From assembly GCF_026004055.1 (NCBI RefSeq), contig NZ_BPIJ01000003.1:62001-126000 (forward strand): a DNA stretch of 64,000 nt, in the 5' to 3' direction. Position numbers and translations under genes: made by a program. This DNA comes from Meiothermus sp. Lineage in GTDB: Bacteria > Deinococcota > Deinococci > Deinococcales > Thermaceae. Of the stretch, positions 1 to 64,000 are shown one piece after another. Under the pieces are notes generated by a model that was not told where the DNA came from, did not search any database, and worked only from the letters and a program-made list of their open reading frames with translations. Position 1 is the first letter of the stretch. Every line of letters starts with the position of its first letter.

Positions 1-454
1 TGAACACCCGGCCAGGGGTCTTGCGGTTCCCGATGGAACCGGGATGACGGTGTACCTTGTGGGCCCCGTGGGAGTCATTGCCACCGGCAAAGTTCCACTT
101 CTTCATCACACCGGTAAAGCCGTGGCCTTTGGAGGTGCCGGTCACATCCACCACTTCTCCCGCATTGAAAATGCTCACCGTAACGGTATCGCCGTCGGGG
201 TTAAAGCCTCGCAGTTCGCGCAAAAACTTCACCGGCTCCACACCGGCCTTGGCAAAATGCCCTTTGGCAGGCTTGTTCACCCGCTGGGGCTTCTGGCTCT
301 GGAAGCCGAGCTGAACCGCTTCGTAGCCATCTTTCTCGAGGGTCTTGCGTTGCACTACGGGGCAAGGGCCCGCCAGAATCACCGTGACGGGAACTGCTTT
401 ATCCCCCTTCCAGACCTGGGTCATACCTACTTTGGTTCCGAGGATGCCCTTCAT
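1..454 (-). CDS. rplC: 50S ribosomal protein L3 (3' end outside window)
   Basis: Structural protein of the large ribosomal subunit, near the peptidyl transferase centre. The minus-strand translation starts [15 protein letters not shown], the standard L3 N-terminus, and continues through the conserved [17 protein letters not shown] stretch. About 151 residues are present and the C-terminus lies beyond base 1. The ATG overlaps the rpsJ stop by one base (TAATG), and AGGAGG lies just upstream inside rpsJ, so the two genes are probably translationally coupled. It is the last visible gene of the str/S10 transcription unit. Identity is not in doubt. Confidence 0.97.
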
Positions 455-768
455 TAGCGGCCTCCTACCATCTTGAGTTCAATCTCGACGCCGGTAGGCA
501 GATCGAGGTTGCGCAACCCCTCGATGGTCTTGGGGGTGGGATCCGTAATGTCCACCAGGCGGTTGTGGGTGCGCAGCTCGAAGTGCTCGCGGCTGTCCTT
601 GTGTTTGAAGGGGCCCCGCAACACGGTGAAGCGGCGGATGCGGGTAGGTAGAGGCACCGGCCCCGCCACCTGGGCACCGCTACGGCGGGCTGTTTCCACA
701 ATTTTGGCCGCCGAAGCGTCCAGGCTCTTGTGGTCGAAGCCCCGAAGTTTGATTCGTATCTTTGGCAT
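454..768 (-). CDS. rpsJ: 30S ribosomal protein S10
   Basis: Small-subunit ribosomal protein of 104 residues, the usual S10 length; the same protein (NusE) also works in transcription antitermination in other bacteria. The start [14 protein letters not shown] and the segment [18 protein letters not shown] are diagnostic. It lies 12 bp downstream of the tuf stop, with GGGAGG before the ATG, and its own stop overlaps the rplC start. Having S10 directly after EF-Tu joins the str and S10 gene sets, as known in Thermus. Confidence 0.97.
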
Positions 769-780
769 TCAGGGCCTCCC

Positions 781-1998
<1,218 letters not shown>

Positions 1999-2061
1999 AT
2001 TGGTTTCTCCTTGGTTAGAGTCTTAGGTCTGGTTTTGTGACCTGTAAGCGGCTTGCTGCGA

Positions 2062-4155
<2,094 letters not shown>

Positions 4156-4157
4156 AC

Positions 4158-4628
4158 TCACCACCGGTAATGGGCGTAGGCTCGGTTGGCTTCGGCCATA
4201 CGCTCCACATCTTCTTTCTTCTTGACCGCTCCGCCTTTACCCTCCGCGGCTTCCAGCAGCTCGGCGGCCAGGCGCTGATGGGCTTCGCGCTCCCCCCGGT
4301 TGTTGAAGGCGGTCACAATCCAGCGGATGGCCAGAGTCTGCTGGCGGCGGGGCGATACCTCAACGGGCACCTGGTAGTTGGCCCCACCCACCCGGCGGCT
4401 GCGAACCTCCACTCGGGGGCGCACATTGTCCAGCGCCGCCTTGAAAACCTTGAGTGGCTCCTGTCCGCTTTTCTCCTGAATTACCTCGCAGGCTTGTTTG
4501 AAGATTTTGGCGGCCAGGTTCTTTTTGCCGTCGCGCATCATGCGGTTGATGAGCGCAGTAACCACCACATCCCCGTAGAGATGATCGGGCTCGAGTTGAC
4601 GAATTTCAGCTTGTCTTCTCCGCGACAT
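4158..4628 (-). CDS. rpsG: 30S ribosomal protein S7
   Basis: Primary 16S rRNA-binding protein of the 30S head, 156 residues as in Thermus. Diagnostic segments are [42 protein letters not shown] (shortened here to [14 protein letters not shown] for recognition) and the C-terminal [11 protein letters not shown]. It is in the standard order between rpsL and fusA. In E. coli S7 represses translation of its own operon; whether that holds here cannot be seen. Confidence 0.97.
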
Positions 4629-4635
4629 AGTTCAC

Positions 4636-5052
4636 CTACTTCTTGCCCTTAGCAGCCGCACCCTTGGCATCGGCCTTGGGCCGTTTGGCGCCATACTTGG
4701 AGCGGCTCTTCTTGCGATCCTTGACCCCCTGGGTGTCGTAGATACCGCGCACAATGTGGTAGCGCACCCCCGGCAGATCCTTCACGCGGCCCCCGCGAAT
4801 GAGCACCACCGAGTGCTCTTGCAGGTTGTGGCCCTCACCGGGAATGTAGGCGGTAACTTCGTACTGGCTCGAGAGGCGCACCTTGGCTACTTTGCGCAGC
4901 GCCGAGTTGGGCTTCTTGGGGGTGACGGTACGCACCACGGTGCAGACCCCCTTGCGGAAGGGGCTTCCCTTCAGGGCAGGCACCTTGCTCTTCTTGACCA
5001 CCGGCGTACGGCCCTTACGGAGGAGTTGGTTGATGGTTGGCAGTGTAATCAC
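4636..5052 (-). CDS. rpsL: 30S ribosomal protein S12
   Basis: Decoding-centre protein and site of streptomycin-resistance mutations. The open frame extends far upstream, but homology begins at [12 protein letters not shown]. The GTG at 5052 (VITLPTINQ) aligns with the ATG of Thermus S12 (MVALPTINQ) and gives 138 residues. The purine stretch GAAAGGA ends only about one base before this GTG, so a CTG at 5043 with better spacing is a possible alternative. [14 protein letters not shown] and the decoding loop [18 protein letters not shown] are intact. First gene of the str operon. Confidence 0.95.
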
Positions 5053-5268
5053 ATCCTTTCGTTCGACTCGATTTCTCTCAAAACCGAAAACCCCACACTG
5101 AGTTCTGCGTTCTTGTGCTGCGCTCGGTGCGGGGTTCCCGTCGAGAAGCGAAACAGGCCGGTGGCCCGATTTTCGCCCCTGGATTCTCAAGAATCGCTGT
5201 GCGCGACGGACATCCCGCGAGCGCAACCGAGGCAACCTCAGGGCCGGGGCTGGCCTGAGGCGGCGCAA
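5053..5268 (-). other. 5' leader of the str operon
   Basis: Predicted untranslated leader of about 216 nt between the inferred transcription start near 5268 and rpsL. It contains a strong hairpin near its 5' end (CCTCAGG pairing with CCTGAGG, with further GCC/GGC pairs, about 5234-5259). The open frame reading through it into rpsL has no S12 homology and is not counted as coding. A regulatory role is inference only. Confidence 0.5.
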
Positions 5269-5275
5269 CCCTCAA

Positions 5276-5304
5276 AGTATATATAGAGACTTGAGGTTAA
5301 TCAA
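5276..5304 (-). promoter_or_regulatory. sigma-70 type promoter of the str operon
   Basis: On the minus strand, TTGATT (5299-5304) and TATACT (5276-5281) are separated by exactly 17 bp, close to the consensus. It lies upstream of rpsL with no other gene between, so it should drive rpsL-rpsG-fusA-tuf-rpsJ-rplC. Confidence 0.75.
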
Positions 5305-5508
5305 GAGGTTGCGCAGGGTTATAAACGCGTTTTATCAAGCTTCTGTAGGGTCGTGTCGTGCCGCTACATGTGTACGGCCAGGCAACAAAACCCTGAGCGC
5401 TCTGGGCATACTTTGAAACGTAACTTGCGTCTGGATCTAGACACAATCTCGTTTTCGTGGGCAGCTAGATCTGTGTAGGGCGCGATAAATATTTGGGGCA
5501 ATACTGCT
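5305..5508. other. Intergenic DNA without recognised gene
   Basis: About 200 bp between the str promoter and repeat element A1. I see no open frame with family resemblance and no convincing terminator or RNA gene. Confidence 0.5.
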
Positions 5509-5512
5509 CTAG

Positions 5513-5850
5513 TGCTCTGGTAACAAAATACGCAGTATGGGGTTTAGCCTTCAGAACGCGCCGTGTCTCGTAAACCTGGGCCTTCGGTGCCTTGCCTGTA
5601 CGGTCATGCAAAAAGCACCCCACCCCGCTTCGCCCCTTCCCTCCCCTACTGCGTAGGGGAGGCCAGGTGGGGTGGCTGACCTGGCCCTTCACCCAGCGGA
5701 TTGGGGGCCTTGCCTGATACCCTCCCCCACCCTCCCTACGCGGTAGGGAGGGCGTTTTTAGGCCATCTCGGGGGCCGAAGTGGGATGGAATCTCTACATC
5801 GATGTATTCGGGGTGCGGTACATAACTTCGGAAATTTAGTTACCAGACCA
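5513..5850 (+). mobile_element. Miniature element A, copy 1 (338 bp)
   Basis: Non-coding repeat bounded by inverted ends TGCTCTGGTAAC and GTTACCAGACCA and flanked on both sides by CTAG. Four complete copies in the window are exactly 338 bp (starts 5513, 30022, 46413, 57405) and a fifth is cut by the window end. Two strong inner hairpins are present: 5640-5662 and 5730-5752, the second followed by CGTTTTTA and so resembling a terminator. There is no transposase. The size, inverted ends and target preference fit a MITE; CTAG/YTAR targets recall the IS5 group, which is inference. Confidence 0.85.
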
Positions 5851-6043
5851 CTAGTAACAAAGTATGTGATGCCGGCCTTCTCGCGTCATTGCGAGCATCA
5901 CGCAGCAATCCAGAATCTCTGCCCCGGCCAGCCTACACAAGGCTATCTGGATTGCTTCGTCGGCGGGGGCCTCCTCGCAATGACAAGGTGCTCACGTTTG
6001 GATTTGTCAGGGTAAAGTGACGCAAATTCAGATTACCAGACCC
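5851..6043 (+). mobile_element. Miniature element B, copy 1
   Basis: Second element directly abutting A1. Its ends relate to those of A: left CTAGTAACAAAG (lacking the outer TGGT), right GATTACCAGACCC. It encloses a large imperfect palindrome, about 5884-5984, starting GTCATTGCGAGCATC and ending CTCGCAATGAC, with inner GCAATCCAGA and TCTGGATTGC. It is followed by CTAG, whose complement holds the TAG stop of the Sco gene. Sister copies lie at 30365-30523 (damaged) and 46756-46957. Confidence 0.75.
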
Positions 6044-6658
6044 CTAGCGCAACAACCAGCGCACATCCTGCACCACCCGCTCGGTTTTTGCCACCTTGCC
6101 GTTGCCATACACCAGGCGCAGTTGTCCCTTGGGGTCAAGGGCAAAAACGGTGGCGGTGTGGTCTACGTTGTACTCGGTAGCCGACTTGATCTGGGATTTC
6201 TGATAGAACACCCCATACCGCTTGGCCACTTCGGCAATTTGCTCGGGTGTCCCAGTTAGGCCGATAAAACTAGGGCTAAAAAAGGTCACGTAGTCACGCA
6301 GCTTTTGCTGGGAGTCCCGTTCGGGGTCTACGGTGATGAGCAATACCTGCACTCGAGCCTGCTCGGCTGGGGTCAGGGCCTTGTAGACCTTGCCGAGCTC
6401 GAGCAAAGTAGTAGGGCAGACATCCGGGCAGTTCACAAAGCCAAAGAAAATCAAGACTACCTTACCTTGAAAATCTGAGAGGCTCTTGCTCGAGCCATCG
6501 TGGGCGGTGAGGGTGAACTGATTGGCTTCCAGAGGCCGCACATTGAGCAGCCGGGTACCGTAGGGCTGGTAGGTATCGCGCGATAGCCAAAAGGCCCCTA
6601 CAGCCAGCAACAAAGGCAGACCTGCTATCAAGGTGATCCAAACGGCTCGACGTGGCAT
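6044..6658 (-). CDS. Sco1/SenC family copper chaperone
   Basis: Predicted membrane-anchored, thioredoxin-fold protein of 204 residues that delivers copper to, or reduces, the CuA site of cytochrome c oxidase. One N-terminal transmembrane segment (about residues 7-24) is followed by the Sco domain. The copper-binding CPDVC motif lies in FFGFVNCPDVCPTT, and the distal ligand histidine is in YNVDHTATVF. Thermus relies on ba3 and caa3 oxidases, which need such a factor. The TAG stop falls in the CTAG at the right edge of element B1. It is divergent from the membrane gene at 6936. Confidence 0.9.
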   Translation of the reverse strand: MPRRAVWITLIAGLPLLLAVGAFWLSRDTYQPYGTRLLNVRPLEANQFTLTAHDGSSKSLSDFQGKVVLIFFGFVNCPDVCPTTLLELGKVYKALTPAEQARVQVLLITVDPERDSQQKLRDYVTFFSPSFIGLTGTPEQIAEVAKRYGVFYQKSQIKSATEYNVDHTATVFALDPKGQLRLVYGNGKVAKTERVVQDVRWLLR

Positions 6659-6935
6659 TCTATACGCTCCTGAGATACGGGCTTATATGGCGTACAAACT
6701 CAGCACCTATGCCCAGGTTAACCCTAGACAACCCCAGCACCAGCAAATGTCCCTTGATAGACAGTTGGCTTGCTGAACCAGACAAGTCGCCCCCCTCTCC
6801 CACAAATAGGCACTGTACATCGGGTTTTGTCGGTCGGGAAGGGCCCAAGACACCTATGGGTGGTTCTACAGTAAAGGAGGGGCATAAGCAAAAATCTGTA
6901 TGGCTTTACATTAAACCTCACCCCATTGAAGCATT

Positions 6936-7421
6936 ATGAGACTTGGCATGTACATCTTTCCGGCTTTCTCCCACCCCCAGGTGCGTTGGGCCGCCGCTTT
7001 GCTCATGGCACCTTTCTTCCTGCAACTGCTGGGCTCCGGCAATACCTTATTGGGTGGGGGGCTTTGTGGGGAGCTATTCGGCAACGACACCCCGCTGGGG
7101 CTTCAGGGTGCGGGCTTTTGGTATGCGGTCTTGTTCATGATGCTGCTGGGATTTCAGCTGATGTATGGGGGGTTCTTGCTACTGGCCAGGCTGCTCGAGA
7201 TGCCCCCTAGCATGGAAGCCGGAACCTACCGCACGGGAATCTGGCTGGTGGGGTTTATTACCCTTTTGTTCGTTCTGACCCGTACCACCGGTCTCCCCTA
7301 CCCCAGCCCCCAGGGCCTCGCGCTGGGCGATACTGCTCCGGTAGACCCACTCAGCCTGATTTTGATGGCATGCTCGTGGGTGGGGAGCTTTCTACTGTGG
7401 CGTTTGCTTAAGAAGACATAA
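6936..7421 (+). CDS. Predicted four-helix membrane protein, unknown
   Basis: A 161-residue hydrophobic protein with about four transmembrane segments (near residues 17-35, 60-87, 103-118 and 137-157). I recognise no family. The ATG at 6936 is used; ATG 6948 (MYIFPAF) is an alternative, and neither has a strong ribosome-binding site. It is divergent from the Sco gene and lies 32 bp before mazG. A role in the membrane near the respiratory chain is possible from position only. Confidence 0.7.
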   Translation: MRLGMYIFPAFSHPQVRWAAALLMAPFFLQLLGSGNTLLGGGLCGELFGNDTPLGLQGAGFWYAVLFMMLLGFQLMYGGFLLLARLLEMPPSMEAGTYRTGIWLVGFITLLFVLTRTTGLPYPSPQGLALGDTAPVDPLSLILMACSWVGSFLLWRLLKKT

Positions 7422-7453
7422 TTTGCTTTGCAAAACCCGCTAGGCTGTAGGGC

Positions 7454-8038
7454 ATGGAACGTTTGTTGGAGGTCATGCGCCGCCTACGGGGCCCCGATGG
7501 CTGCCCCTGGGATAAAGCACAAACCCACCAAAGCCTCAGGCCCTACCTGCTCGAGGAGGCTGCCGAAGCGGTGGACGCCATCGGCCGGGGGAACCCCAAA
7601 GAGATGGCCGAGGAGCTAGGAGATGTGCTTTTGCAGGTGGCCTTTCACTCGGTTATTGCCGAGCAGGAGGGCAGTTTTAGTTATCCCGAGGTGGAGCAAC
7701 ACATCGTGGACAAGCTCATCCGCCGTCATCCCCACGTGTTCGGCGATGTAAAGGCCGATACCCCCGAAGCCGTAAGTGCCAACTGGAACGCCATTAAGGC
7801 GGCCGAGGGCAAAAGCCCCCAATCGGTATGCGATCAGGTGCCGCGCAGCCTGGGCGCCCTGGCCCGTGCTAGTGAAATCCAAAAGAAACTCGGTACCCCC
7901 TATGCAAAAGAAAATCTGCTCGAGGCCCTCGAGCAGGGCAACCTGGCCGAGGCGCTGTGGCAGATGGTGGCCTGGTGCCGGCAGGAGAAAGTCAACCCGG
8001 AAATCTTGCTACGCGAGCGCTGTGAACAAAGTTGCTAA
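7454..8038 (+). CDS. mazG: MazG family nucleoside triphosphate pyrophosphohydrolase
   Basis: House-cleaning enzyme hydrolysing (d)NTPs to the monophosphate plus pyrophosphate. The N-terminal half carries the MazG signature LRGPDGCPWDKAQTHQSLRP, then the metal-binding acidic helices EEAAEAVDAI and EELGDVLLQVAFH. Length 194 residues, shorter than the two-domain E. coli protein (263), so the second MazG domain is reduced; the C-terminal part contains an ALARASEIQKK segment typical of the tandem form. It is the middle of a plus-strand group between a membrane gene and a Nudix gene. Confidence 0.92.
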   Translation: MERLLEVMRRLRGPDGCPWDKAQTHQSLRPYLLEEAAEAVDAIGRGNPKEMAEELGDVLLQVAFHSVIAEQEGSFSYPEVEQHIVDKLIRRHPHVFGDVKADTPEAVSANWNAIKAAEGKSPQSVCDQVPRSLGALARASEIQKKLGTPYAKENLLEALEQGNLAEALWQMVAWCRQEKVNPEILLRERCEQSC

Positions 8039-8104
8039 AAAGGTCATACGCCACTGGCCCTAGCAGCAAAAAGCGTCACAATGTTTCTTGGGATAAGCCG
8101 GAGG

Positions 8105-8131
8105 TTGACAACGCTCCATCCACTGTAATTG
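8105..8131 (+). promoter_or_regulatory. Possible promoter of the Nudix gene
   Basis: TTGACA at 8105-8110 is a perfect -35 hexamer; TAATTG at 8126-8131 is a fair -10 with a short 15-bp spacer. It lies 25 bp before the preferred ATG at 8156. Confidence 0.4.
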
Positions 8132-8155
8132 CTCGCTACCTTTTTCGGTGCCCTG

Positions 8156-8758
8156 ATGAATACCGATCTTCTCAAAGCCGCCGTTTCCCATCCCCCAAAG
8201 CAACTCTTGCTGCCCAAGGGGTTTGTGGATGCCGCTGTGCTGCTGCCGGTATGGGAGGGCCAGCTTTTGTTTACCGTACGCAGCGCCCACCTACCACACC
8301 ATGCTGCCCAGATCAGCTTTCCCGGGGGGCGCTTTGACCCTGGCGAGACCGCCGAGGAAGCCGCTTTGCGCGAGGCCAGAGAAGAAGTGGGGCTCAACCC
8401 GGAACACGTGGAAATACTGGGGCACCTAAACCCTACCCTCTCCCCCTTTGGCTACCGGGTGTTTCCTCTGCTGGGCCGGATTACCCAAAAACCCCATCTG
8501 ATCCCCAACCCCGAGGAGGTAGATGCGCTGCTCTGGGTGCCCATTAAAGAACTGCTGGAAGCCCCGGCCTACGCCGAAGAGCGCATCCCCCCGCCGGGCA
8601 ACCGCTTTCCAGGCGGCCTAGGCGAAGAGTTTTCGCAAGTGGAGGGCCGGCTCACCCGCACGGTCTGGCACTACCCCTGGCGGGGCTACGATATCTGGGG
8701 GGTGACCGGCAATATTGTGCACGACTTCCTCGAGCGGATTCGAGAAGTACGTTTTTGA
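8156..8758 (+). CDS. Nudix hydrolase, CoA pyrophosphatase type
   Basis: Predicted to cleave coenzyme A or acyl-CoA to 3',5'-ADP and phosphopantetheine products. The Nudix box is complete: GGRFDPGETAEEAALREARE followed by EVGL. Just before it, LLFTVRSAHLPHHAAQISF fits the CoA-type signature that distinguishes this subfamily. The ATG at 8156 gives 200 residues; a TTG nine codons upstream would lie on the proposed -10 box and is rejected. Substrate is inferred from the motif, not proven. Confidence 0.9.
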   Translation: MNTDLLKAAVSHPPKQLLLPKGFVDAAVLLPVWEGQLLFTVRSAHLPHHAAQISFPGGRFDPGETAEEAALREAREEVGLNPEHVEILGHLNPTLSPFGYRVFPLLGRITQKPHLIPNPEEVDALLWVPIKELLEAPAYAEERIPPPGNRFPGGLGEEFSQVEGRLTRTVWHYPWRGYDIWGVTGNIVHDFLERIREVRF

Positions 8759-8791
8759 AGGGTGGGCCCAGGTAGGCAGAGCAACCAAACC

Positions 8792-9571
8792 CTAATCGGC
8801 GGCTACAGACTCGAGCCGAAACAAGGGCTTGGCTTGTTTGACAAGCTGGTTGTAAAGGTCTAAAAACTGCTCCTTGGCCTGTTGCCCTAAGAAGCCCGGC
8901 GGGGTGAGCTCGGGCGGCAGGCCGGGGTCGAGGAAGAGGTTCTTGCGGGCCTGGTGAATCATGTGGGTCAGGCGCACGAAGGCTTCCTCGGCATTTTTGG
9001 GCTTGCTTGGTTTTTGGGCTAGAAAGGCCCGGTAGCGGGCCTGGGCCGCTTTGAGGTTAAAGGATTTTTCGATGAGCTCGAGGGGCGGTGTGCTGGAAAA
9101 GCGCTCGGCCTGAAAAAGCTCCACATAGCTTTGCAAGCCGTAAAAGCCCACCAGATCGCGGGCAGCCTCGAGCGAACCATTGGGGCTAATCCAGACACCC
9201 GGGGCCGGCGTCCCGAAGCCCAGCAGAATCAACTCGTTGCGGAAGCGATCCCGCACCGTGCGTTTGGCCTCCGGCACGGCATAGACCAGTATGCGCCACT
9301 GACCATCCCAAGGAGCCCCGTAGGTATAAAGGCGCTCCCGTACCTGCTCAACCTGCCAGGCCACCCGGGGCGAAAGCCGGTAGTAAGCCCGCCGCCCGTC
9401 CTTCTCGGGGATGATCCAGCCGCGCTTGACGCTGCGCGAAACTGCGGCCCGCACAGCCGGTTCGCTAAAATTTAGGAGTTCCATCCAGCGAATTAAGTCG
9501 CCTACCCAGGCCCGGTTTTTGGGGTAGAGGTACTCCATATAGAGCGTAAATAGGTAAGAGCGTGCGCGCAT
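8792..9571 (-). CDS. PaaX family transcriptional regulator
   Basis: A 259-residue protein in three parts that fit PaaX, the phenylacetyl-CoA-responsive repressor: an N-terminal winged helix (ARSYLFTLYMEYL to RGWIIPEKDGRRAYYRLSP, residues 3-68), a middle ferredoxin-like domain (DGQWRILVYAVPEAKRTVRD to GVWISPNG), and a C-terminal helical domain (LTHMIHQARKNLFLDPGLPP). No phenylacetate genes are adjacent, so the target is unknown. It follows the MATE gene on the same strand about 170 bp downstream, and a functional link is not shown. Confidence 0.88.
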   Translation of the reverse strand: MRARSYLFTLYMEYLYPKNRAWVGDLIRWMELLNFSEPAVRAAVSRSVKRGWIIPEKDGRRAYYRLSPRVAWQVEQVRERLYTYGAPWDGQWRILVYAVPEAKRTVRDRFRNELILLGFGTPAPGVWISPNGSLEAARDLVGFYGLQSYVELFQAERFSSTPPLELIEKSFNLKAAQARYRAFLAQKPSKPKNAEEAFVRLTHMIHQARKNLFLDPGLPPELTPPGFLGQQAKEQFLDLYNQLVKQAKPLFRLESVAAD

Positions 9572-9740
9572 TGTCCCTCAGTATAATACGGTTTTTTACA
9601 TCCCAAACCAAAAAACGTTTGATGAAGAGATACCCGGCGCAGGTTTGAACCCGCGCCCGGCCCTGCCCGGCACAATAACCCTAGAAAGTTGGTTCGACAC
9701 CAAGTCCGGCGAAAAATGCCCGGAAACTTGCGCCGCACGG

Positions 9741-11099
9741 CTAATCGGTAGCCAGGGCTCTGGCCTTTGCATCGAGCCGGAACCACTGCCCACCACGGTA
9801 ACGCCACAAGAACATGGCTACCCGCGCGGTCTCCTCACCCAAGAGCCTACCCAGGAAAATACCCCACAACCCCAATCCCAGGGGGAAGGCCAACAACCAG
9901 GCCAGGGGTAGCCCCACCACAAAAACCGTCACGAAATCGGAGAGCAGCAAAAAGCGGGTGTCGCCGCCGCTGGCCAGGATGCCAAAAAAGATGAAGTTGG
10001 AGACCTTAACCGGCTGAAACAAGGCATTGAGCAGTACCGCCCAGAAGGCCCACTGCTGTACCTCTGGGGTGGTGTTGGGGTAGAGCAGGGGCAGCAGGAA
10101 AGCAAACAGGGCAAAAACCAGCCCGAAGATGGCTGCCGAAATCAGGCCAATGCGCCAGATGAGCCGGGAGACCCCCCAGACCCCAGGGGAATCGGCCCGC
10201 CCAATGGCCTGGGCTACCAGCACCGTAGCGGCATAGTGCAGCCCAGCCGAGGCGGTGATAAAGACCATCTCGAGGTTGCTCACAATCTGAAATACCGCCA
10301 GTTCCTGGGTTCCCAGACGCTCAAATAACAAGGCAAACAAAAACACCCCCCCGCTAAAAACCACCTCGGTAATGAAAAGCGGCAGCACCAGTGGCACGGC
10401 CTCCTGCAGCAGGTGCCTAACCTGCCCCATGTCGGGCCAGGCCCAGCGCAGGCCCCAGCGGCTCCCAAAAAGCATCCACAGCAGCACCCCCGCCCGTACC
10501 CCCTGCGCCACCAGCGCGGCCACTGCCGCCCCCACTGCCCCCATCTCCAGCGGAAACACGAACACCCAAGACAACAGGGGTATTAGGGTAATGGCCGGGA
10601 TGGTCACGATCATTGGAATCCGCGCCCGGCCGATGCTACGAAAAGCCGCACTGCTCACCACGCTCAGGGTAATAAGGGGCAAGGAAAGCGCCACCAGTGA
10701 AAGATAGGGCCCCCCGATAGAAGTGATTTCCGGATCGGCGCCTATCCCTTTCAAGAAAGGGGTAGACCCCAGCGCCAGCGGCAAGGCCAGCAGGAGTGCT
10801 AAGACCAGCGAGAACCCAATGAAGAAGCTCACAATGCGCTTTACTGCGGCCTCATCGCCCCGTCCCCTGGCCCGGCTGGCCAGAATAGCGCAACCCGCCC
10901 CCAGGGTGTTCAGGCACAAAATGCCGATAAACAGCGCATTGTTGGCCAGGCCCACCGCTGCAATGGTTGCGGTACCCAGGGTGCCCACAATCACCTGGTT
11001 GACGAAGCCCAGGGCCAGTTGAACGGTGGACTCGAGGCTCACCGGCAAGGCAATTTTGAATATCTCACGCCGCGTATCGGCAGTCACAACGGCCAGCAT
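9741..11099 (-). CDS. MATE family multidrug/cation exporter
   Basis: Twelve-helix integral membrane antiporter. Two homologous halves are visible, beginning EIFKIALPVSLESTVQLALGF and LLQEAVPLVLPLFITEVVF; LASRARGRGDEAAVKR and LVAQAIGRADSPG are the equivalent loop segments in the two halves. The start is uncertain: the ATG at 11099 (MLAVVTADTRREIF) gives 452 residues, the normal size; further in-frame starts at 11135 and 11183 add residues with no family match. Substrate cannot be read from sequence. Confidence 0.9.
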   Translation of the reverse strand: MLAVVTADTRREIFKIALPVSLESTVQLALGFVNQVIVGTLGTATIAAVGLANNALFIGILCLNTLGAGCAILASRARGRGDEAAVKRIVSFFIGFSLVLALLLALPLALGSTPFLKGIGADPEITSIGGPYLSLVALSLPLITLSVVSSAAFRSIGRARIPMIVTIPAITLIPLLSWVFVFPLEMGAVGAAVAALVAQGVRAGVLLWMLFGSRWGLRWAWPDMGQVRHLLQEAVPLVLPLFITEVVFSGGVFLFALLFERLGTQELAVFQIVSNLEMVFITASAGLHYAATVLVAQAIGRADSPGVWGVSRLIWRIGLISAAIFGLVFALFAFLLPLLYPNTTPEVQQWAFWAVLLNALFQPVKVSNFIFFGILASGGDTRFLLLSDFVTVFVVGLPLAWLLAFPLGLGLWGIFLGRLLGEETARVAMFLWRYRGGQWFRLDAKARALATD

Positions 11100-11269
11100 A
11101 CTACGGAGGGTGTTATAACCCGTTATGACGGTCATTCTGTCGGAGAATAGGCCACCGGTCGCAGGTCTCAAGTCGTAGGTCAAATGAAGGTAAGCGCAAA
11201 ACCATGCCCTGTCCGAGGGAGTCCCTCCAGCAAGCCCTTTCCTTCAAGGGGTAGAATCAGGGGTATCTT

Positions 11270-12625
11270 ATGAACATCCCAACCTGGAACACCGAGTTAC
11301 TTATTGAGCAAGACCTGGCCCACCACCTGCACCCCGTAACCAACCTGCACCGCCACAAGCAAAGCGGCCCGCTGGTGTTGGTTGAGGGGAAGGGCTCGAG
11401 GGTACGCGATAGCGAAGGCCGGTGGTACATTGACGCTTTCGCTGGGCTCTGGAACGTGAACGTGGGCTATGGGCGCACCGAACTGGCCGAGGTAGCCCGC
11501 GAGCAGATGGCCCGGCTGGCCTTCCAGCCCACCTTTTTTGGGCTGGCCACCCCGCCAGTGATCGAGCTGGCCGCCAAGATGCACCAGCTTTTGCCGCACC
11601 ACTCGCACTTTCAGTTCACCTCTGGGGGGGCCGAGTCCAACGAGACCGCCCTCAAGATTGCCCGCTACTACTGGGCCTTGTCCGGCAAGCCCGAAAAAAC
11701 CAAGATCATCTCGCGCCGCTTGGCCTATCACGGCATCGCCATGGGCGCACTGGCCGCTACCGGCGTTCCGGCCTACCACGCCGACTTTGGCCCCTTGCCG
11801 CCGGGGTTTTTGTACCTGAGTGCGCCGCTGGCTTACCGCAACAACCCCGGGCTTTCGGAGGCCGAGTTTGTGGCCATGCTGGCCAAGGAGCTCGAGGACT
11901 TGATTGCCAAAGAAGGCCCCGAAACCATTGCCGCTTTCATCGGGGAGCCGGTGCAGGGGGCCGGTGGCGTAGTGCCACCTCCCGAAGGCTACTGGCAGGC
12001 CATTGTTCCCATCCTTAAGAAGCACAATATTCTGCTGATTGCCGATGAGGTGATTACCGGCTTTGGCCGTACTGGCGAGATGTTCGCCCAAACCACCTAT
12101 GGCTTCCAGGCCGATATCACCAGCTTTGCCAAAGGCATCACTTCGGGCTACATCCCCCTGGGGGGGGTGGGCATTACCCCCGAGATATATGAGCGTATCT
12201 CGGCCCCCGACCGGATGTTTATGCACGGCTTCACCTACTCGGGGCACCCGGTGGCCTGTGCGGTGGCGCTGGCCAATATTGACATCATCGAGCGGGAGCA
12301 GCTCTGGCGCAATGCCGCCGAGCGCGGCGAACAACTTTTGCGGCGGTTGCAAGAGCTGGAAGCCCATCCCCATGTGGGCAACGTGCGCGGCAAGGGCCTG
12401 ATGGCGCTGGTGGAGGTAGTGGAGGACAAAACTAGTAAAAAGACCTTTGAGCCGGCTCTGGGCATTGGCGCAAAGCTGATGAAGGTCAGCCGGGGAAAGG
12501 GCGTAATAGCACGCTGCAACGATACCGGCTTTGCCGTGGCGCCGCCCCTGGTCATTACCGAGGCCGAGATAGACCAAATGGTGAACGCCCTGGCCGAAAC
12601 GCTGGACGAGGTGCTGGGTTCGTAG
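11270..12625 (+). CDS. Class III PLP-dependent aminotransferase
   Basis: A 451-residue fold-type I aminotransferase (omega-amino acid:pyruvate type). Conserved features: the cofactor-binding FTSGGAESNETALKIAR, the substrate-side GEPVQGAGGVVPPPEGY, the DEVITGFGRTG aspartate that pairs with the pyridine nitrogen, and the PLP lysine in SFAKGITSGYIPLGG. The C-terminal domain ends in the usual helix. Best guess is beta-alanine, putrescine or a similar amine with pyruvate as acceptor; the exact substrate is not decided. Monocistronic by position. Confidence 0.9.
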   Translation: MNIPTWNTELLIEQDLAHHLHPVTNLHRHKQSGPLVLVEGKGSRVRDSEGRWYIDAFAGLWNVNVGYGRTELAEVAREQMARLAFQPTFFGLATPPVIELAAKMHQLLPHHSHFQFTSGGAESNETALKIARYYWALSGKPEKTKIISRRLAYHGIAMGALAATGVPAYHADFGPLPPGFLYLSAPLAYRNNPGLSEAEFVAMLAKELEDLIAKEGPETIAAFIGEPVQGAGGVVPPPEGYWQAIVPILKKHNILLIADEVITGFGRTGEMFAQTTYGFQADITSFAKGITSGYIPLGGVGITPEIYERISAPDRMFMHGFTYSGHPVACAVALANIDIIEREQLWRNAAERGEQLLRRLQELEAHPHVGNVRGKGLMALVEVVEDKTSKKTFEPALGIGAKLMKVSRGKGVIARCNDTGFAVAPPLVITEAEIDQMVNALAETLDEVLGS

Positions 12626-13111
12626 CGCTCTCTGCGTACAGGATACCTAGGACACGACACTAACAAAAGTAGAAAATCATTGCAGAGGTCGCAGGCCATA
12701 CCTGAAGCAATACTTCTGGCCTTCTGCTCTGGGCGTTCAGCCAGAGCGCTCTTCAGCTATTTCAAGCCATCCGACCTCAAGAAAGTCTTGTCCTGGACGG
12801 AACATTAGCCGCCCATCCAGGTGGCTACTTCTGTGTGGTACATCCGATACCAACTTCAGCCAGGTACCCAACTTTCAGCGACACCTAAGGTGGGAGTGGG
12901 TGGTAGGAGGTAGGTCGCGGTTTTCAAACGCCTGTCCCCTGAACCCTATTCCCTACCTCATCGTTCGCATAACAGGCAAAGTGTTCAGACAAAAGGTATG
13001 CCCCTCCGCTCTTGGACTTGGGTTTTGCATTTTTTACAACCGGCTTTGCTAGACTCAAAGCAGAGAGCTAAAAAGTTTTTCGGATTTGCCCAAAGCCAAA
13101 AAGGAGGGTTC
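12626..13111. other. Intergenic region with dispersed repeat D
   Basis: A 486-bp gap. At 12741-12782 it holds a segment whose complement resembles 48180-48220: both contain GTCGGATGGCT and end in AAGAGCGCTCT. The remainder is GC-moderate without a credible gene; the frame reading from 12998 into the next gene lacks homology before 13112. A weak promoter-like stretch (TTGCAT, later TAGACT) lies at 13025-13056 with an unfavourable 19-bp spacer. Confidence 0.5.
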
Positions 13112-15337
13112 ATGGGATGGATTGAGTGGTGTAGTTTCCTTTTAGGGGGCTTGATTTTCTGGCTCCTTGGCTGGCTTTTGAGCTGGCTGTTCCGAGGCCA
13201 TACCCTGCGTCTGCACAACCAGCTTACCGAGGCCCAGGCCGAACTGGGGCGGCTCCAGGCCGACCTGACCGGCTACAAAGCCACCCAGTCCAAGCTGGTG
13301 CTGGCCGAACAGGAATTGGCGGGCTTGCGGGTGCAGCTACAGGATTTCGAAGCACTCAAGGTTAACTTTGGCACGATAAGCAAGGAGCTAGATGCCGCCA
13401 CCCTCAAGATTCAGGGGCTGGAAGGGCAACTAAGGGAACTCGAGAGCCTCAAGACCCAGCTTTCCAACCTGCAAGCTCGTCTGGGCAGCCTTCAGGAGGA
13501 GCGGGACAGGCTTCAGGCCGACTATAGTGAGCTACAGGCCCGGTTTGAGCAGCTCGAGGGCGAGCGCAACCGGCTTTCCACCCAAGTTCTGAATTACCAG
13601 GGCGAGATGGCGGTGTTAAGCCGTCAGTTGGAGGCCCTGCGCCAAGAGCGTGATGCGCAGAAGTCTGAAGCTGCTAACCTGAGCGGCCAGCTAGCGGGCA
13701 TAGGCGGGTTGATAACCGTTTGGGAGCGCTTACGCCGGCGCTTTGGAAGCAAAGCACCCGAAGAACTGGAAAACCAATTCGCTGCGCTGCAAACCGAAAC
13801 CGAGCGCAGCCGGAGCGAATTGGGCAAGCTAAGCAGTGACTATGAAGCAGCATTGGCCGAGCGTAAACAACTGGAGGGTGAGTTACAGAATTTGCGGGCT
13901 CGCGTTGGCAGCCTCGAGGCCGACCAGGGTAAAGTGGGGGCCCTGGAAGCCGAGATCGAACGTTACAAGAACGAGTTTAGCGGCTTGCAAGCCCGCTATG
14001 CCGCGCTCGAGGCCGACCACCAAAAACTCCAGGCCCACTACGAAGCCCGTATCCAGACCCTCGAGGGCGAAAAAGGCCAGCTTTCTGCCGAATTCCAAAA
14101 CCTGCAAAACCGCTTGAGCGCCCTGGAGCAAGAGCGCGACCAGTATGCGGGGGAGTTGAATGCCCTGCGCAAGCACATCGAAGCGGTAGCGGGTGAACGC
14201 GACCACCTGCGGGCCGAAGTGGAGGGGCTACAGCAACACCTGAATACGCTCAGCACCGAGAGTAACAACGTGATCGCTGAGCGCAGCAAGCTTCAGGCCG
14301 AAGTCGAAAAGCTGCGGGCCGAACTGAACCAGGCCCAGGGCGCCTACCAGGATCTGGAAGCAGTACGCCACGAGCTTTCCGAGCTGCGCGTCCGGCTGGC
14401 CAAGGCCGAGGAGGAACGCAACTGGTTTGCCGCAGAAGTAGAGGGCCTGCGCAAGGAGCTGGAAACGGCCCAAAAAAGCCGAGCCGAACTCGAGCAGCTC
14501 CAAGCCGAGCACGCTGCTCTGCAATCGCGCATAACCGAGTACGAAAAGGCCCTGAAAAACGCCCGGGAAGACCAGAACCAGATGCGGGCCAACTACACCG
14601 CCCTGCAAGCCCGCATCGCCGATTACGAGGCCCGGCTCGCCAAAGCCCAGGAGCGCACCGCCGACTACGACGCCCTGGCGGCCAACTTCGCGGCCATGCA
14701 GACCAGGGGATCGGAGGCCGAAGCGACCGGGGCCGTTGCTGCTTCCACACCGGCCCGACCTGCCAAACCGCGCAAAGCCAAACCCAGGCAACCCAAGGAA
14801 GTGATCGGCTACCGCGTCACCCAGAGTCGCACCTTCCGGGCCGAAGTGGTGCCCGAAGGCCACGACCCCCTGGGGGTGATCGAGGGCATCGGCAACACCT
14901 ACCAGCAAAAGCTGTGGGACGCGGGCATCAAAACCTTTGAAGACCTGGCCAGCACACCCGAGGCTCGGCTACGCGAGGTCATTGGCAAAGACCTCGAGTT
15001 CGACGAGTGGATTGTGGAGGCCCGCCGCTTTGTGCGCGGGGTCTACAAGCTCAGCCGCGCCACCGCCGGAGGTGGCCGCCGCAAGGCCGACGACCTGACC
15101 CGCATCGAGGGAATCGGCCCTAAAATCCGCGATGCACTCGTGTCTGCCGGCATTACTACCTTCGAAGCCCTGGAAGCTGCCACCGAAGGCCAGCTACACG
15201 CCGCCATCGAAGCTGCCGGAATTTCCTTCGCGCCCAGCCTTTCCACCTGGAGCCGCCAGGCGGCCTACCTGGTGCGGGGCGACGAAGCAGGCTTTCAGGA
15301 ATACATCGCCCGCCTTACCGCTGGAAGGGAGGAGTAA
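13112..15337 (+). CDS. Membrane-anchored coiled-coil protein with helix-hairpin-helix modules
   Basis: A 741-residue protein of unknown function. The ATG at 13112 has an excellent ribosome-binding site (AAAAAGGAGG). Residues 6-29 form one transmembrane helix, followed by about 540 residues of almost continuous coiled coil with repeating units such as LQARYAALEADH and LQAEVEKLRAEL. After a basic linker (RPAKPRKAKPRQPKE) come two helix-hairpin-helix-like modules, GVIEGIGNTYQQKLWDAGI and TRIEGIGPKIRDALVSAGI. HhH modules bind DNA in many proteins, so tethering of DNA or protein at the membrane is possible. The next gene starts 3 bp downstream. Confidence 0.85.
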   Translation: MGWIEWCSFLLGGLIFWLLGWLLSWLFRGHTLRLHNQLTEAQAELGRLQADLTGYKATQSKLVLAEQELAGLRVQLQDFEALKVNFGTISKELDAATLKIQGLEGQLRELESLKTQLSNLQARLGSLQEERDRLQADYSELQARFEQLEGERNRLSTQVLNYQGEMAVLSRQLEALRQERDAQKSEAANLSGQLAGIGGLITVWERLRRRFGSKAPEELENQFAALQTETERSRSELGKLSSDYEAALAERKQLEGELQNLRARVGSLEADQGKVGALEAEIERYKNEFSGLQARYAALEADHQKLQAHYEARIQTLEGEKGQLSAEFQNLQNRLSALEQERDQYAGELNALRKHIEAVAGERDHLRAEVEGLQQHLNTLSTESNNVIAERSKLQAEVEKLRAELNQAQGAYQDLEAVRHELSELRVRLAKAEEERNWFAAEVEGLRKELETAQKSRAELEQLQAEHAALQSRITEYEKALKNAREDQNQMRANYTALQARIADYEARLAKAQERTADYDALAANFAAMQTRGSEAEATGAVAASTPARPAKPRKAKPRQPKEVIGYRVTQSRTFRAEVVPEGHDPLGVIEGIGNTYQQKLWDAGIKTFEDLASTPEARLREVIGKDLEFDEWIVEARRFVRGVYKLSRATAGGGRRKADDLTRIEGIGPKIRDALVSAGITTFEALEAATEGQLHAAIEAAGISFAPSLSTWSRQAAYLVRGDEAGFQEYIARLTAGREE

Positions 15338-15340
15338 CTC

Positions 15341-16258
15341 ATGGCCAGGGCCTGGACTACCTACGACTGGATTAAGCTCATAGGCGCTATTGTGTTGCTG
15401 GTGCTATTGCTTTTGTGCATGGGCCGCCAAGGGCGTGTGGCTGCTATAGCGCCCACCCTCACCTCGCCCGCTCCGGGAACCCTTCAAGGCCCAACGGTGG
15501 ATTTGAGCGGTTCGGGTACCCCAGGGGGTTTTATTCAGCTGCTGCTGAACGGCAACAAGGTGGGGGCGCCGGTACGTATCGGAAGCGATGGCCGCTGGGC
15601 TTTGCCGGGTTTTAACTTTGGCGCACCCGGCAACTACACCCTCACGTTGCAGCCGGTGGATGCCAACGGCACCAACCTGGGGCCGGGATCAGATCTGGCC
15701 TTTACCGTGCCCCTGCCGTCGGGCAATCTCCAAATCAGCGAGCCGGCGAGCGGCGCTCAGGTGCCCCCCGGCACCTTCCAGTTGCGGGGGGTGGGTACCC
15801 CTGGGGAAGAGCTCGAGGTCTTCGAAGACAACACCAGCCTGGGCCGGGTCACGGTGAACCCCGATGGCTCCTGGACACTGGCCGTGCCGCCCCCGACGGC
15901 AGGGGCGCACACCTACGAGGTGCGCGGCACCGGTGCCACCGCCAGCATTCAGGTCATGGTGGCGGCGGCTGCCGGAACCACCACCAACTGCACCCAAGCC
16001 TTCACCCTTTCCTTTAGGGATGGCGAGACCGTAACCCGCCCCTTCCGTTTCGGCGGTGAAGGGGCAGGTCAGGGCTACACCGTCACGGTCAAACGCGGTG
16101 GGCGCATCGTGGGCAGCCGGGACGTGCCCCTCGATGCGACCTGCGGTTGGAGCTACCGCTCCGACCCCGGCCCCGATCCCATCACCTACGAAGTCCGCCC
16201 CATCGGGGCCTCGCCCAGCGATCCGCCGCTCCAAATCATCAACCTGACCGTCCGGTAG
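15341..16258 (+). CDS. Membrane-anchored protein with Ig-like beta domains
   Basis: A 305-residue protein with one N-terminal transmembrane helix (about residues 11-26, IKLIGAIVLLVLLLLC). Behind it are at least two repeated bacterial Ig-like units with the pattern P-x-G-x-x-x-x-x-x-x-G-x-G-x-P-G (for example LTSPAPGTLQGPTVDLSGSG and ISEPASGAQVPPGTFQLRGV), then a third, less regular domain with two cysteines (TTTNCTQAF, DATCGW). It starts 3 bp after the coiled-coil gene with GGAGGAG before the ATG, so the two are co-translated and probably act together in the envelope. No precise function recognised. Confidence 0.8.
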   Translation: MARAWTTYDWIKLIGAIVLLVLLLLCMGRQGRVAAIAPTLTSPAPGTLQGPTVDLSGSGTPGGFIQLLLNGNKVGAPVRIGSDGRWALPGFNFGAPGNYTLTLQPVDANGTNLGPGSDLAFTVPLPSGNLQISEPASGAQVPPGTFQLRGVGTPGEELEVFEDNTSLGRVTVNPDGSWTLAVPPPTAGAHTYEVRGTGATASIQVMVAAAAGTTTNCTQAFTLSFRDGETVTRPFRFGGEGAGQGYTVTVKRGGRIVGSRDVPLDATCGWSYRSDPGPDPITYEVRPIGASPSDPPLQIINLTVR

Positions 16259-16275
16259 CACCTTGGCCATCCGAG

Positions 16276-16300
16276 CCTCCCCGTATCCGGGGAGGTTTTT
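16276..16300 (+). terminator. Rho-independent terminator
   Basis: CCTCCCCG, 4-nt loop, CGGGGAGG, then TTTTT. It lies 18 bp after the stop of the Ig-like gene and ends the two-gene operon before the convergent folC. Confidence 0.85.
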
Positions 16301-16321
16301 GTTTGCCCAAAACATTGTCCA

Positions 16322-17524
16322 TCAAACTGCTTCGATAGGAGGGTTGGCCGAAGGCTCTATTTCCAGCAGGCGGAGCATCTCCCCCACCAGGTACAAAGAA
16401 CCCGTTACCAAGACCGGCTTTCCGTCCGCTCGAGCCGCCTCAACTGCATGCTCCAGGGCTTCCAGGGGATGCTCGAAGTAGGGGGCCGGGTATTCTTGCA
16501 ACAGGGCTTCTGCCTGCAGGGCCCCTTTCGAGGCGTAGGTAAAGCGGACGCTAACCGCCTTGGGTAACAAGGTTTGCAGAATGGCGGGATAGTCCTTGCG
16601 GGGGAAAGCACCAAACACCAGGTGAAACCCCTCGAACTCGTCTACTAGGGCCCGGGCCGCCGGAGGATTATGGGCCCCATCAAGTACCACCGGCGTGCTC
16701 CGGTAGGTTAGTTGCTGCATCCGGCCTGGGTGCTGGGCTGTGGATAAACCTGTGGATATCACCGGTTCGGCGAAACCCAATAAGCGCAAAACTCCCGCTG
16801 CAAGACGGGCGTTTTGCCTTTGAAACCGGCCCCTCAAAGAAGGTTGGACAGGCAAATCGAAAATAGGGCCGCCTTCCGAGAGCACATACAACGGGGCTGT
16901 TCGCTCGGCGGCAATGCTGCGGATCACCTCCAGCCCAAGCCCCTCGGCCCCGGTCACCACCGGAACCCCTGCCCGAATGGCCCCCGCTTTGTCCCTGGCC
17001 ACCCCCTCCAGCGAGCCCCCCAGGGTCTCGAGGTGATCCTCCCCGATATTGGTGAGCACGGTCACCCGCACATCGGGCAGGGCGTTGGTCGCATCTAAGG
17101 CCCCGCCCACCCCGGCCTCCACGGCTGCCATGCGAACACCAGCCGACGCAAAGTGCTGAAAAGCCAGCGCTGTGGTGAGGTCGAAGAAAGCCACCGGTTC
17201 CTGGAAATGCTGGCCCCGGGCCCACTCCACAAACCGCACCACCTCGGCCTCGGGAATCGGGCCCTGATGGGTGCGGATGCGCTCGCGGAAGTCCAGCAGA
17301 TGGGGGCTGGTGGTGGCCCCGTAGGGTTCTTCGGCAGCCTTAAAAGCGGCTTCCAGATAGGCCACCACGCTGCCCTTGCCGTTGGTTCCTATCACATGAA
17401 CCGCAGGAAACAGAGCCTCGGGGTGGCCCAGTAACTCCAGCAGTTCGCGTATGCGCGAAAGACCCCTAGGAGCACCGGCGCGCGTCTGGGCAAATAACCA
17501 TTCCACCGCCTCGGGATAGGTCAC
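16322..17524 (-). CDS. folC: Folylpolyglutamate synthase / dihydrofolate synthase
   Basis: ATP-dependent Mur-ligase-family enzyme adding glutamate to folates, and possibly to dihydropteroate. The P-loop is HVIGTNGKGSVVAYLE; the Mur-ligase segments SPHLLDFRERI, EAGVGGALDATN, NIGEDHLETLG and DGAHNPPAARALV follow in order. The open frame runs 71 codons further upstream through non-homologous sequence, so the GTG at 17524 (VTYPEAVEWLF, GAGG 4 bases before) is chosen, giving 400 residues. It converges on the Ig-like gene across the terminator. Confidence 0.93.
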   Translation of the reverse strand: MTYPEAVEWLFAQTRAGAPRGLSRIRELLELLGHPEALFPAVHVIGTNGKGSVVAYLEAAFKAAEEPYGATTSPHLLDFRERIRTHQGPIPEAEVVRFVEWARGQHFQEPVAFFDLTTALAFQHFASAGVRMAAVEAGVGGALDATNALPDVRVTVLTNIGEDHLETLGGSLEGVARDKAGAIRAGVPVVTGAEGLGLEVIRSIAAERTAPLYVLSEGGPIFDLPVQPSLRGRFQRQNARLAAGVLRLLGFAEPVISTGLSTAQHPGRMQQLTYRSTPVVLDGAHNPPAARALVDEFEGFHLVFGAFPRKDYPAILQTLLPKAVSVRFTYASKGALQAEALLQEYPAPYFEHPLEALEHAVEAARADGKPVLVTGSLYLVGEMLRLLEIEPSANPPIEAV

Positions 17525-17776
17525 AGGCCTCAGTTTATCTGGTTTCCCGGTAGTCTCGAGGCGTAACCGGTGCGGTTTATCGCGCTCTTCACAGACGTAG
17601 CCGCCCACGAAAACGAGAAGGAACAAGCAGACGTGCCTCACCTCGGTGAGGCACGCTTGTCTGCGTTGCGTCTGGGCCAGGTTAGCCACGTTGTGGCTAT
17701 GGCATAAGCCATTCCCTGGCAGACGCATGTTACGCACTGGGGCGTGGGCCCTTTTGGTGGGAACCGCGAACAGTAC
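17525..17776. repeat. Intergenic repeats and hairpin between livM and folC
   Basis: Three items are packed here. At 17581-17610 lies a 30-bp segment (contains CTCTTCACAGA and CGCCCACGA) that matches 47944-47973 in 26 of 30 positions. At 17632-17655 is a perfect 11-bp stem with 2-nt loop, CGTGCCTCACC / GGTGAGGCACG. At 17742-17762, GCGTGGGCCCTTTTGGTGGG recurs at 39742-39761. None is coding. The hairpin could also act as a terminator-like barrier after livM, but it has no T tract. Confidence 0.6.
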
Positions 17777-18847
17777 TCAATACGGCAGCGGCCAGGTTCT
17801 AAAGTAGTCACGGATGCGGCCCCATAGCCCCACCAGACCCCTGGGCTCCAGAATCAGGAAGAGCAAAATGAGCACCCCAAAAACCACACTGCGCCAGGCG
17901 GAAAGCTGCGCGACATACTGTGGCCCAAAGGCCCCGGCCAGCACGCTCAAGGCCTCGGGGATCAGCACGATAAAAAAAGCGCCCAGCACCGCACCCAGCA
18001 CCGTTCCGGCCCCACCCACGATTACAATGGCCAGGTACTGGATGCTAAAGGCCAGCACGAAGTTTTCCGGGGTTACCGCCCCGATCAGGTGCATCAAGAT
18101 GCCCCCCGCCACCCCCCCGTAGAAGGCCGAGAGGGCAAAAGCGGTGAGCTTGGAGCGCACCAGGTCTACCCCGGAAAGCTGGGCCGAAAGATCGTTGTCG
18201 CGTACGGCAAACCAGGCCCGGCCCGCCCGGGTAGAAAGCAAGCGCTTGGCATAAAAAAACATCGGGATGGCAAAGGCCAACCCCAGATAAAAGACCACCC
18301 GGTCGTCGGCCAGCGGCAGCCCCAGAAAGGTGCCGTCGGCGGGGAGTTTGCGCCCCGCCACCCCACCGGTAAAGTCTGTCCAGCGCTTGAACACATAATC
18401 GGCCAGGAACTGGAAGGCCAGGGTGGCGATGGCCAGATACGCCCCCTTGATGCGCAGCGAAGGAATCCCCAGCACGATGCCGATAAGCGCAGCCGCCAAA
18501 CCGCCGAGCAGAATACCTAAAGGGGCCAGGTCGCCGCCGAGGTGGCTCGAGGTATACGCCCCAATCCCCACAAAAGCCGCCTGGCCCAGTGAAATCTGAC
18601 CCGCACCCCCTACCAGCAGGTGCAGGCCCAGCCCGGCCAGGGCGGCCACCAGAACCTGGGTGGCCACAAACAGCGGATACTGCGAGAGCAACAAGGGTAG
18701 CGCGAGTAGCCCGATAATCGCCACCGCCAGCCAGAAACGGCCCTGCGGGGTGTTGGCATAGGCTTCATCCTGACGATAGTCTTCGCGCACCGTGCGGGAA
18801 AAGCGACGGCTAAAGGCATCGGTTAGGGTTTGGCTAAGACGGAACAT
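17777..18847 (-). CDS. livM: Branched-chain amino acid type ABC transporter permease LivM
   Basis: Inner-membrane permease of 356 residues, about nine transmembrane helices. The LivM signature is present: LLVGGAGQISLGQAAFVGIGA near the N-terminus and VIVGGAGTVLGAVLGA toward the C-terminus. A long cytoplasmic N-terminus (about 40 residues, FSRRFSRTVREDYRQDEAY) precedes the first helix. It is the last gene of the operon, 78 bp after the acyl-CoA synthetase, with GGAGGAGA before the ATG. The ligand need not be a branched-chain amino acid; the synthetase suggests an organic acid. Confidence 0.9.
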   Translation of the reverse strand: MFRLSQTLTDAFSRRFSRTVREDYRQDEAYANTPQGRFWLAVAIIGLLALPLLLSQYPLFVATQVLVAALAGLGLHLLVGGAGQISLGQAAFVGIGAYTSSHLGGDLAPLGILLGGLAAALIGIVLGIPSLRIKGAYLAIATLAFQFLADYVFKRWTDFTGGVAGRKLPADGTFLGLPLADDRVVFYLGLAFAIPMFFYAKRLLSTRAGRAWFAVRDNDLSAQLSGVDLVRSKLTAFALSAFYGGVAGGILMHLIGAVTPENFVLAFSIQYLAIVIVGGAGTVLGAVLGAFFIVLIPEALSVLAGAFGPQYVAQLSAWRSVVFGVLILLFLILEPRGLVGLWGRIRDYFRTWPLPY

Positions 18848-18925
18848 GCTTGGGTCTCCTCCAGCTCGAGCGAGGTCGGAGCGCTACAAGATGGGTCGGC
18901 GCCGAACGGATGGGGGTTCCACCTC

Positions 18926-20833
18926 TCACGTCTCCACCTTCTGTCCCGCGCTCACCGGCCCGTCCACATCGGCAATCAAAACTTCGGCCTCGAGGGTTCC
19001 TTGCCCCTCTAAGTAGCGGATGGGCAGGCTAAGCTTGACCTGCTTGGAGCCGTCGTAGAGGGCTTCCAGCAGCGGGGCATAGCGGGACTCTACCGTACCG
19101 CGCTTGACCTTGCGGGTGCGGGTGATCTCCTCGTCGTCGGCGTGCAGTTCCTTAGGCAAAATGGCGAAGCGGCGCACCTTGAGCTCGTCGGGCAGGCTCT
19201 CGCAGGCCATTTTAAGTTCCTGGGCAATGAGCTCGTAGACTTGAGGATTGGAGGTCAGGCTCTGGTAGGTGGTGAAGATGATGCCCCGCTTGCGAGCCCA
19301 GTTCTGGATGTTCTCGGGGTCGAGCTCGATTAGCGCGGTAACGAAGGGCCTGGCATGACCGATCACCACGGCCTCGCGGATATAGGGCGAGTATTTGAGT
19401 CGGTTCTCCAGGAACTGCGGGGCAAACCGGGTGCCATCGGCCAGGGCCCCCACTTCCTTGAGCCGGCCCAGGAGTACGAGGTGGCCATTCTCGTTGAAAA
19501 AGCCGGCATCGCCGGTACGGAACCAGCCATCTTCGGTAAAGGTCTCGCGGGTAGCGGCCTCATTTTTGAAATAGCCAGCAAACACCTGCCCCCCCTTGAC
19601 CTGAATTTCGCCATCCAGGGCAATGCGCACCTGGGTATTGCGCAGGGGCTTACCCACCGTCTCGGGAGGGGTATCGCCGGGCAGATGGGCCACGCTGGTG
19701 GCCGCCGTCTCGGACTGACCATACACCTGGCGGATATCCACGCCCAGGGCACGGAAGAAGGTAAAGACCTCCGGGCCCAGGGGCGCGCCGCCGGTAGCGG
19801 CAATGCGGCAGGCGGCCAGCCCCATGCGTGCACGAATCGGACGGGCTACCAGGGGATAGGCCAGGGCCCTTGCCAGGTTCAGAGCAAAACCGATGGGTTC
19901 TTTGCGAAACTCGCGCTGGGCGCACTCGAGCAAAACCCCCATGCCCCAGCGGTAGACCGCTTTTTTCAGGCCGTCGGCGTCTTCCATGCGGCTACGCACC
20001 AGGGCTGCGGCATCCTCCCAGAGCCGTGCGGGCGCCAAATAGAAGTCGGGCTGGACTTCTTTTACGTCTTCGCGCACGGTAATGGCGTCCTCGGGGAAGT
20101 GCACCACCGTGCCATCGGTGAGGTTGCGTACCACGGTAAGCATCTGCTCGCCAATCCAGGGCAACGGCAGGTACGAAAACACCCACTCCCCCCCCCGGAT
20201 GCTGATGGTCTCACGCCCAGCTTCGGCCCCTGCGATGAGCTGGGCATGGGTCAGCATGGCCAGCTTGCTGCGGGCCGTAGTACCGGAGGTGGGGGCCAAG
20301 AGGGCAATGGTATCGGGCCTCACCTGGGCTTTTGCTACTTGCACCGCCTGTTGGTTCTCCGCGGCCCGACCGAGCTCGAGCACGCTGCTAAAAGGGCGCA
20401 CCCGCTCGCTCCAGTACTTGCTCATGCCGGCCTCTTCCCAGACCAGCACGAATTTGAGTTTGTCCAGATGAGGCAAGACTTTATCGAGCTGTTCTTCGTC
20501 CGAGACCACCATGCCCGCGCACTCGGAGAACTCGATAAAATAGCCCACTTCCTCCGGCATGGCATCGGCATAGATACCCATGGGCATGGCCCCTACGGTC
20601 TGGGCCGCCACTTCGGAAATCACCCACTCCGGCGCGTTCTGGCCCAGGATGGCCAGCACCCGGCCCGGCTCCAAGCCCAGTTGCAACATCCCACCTGCAA
20701 GCTGCTCCACCTTCTCCTTTAGGTGGGCCCAGGAGGTAGTTTCCCACACCCCCAGGCGCTTGACCCGCAGGGCCGGGGCATGGGGTTTGGTTTCAGCGTG
20801 ATGGGCCAGGTAGTCAATCAGGGTCTGGCTCAT
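18926..20833 (-). CDS. AMP-dependent acyl-CoA synthetase (long-chain type)
   Basis: Adenylate-forming enzyme, 635 residues, predicted to activate a carboxylic acid to its CoA thioester. Motif order: P-loop APTSGTTARSKLAMLTH (the usual G-x-P-K tail reads ARSK), YGQSETAATS, GEIQVKGGQVFAGYFKN, DGWFRTGDAGFFNENG, LGRLKE and the C-terminal catalytic-lysine region TRTRKVKRG. The start ATG overlaps the livG stop as ATGA, with GGAGGAG upstream, so it is coupled to livG; the much longer open frame upstream is a livG shadow. Its place inside a Liv operon suggests the transported acid is activated on entry. Confidence 0.93.
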   Translation of the reverse strand: MSQTLIDYLAHHAETKPHAPALRVKRLGVWETTSWAHLKEKVEQLAGGMLQLGLEPGRVLAILGQNAPEWVISEVAAQTVGAMPMGIYADAMPEEVGYFIEFSECAGMVVSDEEQLDKVLPHLDKLKFVLVWEEAGMSKYWSERVRPFSSVLELGRAAENQQAVQVAKAQVRPDTIALLAPTSGTTARSKLAMLTHAQLIAGAEAGRETISIRGGEWVFSYLPLPWIGEQMLTVVRNLTDGTVVHFPEDAITVREDVKEVQPDFYLAPARLWEDAAALVRSRMEDADGLKKAVYRWGMGVLLECAQREFRKEPIGFALNLARALAYPLVARPIRARMGLAACRIAATGGAPLGPEVFTFFRALGVDIRQVYGQSETAATSVAHLPGDTPPETVGKPLRNTQVRIALDGEIQVKGGQVFAGYFKNEAATRETFTEDGWFRTGDAGFFNENGHLVLLGRLKEVGALADGTRFAPQFLENRLKYSPYIREAVVIGHARPFVTALIELDPENIQNWARKRGIIFTTYQSLTSNPQVYELIAQELKMACESLPDELKVRRFAILPKELHADDEEITRTRKVKRGTVESRYAPLLEALYDGSKQVKLSLPIRYLEGQGTLEAEVLIADVDGPVSAGQKVET

Positions 20834-21585
20834 ACACTCCTCCCCAGATAGGCCTCGGCCACGCGCGCATTCTCCCGCACCCCCGCCGGGGCGCCCTGGT
20901 ATAGCACCTCGCCATAGGACATCACCAGTACGCCGGTGGAGAGCTCGAGCACCGCTTTGAGGTCGTGCTCGACCAGCACCAACGTCACCCCCCACTCGCG
21001 CCTTGCGTCCAGCAAAAAGCGGGCCAGGTCTTGCTTTTCCTCCAGGCTTAGGCCGGCCATCGGCTCGTCGAGCAAAAGCAACTTGGGCCGCCCAGCCAAA
21101 GCCCGCGCCACCTCCACCCGCTTTTGCAGGCCATAGGGCAGGGCGCCGGCGGGGGCATGGCGGTAGGGAGAGAGGTGCAGGTAGTCCAGCACCTCTTCGG
21201 CATGGCGGCGAATGTTCCACTCGAGCCTTGCCCTGGGGGCCAGGTCGGTATAACCGCCCACCGCCAGTTCGGCCCCCAGCTTGACGTTGTCTAGTACGGT
21301 CATCCCCCGGAAGAGCTCGAGGTTCTGAAACGTCCGGCCCAGCCCCATCCGCACCCGGGCCTGGGGGCTCTGCCCGGCCAGGTCTTGGCCCAAGAACACC
21401 ACCCGGCCCTGCTGCGGTCTGTACAGCCCCGACAGCACATTGAGCAGGCTGGTCTTGCCTGCCCCGTTGGGGCCAATGACGGCAAAAAAGTCGCCCTCCG
21501 AAACGCTAAAACTCACCCCCACCAGCGCCCTAACGCCGCGGAAGGAGAGGTGCAGGTTCTGGGCTTCCAGCAGTACCTTGGGCAT
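20830..21585 (-). CDS. livG: ABC transporter ATP-binding protein LivG
   Basis: Cytoplasmic ATPase of 251 residues. Walker A is GPNGAGKTS, the Q-loop lies in GRTFQNLELF (Liv-type), a signature-like segment YGLQKRVEVARALA replaces the usual LSGGQ, Walker B is LLLLDEPMAG, and the switch histidine is in VEHDLKAV. It follows livF after a 178-bp gap filled mainly by repeat C1 and overlaps the acyl-CoA synthetase start. The non-canonical signature (GALPYGLQKR) is common in LivG proteins. Confidence 0.93.
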   Translation of the reverse strand: MPKVLLEAQNLHLSFRGVRALVGVSFSVSEGDFFAVIGPNGAGKTSLLNVLSGLYRPQQGRVVFLGQDLAGQSPQARVRMGLGRTFQNLELFRGMTVLDNVKLGAELAVGGYTDLAPRARLEWNIRRHAEEVLDYLHLSPYRHAPAGALPYGLQKRVEVARALAGRPKLLLLDEPMAGLSLEEKQDLARFLLDARREWGVTLVLVEHDLKAVLELSTGVLVMSYGEVLYQGAPAGVRENARVAEAYLGRSV

Positions 21586-21606
21586 TACCGCCCCCCTTTC
21601 CTTCTC

Positions 21607-21764
21607 ATACCGGATTCAAAAAGATACTCTTCAAAACCAAAAACCCAGAGGCTATCTTTTTGAATCCTAGAGCACACCCCTCCCTGACGGTCGGCGAAAA
21701 AAACGTCTCCCTTCGGTCGGGTTAGTTCGTCACCATTCGGTGACGAACTAACCGAATCTGGTAT
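21607..21764 (-). repeat. Repeat C, copy 1 (hairpin element between livF and livG)
   Basis: A 158-bp non-coding unit with inverted ends ATACCGGATTC and GAATCTGGTAT. One half (21612-21667) is bounded by a perfect 15-bp inverted repeat GGATTCAAAAAGATA / TATCTTTTTGAATCC. The other half holds a perfect 14-bp stem with 4-nt loop at 21721-21752 (GTTAGTTCGTCACC). An inverted copy is at 48049-48175. Its right end touches the TGA stop of livF. It may have inserted there and could act as an mRNA stability or attenuation structure inside the operon. Confidence 0.8.
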
Positions 21765-22549
21765 CATACCCATCGCTTCCTCCGGCGGTAGCGCTTGGCC
21801 TCGGCAAAACCCCCCGCCACCGCGCCGCCCAGGTAGAACTCCATCACGTCGGCGTCGGCCTGGGCTTCCTGGGCCGTCCCCTCGAAGACCACCCGGCCCT
21901 GTTCCATCACGTAGACTCGCTCCACCAGCGAGAACGCCGCCCGGGCGTTCTGTTCGACCAGCACCAGGGTAAGGCCCTTGTCACGGCGCAGCTCATCCAG
22001 CACCCGCATCACTTCCTCGGTCAGCTTGGGCGAAAGGCCCAGGCTGGGCTCATCCACTACCAGAATTTTGGGCTCGGTGAGGAGCGCCATGCCCAGCAAG
22101 AGCATCTGCTGTTCGCCCCCCGAGAGGTAACCCCCTTGCTCGAAGCGGCGCTCGTAAAGGCGGGGGAAGCGGGTAAAGATTTCGTCGGTAATCTCCTTAT
22201 GGCGCTGCGGCGAGAGCTTGTGGCCCGCCGCCCGCAGGTTTTCCAAAACGGTCAGGTAGCGAAAGATGGGGCGGCCCTCGAGGATCGCGGTCAGCCCCAG
22301 CGAAGCGACCTTCAGGGCGGACAGGTGGTGGGCTTCCTGTCCGTTGACCACGATTTTGCCGTCCAACACCCGACCATCGTACTGCGGTAGCAGGCCCGAC
22401 ATGGCCCGCACCAGGGTGCTTTTGCCAGCCCCGTTGGGGCCTAGTAGCGCAACAGCCTCCCCCGCACCGGCCCGCATACTCACGCCCTGCAAGGCCAGGA
22501 TCACACCCCGGTACACCACCTTCAGGTTTTCGACGTTTATTTCAGCCAT
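21764..22549 (-). CDS. livF: ABC transporter ATP-binding protein LivF
   Basis: Second ATPase of the transporter, 261 residues. Walker A LLGPNGAGKSTLV, Q-loop region GLTAILEGRPIF, signature YLSGGEQQMLLLGMAL, Walker B KILVVDEPSLGLSP, switch VEQNARAAFS. A basic tail (AKRYRRRKRWV) ends at the edge of repeat C1. It lies 48 bp after livH and is transcribed with it. Confidence 0.94.
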   Translation of the reverse strand: MAEINVENLKVVYRGVILALQGVSMRAGAGEAVALLGPNGAGKSTLVRAMSGLLPQYDGRVLDGKIVVNGQEAHHLSALKVASLGLTAILEGRPIFRYLTVLENLRAAGHKLSPQRHKEITDEIFTRFPRLYERRFEQGGYLSGGEQQMLLLGMALLTEPKILVVDEPSLGLSPKLTEEVMRVLDELRRDKGLTLVLVEQNARAAFSLVERVYVMEQGRVVFEGTAQEAQADADVMEFYLGGAVAGGFAEAKRYRRRKRWV

Positions 22550-22597
22550 AGAGCAAACCTTGTCTCAGGTCTTATATCGCATGGCACAAGACCTCTT

Positions 22598-23512
22598 TCA
22601 CACCCGCTCGATACGGTGCTGCCCAAATAGGCCATACGGACGGAACAAGAGCACCAAGAGCACGATCAGGAAGGGGATGGCCTGGGTAATGCCGGGGAGG
22701 AGGGACTCGAGGTAAAGCTGCGAAAAAGCCTCGATCAGACCGATCAGCAGCCCTGCTACTACCGCGCCGGGCACCGAATCGAACCCCCCCAGGATGGCCA
22801 CCGGAAACACAATCAGGCCCAAGAGCACCAGGTGCTGCCCCGGCCCCCCGCCCCCCGCAGCCCCCGCCAAGAACGCCCCACCGATGGTGGCCGTCATGGC
22901 CGAGATACCCCAGGCCACCGCCACCACCCGGGGCGCGTTGATGCCCATCGCCAGGGCAGCGGTCTCGCTTTCCGAAACCGCCCGCAGCAAAACCCCATAG
23001 CGGCTGTACTTAAGCGCAGCCACCAGCAAAAGGGCCACAGGTAAAGCCAGTATTAGGCTCCAAACCGCTTTTGAAGAAAGAAACACCCCTCCCACACTGA
23101 ACGCCAGGTTGGGTACCTCCTTGGGGAGCTGCGAAATGTCCGCTGCCCCCATGGCTTTTTGGTCGGGGCCCCACAGCAAGAGCGTTGCGCCATCCAAGGT
23201 GGCGGCCAGGCCGATGGTGGCCATAATCACCGCCACCACATTTCGCCCCAACAAGGGCCGCACAAACCCCCGCTCCACCAGCACCCCAAAGGCAAAAGCC
23301 AGCGGAAGCGCCAACAAGATGGCCAGCAGCAAAGGGAAAAACAGCGACAGGGTGTAGGTCAGGTAGGCCCCGATGAGCAAAAACTCGGCAATGGCAAAGT
23401 TGACCACACTGGTCGCCCGATAAACCAGCACGAAACCGGCGGCGATCACCGCATACAAGGCCCCATTGGCCAGACCGTTGAGGGCAGTTTGTACGACTAA
23501 GGCCAAGTCCAT
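22598..23512 (-). CDS. livH: Branched-chain amino acid type ABC transporter permease LivH
   Basis: Inner-membrane permease of 304 residues, about eight helices. LivH signatures: NGLANGALYAVIAAGFVLVY, the ATSVVNFAIAEF segment, and GGFDSVPGAVVAGLLIGLIE near the C-terminus. The ATG at 23512 has AAGGA upstream; the 28-codon extension of the frame lies in the gap after livK and has no homology. It ends with the typical RPYGLFGQ motif. Confidence 0.94.
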   Translation of the reverse strand: MDLALVVQTALNGLANGALYAVIAAGFVLVYRATSVVNFAIAEFLLIGAYLTYTLSLFFPLLLAILLALPLAFAFGVLVERGFVRPLLGRNVVAVIMATIGLAATLDGATLLLWGPDQKAMGAADISQLPKEVPNLAFSVGGVFLSSKAVWSLILALPVALLLVAALKYSRYGVLLRAVSESETAALAMGINAPRVVAVAWGISAMTATIGGAFLAGAAGGGGPGQHLVLLGLIVFPVAILGGFDSVPGAVVAGLLIGLIEAFSQLYLESLLPGITQAIPFLIVLLVLLFRPYGLFGQHRIERV

Positions 23513-23596
23513 GTGTTCCTTCACGGTAGTTGCGCTAGGCTCGAGGGCCCCGAGCCAACCAGGGGTTGGCCCTCGACCCTCGAGCCCCGCCGTCAC

Positions 23597-24790
23597 CTAG
23601 ATTTTTGAACCATCTACCCAGTCGGTTATGGCGTCAAAGCGGCCATCCCGCACATTGGCCCGCCAGAGCTTGGTGAAGGGCAGCCGGTGATCCACCCAGC
23701 GCATATTGCGCACCTGCCCACCCGCGTTGTAGTCTCCCAGGCCCTCGAGGGCTTCGATCATGCCGGGGCGGGTCAGCTTGCCCGCCGCCGCCGCCCGTCG
23801 CATGGCCTCGGCGATCACGTCCATGGCCATCCAGGAGCCCATGTAGTAGGTGGTGCGGTAGGACAGGTCGCGGCCTTTGGCGCGGCGCAAGGCCCTAATT
23901 TGCTCTACCGCCGGCACCGTGGTGTCGTAGTAGTAGGCGTTGTGGTAAGTCACAATGAAGCCATCGGCAGCGGCCCCGGCCCGCTGCATTAGGGCCAGCT
24001 CGGCCGAGTAGTAGGTGCCCATGAAGGTAGCCCGGATACCCTGTTCGCGCGCAGCCCGCACCAACAAGGGCTCGACGGTTAGCACGTAGCCGTGGGCAAT
24101 TACAAAGTCGGGCTGGGCCTGGCGTAGCTTGGTCACGATGGGCGTTGCATCGGCAATGGCCAGGGGTGTCACTTCTTCACCCACAATCTGGAAACCCAGC
24201 CGGGCCGACTGCTCCTTGATAAAGGGAATGGGGTCGCGGCCAAACTCGGAGTTGGAGTAGCACAGGAAAATCTTGGCGCCGCGCCCCTTCTGCCGACGAA
24301 TCTGTTGCAACAGCGCCCCGGCCATATCGTTGTAGGTGGGGCCAAAGACGAAGATGGTGGGGTAGGTTTTGGGATCGGCCAGTTCGTTGGAGAACGAGGT
24401 GGCGGTGTAGGGCAGGCGCAGGCGGGTAATTTCGGGGGCCAGGGCCTTAGAAAGGCCGGTGGAGTCGCCGTAGACAAATACCAATTCTTCGGGGCTTTCG
24501 CGCTGCACAATGCGGTTAAAAACCGCCGTACCGCGGGCCACATCGTAGCCGTCGTCCTCGACCACCAGCTCGAAACGCCGCCCCCCAATGCCACCGGCAT
24601 CGTTGATCCGATCGGCAGCATCGCGGAACGCATCCAGCGCCGCGTTGCCCGCAAAAGCAAAAGCGCCCGTGAGGGGCAGAATGGCCGCGAGCTTGACCGG
24701 GCGGGCCTGGGCGCGGGCAATCATCCAGGGGCTATATACGGTGGAAGCTGCCAGACCAGCTTTGAGCACTTGCCGACGATTCATTTTCAT
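23597..24790 (-). CDS. livK: ABC transporter substrate-binding protein (LivK/Peripla_BP_6 type)
   Basis: Periplasmic ligand-binding protein of 397 residues and first gene of the operon. The N-terminus MKMNRRQVLKAGLAASTVYS carries a twin-arginine pattern (RRQVLK), so Tat export is likely. The two-lobed fold is recognised from VKLAAILPLTGAFAFAGN, ADRINDAGGIGGRRFELVVE and FVYGDSTGLSKALAPEI. AAGGAGGA stands before the ATG. This variant of the family often binds amino acids, amides or aromatic/organic acids; the ligand is not decidable here, but the linked acyl-CoA synthetase points to a carboxylic acid. Confidence 0.92.
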   Translation of the reverse strand: MKMNRRQVLKAGLAASTVYSPWMIARAQARPVKLAAILPLTGAFAFAGNAALDAFRDAADRINDAGGIGGRRFELVVEDDGYDVARGTAVFNRIVQRESPEELVFVYGDSTGLSKALAPEITRLRLPYTATSFSNELADPKTYPTIFVFGPTYNDMAGALLQQIRRQKGRGAKIFLCYSNSEFGRDPIPFIKEQSARLGFQIVGEEVTPLAIADATPIVTKLRQAQPDFVIAHGYVLTVEPLLVRAAREQGIRATFMGTYYSAELALMQRAGAAADGFIVTYHNAYYYDTTVPAVEQIRALRRAKGRDLSYRTTYYMGSWMAMDVIAEAMRRAAAAGKLTRPGMIEALEGLGDYNAGGQVRNMRWVDHRLPFTKLWRANVRDGRFDAITDWVDGSKI

Positions 24791-25148
24791 CTACGTCCTC
24801 CTTCAGACAACAGCTAAGTTGTGTTGTGACCCTAGAATACTATGCCTCATGGCAATTTGGGTATCGGAGGGCCGGGTTTTGGCGTGCCAGACGAACTTCA
24901 GCTAGGTTGGCACATGTGCGGTGTTTTCAAGGTGCGGTTTCATACCGGCACGCCGTCGCAAGCCGACAATCGTGCAGGATTCAGCATCGAAGGATAGGGT
25001 TTTCGGCGATTGACCTTGCGCCCGCAGCAGTGGGCTTTCAGTTTTTGGCTATCCTTCGGCAAGTATTTCCAGATGCCAGGCAATCCCTGTTCGACCTTTG
25101 GACAAGGTGTCCATTGGCAAGTCACCCACCAAAAGTTAAGCTGAACGG
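24791..25148. promoter_or_regulatory. Divergent intergenic region livK / paiB-like
   Basis: A 358-bp gap that must hold both promoters. I see a perfect inverted repeat TGGACA-agg-TGTCCA at 25099-25113, 36 bp before the paiB-like gene, which could be an operator. On the livK side there is an A/T-rich stretch near 24835-24842 (TAGTATTCT on the minus strand) but no well-spaced -35. No gene or RNA recognised. Confidence 0.45.
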
Positions 25149-25757
25149 ATGTATCTCCCCCAGCACTTTGCCGTAACAGAACCTGAGGTGCTGTTTGACT
25201 TGATGCAGCGGTTTAGCTTTGCCACCCTGGTCTCGGTACATGAGGGCAAGCCCTTTGCCACCCACCTGCCTTTTGTGGTTTATCCCGAGCGCAACTTGTT
25301 GGTTAGCCACCTGGCCCGTGCCAACCCCCAGTGGACCTCGTTTAGCCAAAACGAAGAGGTACTGGTCATTTTCCAGGGCGACCACAGCTTCATCTCCCCC
25401 ACCTGGTACGAAAAACACCCCAGCGTGCCCACCTGGAACTACATGACCGTCCACGCCTATGGCCGGGTACAGACCGTCGAAGAGCCCGCTGTGGTGAAAA
25501 CCCTGCTGCACGACCTGGTGCTGCAGTATGAGCAGCAGTGGAAAATGGAGGAGCTCCCCGAAAGCTACCTGCTTGGGATGATGAAGGGCATTGTGGCTTT
25601 CCAGATCGAGCTAACCCGGCTAGAAGGCAAGTTCAAGCTCTCGCAAAACCGCAGCCGAGCCGACCAGGAGCGGGTGGTGGCGGCCTTGCAGCAAAGCCCA
25701 AGTCCCGGCGACCAAGCAGTGGCGGCCCAGATGCAAAAAAACCTGGAGAAACCATGA
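25149..25757 (+). CDS. PaiB-like FMN-binding protein
   Basis: A 202-residue protein of the PaiB family (split-barrel flavin-binding fold), named after a Bacillus negative regulator of sporulation and protease genes. Recognised from MYLPQHFAVTEPEVLFDLM, THLPFVVYPERNLLVSHLAR, ANPQW, and SPTWYEKHPSVPTWNYMTVH with KLSQNRS near the end. It overlaps the following acetyltransferase by ATGA. PaiA, the partner in Bacillus, is also a GNAT acetyltransferase, so the pairing echoes paiAB. Regulatory or oxidoreductase function here is unproven. Confidence 0.88.
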   Translation: MYLPQHFAVTEPEVLFDLMQRFSFATLVSVHEGKPFATHLPFVVYPERNLLVSHLARANPQWTSFSQNEEVLVIFQGDHSFISPTWYEKHPSVPTWNYMTVHAYGRVQTVEEPAVVKTLLHDLVLQYEQQWKMEELPESYLLGMMKGIVAFQIELTRLEGKFKLSQNRSRADQERVVAALQQSPSPGDQAVAAQMQKNLEKP

Positions 25758-26392
25758 ACCCGGGCCTGACCCAGCCCCTCACCCTCGAGGGCACCTTTGT
25801 CCGGCTGGAGCCCCTCACACCCCAGCACCTGCCGGTGTTGCTGGCGCTGGCGGGGCTCGAGGAATACCCCTATACGCCCATCCCAAAAACCGAGGACGGA
25901 ATGCAGCGCTACCTCCAGGCTGCCCTCGACGACCAGGCCAGGGGCCATGCACTGCCCTTCGCGACGGTGGACAAGCGGACAAATCTGGTGGTGGGCAGTA
26001 CCCGTTTTATGGAGTTTGAATACTGGCCCTGGCCCGAAGACAGCCCCCACCGCCGCCCCGGTCTGCCCGATGCGGTGGAAATCGGCCATACCTGGCTGGC
26101 TCCCCACGCCCAGCGCACCGGCCTTAACACCGAGGCCAAGCTGCTGCTGCTGACCCATGCCTTTGAGGTGTTCAAGGTGCGCCGGGTAACCCTCAAGACC
26201 GATGCCCGCAACCTGCGCTCACGCCAGGCCATTGCCCGATTGGGCGCCCACCTAGACGGGATTCTGCGGGCTCACCGGCCTGCTTCCGACGGTGGAATCC
26301 GCGACAGTGCAATGTTTAGCATCCTGGCCGAGGAGTGGCCGGCGGTAAAAACGAGGCTTGGGGGCTTGTTGGCTCGAGGTGCTTTGGGATAG
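25754..26392 (+). CDS. GNAT family N-acetyltransferase
   Basis: A 212-residue acetyltransferase of the RimJ/RimL-like branch. It starts LEGTFVRLEPLTPQHLPVLL, with EIGHTWLAPHAQRTGLNTEA as the acetyl-CoA-binding core and RRVTLKTDARNLRSRQAIAR as the following strand and helix. The ATG at 25754 overlaps the previous stop (ATGA). The open frame extends upstream only inside the PaiB-like gene. Substrate unknown; the pairing with a PaiB-like protein hints at polyamine or small-molecule acetylation. Confidence 0.88.
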   Translation: MNPGLTQPLTLEGTFVRLEPLTPQHLPVLLALAGLEEYPYTPIPKTEDGMQRYLQAALDDQARGHALPFATVDKRTNLVVGSTRFMEFEYWPWPEDSPHRRPGLPDAVEIGHTWLAPHAQRTGLNTEAKLLLLTHAFEVFKVRRVTLKTDARNLRSRQAIARLGAHLDGILRAHRPASDGGIRDSAMFSILAEEWPAVKTRLGGLLARGALG

Positions 26393-26434
26393 CACACCCT
26401 CGAACCCACGCGGCCTTGCTTGAAAGGCAGGCCA

Positions 26435-26935
26435 TCAGCCTGCTTCTACGTAAGCAGCGATGTACTCCAATTCCTTCAGGTGGCGCAGGTCGTGGCCGGC
26501 CAACATCTGCACAATAAAGGTGATGGTCTCGGGGCCGCGTTTGGGGTGGTAGGCCACTTTGTCCCAGTCCTGAGGCTCCAGGTTGCGCAGAAGCTCGAGG
26601 TTCCACCGCCGCAGAGCGCAAAAAGCCTCCAGAGCTAGCCTGGCCGAGTAGCTCTCGTAGTTGCGGTAACGGATGCCCCAGCGGTCGTGGTCGAAGGCCT
26701 GGGCCTTTTCGGTGCCGGCCAGGGCCTGACGCAAGCGGAAGCCGTAGCCGATCTCGAGGTCGGCCAGGTGGCAGTAGATCTCCCCTGCGGTCCAGTGGGT
26801 CAGCTCACAACCCCGGCGCATGTCCAGCCGGGGGAACAAATCGGTTAGCAGTTCGGGCGTCTGCGCCAGCACTTCCAGGGGGTCGCGGTCACCCAGGGCC
26901 TCGAGGTTCTTCTGAACGTACTCGAGTTTTTCCAT
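26435..26935 (-). CDS. DinB-like domain protein
   Basis: A 166-residue four-helix-bundle protein of the DinB/YfiT type, putatively metal-dependent and involved in thiol-linked (bacillithiol) or stress chemistry. Seen: EKLEYVQKNLEAL at the start, WTAGEIYCHLADLEIGYGFR (metal-ligand histidine) and MLAGHDLRHLKELEYI, which supplies the C-terminal histidines. The ATG at 26935 is chosen because the 21-residue upstream extension lacks homology. It is convergent with the acetyltransferase. Confidence 0.8.
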   Translation of the reverse strand: MEKLEYVQKNLEALGDRDPLEVLAQTPELLTDLFPRLDMRRGCELTHWTAGEIYCHLADLEIGYGFRLRQALAGTEKAQAFDHDRWGIRYRNYESYSARLALEAFCALRRWNLELLRNLEPQDWDKVAYHPKRGPETITFIVQMLAGHDLRHLKELEYIAAYVEAG

Positions 26936-27076
26936 AGAACCATGGTAGAGCCAAAACCCAGGTACAGAATTCCCCATTGGCAACCCATGCCGTCTCAAGC
27001 AAAATAGAGTCCTTTCTTGGTTAGCCAGGTAGAGGTGATACCACTCTTGTGGCCCACATGGCTTAAACTAGGAACC

Positions 27077-29992
27077 GTGCTCCAATTGCACCTGCTGGGC
27101 TCGCCGTATGCCGAACTCGAGGGCCAACGGTACGAGCTGGCTTCACAAAAGCCGCTGTACCTGCTGGTGTACCTGGCCTACCGGGGCGACTGGGTAAGCC
27201 GGGAGCACCTGGCCGCCTTGCTGTACCCCGACGAAGATGAACCCACCGCCCGCCACCGCTTACGCTTGCTGCTCTCACGCATTCGGGAGCTTCCCTGGGC
27301 AAAGCCCCTCGAGGCCGAACCCCAGCGCCTGCGTTTCCTGGTAGATACCGATGTGCAAGCTTTTCGGGTGGCCATCCGGCAGCGCGACTGGGCCCGGGCC
27401 ATCCAGCTTCATCCACAACCCTTGCTCCACCCGTTTGTCGTCCGCGAGGCCCCCGCTTTTGAGGCCTGGCTCGAGACCGAAAGGGAGAGCCTGCGCTCGC
27501 TCTGGCGAGAGGCCGTACTGCAAGCGGCCCTGAACCTGGGCCAGACTGGCCGACACCCGGAAGCTGCTAGCCTGTTACGCCAGGTTTGGGAGCAGGACAC
27601 GTTTGATGAGCAGGTATTGCAAGCCTACCTGCACAACCTGTACGCGCAAGGCAATCGGGATGGTGCGCTGGAAGTATATGCGTTGTTCAAAAACCGTCTG
27701 CAAAACGAGCTGGGGCTGGCCCCCCTCCCCGAAACTACGTACCTCGCCGAAGCCATTCGGCAAGGGCAGCCGTTGCATCGGATTGACCCCCCCGCCGATA
27801 GACTACCCATCCCCGAAAGCCCGCTGGTGGGGCGCAGGAAGGAATTAGCAGAACTTAGGCCGGGGGCCACCCGTTTGCTGGTGCTCACGGGCTTAGGCGG
27901 CGTGGGCAAAACCCGGCTGGCCCTGGAACTGGCCAGACAACAGGCCGAACAAATGGCCCAAGGAGCCTATTTTGTTTCGCTGGCAGCGGTCGAGAGCCTC
28001 GAGCAAGCCTTTTCTACGATGGCCCAGACGCTGGGGTTTGGCTTCTTTGGTCAAAGGGAACCCAAAACCCAACTGTTGGATTATCTAAAGAACAAAGAAA
28101 TGCTGCTGGTGCTGGACAACTTCGATGGCCTGATGGCCGAGGCCGGACTGCTGCTCGAGCTGCTCGAGCAGGCCCCAAGGCTGCGCCTGCTGGTCACCTC
28201 GCGGCTGCCTCTGGAACTGCCAGGGGCCTGGAACTATGCGCTGCAGGGTCTGCCGGAACCCCACCCCGACGACCTCGGTTCCTCCGAGGCCATTGCGCTG
28301 TTTGTGCAGGCTGCCCGGCGCGCCCACCCCGGCTTCGCGGCCACCCCTGCCGACCTGCCCACCATCGCCCAACTCTGCCGGACGGTAGGGGGTCTGCCAC
28401 TGGCCCTGGAGCTGGCCGCCGCCTGGGTACGGGAGCTTTCCTGTGGAGAGATCCTCGAGGAAGTCCAGTCTAACCTGGGCCTGCTGGGCGGGGCAGAGGC
28501 CGGGGTTCAGGCGGTTTTCGAGTATACCTGGAACCTTCTCTCCCCCGAACAACAGCGGTTGCTGGCGGGGCTCTCGGTCTTTGCCGGAGGGTTTGGCCGG
28601 CGGGCCGCAGAGCAGGTGACGGGGGCTTCGCACTACCTCCTCTTGAGCTTGCTGGGCCGCTCCCTGCTACAAAAAGAGGCCGGCGGCCGCTACCGGATGC
28701 ATTCGCTGCTACAGCACTACGCCAAGCAAAAACTGGCCCAACAACCCGAACTGAAGACCCACTTCCAGCATCAACACGCCCTGCATTTTGCGGCATTTCT
28801 CCAGGCTCGGGATGAGGAACTACGCCAGGGGGGTTGGGATCGGGTGGTGGATGAGGTTGCGGTGGAAGCCGAAAACATCCGGCTGGCCTGGGCCTTTGGG
28901 TTGGAGCAGCACCACTGGCCCCAGCTCGAGTCCAGTCTGGGTGCTTGGGGGCAGTTCCTCAGCTCGAGGGGGCTATACCGCGAGGGCGAGGCCACCTTCG
29001 CCGGGTTGACAGAAGTCGCCAGAGGCCAGGGGCTTTCTCTTCTGTGGGCGCGAGCCATACAGCAGTGGGGTTGGTTTTGCCTGCAACTGGGAAAAATCGC
29101 ACAGGCCAAAGAACTGCTGGAGCAAAGCCTGCCCCCCCTGGAAATGGCGCAGCACACCGACGGCCTGCTATACGGCTACCACGCCCTGGGGGTGGTCTGG
29201 ACGCGCTGGGGCGACTACCCTCAGGCCGAGGGCTGGTTCCAGCGTACCCGTGCTTTGGCTGAGCAAAGCGGCAACACCGCCAGTTTAGCCAACACCCTCA
29301 ACAGCCTGGGCAACACCTGCCGCTGGACGGGGCGGTTCGCCGAGGCCGCGGAGTTTTTCCGCAAGGGGCTTGGTCTGGCCGAGGCGCTTGGAAACCGGCA
29401 AAACCAGGCTTTTCTTCTCGCCAACCTGGGGGGTGCGTTGTGGGAACTGGGGGAACGGCCCCAGGGCTACCAAACCACCCGTCGGGCCGCCGAGCTGGCC
29501 GAGCAAATCCAGCACCAACCTCTATATGCAGGCTGCCTATCTAATCTGGCCGAGATGGCTTTCCTGCAGGGTGACTATGCCCAGTCCGACGGGTTGCGCC
29601 AGCGCAGCCTGGCCTTGCGCCGGGAACTAGGCGACCGCCGAGGTGAAGCCTTCGATACCGTGATGCTGGGCTATAACGCCTCGAGGCAAAACCAGCCCAC
29701 TGAAGCCCGCAAGCACTTCCTGGAGGGGCTTCGCCTTGCGCAGGAAGTTGGAGCCAAACCGATTCAACTTGATGTGCTGATCGGGTTGGCCGAACTCGAG
29801 CTAAAGGCAGCAAAACCCACCCAGGCCCTCCCCCTCTTGCTGCTGGCCACCCAGCACCCGGCCACTTCGGCAGAGGCCAAAGGCCGTGCCACTCAGCTCC
29901 TATCCGCTCTTCCGCCCGCCCGGATAAATGCGGCGCGGAAAAAGGCATCGTCGCTCGAGCTGGAGCAGGTGGTAAGGCAAATCCTCGAGTAA
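27077..29992 (+). CDS. SARP/BTAD-type regulator with STAND ATPase and TPR domains
   Basis: Large signal-integrating transcription regulator, 971 residues from the GTG at 27077 (MLQLHLLGSPYAELEGQ). Order: winged-helix DNA-binding domain (residues 1-85), BTAD helical domain (about 90-235, ending NELGLAPLPETTYLAEAI), a STAND/NB-ARC-like ATPase with VGRRKELAEL, Walker A GLGGVGKTRLALELA (about 271) and Walker B MLLVLDNFDG (about 341), then TPR repeats from about 600 on (LNSLGNTCRWTGRFAEAAEF and others). A TTG 20 codons upstream is the alternative start. Such proteins usually switch on nearby genes on sensing a ligand; the 11-bp tandem repeats at 30.6-30.8 kb suit a SARP-type site. Confidence 0.88.
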   Translation: MLQLHLLGSPYAELEGQRYELASQKPLYLLVYLAYRGDWVSREHLAALLYPDEDEPTARHRLRLLLSRIRELPWAKPLEAEPQRLRFLVDTDVQAFRVAIRQRDWARAIQLHPQPLLHPFVVREAPAFEAWLETERESLRSLWREAVLQAALNLGQTGRHPEAASLLRQVWEQDTFDEQVLQAYLHNLYAQGNRDGALEVYALFKNRLQNELGLAPLPETTYLAEAIRQGQPLHRIDPPADRLPIPESPLVGRRKELAELRPGATRLLVLTGLGGVGKTRLALELARQQAEQMAQGAYFVSLAAVESLEQAFSTMAQTLGFGFFGQREPKTQLLDYLKNKEMLLVLDNFDGLMAEAGLLLELLEQAPRLRLLVTSRLPLELPGAWNYALQGLPEPHPDDLGSSEAIALFVQAARRAHPGFAATPADLPTIAQLCRTVGGLPLALELAAAWVRELSCGEILEEVQSNLGLLGGAEAGVQAVFEYTWNLLSPEQQRLLAGLSVFAGGFGRRAAEQVTGASHYLLLSLLGRSLLQKEAGGRYRMHSLLQHYAKQKLAQQPELKTHFQHQHALHFAAFLQARDEELRQGGWDRVVDEVAVEAENIRLAWAFGLEQHHWPQLESSLGAWGQFLSSRGLYREGEATFAGLTEVARGQGLSLLWARAIQQWGWFCLQLGKIAQAKELLEQSLPPLEMAQHTDGLLYGYHALGVVWTRWGDYPQAEGWFQRTRALAEQSGNTASLANTLNSLGNTCRWTGRFAEAAEFFRKGLGLAEALGNRQNQAFLLANLGGALWELGERPQGYQTTRRAAELAEQIQHQPLYAGCLSNLAEMAFLQGDYAQSDGLRQRSLALRRELGDRRGEAFDTVMLGYNASRQNQPTEARKHFLEGLRLAQEVGAKPIQLDVLIGLAELELKAAKPTQALPLLLLATQHPATSAEAKGRATQLLSALPPARINAARKKASSLELEQVVRQILE

Positions 29993-30021
29993 AGCGGGCC
30001 TGAAATTTGGCTAAAGTTTAG

Positions 30022-30359
30022 TGGTCTGGTAACAAAATACGCAGTATGGGGTTTAGCCTTCAGAACGCGCCGTGTCTCGTAAACCTGGGCCTTCGGTGCC
30101 TTGCCTGTACGGTCATGCAAAAAGCACCCCACCCCGCTTCGCCCCTTCCCTCCCCTACTGCGTAGGGGAGGCCAGGTGGGGTGGCTGACCTGGCCCTTCA
30201 CGCAGCGGATTGGGGGCCTTGCCTGATACCCTCCCCCACCCTCCCTACGCGGTAGGGAGGGCGCTTTTAGGCCATCTCGGGGGCCGAAGTGGGATGGAAT
30301 CTCTACATCGATGTATTCGGTGTGCGGTACATAACTTCGGAAATTTAGTTACCAGACCA
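30022..30359 (+). mobile_element. Miniature element A, copy 2 (338 bp)
   Basis: Same orientation as copy 1 and exactly 338 bp, from TGGTCTGGTAAC to GTTACCAGACCA. It is flanked by direct repeats TTTAG (30017-30021 and 30360-30364), a good target duplication, and starts 30 bp after the regulator stop. The terminator-like hairpin inside lies downstream of the regulator and may insulate it from the genes beyond. Confidence 0.87.
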
Positions 30360-30364
30360 TTTAG

Positions 30365-30523
30365 TGCTCTGGTAACAAAGTTCTGGTAACAAAGTACGTG
30401 ATGCCGGCCTTTTCCCGTCATTGCGAGCATCCGCAGGATGCAAAGCAATCCAGAATCTCTGCCCCGGCCAGCCTACACAAGGCTATCTGGATTGCTTCGT
30501 CGGCGGGGGCCTCCTTGCAATGA
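30365..30523 (+). mobile_element. Miniature element B, copy 2 (damaged)
   Basis: Begins TGCTCTGGTAACAAAG with a tandem partial duplicate TTCTGGTAACAAAG, then the same palindromic core as copies 1 and 3 (TCATTGCGAGCATCCGC to TGCAATGAC). The usual right end with CCAGACC is absent, so the copy is truncated. From about 30524 to 30598 there is no gene that I recognise. Confidence 0.7.
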
Positions 30524-30598
30524 CGATCGCTTCTGCGAATACGTGTTCGCCTCGATACTCCTGCAGGCTTAAAGCCGAGCAGCGCAAGAAGCCTCATC

Positions 30599-30620
30599 CA
30601 TGAGACAGCCATAAGACAGC
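30599..30620 (+). promoter_or_regulatory. 11-bp tandem repeat, putative SARP-type operator 1
   Basis: Two direct copies with exact 11-bp period, CATGAGACAGC then CATAAGACAGC, followed by CCATC. It lies 20 bp before the small gene at 30640. SARP-family activators are known to bind direct repeats spaced one helical turn apart near the -35 region. No clear -10 box follows. Binding by the upstream regulator is inference. Confidence 0.6.
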
Positions 30621-30639
30621 CCATCTGCAGACTGCACAT

Positions 30640-30828
30640 GTGGGCCGTCTTGCTCCACCCAAAACCCGCCCCCAGACTTTGGCCAGCTATGTGCTGAAGC
30701 TCGAGGAATGGGAAGGGGCTTTGCGCTATGTGCTGCACGATCTGGCGGGTGGGGAGCGGCTGGTCTTCGACTCGGCCGAAGCGCTCAAGGCCTTTCTGGA
30801 ACGCAAGTCCGCCGTAAGACGGCCATAA
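30640..30828 (+). CDS. Small protein of unknown function (about 62 aa or shorter)
   Basis: GTG-started frame of 62 residues; the part that looks conserved is LASYVLKLEEWEGALRYVLH followed by DLAGGERLVFDSAEALKAFL. I recall similar short proteins with a YVLRLW start and an F-x-S-x-E-A-L-x-x-F-L end in Chloroflexi and Deinococcus, but cannot verify this here. A TTG within the frame (before ASYVLKL) is a possible real start. It sits between the two tandem-repeat sites, and the second site overlaps its last codons. Function unknown. Confidence 0.6.
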   Translation: MGRLAPPKTRPQTLASYVLKLEEWEGALRYVLHDLAGGERLVFDSAEALKAFLERKSAVRRP

Positions 30829-30834
30829 GACGGC
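30813..30834 (+). promoter_or_regulatory. 11-bp tandem repeat, putative SARP-type operator 2
   Basis: CGTAAGACGGC then CATAAGACGGC, again exact 11-bp period and again followed by CCATC. It covers the end of the small gene and ends 31 bp before the lipoprotein ATG. The match to operator 1 in unit length and in the shared AAGAC/GAGAC core and CCATC tail argues against chance. Confidence 0.65.
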
Positions 30835-30865
30835 CCATCGGGAAACTCGGAAGCGGGAGGGCAAC

Positions 30866-30991
30866 ATGAGAAGGTGGATCGGGATTCTGGCAGCGCTGGT
30901 GTGGGTATTGGCAGCCTGCGGGGGCAGTCCCCAGGCAGGACAAAACGGGGTGTGGGACAACTCGAGCTGGGACAGAGCGAACTGGCAGTAA
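30866..30991 (+). CDS. Small lipoprotein (41 aa)
   Basis: Very short secreted lipoprotein: charged start MRRW, hydrophobic core IGILAALVWVLAA, lipobox LAAC with the cysteine at residue 18, and a mature peptide of only 24 residues ending GVWDNSSWDRANWQ. GGGAGG stands before the ATG and the next gene follows 10 bp after the stop with AAGGAGG. The W-D-N-x-x-W-D pattern resembles tails I recall from secreted proteins of Deinococcus and Chloroflexi; that likeness is from memory. Role unknown. Confidence 0.75.
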   Translation: MRRWIGILAALVWVLAACGGSPQAGQNGVWDNSSWDRANWQ

Positions 30992-31001
30992 GGAGGTTAG
31001 C

Positions 31002-32207
31002 ATGAAAAATCGGAATATCTTCTATTTCTTCTTGGGTGCGGTATTGGTAGCAACCGGCTTGTACGGGCTTTCGGTGGGCAACCTGACCAGCTTTACCGCC
31101 GGAACCCCCATCCGGGCCAGCGAGGTCAACACCAACTTCAGCGTTTTGCGCTCCGCCATCGAAGCCCTGGAAGCCCCGGTAGACACCGCGCGGCTGGCCG
31201 ACCGGGCCGTAACACCCGCCAAGATGGCCGATCAGGGCTGCCCAGCAGGTCAAGCCCTGGGGGGCTACAACGACGGCAACCCGAACTGTGTGGCGGTGCA
31301 GGGTGGGGCGGGTCTGACCGAGGTAGCGCGGGACGCTACTTTGACCGGCAACGGCACTGCCGCAAGCCCCTTGAGCCTGGCGGACCGGGCCGTGACCGGG
31401 GCAAAAATGGGCAACGGGCCGTTCATTTTGCAATCCTCAGGGAATGTCGAACTTGAGCTGCGGGAGCAGGTCGCGGGCGGTGTGCCCCAGATGCGCTTTA
31501 GCAAGCTCAACAGCCCGGCCTCCACCTGGGATATCGCCGTTTCCAACAACCTCAACTGGCTCTTTTTTGACAACCCCAGCGACCCCAACCCGGCCCCTAA
31601 TCTGATCCTCAAACCCAGCGGCGACGCGAACTTTGCCGGGCAGGTAAACGCCGCCTCTTTCGGTCAAATCCTGAGCGAGTCCACCGGCGCGCCCCAGCTC
31701 GAGCTACGCGAGACCAACGCAGGGCAGTTTAGCCAGCTCCGGCTGAGCGTCCAGGGTAATCCCAACTTCTGGGACATTGCCGCCAGGGATGTGCTCAACA
31801 TTTACCGCGAGGGCACCGGCAACGTGGTCAGCCTCCAGACCAACGGTGATATGAACCTGACCGGCGATATCTCCCAACCCCGCGACAAGGACGGCACCAC
31901 TAAGGCCTCGGCGCTCATCAACTGTGGAGCCACACCCAGCGTGGCCCGCTCGTTCAACCAGGTAACTGGAACCATCACCGTGGAGGGTGGTACTGCGGGG
32001 ATTTGCACAGTGGATTTCGGTTTTAACGTTAGTGACCGCTTCTGGCAGGTAAGCAGTTACAAAGTGTCGGGAACCACAGGAATTGACCCCCAGATTGTGA
32101 ACTGTGAATTTAGCTTAGGATTAGGCACCAACAAACTCACTTGCGTGGTACGGAGCATTACCACCGGAAATGTACAAGTAGGTTCGTTCATGATCACGGT
32201 GTTCTAG
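31002..32207 (+). CDS. Membrane-anchored, fibre-like surface protein
   Basis: A 401-residue protein with one N-terminal hydrophobic segment (residues 6-26), then FTAGTPIRASEVNTNFSVLR, a motif common near the start of tail-fibre-like surface proteins. Two short copies LADRAVTPAKM / LADRAVTGAKM (65-75, 127-136) and two longer units (about 148-214 and 230-290: LELREQVAGG ... WDIAVS ... LKPSGDANFAGQV and LELRETNAGQ ... WDIAAR ... LQTNGDMNLTGDI) show internal duplication. The C-terminal 100 residues contain four cysteines. Probably exported and surface-exposed; precise function unknown. Strong AAGGAGG site; same operon as the lipoprotein. Confidence 0.8.
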   Translation: MKNRNIFYFFLGAVLVATGLYGLSVGNLTSFTAGTPIRASEVNTNFSVLRSAIEALEAPVDTARLADRAVTPAKMADQGCPAGQALGGYNDGNPNCVAVQGGAGLTEVARDATLTGNGTAASPLSLADRAVTGAKMGNGPFILQSSGNVELELREQVAGGVPQMRFSKLNSPASTWDIAVSNNLNWLFFDNPSDPNPAPNLILKPSGDANFAGQVNAASFGQILSESTGAPQLELRETNAGQFSQLRLSVQGNPNFWDIAARDVLNIYREGTGNVVSLQTNGDMNLTGDISQPRDKDGTTKASALINCGATPSVARSFNQVTGTITVEGGTAGICTVDFGFNVSDRFWQVSSYKVSGTTGIDPQIVNCEFSLGLGTNKLTCVVRSITTGNVQVGSFMITVF

Positions 32208-32216
32208 GGGGGCAAA

Positions 32217-33116
32217 GTGAAAGGATTGCTCTTCGCTACCTTCCTTGGGCTGGCCTTCGGGCTGGCCCAGGGGGTGCCGCTGCAAAGCGGCCAGCAGTAT
32301 GCGGCGGGTACACGGGTTGGCTCGCCCTGGACGGGAGTCTCGTTTGTGGTGCCGCAGGGCTACCAGGGCCGCTACGACCCCGAGGCCGAGGGCTTTGTGA
32401 TGAGCAGCGCCAAACGAGACTACCTGGCAGTGTATGCGCTGTCTTCGGCAAGTCCTGAGACGTTTGCCGAGTATCTGCTCGAGGCCCTTTCCAAGCAGGG
32501 CATGCAGCTTCAGCTCAAGGGAGAGCCCCAACAGACCCAGACCACCCTCAGCGCCCAGGCCGTGGCCCGCACCGCACAGGGGGCACTGAGTTTCTACTTC
32601 ACTGCCAAACAAGGCCCGGCGGGCAATCTGCTGGCGGTGGTGGGGCTGGCCGCTACCAAGGACGAAGCCGCACTCAAAAAAGTAGCCGACGGGCTGCTGG
32701 CTTCTGGACAGTTGGGGACTCCCCAGGCCGAGGTCTGGAAGCGCGAGTTGGGCGGGGTGCTGCTCACCCTCAAAAGCCGCAACAGCGCCTGGAGCCGCGA
32801 CCCCAACCCCGGCAAGAGCGCCAGCTTTAGCTCCAATACCAAGGAGACCTATGTGTTCTGCTCCAACGGACAGTACGCCTTTAGCACCAAGACCGAGCGC
32901 TTCCTGAGCAACGCCGCAGGCTATATTGAGTCCACCGACACCGACGGGCACTCGGGGGAGTGGAACCTGATTGCCAACATCATCGGTACACCCATTTTGT
33001 ACCTCGAGGCCAGCAACGGCAAAAGCTTCGAGTACGTCCTGCGCGTGCCGGGACAGGGCAGCGTGGCTCTGGATGATCGGATTTACACCGTGGGGTCAAG
33101 CGAGCAGTGCAACTGA
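32217..33116 (+). CDS. Secreted protein of unknown function
   Basis: A 299-residue protein with a signal peptide (MKGLLFATFLGLAFGLAQG, cleavage probably near residue 19). The mature part begins VPLQSGQQYAAGTRVGSPWT, contains GVSFVVPQGYQGRYD, and in the C-terminal half a cysteine pair (VFCSNGQYAF, SSEQCN). No known domain recognised, though the first half recalls small surface-binding modules that precede a hydrolase or stress domain. It is the last gene of the group downstream of operator 2 and converges on the TldE gene, 6 bp away. Confidence 0.75.
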   Translation: MKGLLFATFLGLAFGLAQGVPLQSGQQYAAGTRVGSPWTGVSFVVPQGYQGRYDPEAEGFVMSSAKRDYLAVYALSSASPETFAEYLLEALSKQGMQLQLKGEPQQTQTTLSAQAVARTAQGALSFYFTAKQGPAGNLLAVVGLAATKDEAALKKVADGLLASGQLGTPQAEVWKRELGGVLLTLKSRNSAWSRDPNPGKSASFSSNTKETYVFCSNGQYAFSTKTERFLSNAAGYIESTDTDGHSGEWNLIANIIGTPILYLEASNGKSFEYVLRVPGQGSVALDDRIYTVGSSEQCN

Positions 33117-33122
33117 ATGGGC

Positions 33123-34439
33123 TCAAGCCCCGGCAAAGGAGAGCTCGGCTACCTCCACCATGGGCGAGCCCACAATGCCCATCATGGGGTTCCACTCGAG
33201 CTCCGTGCCCAAAGCGGTGATGTTGGCCAGCAGCTCCAGGAAGTTACCCGCCACGGTAAAGTTCTCCACCGGGTAGGCCACCTCGCCCCCCTCCACCCAG
33301 AGACCCAGGGCTTGCAGGCTAAACTCGCCCGAGATGGGGTTGGCCCCAGCGTGCAGGCCCATCAGGTCGCTAAGGATGATGCCATTATCCTGCTTCACGC
33401 CCTGCCCCGGCTGTACGAAAAGGTTCGTCGGGGCCACGCCCAGCACGCCCTTATAGCTGCGGGCGGCATGGCCGGTGTTCTCCGCACCCATTTTGCGGGC
33501 GGTCTCCGAGTTGTGGGCAAAGGTGCGCAAGACCCCTTGTTCGATGAACACCGTGCGCTTGGCAGGGGTACCCTCGGTATCGAAGGGGCGGGAGGCCAGC
33601 CCCCCCGGGAGGGTGGGGTCGTCTATCAGGGTAAAAATCTCCGAGGCCACCTTTTGGCCGATTTTGCCCGCCAGCAGACTCTTGCCCTCCAGCACGTTCT
33701 TGGCCGAGAGCAAAAACCAGCCCATCATGCCCAGCAACTGGGCAAAGGCTTTGGGTTCAAAATAGGCCTTGTAGCGCCCGGTTTTGAGCGGGCGGGCTCC
33801 CAGCAGCCTGCCGGTTTTCTGCAGGAAGGCTTGGGCGGTGCGGCCCGGCTCGAGGGCGTGGAACTCCTTGGAGAGGTCGAACTCGTAGCCCTGCTTGAGG
33901 CTCTGCCCCTCGGCCATGATGGCGCTGGTCAGGAGCAGGGCATAGCCGTTGCGAAAGGCCCCGGAGACCCCCCGGGTGGAGCCCAGGGTGGCCTGGGTCT
34001 CGCTTTCCGAGTAGCGGGTCATCTGCACCTGCTTGACCCGGGGGTCGGCCCGCAGGCCCGACTCCAGGGCCAGGGCCTTCTGGCGTTTTTGCTCCAGCGG
34101 GGCCGAAAGCCCCTCGCCCAGCAGGTCGTGCTGGCCCAGCGCCCCTCCGGAGGGCAAGAACCCCCCCGTCTCCGACTGCAAGAGGGCGTTCTCATGGGCC
34201 TCCTGGAGCACCCAGTCCAGGGCCTCGGGGGTGCACTCCTCGGTGTAGGCGTAGCCGGTCTTGCCCGCCGCCACCACCCGCACCCCCACCCCCCCCTGGG
34301 TGGCCTGGGTAATCTCCTCCACCTTGCCGCCGTGGGCCTGAATGGTCAGTTCGCGGCTGTGGGTGGCCAGTACCTCGGCCTCAATCCCCAGCGCTCGGGC
34401 TTTTTGCAACAGATAGTCTCTGGCTTCTTCAAAGGTCAT
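33123..34439 (-). CDS. pmbA: TldE/PmbA family peptidase subunit
   Basis: A 438-residue partner of TldD; in E. coli TldD and TldE form a heterodimeric metalloprotease that degrades unfolded peptides and matures microcin B17. Segments: THSRELTIQAHGGKVEEITQ, GVGVRVVAAGKTGYAYTEE, FDTEGTPAKRTVFIEQGVLR and SGEFSLQALGLWVEGGEVAY. It lacks the HExxxH zinc motif, as expected for TldE. It lies 24 bp after tldD on the same strand. Confidence 0.92.
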   Translation of the reverse strand: MTFEEARDYLLQKARALGIEAEVLATHSRELTIQAHGGKVEEITQATQGGVGVRVVAAGKTGYAYTEECTPEALDWVLQEAHENALLQSETGGFLPSGGALGQHDLLGEGLSAPLEQKRQKALALESGLRADPRVKQVQMTRYSESETQATLGSTRGVSGAFRNGYALLLTSAIMAEGQSLKQGYEFDLSKEFHALEPGRTAQAFLQKTGRLLGARPLKTGRYKAYFEPKAFAQLLGMMGWFLLSAKNVLEGKSLLAGKIGQKVASEIFTLIDDPTLPGGLASRPFDTEGTPAKRTVFIEQGVLRTFAHNSETARKMGAENTGHAARSYKGVLGVAPTNLFVQPGQGVKQDNGIILSDLMGLHAGANPISGEFSLQALGLWVEGGEVAYPVENFTVAGNFLELLANITALGTELEWNPMMGIVGSPMVEVAELSFAGA

Positions 34440-34463
34440 CGGCGTTCCTCCCGTATGCAGGGT

Positions 34464-35858
34464 TCAGGCCTGCCCTCCCACCACAATCTCCGAAATGAGC
34501 AGGTGGGGCTGGCCTACCTCCACCGGCAGGCTACCCGAAAGCGAGCCGCACATGCCGGGGCCCATCTCGAGGTCGTCTGATACCGCCACAATGCGCTTTA
34601 TGCTCTCGGGGCCCTTGCCCACCAGCATGGCCCCCCGCACCGGCTCCTCGAGGCGCCCATGGCGGATGATGTAGCCTTCCTTGACGGCAAAGTTGTACTC
34701 CCCCGAGCCGGGCCGCACCTGCCCGCCGCCCATATCGGCGGCATACAGGCCGTACTCGATGCCCTCGAAGAGTTTTTCCTTGGGGGTATTGCCGGGGGCA
34801 ATGAAGGTGTTGCGCATGCGGCTGGTGGGGGCAAAGGTGTAGTCCTGGCGGCGGCCCGAGCCGGTGGGGCGGTAGCCGGTGAGCAGGCTGCCGAGCCGGT
34901 CTACCATGTAGCTTTTGAGCACCCCGTTTTCGATGAGCACGGTGCGCTCGGTGGGTCGGCCCTCGTCGTCGAACTCCTGCGAGCCCCAGCCGTGGGGGGT
35001 GGTGCCGTCGTCGATGTAGGTTACGCAGTCGGAGGCCACCTTCTCGCCCAGCTTGTCGGAGAGGACGCTGGCTTTTTTGGCCACCGAGGTGGTCTCCAGC
35101 AGGTGCCCCAGCGCCTCGTGGAAGATCACCCCGCCAAAGCCGCTGCCGATGACTACCGGCATGGTGCCGGCGGGGGCGGGCTTGGCCCGCAGGTTGGTCA
35201 GGGCTTGCAGGCCCGCCCTGCGCCCCACCTCGGCGGGGGGGTAGCGGTCGAAGAGCTCGAGGCCCACACTCAGGCCCGGCCCCACCACCCCGGTCTGCAT
35301 GCCGCTTTCGTCCTGGGCGATGGCGGTCACGTACAGGCGCGTGCGCACCCGGCGATCCTCGGCCCAGGTTCCTTCGCTATTGGCCACCAGGACTTCCTGT
35401 TCCCACTCCATCAGGTTGCTCTGCACCTGCTTAATCTGGGGCCCCACCATGGCCCCGGCCTCGGCCTCGCGGATGCGCTCGAGGCGGTAGCGCTTATCCC
35501 GCGCCGTAAAGGGAATCTCGGGTGCGTGCAGACCCTGGGCCACCGCCTTGCGGAAGTCGAGCCCGCCCCGGCCCCGCTCATCCACCTGTCCGGCGCTGCC
35601 CTTGAGCTTGACCAGGGTCTCGGTCAGCTCGAGCAAACTCTCGGGGCTCAGGTCGTTGGTGTAGGCATACACCACTTCGGTTCCGTAGAAGAGCCGCAGG
35701 CCCGCCCCATACTCAATCCCGCTGGTCGCTTCCTTCACCTCGCCCGAAAGCACCCGCAGGGCCCGCCGCCGCCAGCGCTCCACATAGAGCTCGGCAAAGT
35801 CGGCCCCCCCTGCACGGGCTTTCTGCAACACCTCACCCACCAATGCCTGATCTAACAC
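34464..35858 (-). CDS. tldD: TldD family metalloprotease subunit
   Basis: Zinc-binding subunit of the TldD/TldE protease, 464 residues from the GTG at 35858 (VLDQALVGEVL), which has AAAGGAGG at ideal spacing; 36 residues of upstream frame are non-homologous. The metal motif HEALGH lies in GGVIFHEALGHLLETTSVAK; other family blocks are FDDEGRPTERTVLIENGVLK, SGRRQDYTFAPTSRMRNT and MCGSLSGSLPVEVGQPHLLI. It is divergent from the amidase gene. Confidence 0.94.
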   Translation of the reverse strand: MLDQALVGEVLQKARAGGADFAELYVERWRRRALRVLSGEVKEATSGIEYGAGLRLFYGTEVVYAYTNDLSPESLLELTETLVKLKGSAGQVDERGRGGLDFRKAVAQGLHAPEIPFTARDKRYRLERIREAEAGAMVGPQIKQVQSNLMEWEQEVLVANSEGTWAEDRRVRTRLYVTAIAQDESGMQTGVVGPGLSVGLELFDRYPPAEVGRRAGLQALTNLRAKPAPAGTMPVVIGSGFGGVIFHEALGHLLETTSVAKKASVLSDKLGEKVASDCVTYIDDGTTPHGWGSQEFDDEGRPTERTVLIENGVLKSYMVDRLGSLLTGYRPTGSGRRQDYTFAPTSRMRNTFIAPGNTPKEKLFEGIEYGLYAADMGGGQVRPGSGEYNFAVKEGYIIRHGRLEEPVRGAMLVGKGPESIKRIVAVSDDLEMGPGMCGSLSGSLPVEVGQPHLLISEIVVGGQA

Positions 35859-36001
35859 ATAACCTCCTTTTGGATATAGCCTAACAGCCTTTGGCCCAGG
35901 CCATACCCCACCCAGATTGCATTTTGCACCCCTCGGTTCATGAAGCCGGGCACGCGCAATCCTCATCCGGGCAGCACTGAGCCGGATACACTGGAGCTAT
36001 T

Positions 36002-37210
36002 TTGAGGGCGATTCTCACCTTCTCATTCATGCTGTTGCTAGGTGTCGGGGCCGGGCAAAGCCTGCCACCACCTCGGATTGGCGACCAGCCGGGCTTTACG
36101 CGGGTGGTACTGGATCTGCCCAAAGACACCCCCTACACCCTCGAGCCCCTCGGCGCCGCCCTGCGGGTGACCTTCCCCGGCCAGACGGTTACCCCCGGTA
36201 TCCATTTTGTAAGCCAGCCCGAGCTGGCGGGCTATGTTCTGGAGCAGCACGAGGATAAGGCGGTGCTGATCCTGTTCACCCCTCAGGGGGTCACGCCCCG
36301 CTCCGGCTACAAAACCATGACCCTGGCGGCCCTCGAGGGCGACGGGCAACGCTTGGTGATTGACCTTTCGGGCGCCTTTGTGGAGACCGGCCCGCTACCG
36401 CTCCCTCCTGGCTTTCGCTTTGTCAAGGCCAATGGACGGCGCTTTTCGGTGGTGGTGGACGCCGGGCACGGCGGCCCCGACCCCGGGGCCATGGGGCCGG
36501 TGGCGGAAAAGTGGGTGAACCTCGAGGTGGCCTTGCGGGTGCGCCGATGGCTGCAAGAGGCCGGGGTAGAGGTAACCCTCACCCGCGAGGGCGACGCCGC
36601 CTTTTCGCCCGACAAGCGCACCGACCTGACCCAGCGCGTAGCCCTGGCCCAAAGCAAGCACCTCTTTGTTTCTATTCACGCCAACGCCACCGTGCCCGTA
36701 CAGGCCGATGGATGGTGCGGCCTCGAGGTCTACTATTTTGGCCCCCCAGCCCGCCCCTTCTTCCCCCCTCCAGCCCCCCTCACCCCTACTTTGCCTGTGG
36801 CCCTCGCCCCCAGCCCCCTGGACATACTGAGCACCGTAACCCAGCCGGGCGCCCTCGACCCCGGCGCAGAGCCCGACCCCAAGGATATCAATCCCATCCC
36901 ACCGCAAAGCCTACCCACCCCCACCCCGCAGATGAACTCCGCGCGGCGCATGGAGCTCTCGCGCACCCTGGCCACGAGGGTACTTTCTTACATGTTGGGA
37001 GCTACCGCCGCCGTCAACCGAGGGGTGCGCAGTTCGGATTTCTTCGTCATCCGCTACACCAGCGTGCCGGCCATCCTGGTGGAGATGGGCTATCTGAGCC
37101 ACCCCATCGAGGGCCAGAATCTGCGCGAGGCGAACTATCTAGACCGCATCAGCTACGGCATCGCACGGGGGGTGCTGGAGTACCTGGAAAACGACCATCC
37201 CGCCGAATAG
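36002..37210 (+). CDS. N-acetylmuramoyl-L-alanine amidase with AMIN domain
   Basis: Exported peptidoglycan hydrolase of 402 residues that cuts the amide between muramic acid and the peptide stem. A signal peptide (residues 1-19) is followed by an AMIN-like targeting domain (about 25-130) and an Amidase_3 catalytic domain with VVDAGHGGPDPGAMG (zinc histidine), EVTLTREGDAAFS, FVSIHANA (second histidine) and ILVEMGYLSHP (catalytic glutamate). A proline-rich insertion of about 70 residues interrupts the catalytic domain after GLEVYYFGPP. Start is TTG at 36002 with GGAG 8 bases before; ATG 36029 is an alternative. Confidence 0.9.
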   Translation: MRAILTFSFMLLLGVGAGQSLPPPRIGDQPGFTRVVLDLPKDTPYTLEPLGAALRVTFPGQTVTPGIHFVSQPELAGYVLEQHEDKAVLILFTPQGVTPRSGYKTMTLAALEGDGQRLVIDLSGAFVETGPLPLPPGFRFVKANGRRFSVVVDAGHGGPDPGAMGPVAEKWVNLEVALRVRRWLQEAGVEVTLTREGDAAFSPDKRTDLTQRVALAQSKHLFVSIHANATVPVQADGWCGLEVYYFGPPARPFFPPPAPLTPTLPVALAPSPLDILSTVTQPGALDPGAEPDPKDINPIPPQSLPTPTPQMNSARRMELSRTLATRVLSYMLGATAAVNRGVRSSDFFVIRYTSVPAILVEMGYLSHPIEGQNLREANYLDRISYGIARGVLEYLENDHPAE

Positions 37211-37219
37211 CGATGCCCC

Positions 37220-38746
37220 TCAGCCGGACACAAGCTCGCAGCGCATAATTTTCCCGGCCAGGTTGCGCGGCAGGGCATCCACACGGGTAATTTGGGCAGG
37301 GCGCAGCGAGCGTGGAAAAAGCGCCTCGAGGTCTTGCGCGATTTGCTCTACAGAAACCTCGGACTTGAGCACCACGAACAGGTGATAAGACTGTCCCCAC
37401 TCCGGCGAAGCCTGGCCCACCACCGCGCACTCCTGCACATAGCGAAGCTGCGCGCACACGGTCTCCTCGAGGGTTTGGGGATAGACCTTCTCTCCACCGA
37501 TCACCAACAAATCGTCGGCCCGGCCCAGCAGAAAAAGCCGCCCGTTTGCATCGAAGTAGCCGATATCCCGGGTGTTGAAGCGCCCATCCCGCACCCAGCC
37601 GCTCCGAACCCAGACCTGTCCGGGCTCCGGCGGCGCTGCCTCGGTGCCGTCGTCGCGCAGGAGTTGTACCCCAACCCCCGACAACACCCGGCCCACCGTG
37701 CCGGGCGCCTCGAGCAAATCCTGTGGCGTTGCCAGCGAGATCAGGCCGGCCTCACTCGAGCCATACAGATTGAACAGCACAGGCCCAAAGCGCTTGAGCG
37801 CCGCCATGCTGAGGGAGGCCTCGAGCGGTGCCGAGCCACACACGATGGTGTGGATGCTCCCGGTATCATGCGGTTGTACAACCTGGAGCAGCCGGTACAA
37901 GATGGTAGGCACCAAAACCACCACGGCAATCTTGTTTGTCTCGATGCAGCGCAGGAAATCCTCTGCCCGGGCGCTGGGAAACAAGTAGAGCGGTGCGCCC
38001 ATGGCCAGGCTCAAGCCCAGGGTGGCCAGTCCGTGCCCGTGCAAGAGCGGAACCGTGAGCAAGGTGGGCGCCCCCTTTTGTGGCCGGAGCTGCTCGAGCA
38101 AGGCGGGTACGGTATGCAAAAGCTGGCTCAGCGAGGGCCTGCGCCGCACCATTTTGGCGGGGCCGGTGGTACCTGAGGTGAGGATGACCAGGCTCCCCGG
38201 CTTACGCCCGAACCCGCCCCAGGACAGTCGGCCCACCGCCTGGCTGCTCAAGGCAGATAGGTCTTCGGCACAGAGAATCTGGGCCGGGGCGTTGGCGGTA
38301 CCTCTAAGCCGCTCGCGGAACTCCCCATCGCAAACCAGCAAATCGATTTTTTTTGTCCCAAACACCGCCGAGAGCTGCTCCGGGCCAAACCTGGTATTGA
38401 GCAAGACCACGTCCGCCCCCAGCCGCCCGCAGGCCAGCAAGGTTTCCACAAAAGCCATGCTGTTGCGGCACAACAGGCCCACCGTTTGGCCCTTTAAGTT
38501 TTTTTGCAGCAACAGCGCAAGCCGGTCGGCTCGAGCCTGTAGCTCGGCAAAGGTTAGCGAGCGGCCCGGCTCCACCAGGGCCACCCCGTGCGGATTGCGC
38601 CAGGCGCTCCAGGCCGCCAGCGTGTACAGCGAGCCCCCAAAGCGCAACCAGCACCCCCCTAGCTGAAGCAAGGCCCAAAGCGGGTTGGGCTCGAGCAAAC
38701 CCGTTCCCACAAGGGCCCTATATGCCGCCCGCAACGCGTCCCACAT
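37220..38746 (-). CDS. AMP-dependent acyl-CoA synthetase/ligase
   Basis: Second adenylate-forming enzyme of the window, 508 residues. Motifs: P-loop VILTSGTTGPAKMVRRRPS, YGSSEAGLIS, RFNTRDIGYFDANGRLFLLG, GRADDLLVIGGEKVYPQTLE and the C-terminal lysine LPRNLAGKIMR. An N-terminal hydrophobic part (WALLQLGGCWLRFGGSLYTLA) suggests membrane association, as in long-chain fatty acyl-CoA ligases. It is followed upstream on the same strand by a short-chain dehydrogenase 27 bp away, so the pair may process a lipid-type substrate. Confidence 0.9.
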   Translation of the reverse strand: MWDALRAAYRALVGTGLLEPNPLWALLQLGGCWLRFGGSLYTLAAWSAWRNPHGVALVEPGRSLTFAELQARADRLALLLQKNLKGQTVGLLCRNSMAFVETLLACGRLGADVVLLNTRFGPEQLSAVFGTKKIDLLVCDGEFRERLRGTANAPAQILCAEDLSALSSQAVGRLSWGGFGRKPGSLVILTSGTTGPAKMVRRRPSLSQLLHTVPALLEQLRPQKGAPTLLTVPLLHGHGLATLGLSLAMGAPLYLFPSARAEDFLRCIETNKIAVVVLVPTILYRLLQVVQPHDTGSIHTIVCGSAPLEASLSMAALKRFGPVLFNLYGSSEAGLISLATPQDLLEAPGTVGRVLSGVGVQLLRDDGTEAAPPEPGQVWVRSGWVRDGRFNTRDIGYFDANGRLFLLGRADDLLVIGGEKVYPQTLEETVCAQLRYVQECAVVGQASPEWGQSYHLFVVLKSEVSVEQIAQDLEALFPRSLRPAQITRVDALPRNLAGKIMRCELVSG

Positions 38747-38773
38747 CCGGCCCCAATTCTAGCCGTGGTCAGG

Positions 38774-39610
38774 TTATCTGGGCATCCGGTGGTCTAGGTA
38801 GGTCAGCACCCGGTGAACGGGGGTCATCAGGAACAGGGCCAGTACTTCGCTCGGCCACAACCACCACGGCGCCACACGATCCACCGGCCTGACGATGGCA
38901 TAAGCGATTACCTGGGCTGCCTCGAGGGGTGTCAGGGCCGGCCACCGCTCGTACAAACCGCTGGCTGCACTCATGCGGGTGCGCACCAGGGGCATATAGA
39001 CCGAGGAAACCAGGATTTTATAGGGACGTAGCTCGTTGGCCAGGCTCCGCAGCCAGATATCGAAACCGGCTTTGCTGCTCTGGTAGGTTCCCCAGCGCGG
39101 CGCAGCGGGCTGTCTGGCCGAGACCGTGGAGACGTTGATAATCTGCCCACCCCCCTGGGCCATCATGCGGGGCAGCAGTTCCATCAGCATCGCAGCGGGG
39201 CTCAGGAAATTCAGCACCACCGAGCGCTCGAGGTCGTTTCGTCCAAAGGACTCCACCACCCTTCGGCGGATAGACTTCCCCGCGTTAGACACCACAATGT
39301 CGATGCGCGGATGGGCGACCTGAATCTTTGACATCAGGGCCGGAATCTCGGCGGTTTGGTACAGGTCGGCAGGGTAGGCGGTGGCTTTACCGCCCTGCGC
39401 TTCAATCTGACGCACCAGTTGCTCCAGCTTCCCCGCCGTTCGTGCTATCAGCAGCACCTCGGCCCCGGCGCGCGCCAGCAGCAGCGCGGTGGCCTCGCCA
39501 ATGCCAAAAGAGGCCCCGGTAATGAGCACGGTCTTGCCCTGCACATGCACACTGAGCCGCTCCAGGCTGCGGCAACTCGGCGGCGAGAGGATAAAACGGC
39601 TGAAAGACAT
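38774..39610 (-). CDS. Short-chain dehydrogenase/reductase
   Basis: NAD(P)-dependent oxidoreductase of 278 residues. Cofactor loop VLITGASFGIGEATA, VSNAGKSIRR after strand 4, catalytic serine in INVSTVSA and active-site YQSSK (Y-x-x-x-K). The C-terminus extends with a hydrophobic stretch (PWWLWPSEVLALFLMT), so it may touch the membrane. The start may be later than 39610, for instance at the GTG of VHVQGKTVLITG. It shares the minus strand with the acyl ligase. Confidence 0.9.
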   Translation of the reverse strand: MSFSRFILSPPSCRSLERLSVHVQGKTVLITGASFGIGEATALLLARAGAEVLLIARTAGKLEQLVRQIEAQGGKATAYPADLYQTAEIPALMSKIQVAHPRIDIVVSNAGKSIRRRVVESFGRNDLERSVVLNFLSPAAMLMELLPRMMAQGGGQIINVSTVSARQPAAPRWGTYQSSKAGFDIWLRSLANELRPYKILVSSVYMPLVRTRMSAASGLYERWPALTPLEAAQVIAYAIVRPVDRVAPWWLWPSEVLALFLMTPVHRVLTYLDHRMPR

Positions 39611-39855
39611 GGGCCTCGAGGCCGATTGTAGCAGCCAGACCGGGCGCCTTTGATGCCTCCCGCCTTCTTTTCCGATTAGAGCGGTTCCTACAAATAGTCC
39701 CTACAGCGGTTTTTGCTGTAGGAACTACAATACGAACCACCGCGTGGGCCCTTTTGGTGGGAGGCGCGATAACAGTAAGAACCACACCCCGCTCGCAGGC
39801 CAAAAAGTTGAGATTTACGGCAGTGTGCTAAACGCCCGTCAAAAAACGTACCTGC
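39611..39855. repeat. Intergenic dispersed repeats
   Basis: TAGAGCGGTTCCTA at 39677-39690 recurs at 57390-57403 beside element A4. A hairpin CCTACAGC / GCTGTAGG lies at about 39701-39723. GCGTGGGCCCTTTTGGTGGG at 39742-39761 recurs at 17742-17761. No gene seen. Confidence 0.6.
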
Positions 39856-41103
39856 CTATCGGGGCACCCCCCGCACCGCCCCGGCCTGCAGCCGCAGGAG
39901 GAAGCGCGACTCGCTCAGTTTGCCCGATAGGTAGTCGCTCAGGTCACGCTCGGCTCTGCCGATTTGTACCATCCGGCTCAGGGCCCAAAGCTGCTCGAGG
40001 CGTATCTTCCCGCTCCGGCGCAAGGCCCCCAGCTTCTTTAAGCGCACATCGGTTTTTTCGCCCGCAGGCACCCCGGGGATGGCCCCGATGTTCACCAGCA
40101 AGGTCAACTGGGTATTCGTCAGGTAGCCTCCCTGGTACAAACGCAGATCCTCGGGCTGCTTGGGGCCATCCAGCCAGGTGGCCAGGGCATCGAACTGCTC
40201 GCCGGTGATGTGGCCAGCCAGCTTGAGGCCGGCCAGACGGCTCTTGGCCACCGCAATAGGGTTGAGGGCCAGGGTGTAGTCGTCGGGGCCGTAGAGCTTA
40301 GGGGTTTGCGGGGTGCCTTTACGCTGGCTAAAGGCCTCGACCTGCACCGCTGCATAGCGGTAGGCCTCCCCAATGGTCACATAGCCATCGCCGTTGGCAT
40401 CGGCCTTGCCCGAAATGGCCTCGAGCAGATAGGTGGTAAAGACGCCGCCCCCCAGCTCGGCATCCTCCCAGCTTGGCTGGGTATCGGCAGATGAGGCCAG
40501 CAGCACATTGGCCCCGCTCAGATCGGGTGGTTGCGGCTTGGCAAAGTCCTTGCGGCCCGGGATAGCAAAGCTGCGCGAGCCGGGGAGCGACTGCCCGCTA
40601 AAGCAGGCGTCCACAATCAGAATCAGGCGGCCCCGGCCCTGACCGGCCTGGCGCACCAGTTCCTGCACCCTGTCCAGAGGCAGCCAGGTCTCCTCGTCGT
40701 TGATCTTGGCATCGCTGGGCATCAGGGTGGCCTGCCCGGTGCGGCTTGGCATGCCGTGGCCGGAGTAGTACACGATCAAGGTGTCGCTCACCCCCAACCG
40801 CCTGGCCAGGTCGCGCAGCTCGGCCTCGATGGCGGTCTTGCTGGCCTCGGTGTCCAGCAGGATGCGCACCTTGCGTACCTGGCCCTTGTGGGGGTCGCGC
40901 AGGGCCTGGGCCATCTTGCGGGCGTCGCTCTCGGCATAGCTGAGGGGGGGCAAGGAGGGGGTCTCGGGGTAGGGGCGGTAGTTGTTGATGCCGATGAGCA
41001 GGGCATAGGTTTCGGGTTTGGGCATGGGCTGGGCCAGCGCCACGCCACAACCCACGCCCAACCCTAGCAGCCAGGCGAGGAATTGACCCCAGGAATGCCG
41101 CAT
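39856..41103 (-). CDS. Secreted caspase-like (peptidase C14) protein
   Basis: A 415-residue protein from the ATG at 41103. It has a signal peptide (MRHSWGQFLAWLLGLGVGCG region, cleaved near AQP) and a C14 caspase/metacaspase domain: YALLIGINNYRPYP at the start, catalytic histidine in VYYSGHGM (about H116) and catalytic cysteine in LIVDACFSG (about C167). A calcium-type loop DANGDGYVTIGEAYRYA follows. The C-terminal 150 residues are helical and unrecognised. Divergent from the CHASE2 gene across 280 bp. Substrate unknown; export implies an envelope role rather than cytoplasmic cell death. Confidence 0.88.
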   Translation of the reverse strand: MRHSWGQFLAWLLGLGVGCGVALAQPMPKPETYALLIGINNYRPYPETPSLPPLSYAESDARKMAQALRDPHKGQVRKVRILLDTEASKTAIEAELRDLARRLGVSDTLIVYYSGHGMPSRTGQATLMPSDAKINDEETWLPLDRVQELVRQAGQGRGRLILIVDACFSGQSLPGSRSFAIPGRKDFAKPQPPDLSGANVLLASSADTQPSWEDAELGGGVFTTYLLEAISGKADANGDGYVTIGEAYRYAAVQVEAFSQRKGTPQTPKLYGPDDYTLALNPIAVAKSRLAGLKLAGHITGEQFDALATWLDGPKQPEDLRLYQGGYLTNTQLTLLVNIGAIPGVPAGEKTDVRLKKLGALRRSGKIRLEQLWALSRMVQIGRAERDLSDYLSGKLSESRFLLRLQAGAVRGVPR

Positions 41104-41383
41104 ACCCAACGCCCCCAATACCGGCGACCCGCTCCGTTCCCCAGCGTTAGAAGAAGATTAAAGCAGACTAAGCAATGCGGGAGACAGCGTTAACCTGGCG
41201 AGTAGAGTAGATTCGTAGTATATCACGGTATCAACCCTTTTTTCATTGGCTTTTTGTTGTTCCGAAGGGCACAACTCGTGGTGTAACCGATACAAACCAC
41301 CACCAGATGTTGCGTTTCTAAAGATATGACCCTCTTTTGGCTGAAAGATGGGAATTCCATGCGCCGGGATGGGGAGGTGCCGG

Positions 41384-42706
41384 GTGGATAAGCCGGGCCT
41401 CCCATCCCCCCAGCAGCGGGCCCTCTCGCCCCACGCCCGCAAGGCCCTCTGGCGCACCGGGCTGGTGGTGCTGGTGATGGTGGCCTCGTCGTACATCCTG
41501 AGCAACAACCTGCTGGGGCCTTTTGGCGCCTTCATCAAGGGGCCGCAGGGGGCCTCGCTGGATCGGCTGACCCGGGTGGTGCACCGCTGGGGTTCGCCGG
41601 TGCCTGTGCGGGACTTTCCGCTGGTGGTGTTGGTGGAGCTCGAGCAGCAGAGTATAGAGCAGCTTAGCCCGGGCAGCTACGTGTTCAACCGGGGCCAACT
41701 GGCCCGCCTGACCCAAAAAATCCTGACCTATGCGCCCAGGGGTATCTTCCTGGACTTCGACCTGCGCCACCCCAGCAACGAAGGGGGGGTGCTGTCGACA
41801 GGCGACCGGCAGCTACTGGCCTTGTTGAAGCAGATCCGAACCCCCCTACTGCTACCCGACCCAACGGTACTGGGCCAGCCGCTGAATCGGCTGAGCCCCT
41901 ACCTTCACCCCGTACAGGCCCAGGTCTTCTACGACAGCGACGGGCAAACCCGCAAAATTCCCCGCCCCCTGCCGGGGCAGCCGGTAGCCGCCTCGCTGGG
42001 GCTGTATTGCCTGGGGCTGGGCATCGATTTACGGGACAGCCACTGCCAGCACTCGGTGGCGCCGGGCAATCCCAGGTCGGACGGTAAGCGCATCGTCTAC
42101 CGCGAAATCAGGCGCTTTGGTGCCCATGCCGAAGGCCGCCAGCTCTGGCCCCATCTGGTCGTACTGAGCGGGCTGGATTTGTTGAACGACGGGCTGGTGC
42201 AGTCCGAAGCCACCCAGGGGGCTTTGTTTCTGGTGGGGCGCACCTACCCCCAGGCCGACGACGTGCACTTTACCGCCATCGGACCGGTACAGGGCATCGA
42301 CATCCACACCAACGCCCTCCTGACCTTGGCCACCTACCGCAGCTTTTCCGAAACCCTGGGCTGGGGGCCGGTGCTCCTGGTGGTGCCGCTGGTGGTGTTT
42401 TTGGCCCTGTGGCTTACCTATTCCATTACCGATGGCTGGCTCAGGGCCAGCCGCTTCCAGGGCTTCGTGCAGGCCCTGGTCGAGACCGCCATAGCGGCCT
42501 GGTTTTTGTTTCTGGCCGGGGTGCTCATTTTGCAGTACTCCGGCCTTTTTCTGGACTACCTCTACCCGATTGTGGCCTTTCAGATGGGAACCTTGCTCTT
42601 GAAGCTGTTTGCCGGAGGGAAAAAAGATGAAAGCAAATCCAGCGATAGAGGCCAGGAAGTGGCCGACAAGCTCAAGGAAGTGGTACAGGGCACCGGCGAT
42701 GGGTAG
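41384..42706 (+). CDS. CHASE2-domain membrane sensor protein
   Basis: A 440-residue protein with an N-terminal transmembrane segment (RTGLVVLVMVASSYILSNNL), a large extracytoplasmic CHASE2 domain (VVLVELEQQSIEQL, ILTYAPRGIFLDFDL, the FVGRTYPQADDVH-like segment, GPVQGIDIHTNALLTL) and three C-terminal membrane helices. A short cytoplasmic tail ends the protein; the usual kinase, cyclase or other output domain is missing. The GTG at 41384 has GGGGAGG at ideal spacing; ATGs at 41348 and 41369 are alternatives. It overlaps the next gene by 8 bp, and its neighbour across the promoter is the secreted caspase-like gene. Confidence 0.85.
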   Translation: MDKPGLPSPQQRALSPHARKALWRTGLVVLVMVASSYILSNNLLGPFGAFIKGPQGASLDRLTRVVHRWGSPVPVRDFPLVVLVELEQQSIEQLSPGSYVFNRGQLARLTQKILTYAPRGIFLDFDLRHPSNEGGVLSTGDRQLLALLKQIRTPLLLPDPTVLGQPLNRLSPYLHPVQAQVFYDSDGQTRKIPRPLPGQPVAASLGLYCLGLGIDLRDSHCQHSVAPGNPRSDGKRIVYREIRRFGAHAEGRQLWPHLVVLSGLDLLNDGLVQSEATQGALFLVGRTYPQADDVHFTAIGPVQGIDIHTNALLTLATYRSFSETLGWGPVLLVVPLVVFLALWLTYSITDGWLRASRFQGFVQALVETAIAAWFLFLAGVLILQYSGLFLDYLYPIVAFQMGTLLLKLFAGGKKDESKSSDRGQEVADKLKEVVQGTGDG

Positions 42707-43478
42707 GGTGCTGCTGGCGCTGGTAGCCCTGGGTTCGCTGGGGCTGGCCGAGCAAGCCCGCCTCGAGCTCAGCGGCAAGGCCCGCCTCGAGCGCCCCGAC
42801 CAGACCCTCCAAACCTACACCCGCAGCGGCGGCCCCGCCCTGGTGCTAAACCTGGGAGCCGGCGACCGGCTGTGCGTCACCGAGGGCAAAGGACGGCTCT
42901 TGTACGGGGTGCGGGCCTTTACCCTGGAAGCCCGCGGAACCGCCTGCTTCGAGGTGGCCCGGCCCCGGTCGCTCTGGCAGAACCTGGTGGCCAGTTGCCA
43001 GGACATTGGGGTCTGCAAAAAACAGGCCGAAGTGGCTTTTATCAAGGAAGCCAAGAGCCGGGGCCCGGAGGGGAACGCGCCGGTGCTCCTGATACCCACC
43101 GACTACCGCCTGGAGACCCTTACCCTGGCAGTGGCCGGACAAACTCTACGCTTGCTCGAGGGCCCGCAGGAACTGGCCCTTATCGAAGCAAGCAGCGAGG
43201 GGTTTGCCGTTCCCAGCCCCATGCTCCGAAAGGCCACGCGGCTCGAGGTCAGCAACCGCTCGGGGGTGGTGGTGTACGCAGCCCCGGTGCGCTTTGTGCA
43301 GTTTGCCAGCGAAGTCACGGTAGAAAGCCCGCTCGAGGCCGCCTTGGCCCTCTGGCTCACCGGCCACATCGGCTACGCCCCCGCCGCCTACAGCTACCTG
43401 CGGTCTGCCGGCCACACCGAGCTAGCGGGCATCCTGGCCGCCCAGATTCGCCAGGAGTTCCGGGGAGTCTACCGCTAA
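42699..43478 (+). CDS. Secreted protein, FecR-like N-terminal part
   Basis: A 259-residue protein with a signal peptide (MGRVLLALVALGSLGLAEQ). The first 70 mature residues (ARLELSGKARLERPDQTLQT, LVLNLGAGDRLCVTEGKGRL) resemble the beta-rich FecR-type domain often found beside CHASE2 proteins; three further cysteines (FEVARP preceded by TACFE, ASCQDIGVC) are present. The C-terminal quarter is helical. The ATG at 42699 overlaps the CHASE2 stop (TAG 42704-42706), so the two are coupled. FecR assignment is tentative. Confidence 0.7.
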   Translation: MGRVLLALVALGSLGLAEQARLELSGKARLERPDQTLQTYTRSGGPALVLNLGAGDRLCVTEGKGRLLYGVRAFTLEARGTACFEVARPRSLWQNLVASCQDIGVCKKQAEVAFIKEAKSRGPEGNAPVLLIPTDYRLETLTLAVAGQTLRLLEGPQELALIEASSEGFAVPSPMLRKATRLEVSNRSGVVVYAAPVRFVQFASEVTVESPLEAALALWLTGHIGYAPAAYSYLRSAGHTELAGILAAQIRQEFRGVYR

Positions 43479-43549
43479 GCCCGCGCCTCACCAGATGTCG
43501 CCTGCCCGCCAGGGGGTTTGGCATACGGAATGCAACTGGTGGTTGCAGG

Positions 43550-43620
43550 GCCTAACGTTCGGCGTTAAGCGGCCCCATCAATCGCTTCGCTATTGATTGT
43601 TCCGCTTTAGCGAGTAGAAC
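43550..43620 (-). other. attC-like recombination site 2
   Basis: On the minus strand, directly after the stop of the PLD gene, the sequence folds end-to-end: CGCTAAAGCGG pairs with CCGCTTAACG, an inner stem ATCAAT / ATTGAT closes a loop, and the site ends with the core GTTAGGC (43550-43556). This is the layout of an integron attC: R'' and L'' pairing with L' and R'. The R'' core (GTTCTAC) is degenerate. Confidence 0.65.
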
Positions 43621-43628
43621 TAATTTCA

Positions 43629-44453
43629 TCAGACACTGCCGCGATGCTTTGAAACGATACACTCGATTCGACGGCGCTCGCTATCGGCGAACGATGGGTC
43701 TCTCAAGAAGATGCTGCGCTCACTGTTTCTAAAGGTCCTGTTTGATAGCCAGTTGTTGCTTCCGATAACAACCCACTGACTATCACAAACCAATACCTTT
43801 TCATGGTTAGGAAACTTGGCGACATTGAGAAGCGCGGGGAACGAAGTACGCAACGCCAAGAGAAAGTCCAAAGCCTGCTTGCCGATATCGTTCAACTCAT
43901 GCCCCAAACTTGACTCCCACCCAAAGCCGATTGTGATCTTTACACCACGCATCAGCGCTTCACGCATCTGGTTCTGTATACAAGGATCCAACAGCGGTGC
44001 GCCCACCCAGCCAGAAAGGATTGCTACCGATTCCTTTGCATCTGCAAGCGCCCTTTGCAGTACGCTGTAGTGCTCATCTCCAGCAATGATCTTGATGGAA
44101 TCTGGATTCGATCTCGCAGCTGCAAACAGGACGTCCTTCCGCCGCTTAGGAGTTTTTGATAACGAAGTCAGCCTTGCCACCTCGTTCATTAACTCTTCAA
44201 TCTTTGCTTCCCTTTCTTTACGCATGCGTCGCTCGACGCGCCAATCAAAGATGAGCTGATCAATTTTGCGACACACCAAGTACGTGCCCCAGCAAAAGAA
44301 GAGCTGCACCAGGGCAAGAGGCAACGCAAAGATCATTACTGCGGTCCATGCCGTCCATGCGACCGCGATCCAGAAGGAAACTTTTCGCCCCTTGATCAGG
44401 TAGGACAGCGCGACGCTCGCAATAACGAACAACTGCCAAACGACAACTTCCAT
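43629..44453 (-). CDS. Membrane-anchored phospholipase D-like protein (cassette gene)
   Basis: A 274-residue protein from the ATG at 44453 (GAGG upstream). Two hydrophobic segments (about residues 5-22 and 28-52) precede a basic coiled stretch and a PLD-like domain. One HKD motif is seen: H-x-K in NHEKVLVCD followed by GSNNWLSNRT; a second is absent, so activity would need dimerisation, as in nuclease-type PLD proteins (Nuc). It lies between two attC-like sites and its composition is lower in GC than the surroundings. Anti-phage effector or nuclease is a plausible but unproven role. Confidence 0.8.
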   Translation of the reverse strand: MEVVVWQLFVIASVALSYLIKGRKVSFWIAVAWTAWTAVMIFALPLALVQLFFCWGTYLVCRKIDQLIFDWRVERRMRKEREAKIEELMNEVARLTSLSKTPKRRKDVLFAAARSNPDSIKIIAGDEHYSVLQRALADAKESVAILSGWVGAPLLDPCIQNQMREALMRGVKITIGFGWESSLGHELNDIGKQALDFLLALRTSFPALLNVAKFPNHEKVLVCDSQWVVIGSNNWLSNRTFRNSERSIFLRDPSFADSERRRIECIVSKHRGSV

Positions 44454-44475
44454 GAGAGGCCTCGACGGTTGGAAA

Positions 44476-44557
44476 GTTCTAACGTGTAGCTTGAGGGGCG
44501 CGGAGCCGGCAAGCGAAGCTTGCTGGCGGAGCGTCCCACTCGAAGCGATTGTTAGCC
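44476..44557 (-). other. attC-like recombination site 1
   Basis: An 82-bp imperfect palindrome directly after the stop of the GIY-YIG gene. On the minus strand it begins with the core GGCTAAC (44551-44557), continues AATCGCTTCGAGTGGGACGC, has a central stem GCAAGC / GCTTGC, and ends GCGCCCCTCAAGCTACACGTTAGAAC in two parts: CCCCTCAAGCTA and ACGTTAGAAC. The arms GAGTGGGACGC and GCGCCCCTC pair with extrahelical bases. This arrangement, position after a gene and core motifs match integron attC sites well. Confidence 0.82.
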
Positions 44558-44563
44558 GCGGAT

Positions 44564-45133
44564 TTAGCGAACCACGGCACGATGTTTCCTTTCCTCGACC
44601 CGAATCATCTTCCCTTCGCGCATGAGGAGGCCGAGCACACTCCAAGCGAGATAGTCTTTGGAGCCACCGGCGTAATCACTCTGAAGGCCAAGAGATTTTG
44701 ATGCGTCGGAGTTGGTGATTCCGTCTGGATTGGCCTGGGCAAGTTCAAGAACGGCGGCCTTTAGGAGTTCCAGACCAATTTGAGCCTTTTCGACAACGCC
44801 AGCGGGAACCGTAAGGTCGCGCCGAGCTTTAGGTGCCGCGCCCGATGGCATTACAGAATTTGTGAGGAGCCCACCTGTGTCTTCCGTACCAAAGGCCGCG
44901 ATTAACTCGGCTTCCAATTTCAATGCTTGTGCTTCGGTTAATTCATCGGCTAGTACCGCAGTCACGACTTCGTAGCCTTGTTCCTGGATTTCTGCAATGC
45001 GCCTTCCCTTGCGAGTTGCATCCACGCGCAAGGTGTGATCCCACGCGCGATTACCCGTTCCTTTACCGATATAGAAAGGCTTTGCAGGGGAAGTCCTTGG
45101 ATCTTTCAGTGCGTAAATGTAGTAGGGATTCAT
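44564..45133 (-). CDS. GIY-YIG endonuclease-like protein, LEM-3 type (cassette gene)
   Basis: A 189-residue protein. Residues 1-80 form a GIY-YIG domain: YYIYALKDPRTSPAKPFYIG (the Y-x-Y and Y-I-G elements), KGTGNRAWDH with catalytic-type arginine, and the metal-binding glutamate in ALKLEAELIAAFG, followed by LTN. The C-terminal half looks like a winged-helix or helical module (GITNSDASKSLGLQ, LLMREGKMIRVEERKHRAVV). The stop is 6 bp before attC site 1. A core GTTAGCC lies 27 bp upstream of the ATG, the expected left edge of the cassette. Confidence 0.82.
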   Translation of the reverse strand: MNPYYIYALKDPRTSPAKPFYIGKGTGNRAWDHTLRVDATRKGRRIAEIQEQGYEVVTAVLADELTEAQALKLEAELIAAFGTEDTGGLLTNSVMPSGAAPKARRDLTVPAGVVEKAQIGLELLKAAVLELAQANPDGITNSDASKSLGLQSDYAGGSKDYLAWSVLGLLMREGKMIRVEERKHRAVVR

Positions 45134-45449
45134 GGCGCTTGATTGATCCAGTCAGACAACGGCTAACTAGTATTTATACCGCACCTGCAACATAACATCT
45201 CTTTGAGAAGAATCAGGCCAGCGTTGCCAGGCAATCCTTATCACTTTACTCATCCAAAACATCCCCCCTCCCGTCAAGCCCCCATAGTTCTACGCCTGAA
45301 GCGCCTGACCAGCGCAAAAAGCTTTGTATGAGTTGTATTTTAGTGGATTGCCGCTATAAGTAAACAGGGCGGGCGTCGGTGGGGCTCTTTGGGCACACAC
45401 GGCGGCCCGTGGTAGCTCTCGTAGCCCTGTTTCTGTTACCCTGCTCGAC
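45134..45449. other. Cassette boundary and intergenic DNA
   Basis: A 316-bp gap. GGCTAAC at 45160-45166 (GTTAGCC on the minus strand) fits the R'-type core at the 5' edge of the GIY-YIG cassette. A minus-strand TATAAA sits at 45173-45178, just upstream, and could be part of a promoter, although no spaced -35 is obvious. No integrase gene or attI with recognisable binding sites is visible. The rest up to the antiporter gene holds no gene. Confidence 0.5.
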
Positions 45450-46412
45450 ATGGAGTTTGCGCTCAACTTATTGCTGATTGCAGGCGGGGTCGTGCTCTTG
45501 TACTTTGGGGGCGAAGCACTGGTGAAAAACGCGGTGGTGCTGGCCCGTAGCTGGGGCATCCGCACCATGGTGGTGGGCCTGACGGTGGTGGCCTTTGGCA
45601 CCAGCAGCCCCGAGCTAGCAGCCAGTCTGGCGGCGGCGCTCTCGGGGAGCCCGGCCATCGCCATCGGGAATGTGGTGGGTTCCAATATCTTGAATATCCT
45701 GCTCATCCTGGGGGTTACGGCCCTGGTGACGCCCATCCGGGCCCAGGCCCAGTTCATCAAGCGCGAGGTGCCCATCATGATCGGGGCGGCCTTGCTGCTG
45801 TTTTGGTTTTTGTACTTCGACCAGCAGGTAAGCCGCCTCGAGGGGCTTTTATCGGTGGCCTTGTTGGGGCTGTACATCTGGTTCCTGTACCGTAGCAGCG
45901 CGGGCGAAAGCGCCGAGGTGCAGGGCGAGTTCGAACAGGAATACGGCCAGCCGGTCAAGGCAGGCTGGCAGACCTACGGGGGGGTGGTGTTGGGGCTGGT
46001 GCTGCTGGGGGTGGGAGCCCGCCTCCTGACCATGGGGGCGGTGGAGCTGGCTCGGGCTTTTGGGGTTCCCGAGCTTATTATTGGTCTGAGCATCGTGGCC
46101 CTGGGCACCAGCCTGCCGGAGGTGGCCGCCTCCATCATGGCGGCCCTGCGCCGTGAGCCGGACATTGCGCTGGGCAACATCGTGGGCTCCAACATTTTCA
46201 ATATTTTGGGCATCCTGGGCATTACGGCCCTGGTGCAGCCCGTGGGCCTGCCCTGGGAGAGCGTCGCGCGCGATATGTGGGTGATGCTGGGGGCCAGCGT
46301 GCTGTTGTGGCCTTTTTTGGTGACCGGGTTCCGGCTGGGCCGGCGCGAGGGGGGCGTTTTTCTGGGGTTGTATGTGGCCTATGTGGCCTTTCTGATCCGA
46401 ACAACCGCCTAG
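45450..46412 (+). CDS. Sodium/calcium antiporter (CaCA family, YrbG-like)
   Basis: A 320-residue membrane antiporter with about ten helices in two inverted halves. The two alpha repeats are diagnostic: FGTSSPELAASLAAAL with GNVVGSNILNILLILG, and LGTSLPEVAASIMAAL with GNIVGSNIFNILGILG. A cytoplasmic loop near residues 145-170 is acidic (GESAEVQGEFEQEYG). It probably moves Ca2+ outwards for Na+ or H+. The TAG stop lies inside the CTAG next to element A3. Confidence 0.93.
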   Translation: MEFALNLLLIAGGVVLLYFGGEALVKNAVVLARSWGIRTMVVGLTVVAFGTSSPELAASLAAALSGSPAIAIGNVVGSNILNILLILGVTALVTPIRAQAQFIKREVPIMIGAALLLFWFLYFDQQVSRLEGLLSVALLGLYIWFLYRSSAGESAEVQGEFEQEYGQPVKAGWQTYGGVVLGLVLLGVGARLLTMGAVELARAFGVPELIIGLSIVALGTSLPEVAASIMAALRREPDIALGNIVGSNIFNILGILGITALVQPVGLPWESVARDMWVMLGASVLLWPFLVTGFRLGRREGGVFLGLYVAYVAFLIRTTA

Positions 46413-46750
46413 TGGTCTGGTAACTAAATTTCCGAAGTTTTGTACCTCACACCGAATACATCGTTGTAGAGATTCCATCCCACTTCGGCCCCCGAGATGG
46501 CCTAAAAACGCCCTCCCTACCGCGTAGGGAGGGTGGGGGAGGGTATCAGGCAAGGCCCCCAATCCGCTGCGTGAAGGGCCAGGTCAGCCACCCCACCTGG
46601 CCTCCCCTACGCAGTAGGGGAGGAAAGGGGCGAAGCGGGGTGGGGTGCTTTTTGCATGACCGTACAGGCAAGGCACCGAAGGCCCAGGTTTACGAGACAC
46701 GGCGCGTTCTGAAGGCTAAACCCCATACTGCGTATTTTGTTACCAGACCA
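46413..46750 (-). mobile_element. Miniature element A, copy 3 (338 bp, inverted)
   Basis: Exactly 338 bp, opposite orientation to the other copies. It begins on the base after the antiporter stop codon; CTAG (46409-46412) flanks it on the left, CTAA (46751-46754) on the right. The terminator-like hairpin is near the antiporter end (about 46510-46535), in the minus orientation. Confidence 0.87.
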
Positions 46751-46755
46751 CTAAA

Positions 46756-46957
46756 TGGTCTAGTAACAAAGTATGTGACCCCACTTCTCCCGTCATTGCG
46801 AGCATCCGCAGGATGCGAAGCAATCCAGAATCCCTGGCCTGGCCAGCCTGCACAAGGTTATTTGGATTGCTTCGTCGGCGGGGGCCTCCTCGCAATGACA
46901 AGGGGCTCACATTTGGATTTGTAAGGGCAAAGTGACGTAAATTAGCTTTCCAGACTA
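46756..46957 (+). mobile_element. Miniature element B, copy 3
   Basis: A 202-bp element with left end TGGTCTAGTAACAAAG, the GTCATTGCGAG...CTCGCAATGAC palindromic core, and right end CTTTCCAGACTA, followed by CTAG (46958-46961), which carries the holA stop. The most complete B copy in the window. Elements A3 and B3 together are flanked by CTAG on both outer sides, as are A1 and B1. Confidence 0.78.
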
Positions 46958-47896
46958 CTAGCGCGGTACGGGCTGATGAATATGGGCCAGGGCTGCTATA
47001 GCCCGCTCCAAGGCCAGGCGCATATCCCGGCCGGTTTTGGCCGCCTCCTCGGCTTCCATCAGGATTTCCAGGGCCTGGGTAACGGCCTCGCCGGTCAGTT
47101 TTTTGGCCAGCAGCAGGGTCTGTTTGGCCGCATAGGGGTGCATGCCCAGGGCGCTGGCCGCCGTCCCCTCTCCCATTAGGGGGTCGTCCTGCAACAGCGC
47201 CCAAGCTCTGGCCACCCGCACATACTGCCAGGAAAGTGCACCCAAAATCCGCAGGGGATCTTCGCCCCGCTCGAGCAAAGCGCGGGCATATTTGAAGGCC
47301 TGGGCGGGCTTGCCCTCGGTGGTCGCACGCACCAGATCGAAGCCGGAAATGGGAGTGTCCAGGGCTGCTAGGGCCTGTACCTTCTCGAGCGTCAGCGGCG
47401 GCGAGGCCAGGCAGAGTTTTTGCAGCTCCTGGTCGAGGGCCTCCAGGCCCATGGCGGGGTTCTCGGCGCTGCCCTTGCCCCCTACCAAGCCCGCCAGGTA
47501 CGAGGCGATGGCCCCCGGTAGCTTCAGGTCGTAGTGGCGGGCGCGGTTGACGACCCAGTTGATCATCTCCTTGGGGCCGGGGGTGGGGTGGTCGCGCTTC
47601 TGGGCCTTGTCGGCGTACCACTTGCTGCGGGCTGCCGTGGGGCGGGGATCGAGCAACAACACCACTGCATCCGATGGCAGCCCTTCCAACACTTCCTTAA
47701 GGGGTTTCCAGTCGGCCTCGCTCAGGTCGCGCAGGTCTACCAAAGCCCCGCCGGGGCCAAACAGCCCCCCACCAGCCTCCTGGGCCACCAGGGCGGGCTC
47801 GGGGGGCATCAGGCGGGGGGCCAGGCCCTGCAAACGGGCCTCTTGCAGCAGGGCCTCACGGGCCAGAAAGCTGTCGCCGGTAAAAACCTGAATCAT
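46958..47896 (-). CDS. holA: DNA polymerase III delta subunit
   Basis: Clamp-loader subunit that opens the sliding clamp. From the ATG at 47896 (MIQVFTGDSFLAREALLQEA) it has 312 residues, the normal length. Recognised by the delta-family N-terminus, LVDLRDLSEADWKPL, GAIASYLAGLVGGKGSAENP-like DNA-binding helix region and the C-terminal collar helices (LGMHPYAAKQTLLLAKKLTG). A longer open frame upstream has no homology and crosses repeats. The TAG stop lies in CTAG at the edge of element B3. Confidence 0.88.
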   Translation of the reverse strand: MIQVFTGDSFLAREALLQEARLQGLAPRLMPPEPALVAQEAGGGLFGPGGALVDLRDLSEADWKPLKEVLEGLPSDAVVLLLDPRPTAARSKWYADKAQKRDHPTPGPKEMINWVVNRARHYDLKLPGAIASYLAGLVGGKGSAENPAMGLEALDQELQKLCLASPPLTLEKVQALAALDTPISGFDLVRATTEGKPAQAFKYARALLERGEDPLRILGALSWQYVRVARAWALLQDDPLMGEGTAASALGMHPYAAKQTLLLAKKLTGEAVTQALEILMEAEEAAKTGRDMRLALERAIAALAHIHQPVPR

Positions 47897-47943
47897 GCCT
47901 AGGGGCAGGATACCAGAGGGGGACGCAGGGGTCAGGGAATAAT

Positions 47944-47973
47944 CGCACTCTTCACAGAGGTGGTCGCCCACGA
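47944..47973 (+). repeat. Dispersed repeat E, copy 2
   Basis: Matches 17581-17610 in 26 of 30 positions (shared CTCTTCACAGA and CGCCCACGA). Together with repeats C2 and D2 it fills the 320-bp gap upstream of holA. No gene seen there. Confidence 0.55.
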
Positions 47974-48048
47974 GAACATGCGTCTGGGCTCGGCCCACGG
48001 GGGCTTGGGTTTCGAGTTTCCAGGCAGCCCCTGTTCCGTCCGGGACTA

Positions 48049-48175
48049 ATACCAGATTCGGGTAGTTCGTCACCGAATGGTGGCGAACTACCCCGACCGA
48101 AGGGAGTGCTCTAGGATTCAAAAAGATAGCCCCCAGGGTTGTTTGTTTTGAAGAGTATCTTTTTGAATCCGGTAT
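48049..48175 (+). repeat. Repeat C, copy 2 (inverted relative to copy 1)
   Basis: A 127-bp unit, ATACCAGATTC at the left and GAATCCGGTAT at the right. It contains the 14-bp stem at 48061-48092 (GGTAGTTCGTCACC, loop GAAT, with one G-U pair) and the 15-bp inverted repeat GGATTCAAAAAGATA (48114-48128) / TATCTTTTTGAATCC (48156-48170). Compared with copy 1 the stem shows a paired T-A to G-C change, which supports structure at the RNA or hairpin-DNA level. Confidence 0.8.
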
Positions 48176-48179
48176 AAGT

Positions 48180-48220
48180 TCTTGAAGTCGGATGGCTCAA
48201 AGTATGCAAAGAGCGCTCTA
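48180..48220 (+). repeat. Dispersed repeat D, copy 2
   Basis: TCTTGAAGTCGGATGGCTCA and onward to AAAGAGCGCTCTAG; the complement of 12741-12782 is similar. Its last bases include the TAG stop of the DUF4160 gene. Confidence 0.55.
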
Positions 48221-48577
48221 GACCACGGGCTCGAGCGCCGTTGGTTCAGGTGTGGGCTCGAGCGGCGCCGGCGACCCATCAGAGGGAACGGGTTTAGGCC
48301 CGTGCTTGTCGGGTTTTTCGGCCTCCGGTTTGACCCCCTGGGTGACGGCATATTCCCACCAGAGCTGCAAAAGCTGGGGCTCGAGGTCTGTGACCATGCC
48401 CTGCAAGCGGGTCAGCTCGTTGCGGGCAAAACCACTGTTGACCACCACGCCAACAGGCTTCAGGGTGAACTTGGCCCAGGTTTCGCCATCGCGAGTCACG
48501 AAGATGTGCGGTTTTTCCTGGGCGCTGCCCGACTTGACATAGAAGCGGAAACCACCGCGGCGCATAAGGGTCAGCAT
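48218..48577 (-). CDS. DUF4160-like domain protein with proline-rich tail
   Basis: A 119-residue protein from the ATG at 48577. Residues 6-75 (RRGGFRFYVKSGSAQEKPHI, KFTLKPVGVVVNSGFARNEL, LEPQLLQLWWEY) fit the DUF4160 fold of small, often toxin-antitoxin-associated proteins. The last 40 residues are rich in proline, lysine and glutamate (PEAEKPDKHGPKPVPSDGSP) and look disordered. The upstream extension overlaps the TRAP gene and is rejected. Function unknown. Confidence 0.72.
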   Translation of the reverse strand: MLTLMRRGGFRFYVKSGSAQEKPHIFVTRDGETWAKFTLKPVGVVVNSGFARNELTRLQGMVTDLEPQLLQLWWEYAVTQGVKPEAEKPDKHGPKPVPSDGSPAPLEPTPEPTALEPVV

Positions 48578-48638
48578 GGCCCCAATTGTACCCCGCCGGC
48601 TCGAGAACCGCGGTGCTTCTTGACCAGGCTCGAGGCCC

Positions 48639-50996
48639 CTAGTCTGCGGCTTGAGGACGTGCCTTCTGCTCGCCCCGCAAAAAGAACAAGAGCCCCAGAG
48701 CAAAGGGAATAAAAGCCATCCACAGGTTGGGGTAGGGGTAGAAGAGGGCCAAAGCCAGCAGGCCCATCACCCAGCTCTCCCAGCGCCGGAGCGGGTGGCG
48801 GGTGTAGCCCACCGTAGCTGCGGCCAGGAAGATAATGGCCACGGCAGTGAAGAAGAAGCGCTCGAGGATGATGAGCCAGCCCTCGAGGCCCGGCACACTC
48901 TGTAGCACGGGTAGGATTAAAAGGCCCGTTCCGGTGAAGGAGAGCAGGAAGAAAAACCCGATGATGTACTTGGCCAAGGCCACCCGCGCCGCGTAGACCC
49001 CGGTCAGGAGGGGGTTGGTCTTGAAGACCGAGGCCGCGGCGTACCCCGAAAGGGCCACCGGCGGGGTCACGTCGGCCAGCACCGCGTAGTAGAAGAGGAA
49101 CATGTGGGTGGCCAGGGTGGCGGCCAGCACCGCCTGCTGAGGCTCGAGGCCGTACCCCTGGAAGTTGGCCGCAGCAATCTTGATGATGGCCGGAGCCGTT
49201 AGCGAGGCGGTGAGCACGTAGGTGGCGGTAGGGGGCACCCCCATCCCCAGCACCAGGCTGAAAAAGGCGGTCACCAAGGTAGCCAGCAGCAGACTCTCCC
49301 CCGAGACCTGGCCCAAGAAGATGGAGAACTTGGAGGGCAGGCCGGTAATGACCATCATCCCGAAGATCAGGTTGGCCGCCACGATGGCCGAACCGATGGG
49401 AATAAGCTGGCGGAAACCCTCCACCAGGCCCTGGGCGATGGGCTCCACAGCCTCCCGCAGCCTTCCGCTGGCCGCGGCGGGGTAGAAGAAAGTGCCCAGC
49501 AAAAGCCCCAGCACCGCCAGGGTGAGCGAGAGCACCGGGATGTTGCCCAGGTTCCAGCCCATCAGGAGGGGCAGCAGGGCCCCCAACAGGGCCAGGCCCA
49601 CCCCCAAAGGCAGCCCCCGCCGGTAGGCCGGGCTCCGCATGGCCTCGCTGAGGGCCGCAGGGCGCAGGGTGGGGTCGAGGTAGCAGATGACCACGAAGGC
49701 CAGGGCGGCCAGATAGACCGCGGTGGCCACCTCGCTCCCCAAGAAGAGCATGACCACAATCAGCAGAATGGGGACGAAGATGGTGCTGTAGCGCAGCGCA
49801 TAGCGCCGGCCCAGGGCGATGTCGGCCCCCACCGGGGGCAGCTTGGCCTTGCGGGCGTAGAACTCGTTGAAGGTCAGGATGCCGAGCAAATAGAGCAGCA
49901 TGGGCCCCAGGGCCATCACCACCACCCACAGGTAGCTAATCTGCAGGATTTCCACCATCACAAACGCGATGCTGCCCAGCACCGGCGGGGTGATGAGGGC
50001 GATGGTGCCGGCGGTGGCCACCAGCCCGGCGGCGATCATCCGGTCGTAGTTGGCCTTCTCGTAGAGGGGCTTGGTCAGGGTGGCCACGAACTGGGTGTCG
50101 GCGGCCCCCGAGCCGCTGAACATGCCCATGAAGACCGAGGCAATCCCGGTGACCCGGCCTGGGGTCTGGGGGGTGCGGCCCACCAGGGAGAGAGCCATAT
50201 TGGCCACCACCTTGCCCAGGCCCAAGGCCCCGATCAGGCCCGAGAGGATGGTGAAGTAGACGATGTACTTGGCCGAGACCCCGGTGATGAGACCGTAGAT
50301 GCCGGCCTCGGTCTCGTTGTAGGTCTTGCCTAATATCAGGTCGATGCCGTTTTTGGCCCCCTGGAAGGTACCGGGCACGTACTGGCCGTACATGTTGTAG
50401 GTGAGGAAGACCAGCACCAGCGAGGGCATCACCGGGCCCAAAAGCCGGCTCACCAGCCCCAACACCAGAATAATGACGGTAAAGGACATGCTCATGTCCC
50501 AGCCCGCCGGGATAACCGCCCGGTTGACCAGCTCCTCGTAGTAGCGCACCTGGTAGGCCCAGGGGGCAATAGCCAGAAGCGCCGCGGCCACATCGCCATA
50601 GCGGCGTAGGGCAGGCAAAAGCGCCGGCAGCACCGCCAGGGCCCAGGCCAGCGTGCCCACCAGCCGGCCCGCCAGGGGTATCTCCACCCCCGGCACGTTG
50701 GGCACCCAGAAGGTGTAGAGGAAGGGCAGGGTGAGGAGGGCGAAAACCCAGGAACCCAGGGTGCGTCTGGCCCCTGGGAGGCGGGAAGTGATGAGGTAGC
50801 CCGCCACCAGCAGCAAGAGCACGTGGGTAGCCCGCCGTAGCTGCACCTGATCCAGGATGCCGATGTCCAGTCGGCTCAGGGGGGTGAAGGGGTGGAGCAC
50901 CAGGTACAGGCTAAACAACGCGCCCACCAGCAGGACAAACCAGATAACCCGGCCCATGCGGGTGGTGCGACCGGTGGCGTCTTGGGGTATTTCCAT
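48639..50996 (-). CDS. TRAP transporter permease, fused 4TM-12TM (TAXI type)
   Basis: A 785-residue inner-membrane protein that combines the small and large TRAP permease subunits, as typical of TAXI-TRAP systems; about eighteen transmembrane segments. Diagnostic blocks: SVFMGMFSGSGAADTQFVAT, AAGLVATAGTIALITPPVLG, GMGVPPTATYVLTASLTAPA and LFYYAVLADVTPPVALSGYA. It is downstream of the TAXI receptor gene but separated by a terminator and a 140-bp gap, so receptor and permease levels may differ. Substrates of this class are often dicarboxylates or glutamate-like acids. Confidence 0.92.
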   Translation of the reverse strand: MEIPQDATGRTTRMGRVIWFVLLVGALFSLYLVLHPFTPLSRLDIGILDQVQLRRATHVLLLLVAGYLITSRLPGARRTLGSWVFALLTLPFLYTFWVPNVPGVEIPLAGRLVGTLAWALAVLPALLPALRRYGDVAAALLAIAPWAYQVRYYEELVNRAVIPAGWDMSMSFTVIILVLGLVSRLLGPVMPSLVLVFLTYNMYGQYVPGTFQGAKNGIDLILGKTYNETEAGIYGLITGVSAKYIVYFTILSGLIGALGLGKVVANMALSLVGRTPQTPGRVTGIASVFMGMFSGSGAADTQFVATLTKPLYEKANYDRMIAAGLVATAGTIALITPPVLGSIAFVMVEILQISYLWVVVMALGPMLLYLLGILTFNEFYARKAKLPPVGADIALGRRYALRYSTIFVPILLIVVMLFLGSEVATAVYLAALAFVVICYLDPTLRPAALSEAMRSPAYRRGLPLGVGLALLGALLPLLMGWNLGNIPVLSLTLAVLGLLLGTFFYPAAASGRLREAVEPIAQGLVEGFRQLIPIGSAIVAANLIFGMMVITGLPSKFSIFLGQVSGESLLLATLVTAFFSLVLGMGVPPTATYVLTASLTAPAIIKIAAANFQGYGLEPQQAVLAATLATHMFLFYYAVLADVTPPVALSGYAAASVFKTNPLLTGVYAARVALAKYIIGFFFLLSFTGTGLLILPVLQSVPGLEGWLIILERFFFTAVAIIFLAAATVGYTRHPLRRWESWVMGLLALALFYPYPNLWMAFIPFALGLLFFLRGEQKARPQAAD

Positions 50997-51092
50997 AGCG
51001 AAACCTCTGGGCGATGTCTTGCGGGATTATATAGGCTAGAACCCTTACAGGTAAGAGCCAAGTGCAAGGGAGCAAGCTGTTTCTTCTCCAAG

Positions 51093-51120
51093 AAAAAGCT
51101 CCCCCACCGGGTGAGGGAGC
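51093..51120 (-). terminator. Rho-independent terminator after the TAXI receptor gene
   Basis: On the minus strand GCTCCCTCACC / GGTGGGGGAGC followed by TTTTTC, 18 bp after the receptor stop. Likely partial termination, giving more receptor than permease. Confidence 0.8.
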
Positions 51121-51137
51121 GCGCACAGCAGGGTGGC

Positions 51138-52139
51138 CTAGCGGATGGCCCCTACCTCACGCAGGTAGCGCACCGCGCCTGGGTGGAAAGGAACCAACGT
51201 CTTCTGGTTGTAGAGGTCTACGGTGTTCTTGAGGGTGGTATCGCGGGCCGCAGCGGTGGCGGTAACCAGGGTCTGCAGGTTGCCAAAGACCGCTTTCATA
51301 ATGGCCGCGGCCAGGTCGTCGGGCATGGAGGCCGGGCAGAGGAAAACGTTACCGGTGAAGAGGGCAAACACATCGTCCTTGGTACCGTAGGCCGACTTGG
51401 GCAACTTGCCGGTGGAGATGATGCCGGGGAACTCTTTGAGCAAAAGCTGGGCGGTGGGGCCGGTACGGGGGGAGTCTACCAACTTGATCTGATCGCCCTT
51501 GCGGGCCAGGCTCTGGGCCAGCTCGACCACGCTCGAGGTCGGCACCCCACCCACCCAGAAGTAGGCGTCGATGGTGCCTTCGGAAAGGGCCTTGGCCGAC
51601 TCCGCGGCGGGCAGGCGCTCGCGCTTGGCAAACTCCCGCACGTCCACCCCCGCCCCCTTGAGCACCAGCAGGGCCAGGTTTTCGGTGGAGGAACCCGGCT
51701 GGCCGGTAGAGACCCGCTTACCACGCAGGTCGCCCACAAACTTGATGCCCGATTTCTCGGTGGTCACAATGTGGATCAGGCTCGGGTACATGTAGAACAT
51801 GATGCGCTGCATATCGGCTTTGCGCTGGGCAAAGCGCGGCTCCTCGCCGGTGTAGGTCACCAGGGCCGAGTCGGTGGTGGCCAGGGCGCAGTAGTAGGTA
51901 CGCGAGCCGGGGTCGGTGCGGTCGCGCAGCAAGAGCAGGTTGTCGTAGGAGCCGCCGGTCTGCTGGGCGGTGGCGTCGGCCACGCCGGCTTCGGTCAGAA
52001 TTTTGGCAATGGCTTGTCCATAAAAGAAGAACACCCCGCCCGTGCTACCCGTGGGTATAACCACCCGGGGGCGTTGCTGGGCCAGGGCAGTGCCGAACAC
52101 CAGCACCAAGCCAATTACAAACAGTTTCCACAGTTTCAT
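51138..52139 (-). CDS. TAXI family TRAP transporter solute-binding protein
   Basis: Periplasmic receptor of 333 residues with a signal peptide (MKLWKLFVIGLVLVFGTALA, cleavage near AQQ). The mature start RVVIPTGSTGGVFFFYGQAI, QQTGGSYDNLLLLRDR and FVGDLRGKRVSTGQPGSSTE are TAXI signatures; FWVGGVPTSSV and FLCPASMPDDLAAAIM follow. The ATG at 52139 has AGGAGG at good spacing; 18 residues upstream are not homologous. First gene of the operon, divergent from an FCD regulator. Confidence 0.93.
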   Translation of the reverse strand: MKLWKLFVIGLVLVFGTALAQQRPRVVIPTGSTGGVFFFYGQAIAKILTEAGVADATAQQTGGSYDNLLLLRDRTDPGSRTYYCALATTDSALVTYTGEEPRFAQRKADMQRIMFYMYPSLIHIVTTEKSGIKFVGDLRGKRVSTGQPGSSTENLALLVLKGAGVDVREFAKRERLPAAESAKALSEGTIDAYFWVGGVPTSSVVELAQSLARKGDQIKLVDSPRTGPTAQLLLKEFPGIISTGKLPKSAYGTKDDVFALFTGNVFLCPASMPDDLAAAIMKAVFGNLQTLVTATAAARDTTLKNTVDLYNQKTLVPFHPGAVRYLREVGAIR

Positions 52140-52240
52140 TGACAAACCTCCTGAAGACCGGATCAAAACGGCATAACCAAACACCCCAAACACCGCTTTA
52201 GCCCGGTGCTTTGGGTTATGCTTCCGGTTGTGGCCAGTTT

Positions 52241-52260
52241 ACATATTACATGTAACGTGT
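52241..52260. promoter_or_regulatory. Palindromic operator between TAXI operon and FCD regulator
   Basis: TTACATGTAA (52246-52255) is a perfect palindrome, enlarged by outer ACA...TGT to 20 bp (52241-52260). FCD regulators often bind short palindromes of this kind. It lies 102 bp before the receptor ATG. Confidence 0.55.
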
Positions 52261-52445
52261 CAAGGGGCAGACGTCATAATGCCCGCAGCCGGCGCAATCT
52301 GAAGCGTAAAGTTGAAGTAAAAGCCGATTGTGTTCTATAAGCCCGCAGCCGAAGTCCCTCCTCCTGGGGCCGGGGACTTGCGGCTTCAACCATTGGCCCA
52401 ATAAATTTTGGATAGCCAACATAGCCAACTCTGCCCTGACGGTTT

Positions 52446-53114
52446 ATGAAGCCTCGAGCCAGACTGCAATCCGAACGCCTTGCCGACAAGGCCTATGCGC
52501 TGTTACGCACCCAGATTCTGAAGGGGGCGTTGCCGCCCGGCCACGCCCTGAGCGTCCCCGAGCTATCCCGCCTGTTGGGGGTCTCGCGCAGCCCGGTGCG
52601 TGAAGCCGTGCTGCAGCTCGTGGCCGATGGATTGGCCCAGGAGGAAGCTCACAAGGGGGCGGTGGTGGCCCATTTCGGCCTCCAGGATGCACTGCAAATC
52701 CTGGAGGTCAGGGAGGTGCTGGAGGTAGCCTCGGTGCGGCTGGGCGCGGCCCGGGCCACCGCCCAAGACCTGACTCGACTCAAGCAGGTGCTGCAAGCCC
52801 AGGCCAAAACTCTCCAGGAGGGCGACCTCGCAGGTTATCAGGCCACCGACCTTCAGTTTCACAAACTGCTGGGCCGCCTGAGCCATAACCCCGTGCTGGA
52901 GCGGATGGTGGGGCTACTCAAGGATCAGTCGCACCTGGCGCTGGAATTGGCGGCCCGTAGCCTGGCCCAGCTCGAGCAAGGACTCCACGAAAACCAAGAA
53001 GTGCTGGAGGCGCTCGAGGCCCGCAACGCGAAAGAGGCCAGCCAAGCCATTCTCAAACACTTCGGGCGCATCCGGGAAAGCCTGGAGGGTCGGCTGGCAG
53101 CAAGTACAAAATAG
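52446..53114 (+). CDS. GntR family regulator, FCD (FadR) subfamily
   Basis: A 222-residue regulator. The winged helix (SERLADKAYALLRTQILKGA, LSRLLGVSRSPVREAVLQLV) occupies residues 8-75; the FCD ligand-binding bundle follows with the metal-type residues D-x-x-x-H in ATDLQFHKLLG and a later histidine in LHENQEVLEALE and KHFGRI. It is divergent from the TAXI-TRAP operon with a palindrome between, so it most likely controls that transporter in response to its substrate. Confidence 0.92.
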   Translation: MKPRARLQSERLADKAYALLRTQILKGALPPGHALSVPELSRLLGVSRSPVREAVLQLVADGLAQEEAHKGAVVAHFGLQDALQILEVREVLEVASVRLGAARATAQDLTRLKQVLQAQAKTLQEGDLAGYQATDLQFHKLLGRLSHNPVLERMVGLLKDQSHLALELAARSLAQLEQGLHENQEVLEALEARNAKEASQAILKHFGRIRESLEGRLAASTK

Positions 53115-53195
53115 CGGGTGAGCGACCATTACTGGGAACAAACCCCTCAAAACAAGATTCAACTCCCCTTTCGGCAAAAGATCTTGGCCGGTATG

Positions 53196-53215
53196 AACTG
53201 ACCCGCCGGTCAGTT
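53196..53215 (+). promoter_or_regulatory. TetR-type operator upstream of the MFS exporter
   Basis: A perfect inverted repeat AACTGACC N4 GGTCAGTT, 18 bp before the GTG start of the exporter. This is the typical form of TetR-family operators. The repressor is not visible nearby. Confidence 0.65.
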
Positions 53216-53233
53216 TGGGGGTATGATGGGCCG

Positions 53234-54481
53234 GTGCTGGCGCTGGCCTTACTCCGTGACCCCAAATATCGAACCTACTGGATTGCGCTTTTTCTTTCTC
53301 AACTGGGCACCTGGATGCAGGCTGCCACCCAGGGCTGGCTGGTGCTCGAGCTCACCGGGAGCGCCGAGCGGCTGGGATTGGTGGTGGCCCTACAGTTTTT
53401 GCCCTCACTGCTGTTCTCCCTGCCCGCCGGGGTGCTCTCCGACCGCTATAGCCGCCGCAACCTGCTCTTCATTACCCAAGGCGGCATGGCGGTGCTGGCT
53501 TTTGGCATGTTTGCCCTGATATTGACCGGGCTGGTGCGCTACGAATACGTTCTGGTGTTTGCTTTCCTGTACGGCCTGTTCAATGCCATGGACTTGCCCG
53601 TGCGACAGGCTTTCACGGTAGAAATCGCTGGCAAAGAGCGCTACCCGGGGGCCATCGCCCTCAATTCCTTCGGCTTCAACACCTCGAGGCTGGTGGGGCC
53701 GGCTTTGGCCGGGCTGCTCATCGCAGGTTTTGGGCTTTCCTGGAGCTATCTGGTCAATGCGCTTTCCTTCATTCCACTGATTGGGGTCTTGTGGGTCACG
53801 CCAGTCAGTAAGATGGATGTCAAGCACACCGGGGTCGTGGCCGACGCCCTCGAGGGCCTGCGCTTTGTCTGGGGGCATCCGTTGGTGCGGCAGGTGGTGG
53901 TTCTGGTGGGGCTAACCAGCTTGCTGGGCATGAACTTCCAGACCATCGTGCCTTCGTACGCCCGGCTCGAGCTCGGCCTCGACGCCCAGGGCTTCGGCTT
54001 CCTGATGTCGGCGGTGGGGCTCGGCTCGATTGTGGCGGCCCTGGTGCAGGCCATCGGTTCTAAGGCCCATCCCATGCGGGCCGTGTTGGGCAGCATGGTT
54101 CTGGGTGTCTCGCTGATAACCCTGGCCCTACCCCTCCCCACTCTTTGGGTAGCGGTGGTGCTGGGCATCGGCGGGCTGGGCATGATTACCACCATGCTCA
54201 ACTCCAACACCACCGTCCAGCTCATTGCCCCCGACCGCATCCGGGGCCGGGTGATGTCGGTATACTCGATGGTCTTGCTAGGCTCTGGGCCGCTTGGGGC
54301 CTATTTTTCGGGCTTTCTGATCGATGCCCTGGGGGCCCGGGGGGGGGTGGCTCTGATGGGGCTGCTAACCCTGGTGGCCACCCTGCTCATGCTGCGCTTT
54401 CCCTGGCCCAAAGAGCTAACCCCCACCCCAGTCCCCAAGGTCGAGCCCCCCATTCCAACCCCCCAGGTTGCCTCGGACTGA
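53234..54481 (+). CDS. MFS transporter, EntS-like exporter
   Basis: A 415-residue major facilitator with twelve predicted helices. Features: RDPKYRTYWIALFLSQLGTW at the start, the loop 2-3 motif GVLSDRYSRRN, FGFNTSRLVGPALAGLLIAG, and DRIRGRVMSVYSMVLLGSGP in the second half, all typical of the MFS_3/EntS group of efflux proteins. Start GTG at 53234. The C-terminal tail is proline-rich. The TetR-like operator suggests induction by an exported compound, which is inference. Confidence 0.9.
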   Translation: MLALALLRDPKYRTYWIALFLSQLGTWMQAATQGWLVLELTGSAERLGLVVALQFLPSLLFSLPAGVLSDRYSRRNLLFITQGGMAVLAFGMFALILTGLVRYEYVLVFAFLYGLFNAMDLPVRQAFTVEIAGKERYPGAIALNSFGFNTSRLVGPALAGLLIAGFGLSWSYLVNALSFIPLIGVLWVTPVSKMDVKHTGVVADALEGLRFVWGHPLVRQVVVLVGLTSLLGMNFQTIVPSYARLELGLDAQGFGFLMSAVGLGSIVAALVQAIGSKAHPMRAVLGSMVLGVSLITLALPLPTLWVAVVLGIGGLGMITTMLNSNTTVQLIAPDRIRGRVMSVYSMVLLGSGPLGAYFSGFLIDALGARGGVALMGLLTLVATLLMLRFPWPKELTPTPVPKVEPPIPTPQVASD

Positions 54482-54493
54482 CCCGGCCTAGGT

Positions 54494-55357
54494 ATGCTGT
54501 GCAAGGTGGAGATTCTACCGGCCCTCGAGGCCCGCTACCAGATGTCCCTCACGCCCCTGGCCGGCGGGGCCGAGGCCCGTACTTTTGCAGGCGACGGGCT
54601 GGTTTTTAAGATCTATCCACCCCACACCACCGAACCAGGGGGCATCTATGCCGCCCGGCTGGAAGCCCTCAACATGACCAAAGCAGGGCTGGGGGAGTGG
54701 GTGGTAGAAACCTATACCCTCAACCAGCACGGCATTCTGGTCACCAAGCGCTACCCCGGAACCAACTTCACCCCCGAACGCTTTAGCCCGGCGGCCCTGG
54801 ACGAACTGGCCCGATTTTTTGTACGCCTGCATAGCCTGCCCGAACCCGGCGTGGTCAGCCAATCCCGGCTGCATAACCGCCTCTCCCAGTTTGGTGGCAC
54901 CCTGCACGACCTGCCAGAAGCCCAGCAGCTTGTGGGTTGGTTGCGGCAACATGTGGGCGAAGTTGCCGGAACCCCCCAGGCCTTCTGCCACCGCGACCCC
55001 CACGCCGGCAACATCCTCCTGAAGCACCCCGAGGCCCAGGGGGTGCCCGAAGCCCTGGTAGTGGACTGGGTGCGCGCCCAGCCCGACGACCCCGCCCGCG
55101 ACCTGGCCATCCTGACCACCGGCACGCTGGTGCTGCTGGGGGAAGAAAAGGCCATTGCTGCCTTGCAAAGCATCGTGCGCCGCTACCGCGAGCCCAAAGC
55201 ACTCTGGCGCCGTCTGCGCTTCTGGGTTCCCCTTACCTACTTGCACGATATGCACTGGTTCCGCACCAAAGAACCCACAGGTTTCGAGGCCGCAGTAGCC
55301 GACAAAATGCCCAAGGCCCTACGGTTTTACCAGGACTTTAACCCAGAGCTGGCCTGA
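54494..55357 (+). CDS. Aminoglycoside phosphotransferase-like kinase (APH family)
   Basis: A 287-residue protein of the protein-kinase-like APH family. Seen: the G-loop-like GGAEARTFAGDGLVFKIYP with the ATP lysine, catalytic loop CHRDPHAGNILL (Brenner motif H-x-D-x-x-x-x-N) and metal-binding VVDWVRAQPDDPARDLA. Substrate is unknown; resistance is not implied. It lies 12 bp after the MFS stop and may be co-transcribed with it. Confidence 0.85.
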   Translation: MLCKVEILPALEARYQMSLTPLAGGAEARTFAGDGLVFKIYPPHTTEPGGIYAARLEALNMTKAGLGEWVVETYTLNQHGILVTKRYPGTNFTPERFSPAALDELARFFVRLHSLPEPGVVSQSRLHNRLSQFGGTLHDLPEAQQLVGWLRQHVGEVAGTPQAFCHRDPHAGNILLKHPEAQGVPEALVVDWVRAQPDDPARDLAILTTGTLVLLGEEKAIAALQSIVRRYREPKALWRRLRFWVPLTYLHDMHWFRTKEPTGFEAAVADKMPKALRFYQDFNPELA

Positions 55358-55484
55358 TGGGTAGGCCGAAAACCCAAAGCCGAAGGCTAAATGCCTCTCA
55401 ACCTTCGGCCAGCTCATGACCATGCCACAGGGGGTATTGCAGCATTTGCTCTCTCTTACAGCAGGGTGTTACGATTCAGCCAAC

Positions 55485-56111
55485 ATGAAAGTGACCGTGG
55501 TAGACCACCCCCTGGTTCAGCACAAGCTGGCCATCATCCGGGACAAACACACCGGCAACAAAGAGTTCCGCGAGCTGATGGAAGAGGTCACCATGCTCAT
55601 GGCCTACGAGGCTATGCGCGACCTCGAGCTCGACCCCGTCACCATCGAGACCCCCCTCACCACCATGACCGCCCACATGCTCTCGGGCAAAAAACTGGCG
55701 GTGGTGGCTATTCTGCGGGCCGGGCTGGTAATGGTGGATGGCATCTTGAAGCTGGTGCCCGCAGCCAAAGTGGGCCATATCGGACTCTACCGCGACCCCG
55801 AAACCCTGAAGCCCGTAGAGTACTACTGCAAGCTGCCAGCCGATATTGCCGAGCGCCGGGTCTTCCTGCTCGACCCCATGCTGGCCACGGCCGGCAGCGC
55901 CGTGCACGCCCTCTCGATTCTTAAGTCCAAGGGAGCCCAGCAGATCAAGCTGATGAGCATCATCGCTGCCCCGGAAGGCCTTAAACGCGTTCAGGAAGCC
56001 CACCCCGACGTAGAAATTGTGGTGGCCGCGGTGGATAGCCACCTCAACGATCACGGCTATATTGTGCCCGGCCTAGGCGATGCCGGCGACCGGATCTATG
56101 GCACCAAGTAA
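55485..56111 (+). CDS. upp: Uracil phosphoribosyltransferase
   Basis: Pyrimidine salvage enzyme converting uracil and PRPP to UMP, 208 residues. [20 protein letters not shown] at the start, [20 protein letters not shown] (uracil-side loop), the PRPP loop [12 protein letters not shown] and the C-terminal uracil-binding [16 protein letters not shown] are all intact. The in-frame extension to 55416 is not homologous. No strong ribosome-binding site is seen, and TACGAT 14 bp upstream may be a -10, so a short leader is possible. Confidence 0.96.
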
Positions 56112-56157
56112 AGCGGGCTCATTTCTCACCCATCCGCTATAAGCTAAGGCGATTGGG

Positions 56158-57270
56158 ATGTTTGAGTTTCTCAAATCCATCGGTATCGCCAACCCCACCG
56201 GCTCGGGCTGGCTGATTGTGGTCTTCACCTTTGTAGTAGCCTGGACCGTCACCTGGCGTTTTATACCCAGGGTGCGGCAGTTTGCCCTCAAGGTAGGCTG
56301 GGCCGACCTGCCCAACGCCCGCCGTCTCAACAAAGAACCCCTACCCAATGCCGGAGGCCTGGCCATTTTTGCCGGCGTGGTGGCAGCCCTGGTAGTGGCC
56401 ACAGCCCTACGCCCCATCCTGATCCAGGAAGTGCAGGTACAGGTGCTGGCCATTCTGTTGGGGGGGGCCATTCTGGTACTGGTGGGTTTTGTAGACGATC
56501 AGTTCGGCCTGCCACCCCTATTCCGACTGTTGGTACAGATGCTGGCAGCACTGCTCTTGGTAGCCGTGGATATTCGCTTTCATGCCGCGTTTGGCACGGC
56601 TTTAGATCCATTTTGGGGCATCGTGCTCACGATTGCTTGGGTGGTCGGCATCACCAACGCGGTCAACCTGATGGACGGGGTAGATGGCCTGGCCGGGGGC
56701 ATCGCCTTTATTACCGCCATGAGCCTGCTGGCCGTCTCGGCCCAGAACCCCCAGTGGGCGGCCGCCACCCTGGTACTGGCTGCCCTGGCGGGTGCGGCTT
56801 TGGGGTTTTTGCGACACAACTTCTTTCCTTCCAAGATCATCATGGGGGATGCCGGGGCCTATTTCTTTGGCTATGTGCTGGCTGCCACTGCCTTGCTGGG
56901 TAGCCTCAAAGTCACCACGGTTTTTTCGTTGGTGCCTACGGCCTTGTTTTTGCTGCTGCCCATTCTGGACACTTCACAGGTGTTTATCCGCCGCCTCCTC
57001 AAGCGGCAAAACCCCATGTCTACGCCCGGCAAAGACCACATCCACCACCGGCTTTTGGCCCGGGGCTTCTCCCAGCGCCGCACCACCCTCATTTTATGGA
57101 TTGTTACTCTGGCTCTGAATCTGGTTGCTTTGCACGTACAGGGGGTAAGCCCGTTGGTCATTGGAGTAACCGCCATCGGCACTGCGTCGTTGCTGGGCTT
57201 TACCGTCTGGCGCAAGCTGCGGGCAGTGTGGAAAGAGACCTTGGGCCAGGCCCAAACCAACGCCGGCTAA
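56158..57270 (+). CDS. WecA/MraY-type phospho-sugar transferase
   Basis: A 370-residue integral membrane enzyme (about eleven helices) that transfers a sugar-1-phosphate, probably N-acetylglucosamine, from a UDP-sugar to undecaprenyl phosphate, starting polysaccharide or teichoic-type polymer synthesis. Motifs: [10 protein letters not shown] (D-D-x-x-D/G loop), [24 protein letters not shown] and the HIHHRL histidine loop. The [13 protein letters not shown] start region separates WecA/TagO from MraY. It lies 46 bp after upp. Confidence 0.9.
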
Positions 57271-57404
57271 TTACCCTCTCGCAGAAATCCCATTCCACTC
57301 CCGCTGCCATCGAAAAGGATGATTGGCAAGCCCCGTCCTTAAGACGCAGAGAGGGCATCCGGCAAGGCCCCCAACCCACTTTGTTGCAATAGAGCGGTTC
57401 CTAG

Positions 57405-57742
57405 TGGTCTGGTAACAAAATATGCAGTATGGGGTTTAGCCTTCAGAACGCGCCGTGTCTCGTAAACCTGGGCCTTCGGTGCCTTGCCTGTACGGTCATG
57501 CAAAAAGCACCCCACCCCGCTTCGCCCCTTCCCTCCCCTACTGCGTAGGGGAGGCCAGGTGGGGTGGCTGACCTGGCCCTTCACCCAGCGGATTGGGGGC
57601 CTTGCCTGATACCCTCCCCCACCCTCCCTACGCGGTAGGGAGGGCGTTTTTAGGCCATCTCGGGGGCCGAAGTGGGATGGAATCTCTACATCGATGTATT
57701 CGGGGTGCGGTACAAAACTTCGGAAATTTAGTTACCAGACCA
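57405..57742 (+). mobile_element. Miniature element A, copy 4 (338 bp)
   Basis: Complete, from TGGTCTGGTAAC to GTTACCAGACCA, same orientation as copies 1 and 2, no B element attached. Left flank CCTAG, right flank CTTAG. It sits in the 735-bp gap between the WecA-like gene and hera; TAGAGCGGTTCCTA (57390-57403) at its left edge also occurs at 39677. Confidence 0.87.
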
Positions 57743-58005
57743 CTTAGCGCCGGTTTGCTCGATATTTGAGGAGATCGCGCAAAATATCCGCCACCCTTGA
57801 CAAAACCCGCCCCATCCCCCACACTGCAAGGGTTGCGCTTACTTGCCGCAGGGTGCGGAAGCGCATGGTTCAGCAAAGCCGTACATCCTACACCTCGATA
57901 CAGTTTGGACATTTCGGTTCTTTCTGGGATGGGCGGCTCGAACCCTAGCGGGTTGGATTGGCCTAGGCGGCTCTTCGGCCCACACCCAAAAAGGACGTTT
58001 GGAAT
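57743..58005 (+). promoter_or_regulatory. Upstream region of hera with possible promoter
   Basis: TTGACA at 57797-57802 is a perfect -35; CACACT at 57820-57825, 17 bp on, is a poor -10. If used, the leader would be about 175 nt, long as is common for cold- or stress-controlled helicase genes. No gene or other clear RNA is seen. Confidence 0.35.
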
Positions 58006-59676
58006 ATGGAGTTTTCTGCTTTTACGTTACGGTCTGAAGTTGCTAAGGCCCTCGAGGCCAAAGGTTTCACCACCCCCACCCCCATCCAGGCCGCGGCCAT
58101 CCCGCTGGCGCTGGAAGGGAAGGACGTGCTGGGCCAGGCCCGCACTGGCACCGGCAAGACCCTGGCCTTTGGCATCCCCATTGCCAACCGGCTGGATGCC
58201 GCACACGAGCGGGGACGTGCCCCCCGGGCCCTGATTCTCACCCCTACCCGCGAGCTGGCCCTTCAGGTGGCCAAGGAGCTACAGTGGCTGGCCCCTCACC
58301 TCAGCATCACCCCCATCTACGGCGGCACCGGCTACGGCAAACAGGCCGAGGCCCTCAAGCGCGGCACCGACGTGGTGGTGGCTACCCCTGGAAGGGCCAT
58401 CGACTACCTAGAGCAGCGCGTTCTCGACCTTTCCAAAATAGAGATTGCCGTGCTGGACGAAGCCGACGAAATGCTCTCGATGGGCTTCGAGGAAGCGGTT
58501 GAGCGACTTCTGGAGGCCACCCCCACCAGCCGCCAGACCCTCTTGTTCTCGGCCACCCTGCCCACCTGGGCCCGCCGCCTCTCGGAGCGCTATCAAAAAG
58601 CGGCTATCCTCATCAACGTCATCAAGGACGAGGCCATCTCCTACGAGGAAGTGGCCATTCAGGCGCCCATTCAGAACCGGCTGGCCATGCTTTCGGATCT
58701 GCTCTTTGCCTATGCCCCCGAGCGCACCATTGTGTTTACCAGCACCAAGGCCGAGTGCAACGACCTGGCCTTGGGCTTGGAAAGCCGGGCCCATAGCGCG
58801 GCCCCCATCCACGGCGACATGGGTCAGATTGACCGCGAGCGGGTGATGGAGCGCTTCCGCAGCGGGGCGGTGAACGTGCTGGTGGCCACCGATGTGGCCG
58901 CCCGGGGGCTGGACATCCCCGAGGTAGATCTGGTGGTGCACTACCGCCTGCCCGATCAAAACGAGTCCTACCTGCACCGCTCGGGCCGCACCGGGCGGGC
59001 GGGCCGCTCGGGCAAGGTGGTGATTCTGTACGGCCCCCGCGAGAAGCGCGAACTCGAGACCTTAGAGCGCGAGCTCAAGCGCAGCTTCAAGCGGGTCAAC
59101 CCGCCTACCCCCGAGGAAGTGATGGCGGCCAAGTGGGCCGTGCTGGCCCGCCGTATCGCCAAGCAGCCCGAGGCCGACAAGAAGCTCTGGCGCGAACAGG
59201 CCGAACGCCTCATTGCCGAAGGGGGCGTGGACGCCGTGGCCGGCATGCTGGCCCTGATTCTGGGCGGGGCCCCCACCCCCAAGAGCCTGATTACCGGCGA
59301 GGAAAACTGGGTCACGCTCAAGCTCTCGGGCTCGCGTCTCAGTGTGAACCGGGTGATGGCGGTGATGAAAGGGGCCGGGGCCAGCGAGATCGGGCGCATT
59401 CGCCTGGACGGCGAGGTGGCTGCTTATGTAGACATCCGGCCCGAAGACGTGGGCAAGCTCGATCATTCGGTGCTGCGCGACCTGCGCCTGATGAAAGCCA
59501 CCGAGGTGCCCGCCGAGGCCCGGCTCGAGCGCCAGGGTTTCCGTAGCCAGGGCGGTCGTCAGGGCCGTTCACAGGGCAACCGCGAAGGCGGCCAGCGCCG
59601 CAGCCAGGGTGAGCGCCGTTTCGAAGGACTTGAAGAGCGGCGTGAAGGGGAGCGTCGGCGCGTGGTGTACCGGTAA
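58006..59676 (+). CDS. hera: DEAD-box RNA helicase, Hera type
   Basis: ATP-dependent RNA helicase of 556 residues; Thermus Hera (about 510) binds 23S rRNA hairpins and RNase P RNA and is thought to act as an RNA chaperone. Helicase motifs in order: Q-motif TTPTPIQAAAIPLALEG, ARTGTGKT (I), PTRELALQ (Ia), TPGRAIDYL, LDEADEMLS (II), FSATLP (III), VFTSTKAECNDLA, ATDVAARGLDIP (V), HRSGRTGRAGRSG (VI). Residues about 365-500 cover the dimerisation and RRM-like domains; the tail is rich in arginine, glycine and glutamine. ATG at 58006. Confidence 0.93.
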   Translation: MEFSAFTLRSEVAKALEAKGFTTPTPIQAAAIPLALEGKDVLGQARTGTGKTLAFGIPIANRLDAAHERGRAPRALILTPTRELALQVAKELQWLAPHLSITPIYGGTGYGKQAEALKRGTDVVVATPGRAIDYLEQRVLDLSKIEIAVLDEADEMLSMGFEEAVERLLEATPTSRQTLLFSATLPTWARRLSERYQKAAILINVIKDEAISYEEVAIQAPIQNRLAMLSDLLFAYAPERTIVFTSTKAECNDLALGLESRAHSAAPIHGDMGQIDRERVMERFRSGAVNVLVATDVAARGLDIPEVDLVVHYRLPDQNESYLHRSGRTGRAGRSGKVVILYGPREKRELETLERELKRSFKRVNPPTPEEVMAAKWAVLARRIAKQPEADKKLWREQAERLIAEGGVDAVAGMLALILGGAPTPKSLITGEENWVTLKLSGSRLSVNRVMAVMKGAGASEIGRIRLDGEVAAYVDIRPEDVGKLDHSVLRDLRLMKATEVPAEARLERQGFRSQGGRQGRSQGNREGGQRRSQGERRFEGLEERREGERRRVVYR

Positions 59677-59690
59677 ACCAGCTCAACAAA

Positions 59691-59717
59691 AGCCCCCTCG
59701 AGCGAGGGGGCTTTTTT
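59691..59717 (+). terminator. Terminator after hera, bidirectional form
   Basis: AGCCCCCTCG, 2-nt loop, CGAGGGGGCT followed by TTTTT and preceded by AAAA, so it can serve both hera and the convergent gene at 59720. Confidence 0.88.
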
Positions 59718-59719
59718 CG

Positions 59720-60025
59720 TCAGGCTTGCAAGCGGGGGCGGCGCATCCGGGTCAGGAGCCAGATACCGGCCACCAATAAAAGCAGGGGCAACCCCCACTG
59801 GAACAAGAACCCCAGCACGCCCATCGCCACCCCCAGGGCACTCCCCACCACCCACAGCACCAGGCCCAAAGCCAGCAGCACCAGCAGTAGCGGGAACAAC
59901 ACCACCCCCAGCACCGCCAGGGCCGGCAGGGCCGCTATTGCTAAAACAACCCCCAGGATCGGCCCCAGCCAACCCGTAAGCAGCAGAACCGCCAGCACCA
60001 CCAGCGACCACCCGAGGATGTCCAT
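59720..60025 (-). CDS. Small hydrophobic membrane protein
   Basis: A 101-residue protein from the ATG at 60025, almost entirely hydrophobic (ILGWSLVVLAVLLLTGWLGP, then three more segments) with a basic end (TRMRRPRLQA). No family recognised. It lies 51 bp after tctA on the same strand and may be co-transcribed; the role is unknown. Confidence 0.6.
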   Translation of the reverse strand: MDILGWSLVVLAVLLLTGWLGPILGVVLAIAALPALAVLGVVLFPLLLVLLALGLVLWVVGSALGVAMGVLGFLFQWGLPLLLLVAGIWLLTRMRRPRLQA

Positions 60026-60075
60026 GTCTCGAGGGTAGCGCGTTTGGGGGTGGGGGTCGTGACCCCCCTTACACT

Positions 60076-61584
60076 TCAAAGCTCGTCGTCGCCCCCCAGC
60101 CCCTGCTTTCGGAAGCGGGCAATGATGAGAGGTGAGAACAGCGAGAGCGCGGCCAGTACCCAGAGCGCAATGGCGATGGGGCTGCTGAACAGATAGCCCA
60201 CATCCCCATTGCTGATGGTCATGGCCCGGCGCAGGTTAATTTCCATCAGGTAGCCCAGCACCAGGCCCAACAACACCGGGGCCAGGGGGAACTCGAGCTT
60301 GCGCATCAGGTAGCCCACCAGCCCAAACACCGCCATCAGGAGCAGGTCGAAGGGGTTGTTGTTGACCGCATAGACCCCAATGAAGCTGATGGCCAGCACC
60401 GCCGGAATCAAAAACCAGGCCGGCACCGCCAAGAGCCGCACAAAAAGGCCCACCAGCGGCAGGTTCAATAGAAGCAACACCGCGTTGCCCACGTACATCG
60501 AGGCAATCAGGCCCCAGACCACCTCGGGGTGCTTCTGGAACATCTGCGGCCCCGGCGTCACCCCCAGGCTGATCAGGGCCCCCAGCATGATGGCGGTAGT
60601 ACCGCTGCCGGGCAGGCCCAGGGTCAGGAGGGGAATCATGGCCCCACCTGCCGCCGCGTTGTTGGCCGACTCGGGGGCCGCCACCCCGCGCAAGTCGCCC
60701 TCGCCAAAGCGGGCTTTGGCCCCCAAAAGCCGCTTCTCGGTGGTGTAGGCCACGAAGCTGGCAATGGAGGCCCCGGCCCCCGGCAAGACCCCAATCAGGA
60801 AGCCCAGCACGCTGCTGCGCAGGATGGTGAGCAGGGAGGCCATGAAGTCGCGGAAGGAAAGGTAGATGCGCCCCACCTGGGCCCGCATGGCGCCTGGGGT
60901 TTTCTCCTCCAGGAGCATCAGCACCTCGCTCACGGCAAAAAGCCCAATGGCCACCACCAGAAAGTCCATGCCGTCCTCGAGCTGCAAAAACCCAAAAGTA
61001 TAGCGCGAGATGCCCGACTGCGGATCCTGGCCCACCGTAGCCAGCATCAGGCCAAAGCCGGTGGCGATCAGGGCCTTGAACATGTTTTTGCCCGCCAGGG
61101 CCGAGAGGGTGGAGAAACCAAAGACCATCAGGGCAAAGTATTCGGCAGGCCCAAAGCGGATGGCCCACTGGGCCAGCAGGGGCCCCAGGGTCATGAGGCC
61201 CACCACCGAAAGGGTACCGGCGATAAACGAGCCCCAGGCCGCCATGGCCAGCGCGGGGCCGGCCTGGCCCTGCTTGGCCAGCTTGTGGCCATCCAGGGCC
61301 GTGACCACCGAGGAGGTCTCGCCGGGGATGTTGAGCAGGATGCTGGTGGTGGAGCCCCCGTACATGGCCCCGTAGTAGATGCCCGCCAGCAGGATGATGG
61401 CTGACTCGGGCGGCATCTTGAGAGCGAAGGTGAGGGGCACCAGCAGGGCCACCCCGCTGATGGGGCCAATACCCGGCAGCACCCCAATGAGGGTACCCAC
61501 CAGGCAGCCCAGCACCACCAGGAGCAGGTTGAGCGGCTCTAGGGCCACCCCAAAACCGTTGAGGAGCGCTTGAAAGATGTCCAC
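60076..61584 (-). CDS. tctA: Tripartite tricarboxylate transporter, large permease TctA
   Basis: A 502-residue inner-membrane permease with about twelve helices. Family blocks: LVGTLIGVLPGIGPISGVAL, GIYYGAMYGGSTTSILLNIP, GETSSVVTALDGHKLAKQG and APESANNAAAGGAMIPLLTL. Start is GTG at 61584 with GGGGAGA upstream. It works with TctB and the TctC receptor, importing citrate or another carboxylic acid with Na+. The gene is 9 bp after tctB. Confidence 0.94.
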   Translation of the reverse strand: MDIFQALLNGFGVALEPLNLLLVVLGCLVGTLIGVLPGIGPISGVALLVPLTFALKMPPESAIILLAGIYYGAMYGGSTTSILLNIPGETSSVVTALDGHKLAKQGQAGPALAMAAWGSFIAGTLSVVGLMTLGPLLAQWAIRFGPAEYFALMVFGFSTLSALAGKNMFKALIATGFGLMLATVGQDPQSGISRYTFGFLQLEDGMDFLVVAIGLFAVSEVLMLLEEKTPGAMRAQVGRIYLSFRDFMASLLTILRSSVLGFLIGVLPGAGASIASFVAYTTEKRLLGAKARFGEGDLRGVAAPESANNAAAGGAMIPLLTLGLPGSGTTAIMLGALISLGVTPGPQMFQKHPEVVWGLIASMYVGNAVLLLLNLPLVGLFVRLLAVPAWFLIPAVLAISFIGVYAVNNNPFDLLLMAVFGLVGYLMRKLEFPLAPVLLGLVLGYLMEINLRRAMTISNGDVGYLFSSPIAIALWVLAALSLFSPLIIARFRKQGLGGDDEL

Positions 61585-61593
61585 AGATCTCCC

Positions 61594-62025
61594 CTACCCA
61601 AAAATCCGGCCCACCGGTAGGCTCACGCCCAGCCCTTGGGTGAACAACAGGTAAACTGCCAGCGTGAAGGCCAAGGCACCCCCCAACCCCTGCCACCAGC
61701 GCGCCCCAAACAGCACCGCCAGCAGGGTCATCTCGAGGGTGGTGGTGACAATGAACCCCAGCGGCACAATCAGGTAGGCGTAGGCCACCAGGCTGAGGAG
61801 CACCAGCCCCAACACCGGCCAGAAGCGCCGCGGGGGCCAGTGGGGCTCGGGGTCGGGCCTAAAGATGAGCCACAAGGCCGAAAGGCCCACCAGAACCGCG
61901 ATAATGTAGGGGAAAGGCCGCGGCCCCAGGGGGTCGGACAAAAAGCCCACCTGCATCCGGCCGGCCTCGAGGGCATACCCCAACGCCAGCAGCAGAATCA
62001 AAACGCCTACAACGCGGTCGGTCAT
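61594..62025 (-). CDS. tctB: Tripartite tricarboxylate transporter, small permease TctB
   Basis: A 143-residue protein with four predicted helices, the expected form for TctB. Start DRVVGVLILLLALGYALEAG, followed by FLSDPLGPRPFPYIIAVLVG, which holds the conserved D-P-x-G-P-x-x-F-P block. Position between tctC and tctA confirms the assignment. Confidence 0.9.
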   Translation of the reverse strand: MTDRVVGVLILLLALGYALEAGRMQVGFLSDPLGPRPFPYIIAVLVGLSALWLIFRPDPEPHWPPRRFWPVLGLVLLSLVAYAYLIVPLGFIVTTTLEMTLLAVLFGARWWQGLGGALAFTLAVYLLFTQGLGVSLPVGRIFG

Positions 62026-62080
62026 ACCAAGCGCTCACGGCGCATAGCTAAATAGGCTCACCCTTGCTATGGGCCATCGG

Positions 62081-63049
62081 CTACCGGATGATGCCCAACT
62101 CGCGGGAGAGGTTACGGAACTGGTTCACCTGCCGGTCGATGAAGACCTGGAACTCGGCCCCCACCATGAAGAACTGACCCAGGCTGTTCTGTTCGCGTAC
62201 CTTGGCCCACTCCGGGCTGCGCTCCACTTTGCGCAGGGCCTGCTGCCAGAACTCGTAAGCGTTGGCAGGCATGTTTTTGGGCACGTAGAAGCCGCGCCAG
62301 ACCACCCAGTCTACGTTGTAGCCCAGTTCGCGCAAGGTGGGCACATTGGCATAGGGGGCCGGCAGACGGCGGGGAGACATCAGGCCCAGTACCCGCACCG
62401 TGCCGGCCTGCACCTGGGCCCGCAGTTCCGAGGCATCACCGGCGAAAACTTGGATAAAACCCCCTAGCAGGGAGGTCAGAGCTTCTCCACCCCCATCAAA
62501 GGGCACGTACTTGATGGCCCGAGGCTCGATACCCGCCGCCCGGCCCAACAGCAGCACCTTCATGTGATCCTGGCCGCCCACCGCACTCCCGCCGCCCACC
62601 GCAATCTTGGAAGGGTCGGCCTTCCAGGCCGCCACCAGTTCTTGCATGGTTTTCCAGGGAGCATCGGCCTTGACGGCTACCAGGCCAAAGTCGGCGGCCA
62701 CAGCGCCCAGCCAGCGCACATCGCGCTCGGTAAAACGGCTGTACTGGCCCTGGGCCAACCGCACGGTGGTGGCGGGGCTGGCAGCCACAATCAGGTTGGG
62801 ATCGTCGCTCCGCTGGGTAACCACATTGGCATAGGCGACCCCGCCCCCACCCCCGGTCATGTTGGTAACCTTCATGGGTTGTGGAATGATTTTTAGGTCG
62901 AGCATCACCTGGGCCACGCTACGGCAGGTGAAGTCCCAACCGCCCCCAGCCCCGGCGGGCGCAATGCACTCGGGGTTACGGGGGGTAAACTGGGCCCAAG
63001 CGCCTCCCAGCATCATGGCCAGAAAAAACAGCACAGTTACACGCTTCAT
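62081..63049 (-). CDS. tctC: Tripartite tricarboxylate transporter receptor (Bug/TctC)
   Basis: Periplasmic receptor of 322 residues with a signal peptide (MKRVTVLFFLAMMLGGAWA). Bug-family features: ECIAPAGAGGGWDFTCRSVA with the ligand loop, GGGGGVAYANVV, IAVGGGSAVGGQDHMKVLLL and KYVPFDGGGEALTSLLGG. The N-terminal IAPAGAGGGWD form is typical of TctC proteins for di- and tricarboxylates. AGGAGGAAGAG before the ATG. First gene of the transport operon; tctB starts 56 bp later. Confidence 0.93.
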   Translation of the reverse strand: MKRVTVLFFLAMMLGGAWAQFTPRNPECIAPAGAGGGWDFTCRSVAQVMLDLKIIPQPMKVTNMTGGGGGVAYANVVTQRSDDPNLIVAASPATTVRLAQGQYSRFTERDVRWLGAVAADFGLVAVKADAPWKTMQELVAAWKADPSKIAVGGGSAVGGQDHMKVLLLGRAAGIEPRAIKYVPFDGGGEALTSLLGGFIQVFAGDASELRAQVQAGTVRVLGLMSPRRLPAPYANVPTLRELGYNVDWVVWRGFYVPKNMPANAYEFWQQALRKVERSPEWAKVREQNSLGQFFMVGAEFQVFIDRQVNQFRNLSRELGIIR

Positions 63050-63109
63050 CTCTTCCTCCTGTTACACCACATTGAAGATGCTCCGATTGTACTCAGTGCA
63101 CCCGGGCCG

Positions 63110-63754
63110 TCAAGAGAGGCCTCTCAACAAAACCGAGCCCTCGAGGCTTTTGAGCAAGGCCTCGCGCGAGCGCTCGAGGTGCTGCTGCAAAAAAGCCGCC
63201 GCTTCTTCCCCCTGCCCTTGCTGCACCAGCTCGATCAGGCGCAGATGGTCGTGCAGGGCCTGGTCGGCCCCCTGAGGGCGGGTGATCTCCAGGTAGCGGG
63301 CCCGGTAGATGCGCTGCAAGACCTGGGCCAGCGAGGCCACCACGAAGCGGTTGCCGGTGAGCTTGGCCAGGGCCAGGTGAAAGTCGGTGGCCTTCTCCAG
63401 CTCCACCTCGGGGTCGAGATCGGCCTCGACCGAGGCCAGCAGATCGCGTAGCTGTCGGACGCCAAGTCGCCGGGCAGCGGCCTCTCGCACGATCTGGGCC
63501 TCGAGCCAGCCCCGAAACTCAAAGGCTTCCTCCAGTTCGGCCAAGTCGAGGGGGGCCACGGTATAAACCCGGCCTGTACGCTGCACCAGCCCCTCACGGA
63601 AAAGCTGCTGAATGGCGGCGCGAATCGGGGTGCGGGAAACCGCCAAAAGTTCTTCGAGCCTGCGTTCAACCAGAGGTTCGCCGGGCCTTAGCTCGAGCGA
63701 CAGTATCATGCGGCGCAGGCGGCGGTAGGCTTCATCGGTTTGCGGAGCCAGCAT
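63110..63754 (-). CDS. GntR family regulator, FCD subfamily
   Basis: A 214-residue regulator directly upstream of the tct operon in the same direction. Winged helix YRRLRRMILSLELRPGEPLV and LLAVSRTPIRAAIQQLFREG (residues 10-65), then the FCD bundle (LEEAFEFRGWLEAQIVREAA, ATDFHLALAKLTGNRF with D-x-x-x-A replacing the usual D-x-x-x-H, and DQALHDHLRLIELVQQG). It probably controls the transporter and itself. The palindrome TGGTATACCA lies 25 bp upstream of the start. Confidence 0.92.
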   Translation of the reverse strand: MLAPQTDEAYRRLRRMILSLELRPGEPLVERRLEELLAVSRTPIRAAIQQLFREGLVQRTGRVYTVAPLDLAELEEAFEFRGWLEAQIVREAAARRLGVRQLRDLLASVEADLDPEVELEKATDFHLALAKLTGNRFVVASLAQVLQRIYRARYLEITRPQGADQALHDHLRLIELVQQGQGEEAAAFLQQHLERSREALLKSLEGSVLLRGLS

Positions 63755-63779
63755 AGTGGTGGGCCTATGCTACCCTTTT

Positions 63780-63789
63780 TGGTATACCA
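63780..63789. promoter_or_regulatory. Palindromic FCD-type operator
   Basis: TGGTATACCA, a perfect 10-bp palindrome, in front of the regulator gene. This word is typical of FCD-GntR operators, so autoregulation is likely. No second copy was seen before tctC. Confidence 0.65.
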
Positions 63790-63807
63790 TCTCAACTCGA
63801 GGCTTAG

Positions 63808-64000
63808 TGGTCTGGTAACAAAATACGCAGTATGGGGTTTAGCCTTCAGAACGCGCCGTGTCTCGTAAACCTGGGCCTTCGGTGCCTTGCCTGTACGGTC
63901 ATGCAAAAAGCACCCCACCCCGCTTCGCCCCTTCCCTCCCCTACTGCGTAGGGGAGGCCAGGTGGGGTGGCTGACCTGGCCCTTCACCCAGCGGATTGGG
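63808..64000 (+). mobile_element. Miniature element A, copy 5 (cut by window end)
   Basis: First 193 bp of a further A element, starting TGGTCTGGTAAC after CTTAG. It is nearly identical to the left part of copies 1, 2 and 4. Confidence 0.85.

Follow-up and report, generated by a model that had tools for sequence, protein, structure and literature searches.

A secreted orthocaspase, a CHASE2 sensor lacking an output domain and a secreted partner: a candidate cell-envelope module of Meiothermus

INTRODUCTION

By what route can a CHASE2 sensor act if no output domain is attached to it? This question is raised by three neighboring genes of Meiothermus sp. that lie within a 64,000-nucleotide stretch of contig NZ_BPIJ01000003.1 (hereafter the window). 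A gene for a secreted orthocaspase stands divergent from the gene for a CHASE2 protein, which is followed by the gene for a secreted partner, here called FECRL (Table 1). An earlier note on this DNA had proposed that the sensor may act through the extracytoplasmic protease or the secreted partner rather than a kinase. In a survey from 2012, Deinococcus-Thermus was reported to have no metacaspases (PMC3501461). We found no paper on the combination of a secreted caspase, a headless CHASE2 protein and a secreted partner in a literature search that left most subscription journals outside.

RESULTS

The topology of the CHASE2 protein was analyzed by a scan for transmembrane (TM) segments. One segment was found before the sensor domain (residues ~33-51) and three after it (~342-360, 377-395, and 400-418). 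The C-terminal tail of 34 residues (~16 in Calidithermus) holds no recognized domain. When orthologues from nine other Thermaceae genomes were included, no cytoplasmic output domain fused to CHASE2 and no conserved domain or tail was found across the 10 proteins, in agreement with the earlier note, which had described the sensor as lacking such a domain. Furthermore, the protein is the sole Pfam CHASE2 of its genome, and therefore no CHASE2 kinase stands in for it elsewhere. The cytoplasmic loop between TM2 and TM3 contains conserved residues (T357, Y358, G363, S368, and R369), and this loop with the short tail, or the TM bundle, could contact an unlinked cytoplasmic protein. Such a contact would belong to an explanation in which the protease acts upstream, maturing or destroying the partner or the CHASE2 domain, after which the TM bundle signals inward to an unlinked cytoplasmic partner. 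The conserved loop residues and the general fact that proteases commonly control envelope signaling speak for this explanation, and the absence of a conserved cytoplasmic domain or tail speaks against it.

Table 1. Positions of the features discussed (window coordinates unless a locus is named)
Feature	Position	Strand	Remarks
Secreted orthocaspase (Peptidase_C14)	39856..41118	minus	Pfam PF00656, 2.4e-19
C-terminal helical repeat 2, residues 353-414	39862..40047	minus	gapless 62-residue match to repeat 1
C-terminal helical repeat 1, residues 285-346	40066..40251	minus	gapless 62-residue match to repeat 2
EF-hand-type loop DANGDGYVTIGE, residues 235-246	40366..40401	minus	canonical; D235, D239, G240, and E246 invariant in 9 orthologues
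Catalytic Cys167 codon (DACFSG)	40603..40605	minus	invariant in 9 orthologues
Catalytic His116 codon (YSGHG)	40756..40758	minus	invariant in 9 orthologues
Conserved core of divergent intergenic region	41156..41235		84-95% column identity in six species; ~70-80% at edges
CHASE2 sensor without output domain (TM1, CHASE2, TM2-4, short tail)	41348..42706	plus	Pfam PF05226, 1.1e-16
CHASE2 domain, predicted extracytoplasmic	41552..42358	plus	residues 69-337; invariant cysteines C221 and C233
Secreted partner FECRL	42699..43478	plus	likely ATG at 42699; 259 aa; signal peptide; no Pfam family
CHASE2/TPR-CHAT operon of G012	L070 511-5628, contig C140		CHAT 4.2e-61

The orthocaspase most likely starts at its first ATG (41103), which gives a protein of 415 aa with the N-terminus MRHSWGQFLAWLLGLGVGCGVALAQ, a predicted Sec-type signal peptide ending ALA|Q. 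The N-termini of the orthologues, present in nine other Thermaceae genomes (two of them cut by contig ends), resemble this region. The catalytic dyad, the signal peptide and the calcium-like loop that the earlier note had pointed out were all recovered, and the dyad and the key loop residues are invariant in the nine orthologues. Asp60 and Asp165 are also conserved, with Asp60 aligned to the Asp of CVND in metacaspase 4 (AtMCA4). We take these residues to be the equivalents of the metacaspase S1-pocket acids that select basic P1 residues; by homology, the enzyme should cleave after Arg or Lys. Residues 27-283 of the AlphaFold model adopt the p20 caspase fold and match caspases, a paracaspase and a metacaspase with Z scores of ~18-19. 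The Z score was 18.9 against AtMCA4 and 18.8 against the bacterial C14 protein GSU0716 (~205 residues), and the fits include MALT1. On the question of a p10 part, the Peptidase_C14 match reaches residue 271 of 420 and the model fit to caspases reaches residue 283. The EF-hand loop may confer calcium control; however, p10-less orthocaspases are calcium independent according to a review (PMC5756287), which counts against a need for calcium.

The C-terminal region consists of two tandem repeats, each modeled with high pLDDT as four helices. The repeats matched each other with a score of 74, compared with a maximum of 44 for shuffled sequences. Among nine sequences, the self-match scored 73-111 in all but a paralogue, where it was 57; for each sequence, the observed score exceeded those of all 500 shuffles. 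No convincing relative of solved structure was found for the repeat by sequence. One unit of the repeat also forms the C-terminus of a WD40 protein from a different Deinococcota family (E 1.3e-5; G054, contig C429, L189 1-1737), and the same genome carries a C14-DUF4384-like gene adjoining a second C14 gene (L126).

The start of the partner gene overlaps the CHASE2 stop by 8 nt. This overlap and the signal peptide of the product agree with the earlier note, but its name for the gene, FecR-like, was not upheld: no match to FecR (PF04773) was obtained with 12 orthologues even at E 10, and the window protein matched no Pfam or NCBIfam family. The partner is 81% identical to its relative in M. hypogaeus and 59% identical to that in M. 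granaticius, and four cysteines (C59, C83, C100, and C106) are invariant among orthologues. In its model (pLDDT 76), the signal peptide is followed by a beta domain (18-86), a poorly predicted linker, an Ig-like domain (130-203), and three C-terminal helices (211-253). A Foldseek search gave nothing below 1e-3, and the best VIA rows (TRAP, Z 6.9) were small beta matches of doubtful meaning. Residues 127-253 matched the C-terminal domain of MtxA (4z29) weakly (Z 5.3, 118 residues, 4.4 A), and comparison of the two sequences found no match. No copy of the partner was found on plasmids.

Next, each trio protein was searched for in 50 Thermaceae genomes. All three genes were common to the same 10 genomes, namely 8 of the 18 in the genus and both Calidithermus. 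Two of the 10 hold just the start of the caspase gene at a contig end, as a fragment with a TGA in G019 and as a cut gene in G007, so that an intact caspase is unproven in these two. An eleventh genome, of a sister genus (G001), retains a remnant of the partner, 49 to ~50 residues of its C-terminus (L056 6779-6952), with no CHASE2 or caspase nearby. As far as contig ends permit, seven further loci of the Meiothermus group have the same divergent gene order; conservation in relatives was a point on which the earlier note had made its proposal depend. On long contigs, the caspase end of the cassette borders an N-acetylmuramoyl-L-alanine amidase gene, and the other end borders a Na/Ca exchanger gene and holA. 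The exceptions are the window, with extra genes in between, G016, where holA lies elsewhere, and G012, with the cassette in another setting. The identical presence and absence in 50 genomes, together with the conserved cassette boundary, indicates that the trio is a real unit and not a chance grouping.

The extra genes of the window (43629-45133) are a PLD-like gene and a GIY-YIG gene between cassette and exchanger, and neither had a match at the loci of other genomes that were examined. In addition, the first 62 residues of the holA frame (47935-48121) match a repeat that is scattered through this genome and its relatives in dozens of partial copies, and holA itself probably starts near residue 66.

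We also compared the site in genomes without the trio. The distance between amidase and exchanger was 22-400 bp in six of these (G010, G011, G013, G014, G015, and G020), and 1.7-2 kb of unrelated DNA lay between them in three (G009, G017, and G021); no trio remnant was found between the flanks in any of the nine. In a tree of three flanking proteins, in which several nodes are weakly supported and G012 was left out, the absences fall on about four or five separate branches. In Calidithermus, the caspase and one partner gene are retained beside holA. From the flank pattern, the scattered absences, this Calidithermus locus and the G001 remnant, we infer that the trio was ancestral and then lost jointly. 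Repeated transfer is a less likely origin because protein identities follow the marker tree and the cassette site is mostly fixed; G012, absent from the tree, holds the cassette in another setting.

The patchy presence would also suit a set of effectors for anti-phage defense or programmed cell death, and the caspase matched the PADLOC caspase model (1.5e-17) as well as, below its cut-off, the NCBIfam model of EACC1-associated caspases. Such a role is very improbable, since the signal peptide directs the protease out of the cytoplasm, no sensor of nucleic acids or nucleotides is found nearby, and identities that track the marker tree at a mostly fixed locus are unlike typical defense islands.

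The region between the caspase and CHASE2 genes has a conserved core, which contains an extended -10-like sequence, TGATATACT, on the minus strand, a possible caspase promoter. A promoter scan gave a hit at 41246-41217 on the minus strand that overlaps the core, within the number expected by chance. The conserved sequence occurs once in its own genome. Identity over the whole intergenic stretch was similar to or somewhat above that at four-fold degenerate sites, and conservation of the promoter region is thus suggestive at most. An RNA element in this region was considered and rejected: no Rfam family scored above its cut-off, and in the consensus folding just 4 of 66 pairs showed compensatory change. 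Divergent transcription alone would permit co-regulation without contact. Accordingly, the three proteins might serve one envelope stress function without touching, with the protease as a general degradative enzyme of the envelope. The divergent promoter region with its conserved core is what such co-regulation would use, but the all-or-none presence of the trio and the company that the partner gene keeps with CHASE2 and caspases in differing arrangements argue against it, and we consider it improbable.

These differing arrangements were then examined. In C. chliarophilus, five genes on one strand (L049 6164-14426) encode WD40-PEGA-C14, C14-DUF4384, CHASE2, partner and DUF4384-PEGA-C14 proteins, of which neighbors are 44, 6, and 16 bp apart or, in one case, overlap by 20 bp. 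Each of the three caspases in this operon has an intact dyad and a signal peptide that predicts export. The first four genes are present in C. roseus as far as the contig shows. The Calidithermus orthologue of the short caspase lies elsewhere, divergent from a second partner copy and without CHASE2. The presence of the partner both with CHASE2 and with caspase suggests that it is the constant element, an adaptor linking the two. G012 carries a second headless CHASE2 gene. Behind it come a gene for a secreted protein of at most 331 aa and one for a TPR-CHAT protein that also has a signal peptide; CHAT is a second caspase-fold family. The secreted protein of this operon (P0001) was tried as a homologue of FECRL and rejected, as just 29 columns align with a probability of 2%. 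On plasmids of other phyla, no CHASE2 was found in five annotated regions inspected for CHASE2-CHAT or CHASE2-C14 neighbors. Separately from the trio, G006 (L054 6031-14552) encodes a caspase-helicase fusion of 1012 aa (C14 with DEAD/Helicase_C), with a second short caspase-like frame nearby.

Outside Thermaceae, CHASE2 follows a FecR gene in four Deinococcota genomes (G051, G052, G073, and G096), and all three complete CHASE2 genes (G073, G096, and G097) carry HisKA-HATPase. Within Deinococcota, CHASE2 is thus paired with a caspase-fold protein as its output in Thermaceae, and with a kinase in other families. No kinase or regulator is encoded in the trio cassette or in the Calidithermus operon; the earlier note had named a kinase partner in a conserved operon as the result that would speak against its proposal. 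This absence, and the pairing of a headless CHASE2 protein with CHAT in G012, also tell against an upstream protease with inward signaling, which we regard as unlikely, although less so than mere co-regulation. The Calidithermus operon with its three secreted caspases and the CHASE2 kinases elsewhere in Deinococcota instead favor the protease as the operating partner of the sensor.

DISCUSSION

A functional link among the three genes is well supported. We propose that the trio forms a single cell-envelope module. As predicted from sequence, the CHASE2 protein would span the inner membrane, expose its sensor domain on the outer face and leave just a short tail inside. With this topology, the CHASE2 domain would share one side of that membrane with the partner and the protease. 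The secreted partner would bind the outer face of the sensor and the orthocaspase, and a periplasmic stimulus would thereby control the protease. This secreted caspase-fold enzyme should cleave behind Arg or Lys and may depend on calcium. Elsewhere in Deinococcota, CHASE2 carries a histidine kinase, for which the protease would substitute. We assign a probability of roughly 55% to this reading of one envelope module, in which a partner-held, sensor-controlled secreted caspase-fold protease stands in the place of a kinase. An even chance is given to the wider proposal that the output of a CHASE2 sensor is a caspase-fold protease, secreted as a separate protein and held by an adaptor that is secreted too, that signaling starts and ends outside the cytoplasmic membrane, and that this arrangement evolved in Thermaceae by swapping the kinase for C14 or CHAT proteases.

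Several known systems resemble the trio in part. Operons of FecR/LysM proteins with CHASE2 histidine kinases are known, as in the BiofilmReg operon of Burkholderia (PMC5192318), which likewise has a secreted partner gene adjoining that of a membrane protein with CHASE2; Deinococcota relatives share this FecR-CHASE2 layout. By contrast, the trio combines a CHASE2 protein that has no kinase with a partner that Pfam does not assign to FecR, and it includes a secreted caspase as well. In Magnetospirillum, MtxA accompanies a CHASE2 adenylate cyclase, and its crystal structure shows an Ig-like domain and TPR helices, which in the protein are preceded by a predicted beta region (PMC4439547). The FECRL model has the same order (beta, Ig-like, helices), and the protein is also secreted and encoded beside CHASE2, although the structural match is weak. 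The MtxA gene stands before its CHASE2 gene, and that system has a cyclase output with no protease reported.

A caspase-fold domain is likewise tied to CHASE2 in the caspase-CHASE2 fusions of cyanobacteria, including Trichodesmium (PMC2853523, PMC3501461), and EACC2-caspase proteins have a C-terminal CHASE2 (PMC8195603). The caspase of the Trichodesmium fusion is predicted to be cytoplasmic, whereas the Meiothermus protease is a separate protein, secreted and predicted to lie on the side of the membrane to which the sensor domain is exposed. For orthocaspases, of which MaOC1 is an example, cleavage after positively charged residues has been described (PMC6426788). The Meiothermus protein shares with this type (PMC6426788, PMC5756287) the p20 fold, the His/Cys dyad and the expected basic P1 specificity, but adds a signal peptide, an EF-hand loop and a duplicated helical C-terminal module.

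The trio bears on two questions: what bacterial caspase homologues do, and which ligands CHASE2 domains recognize. Within one genus, a caspase is retained or lost strictly together with a sensor and a partner. As a system of three genes from a thermophile with stable proteins, it could be rebuilt for a direct test of how a membrane sensor might control a bacterial caspase.
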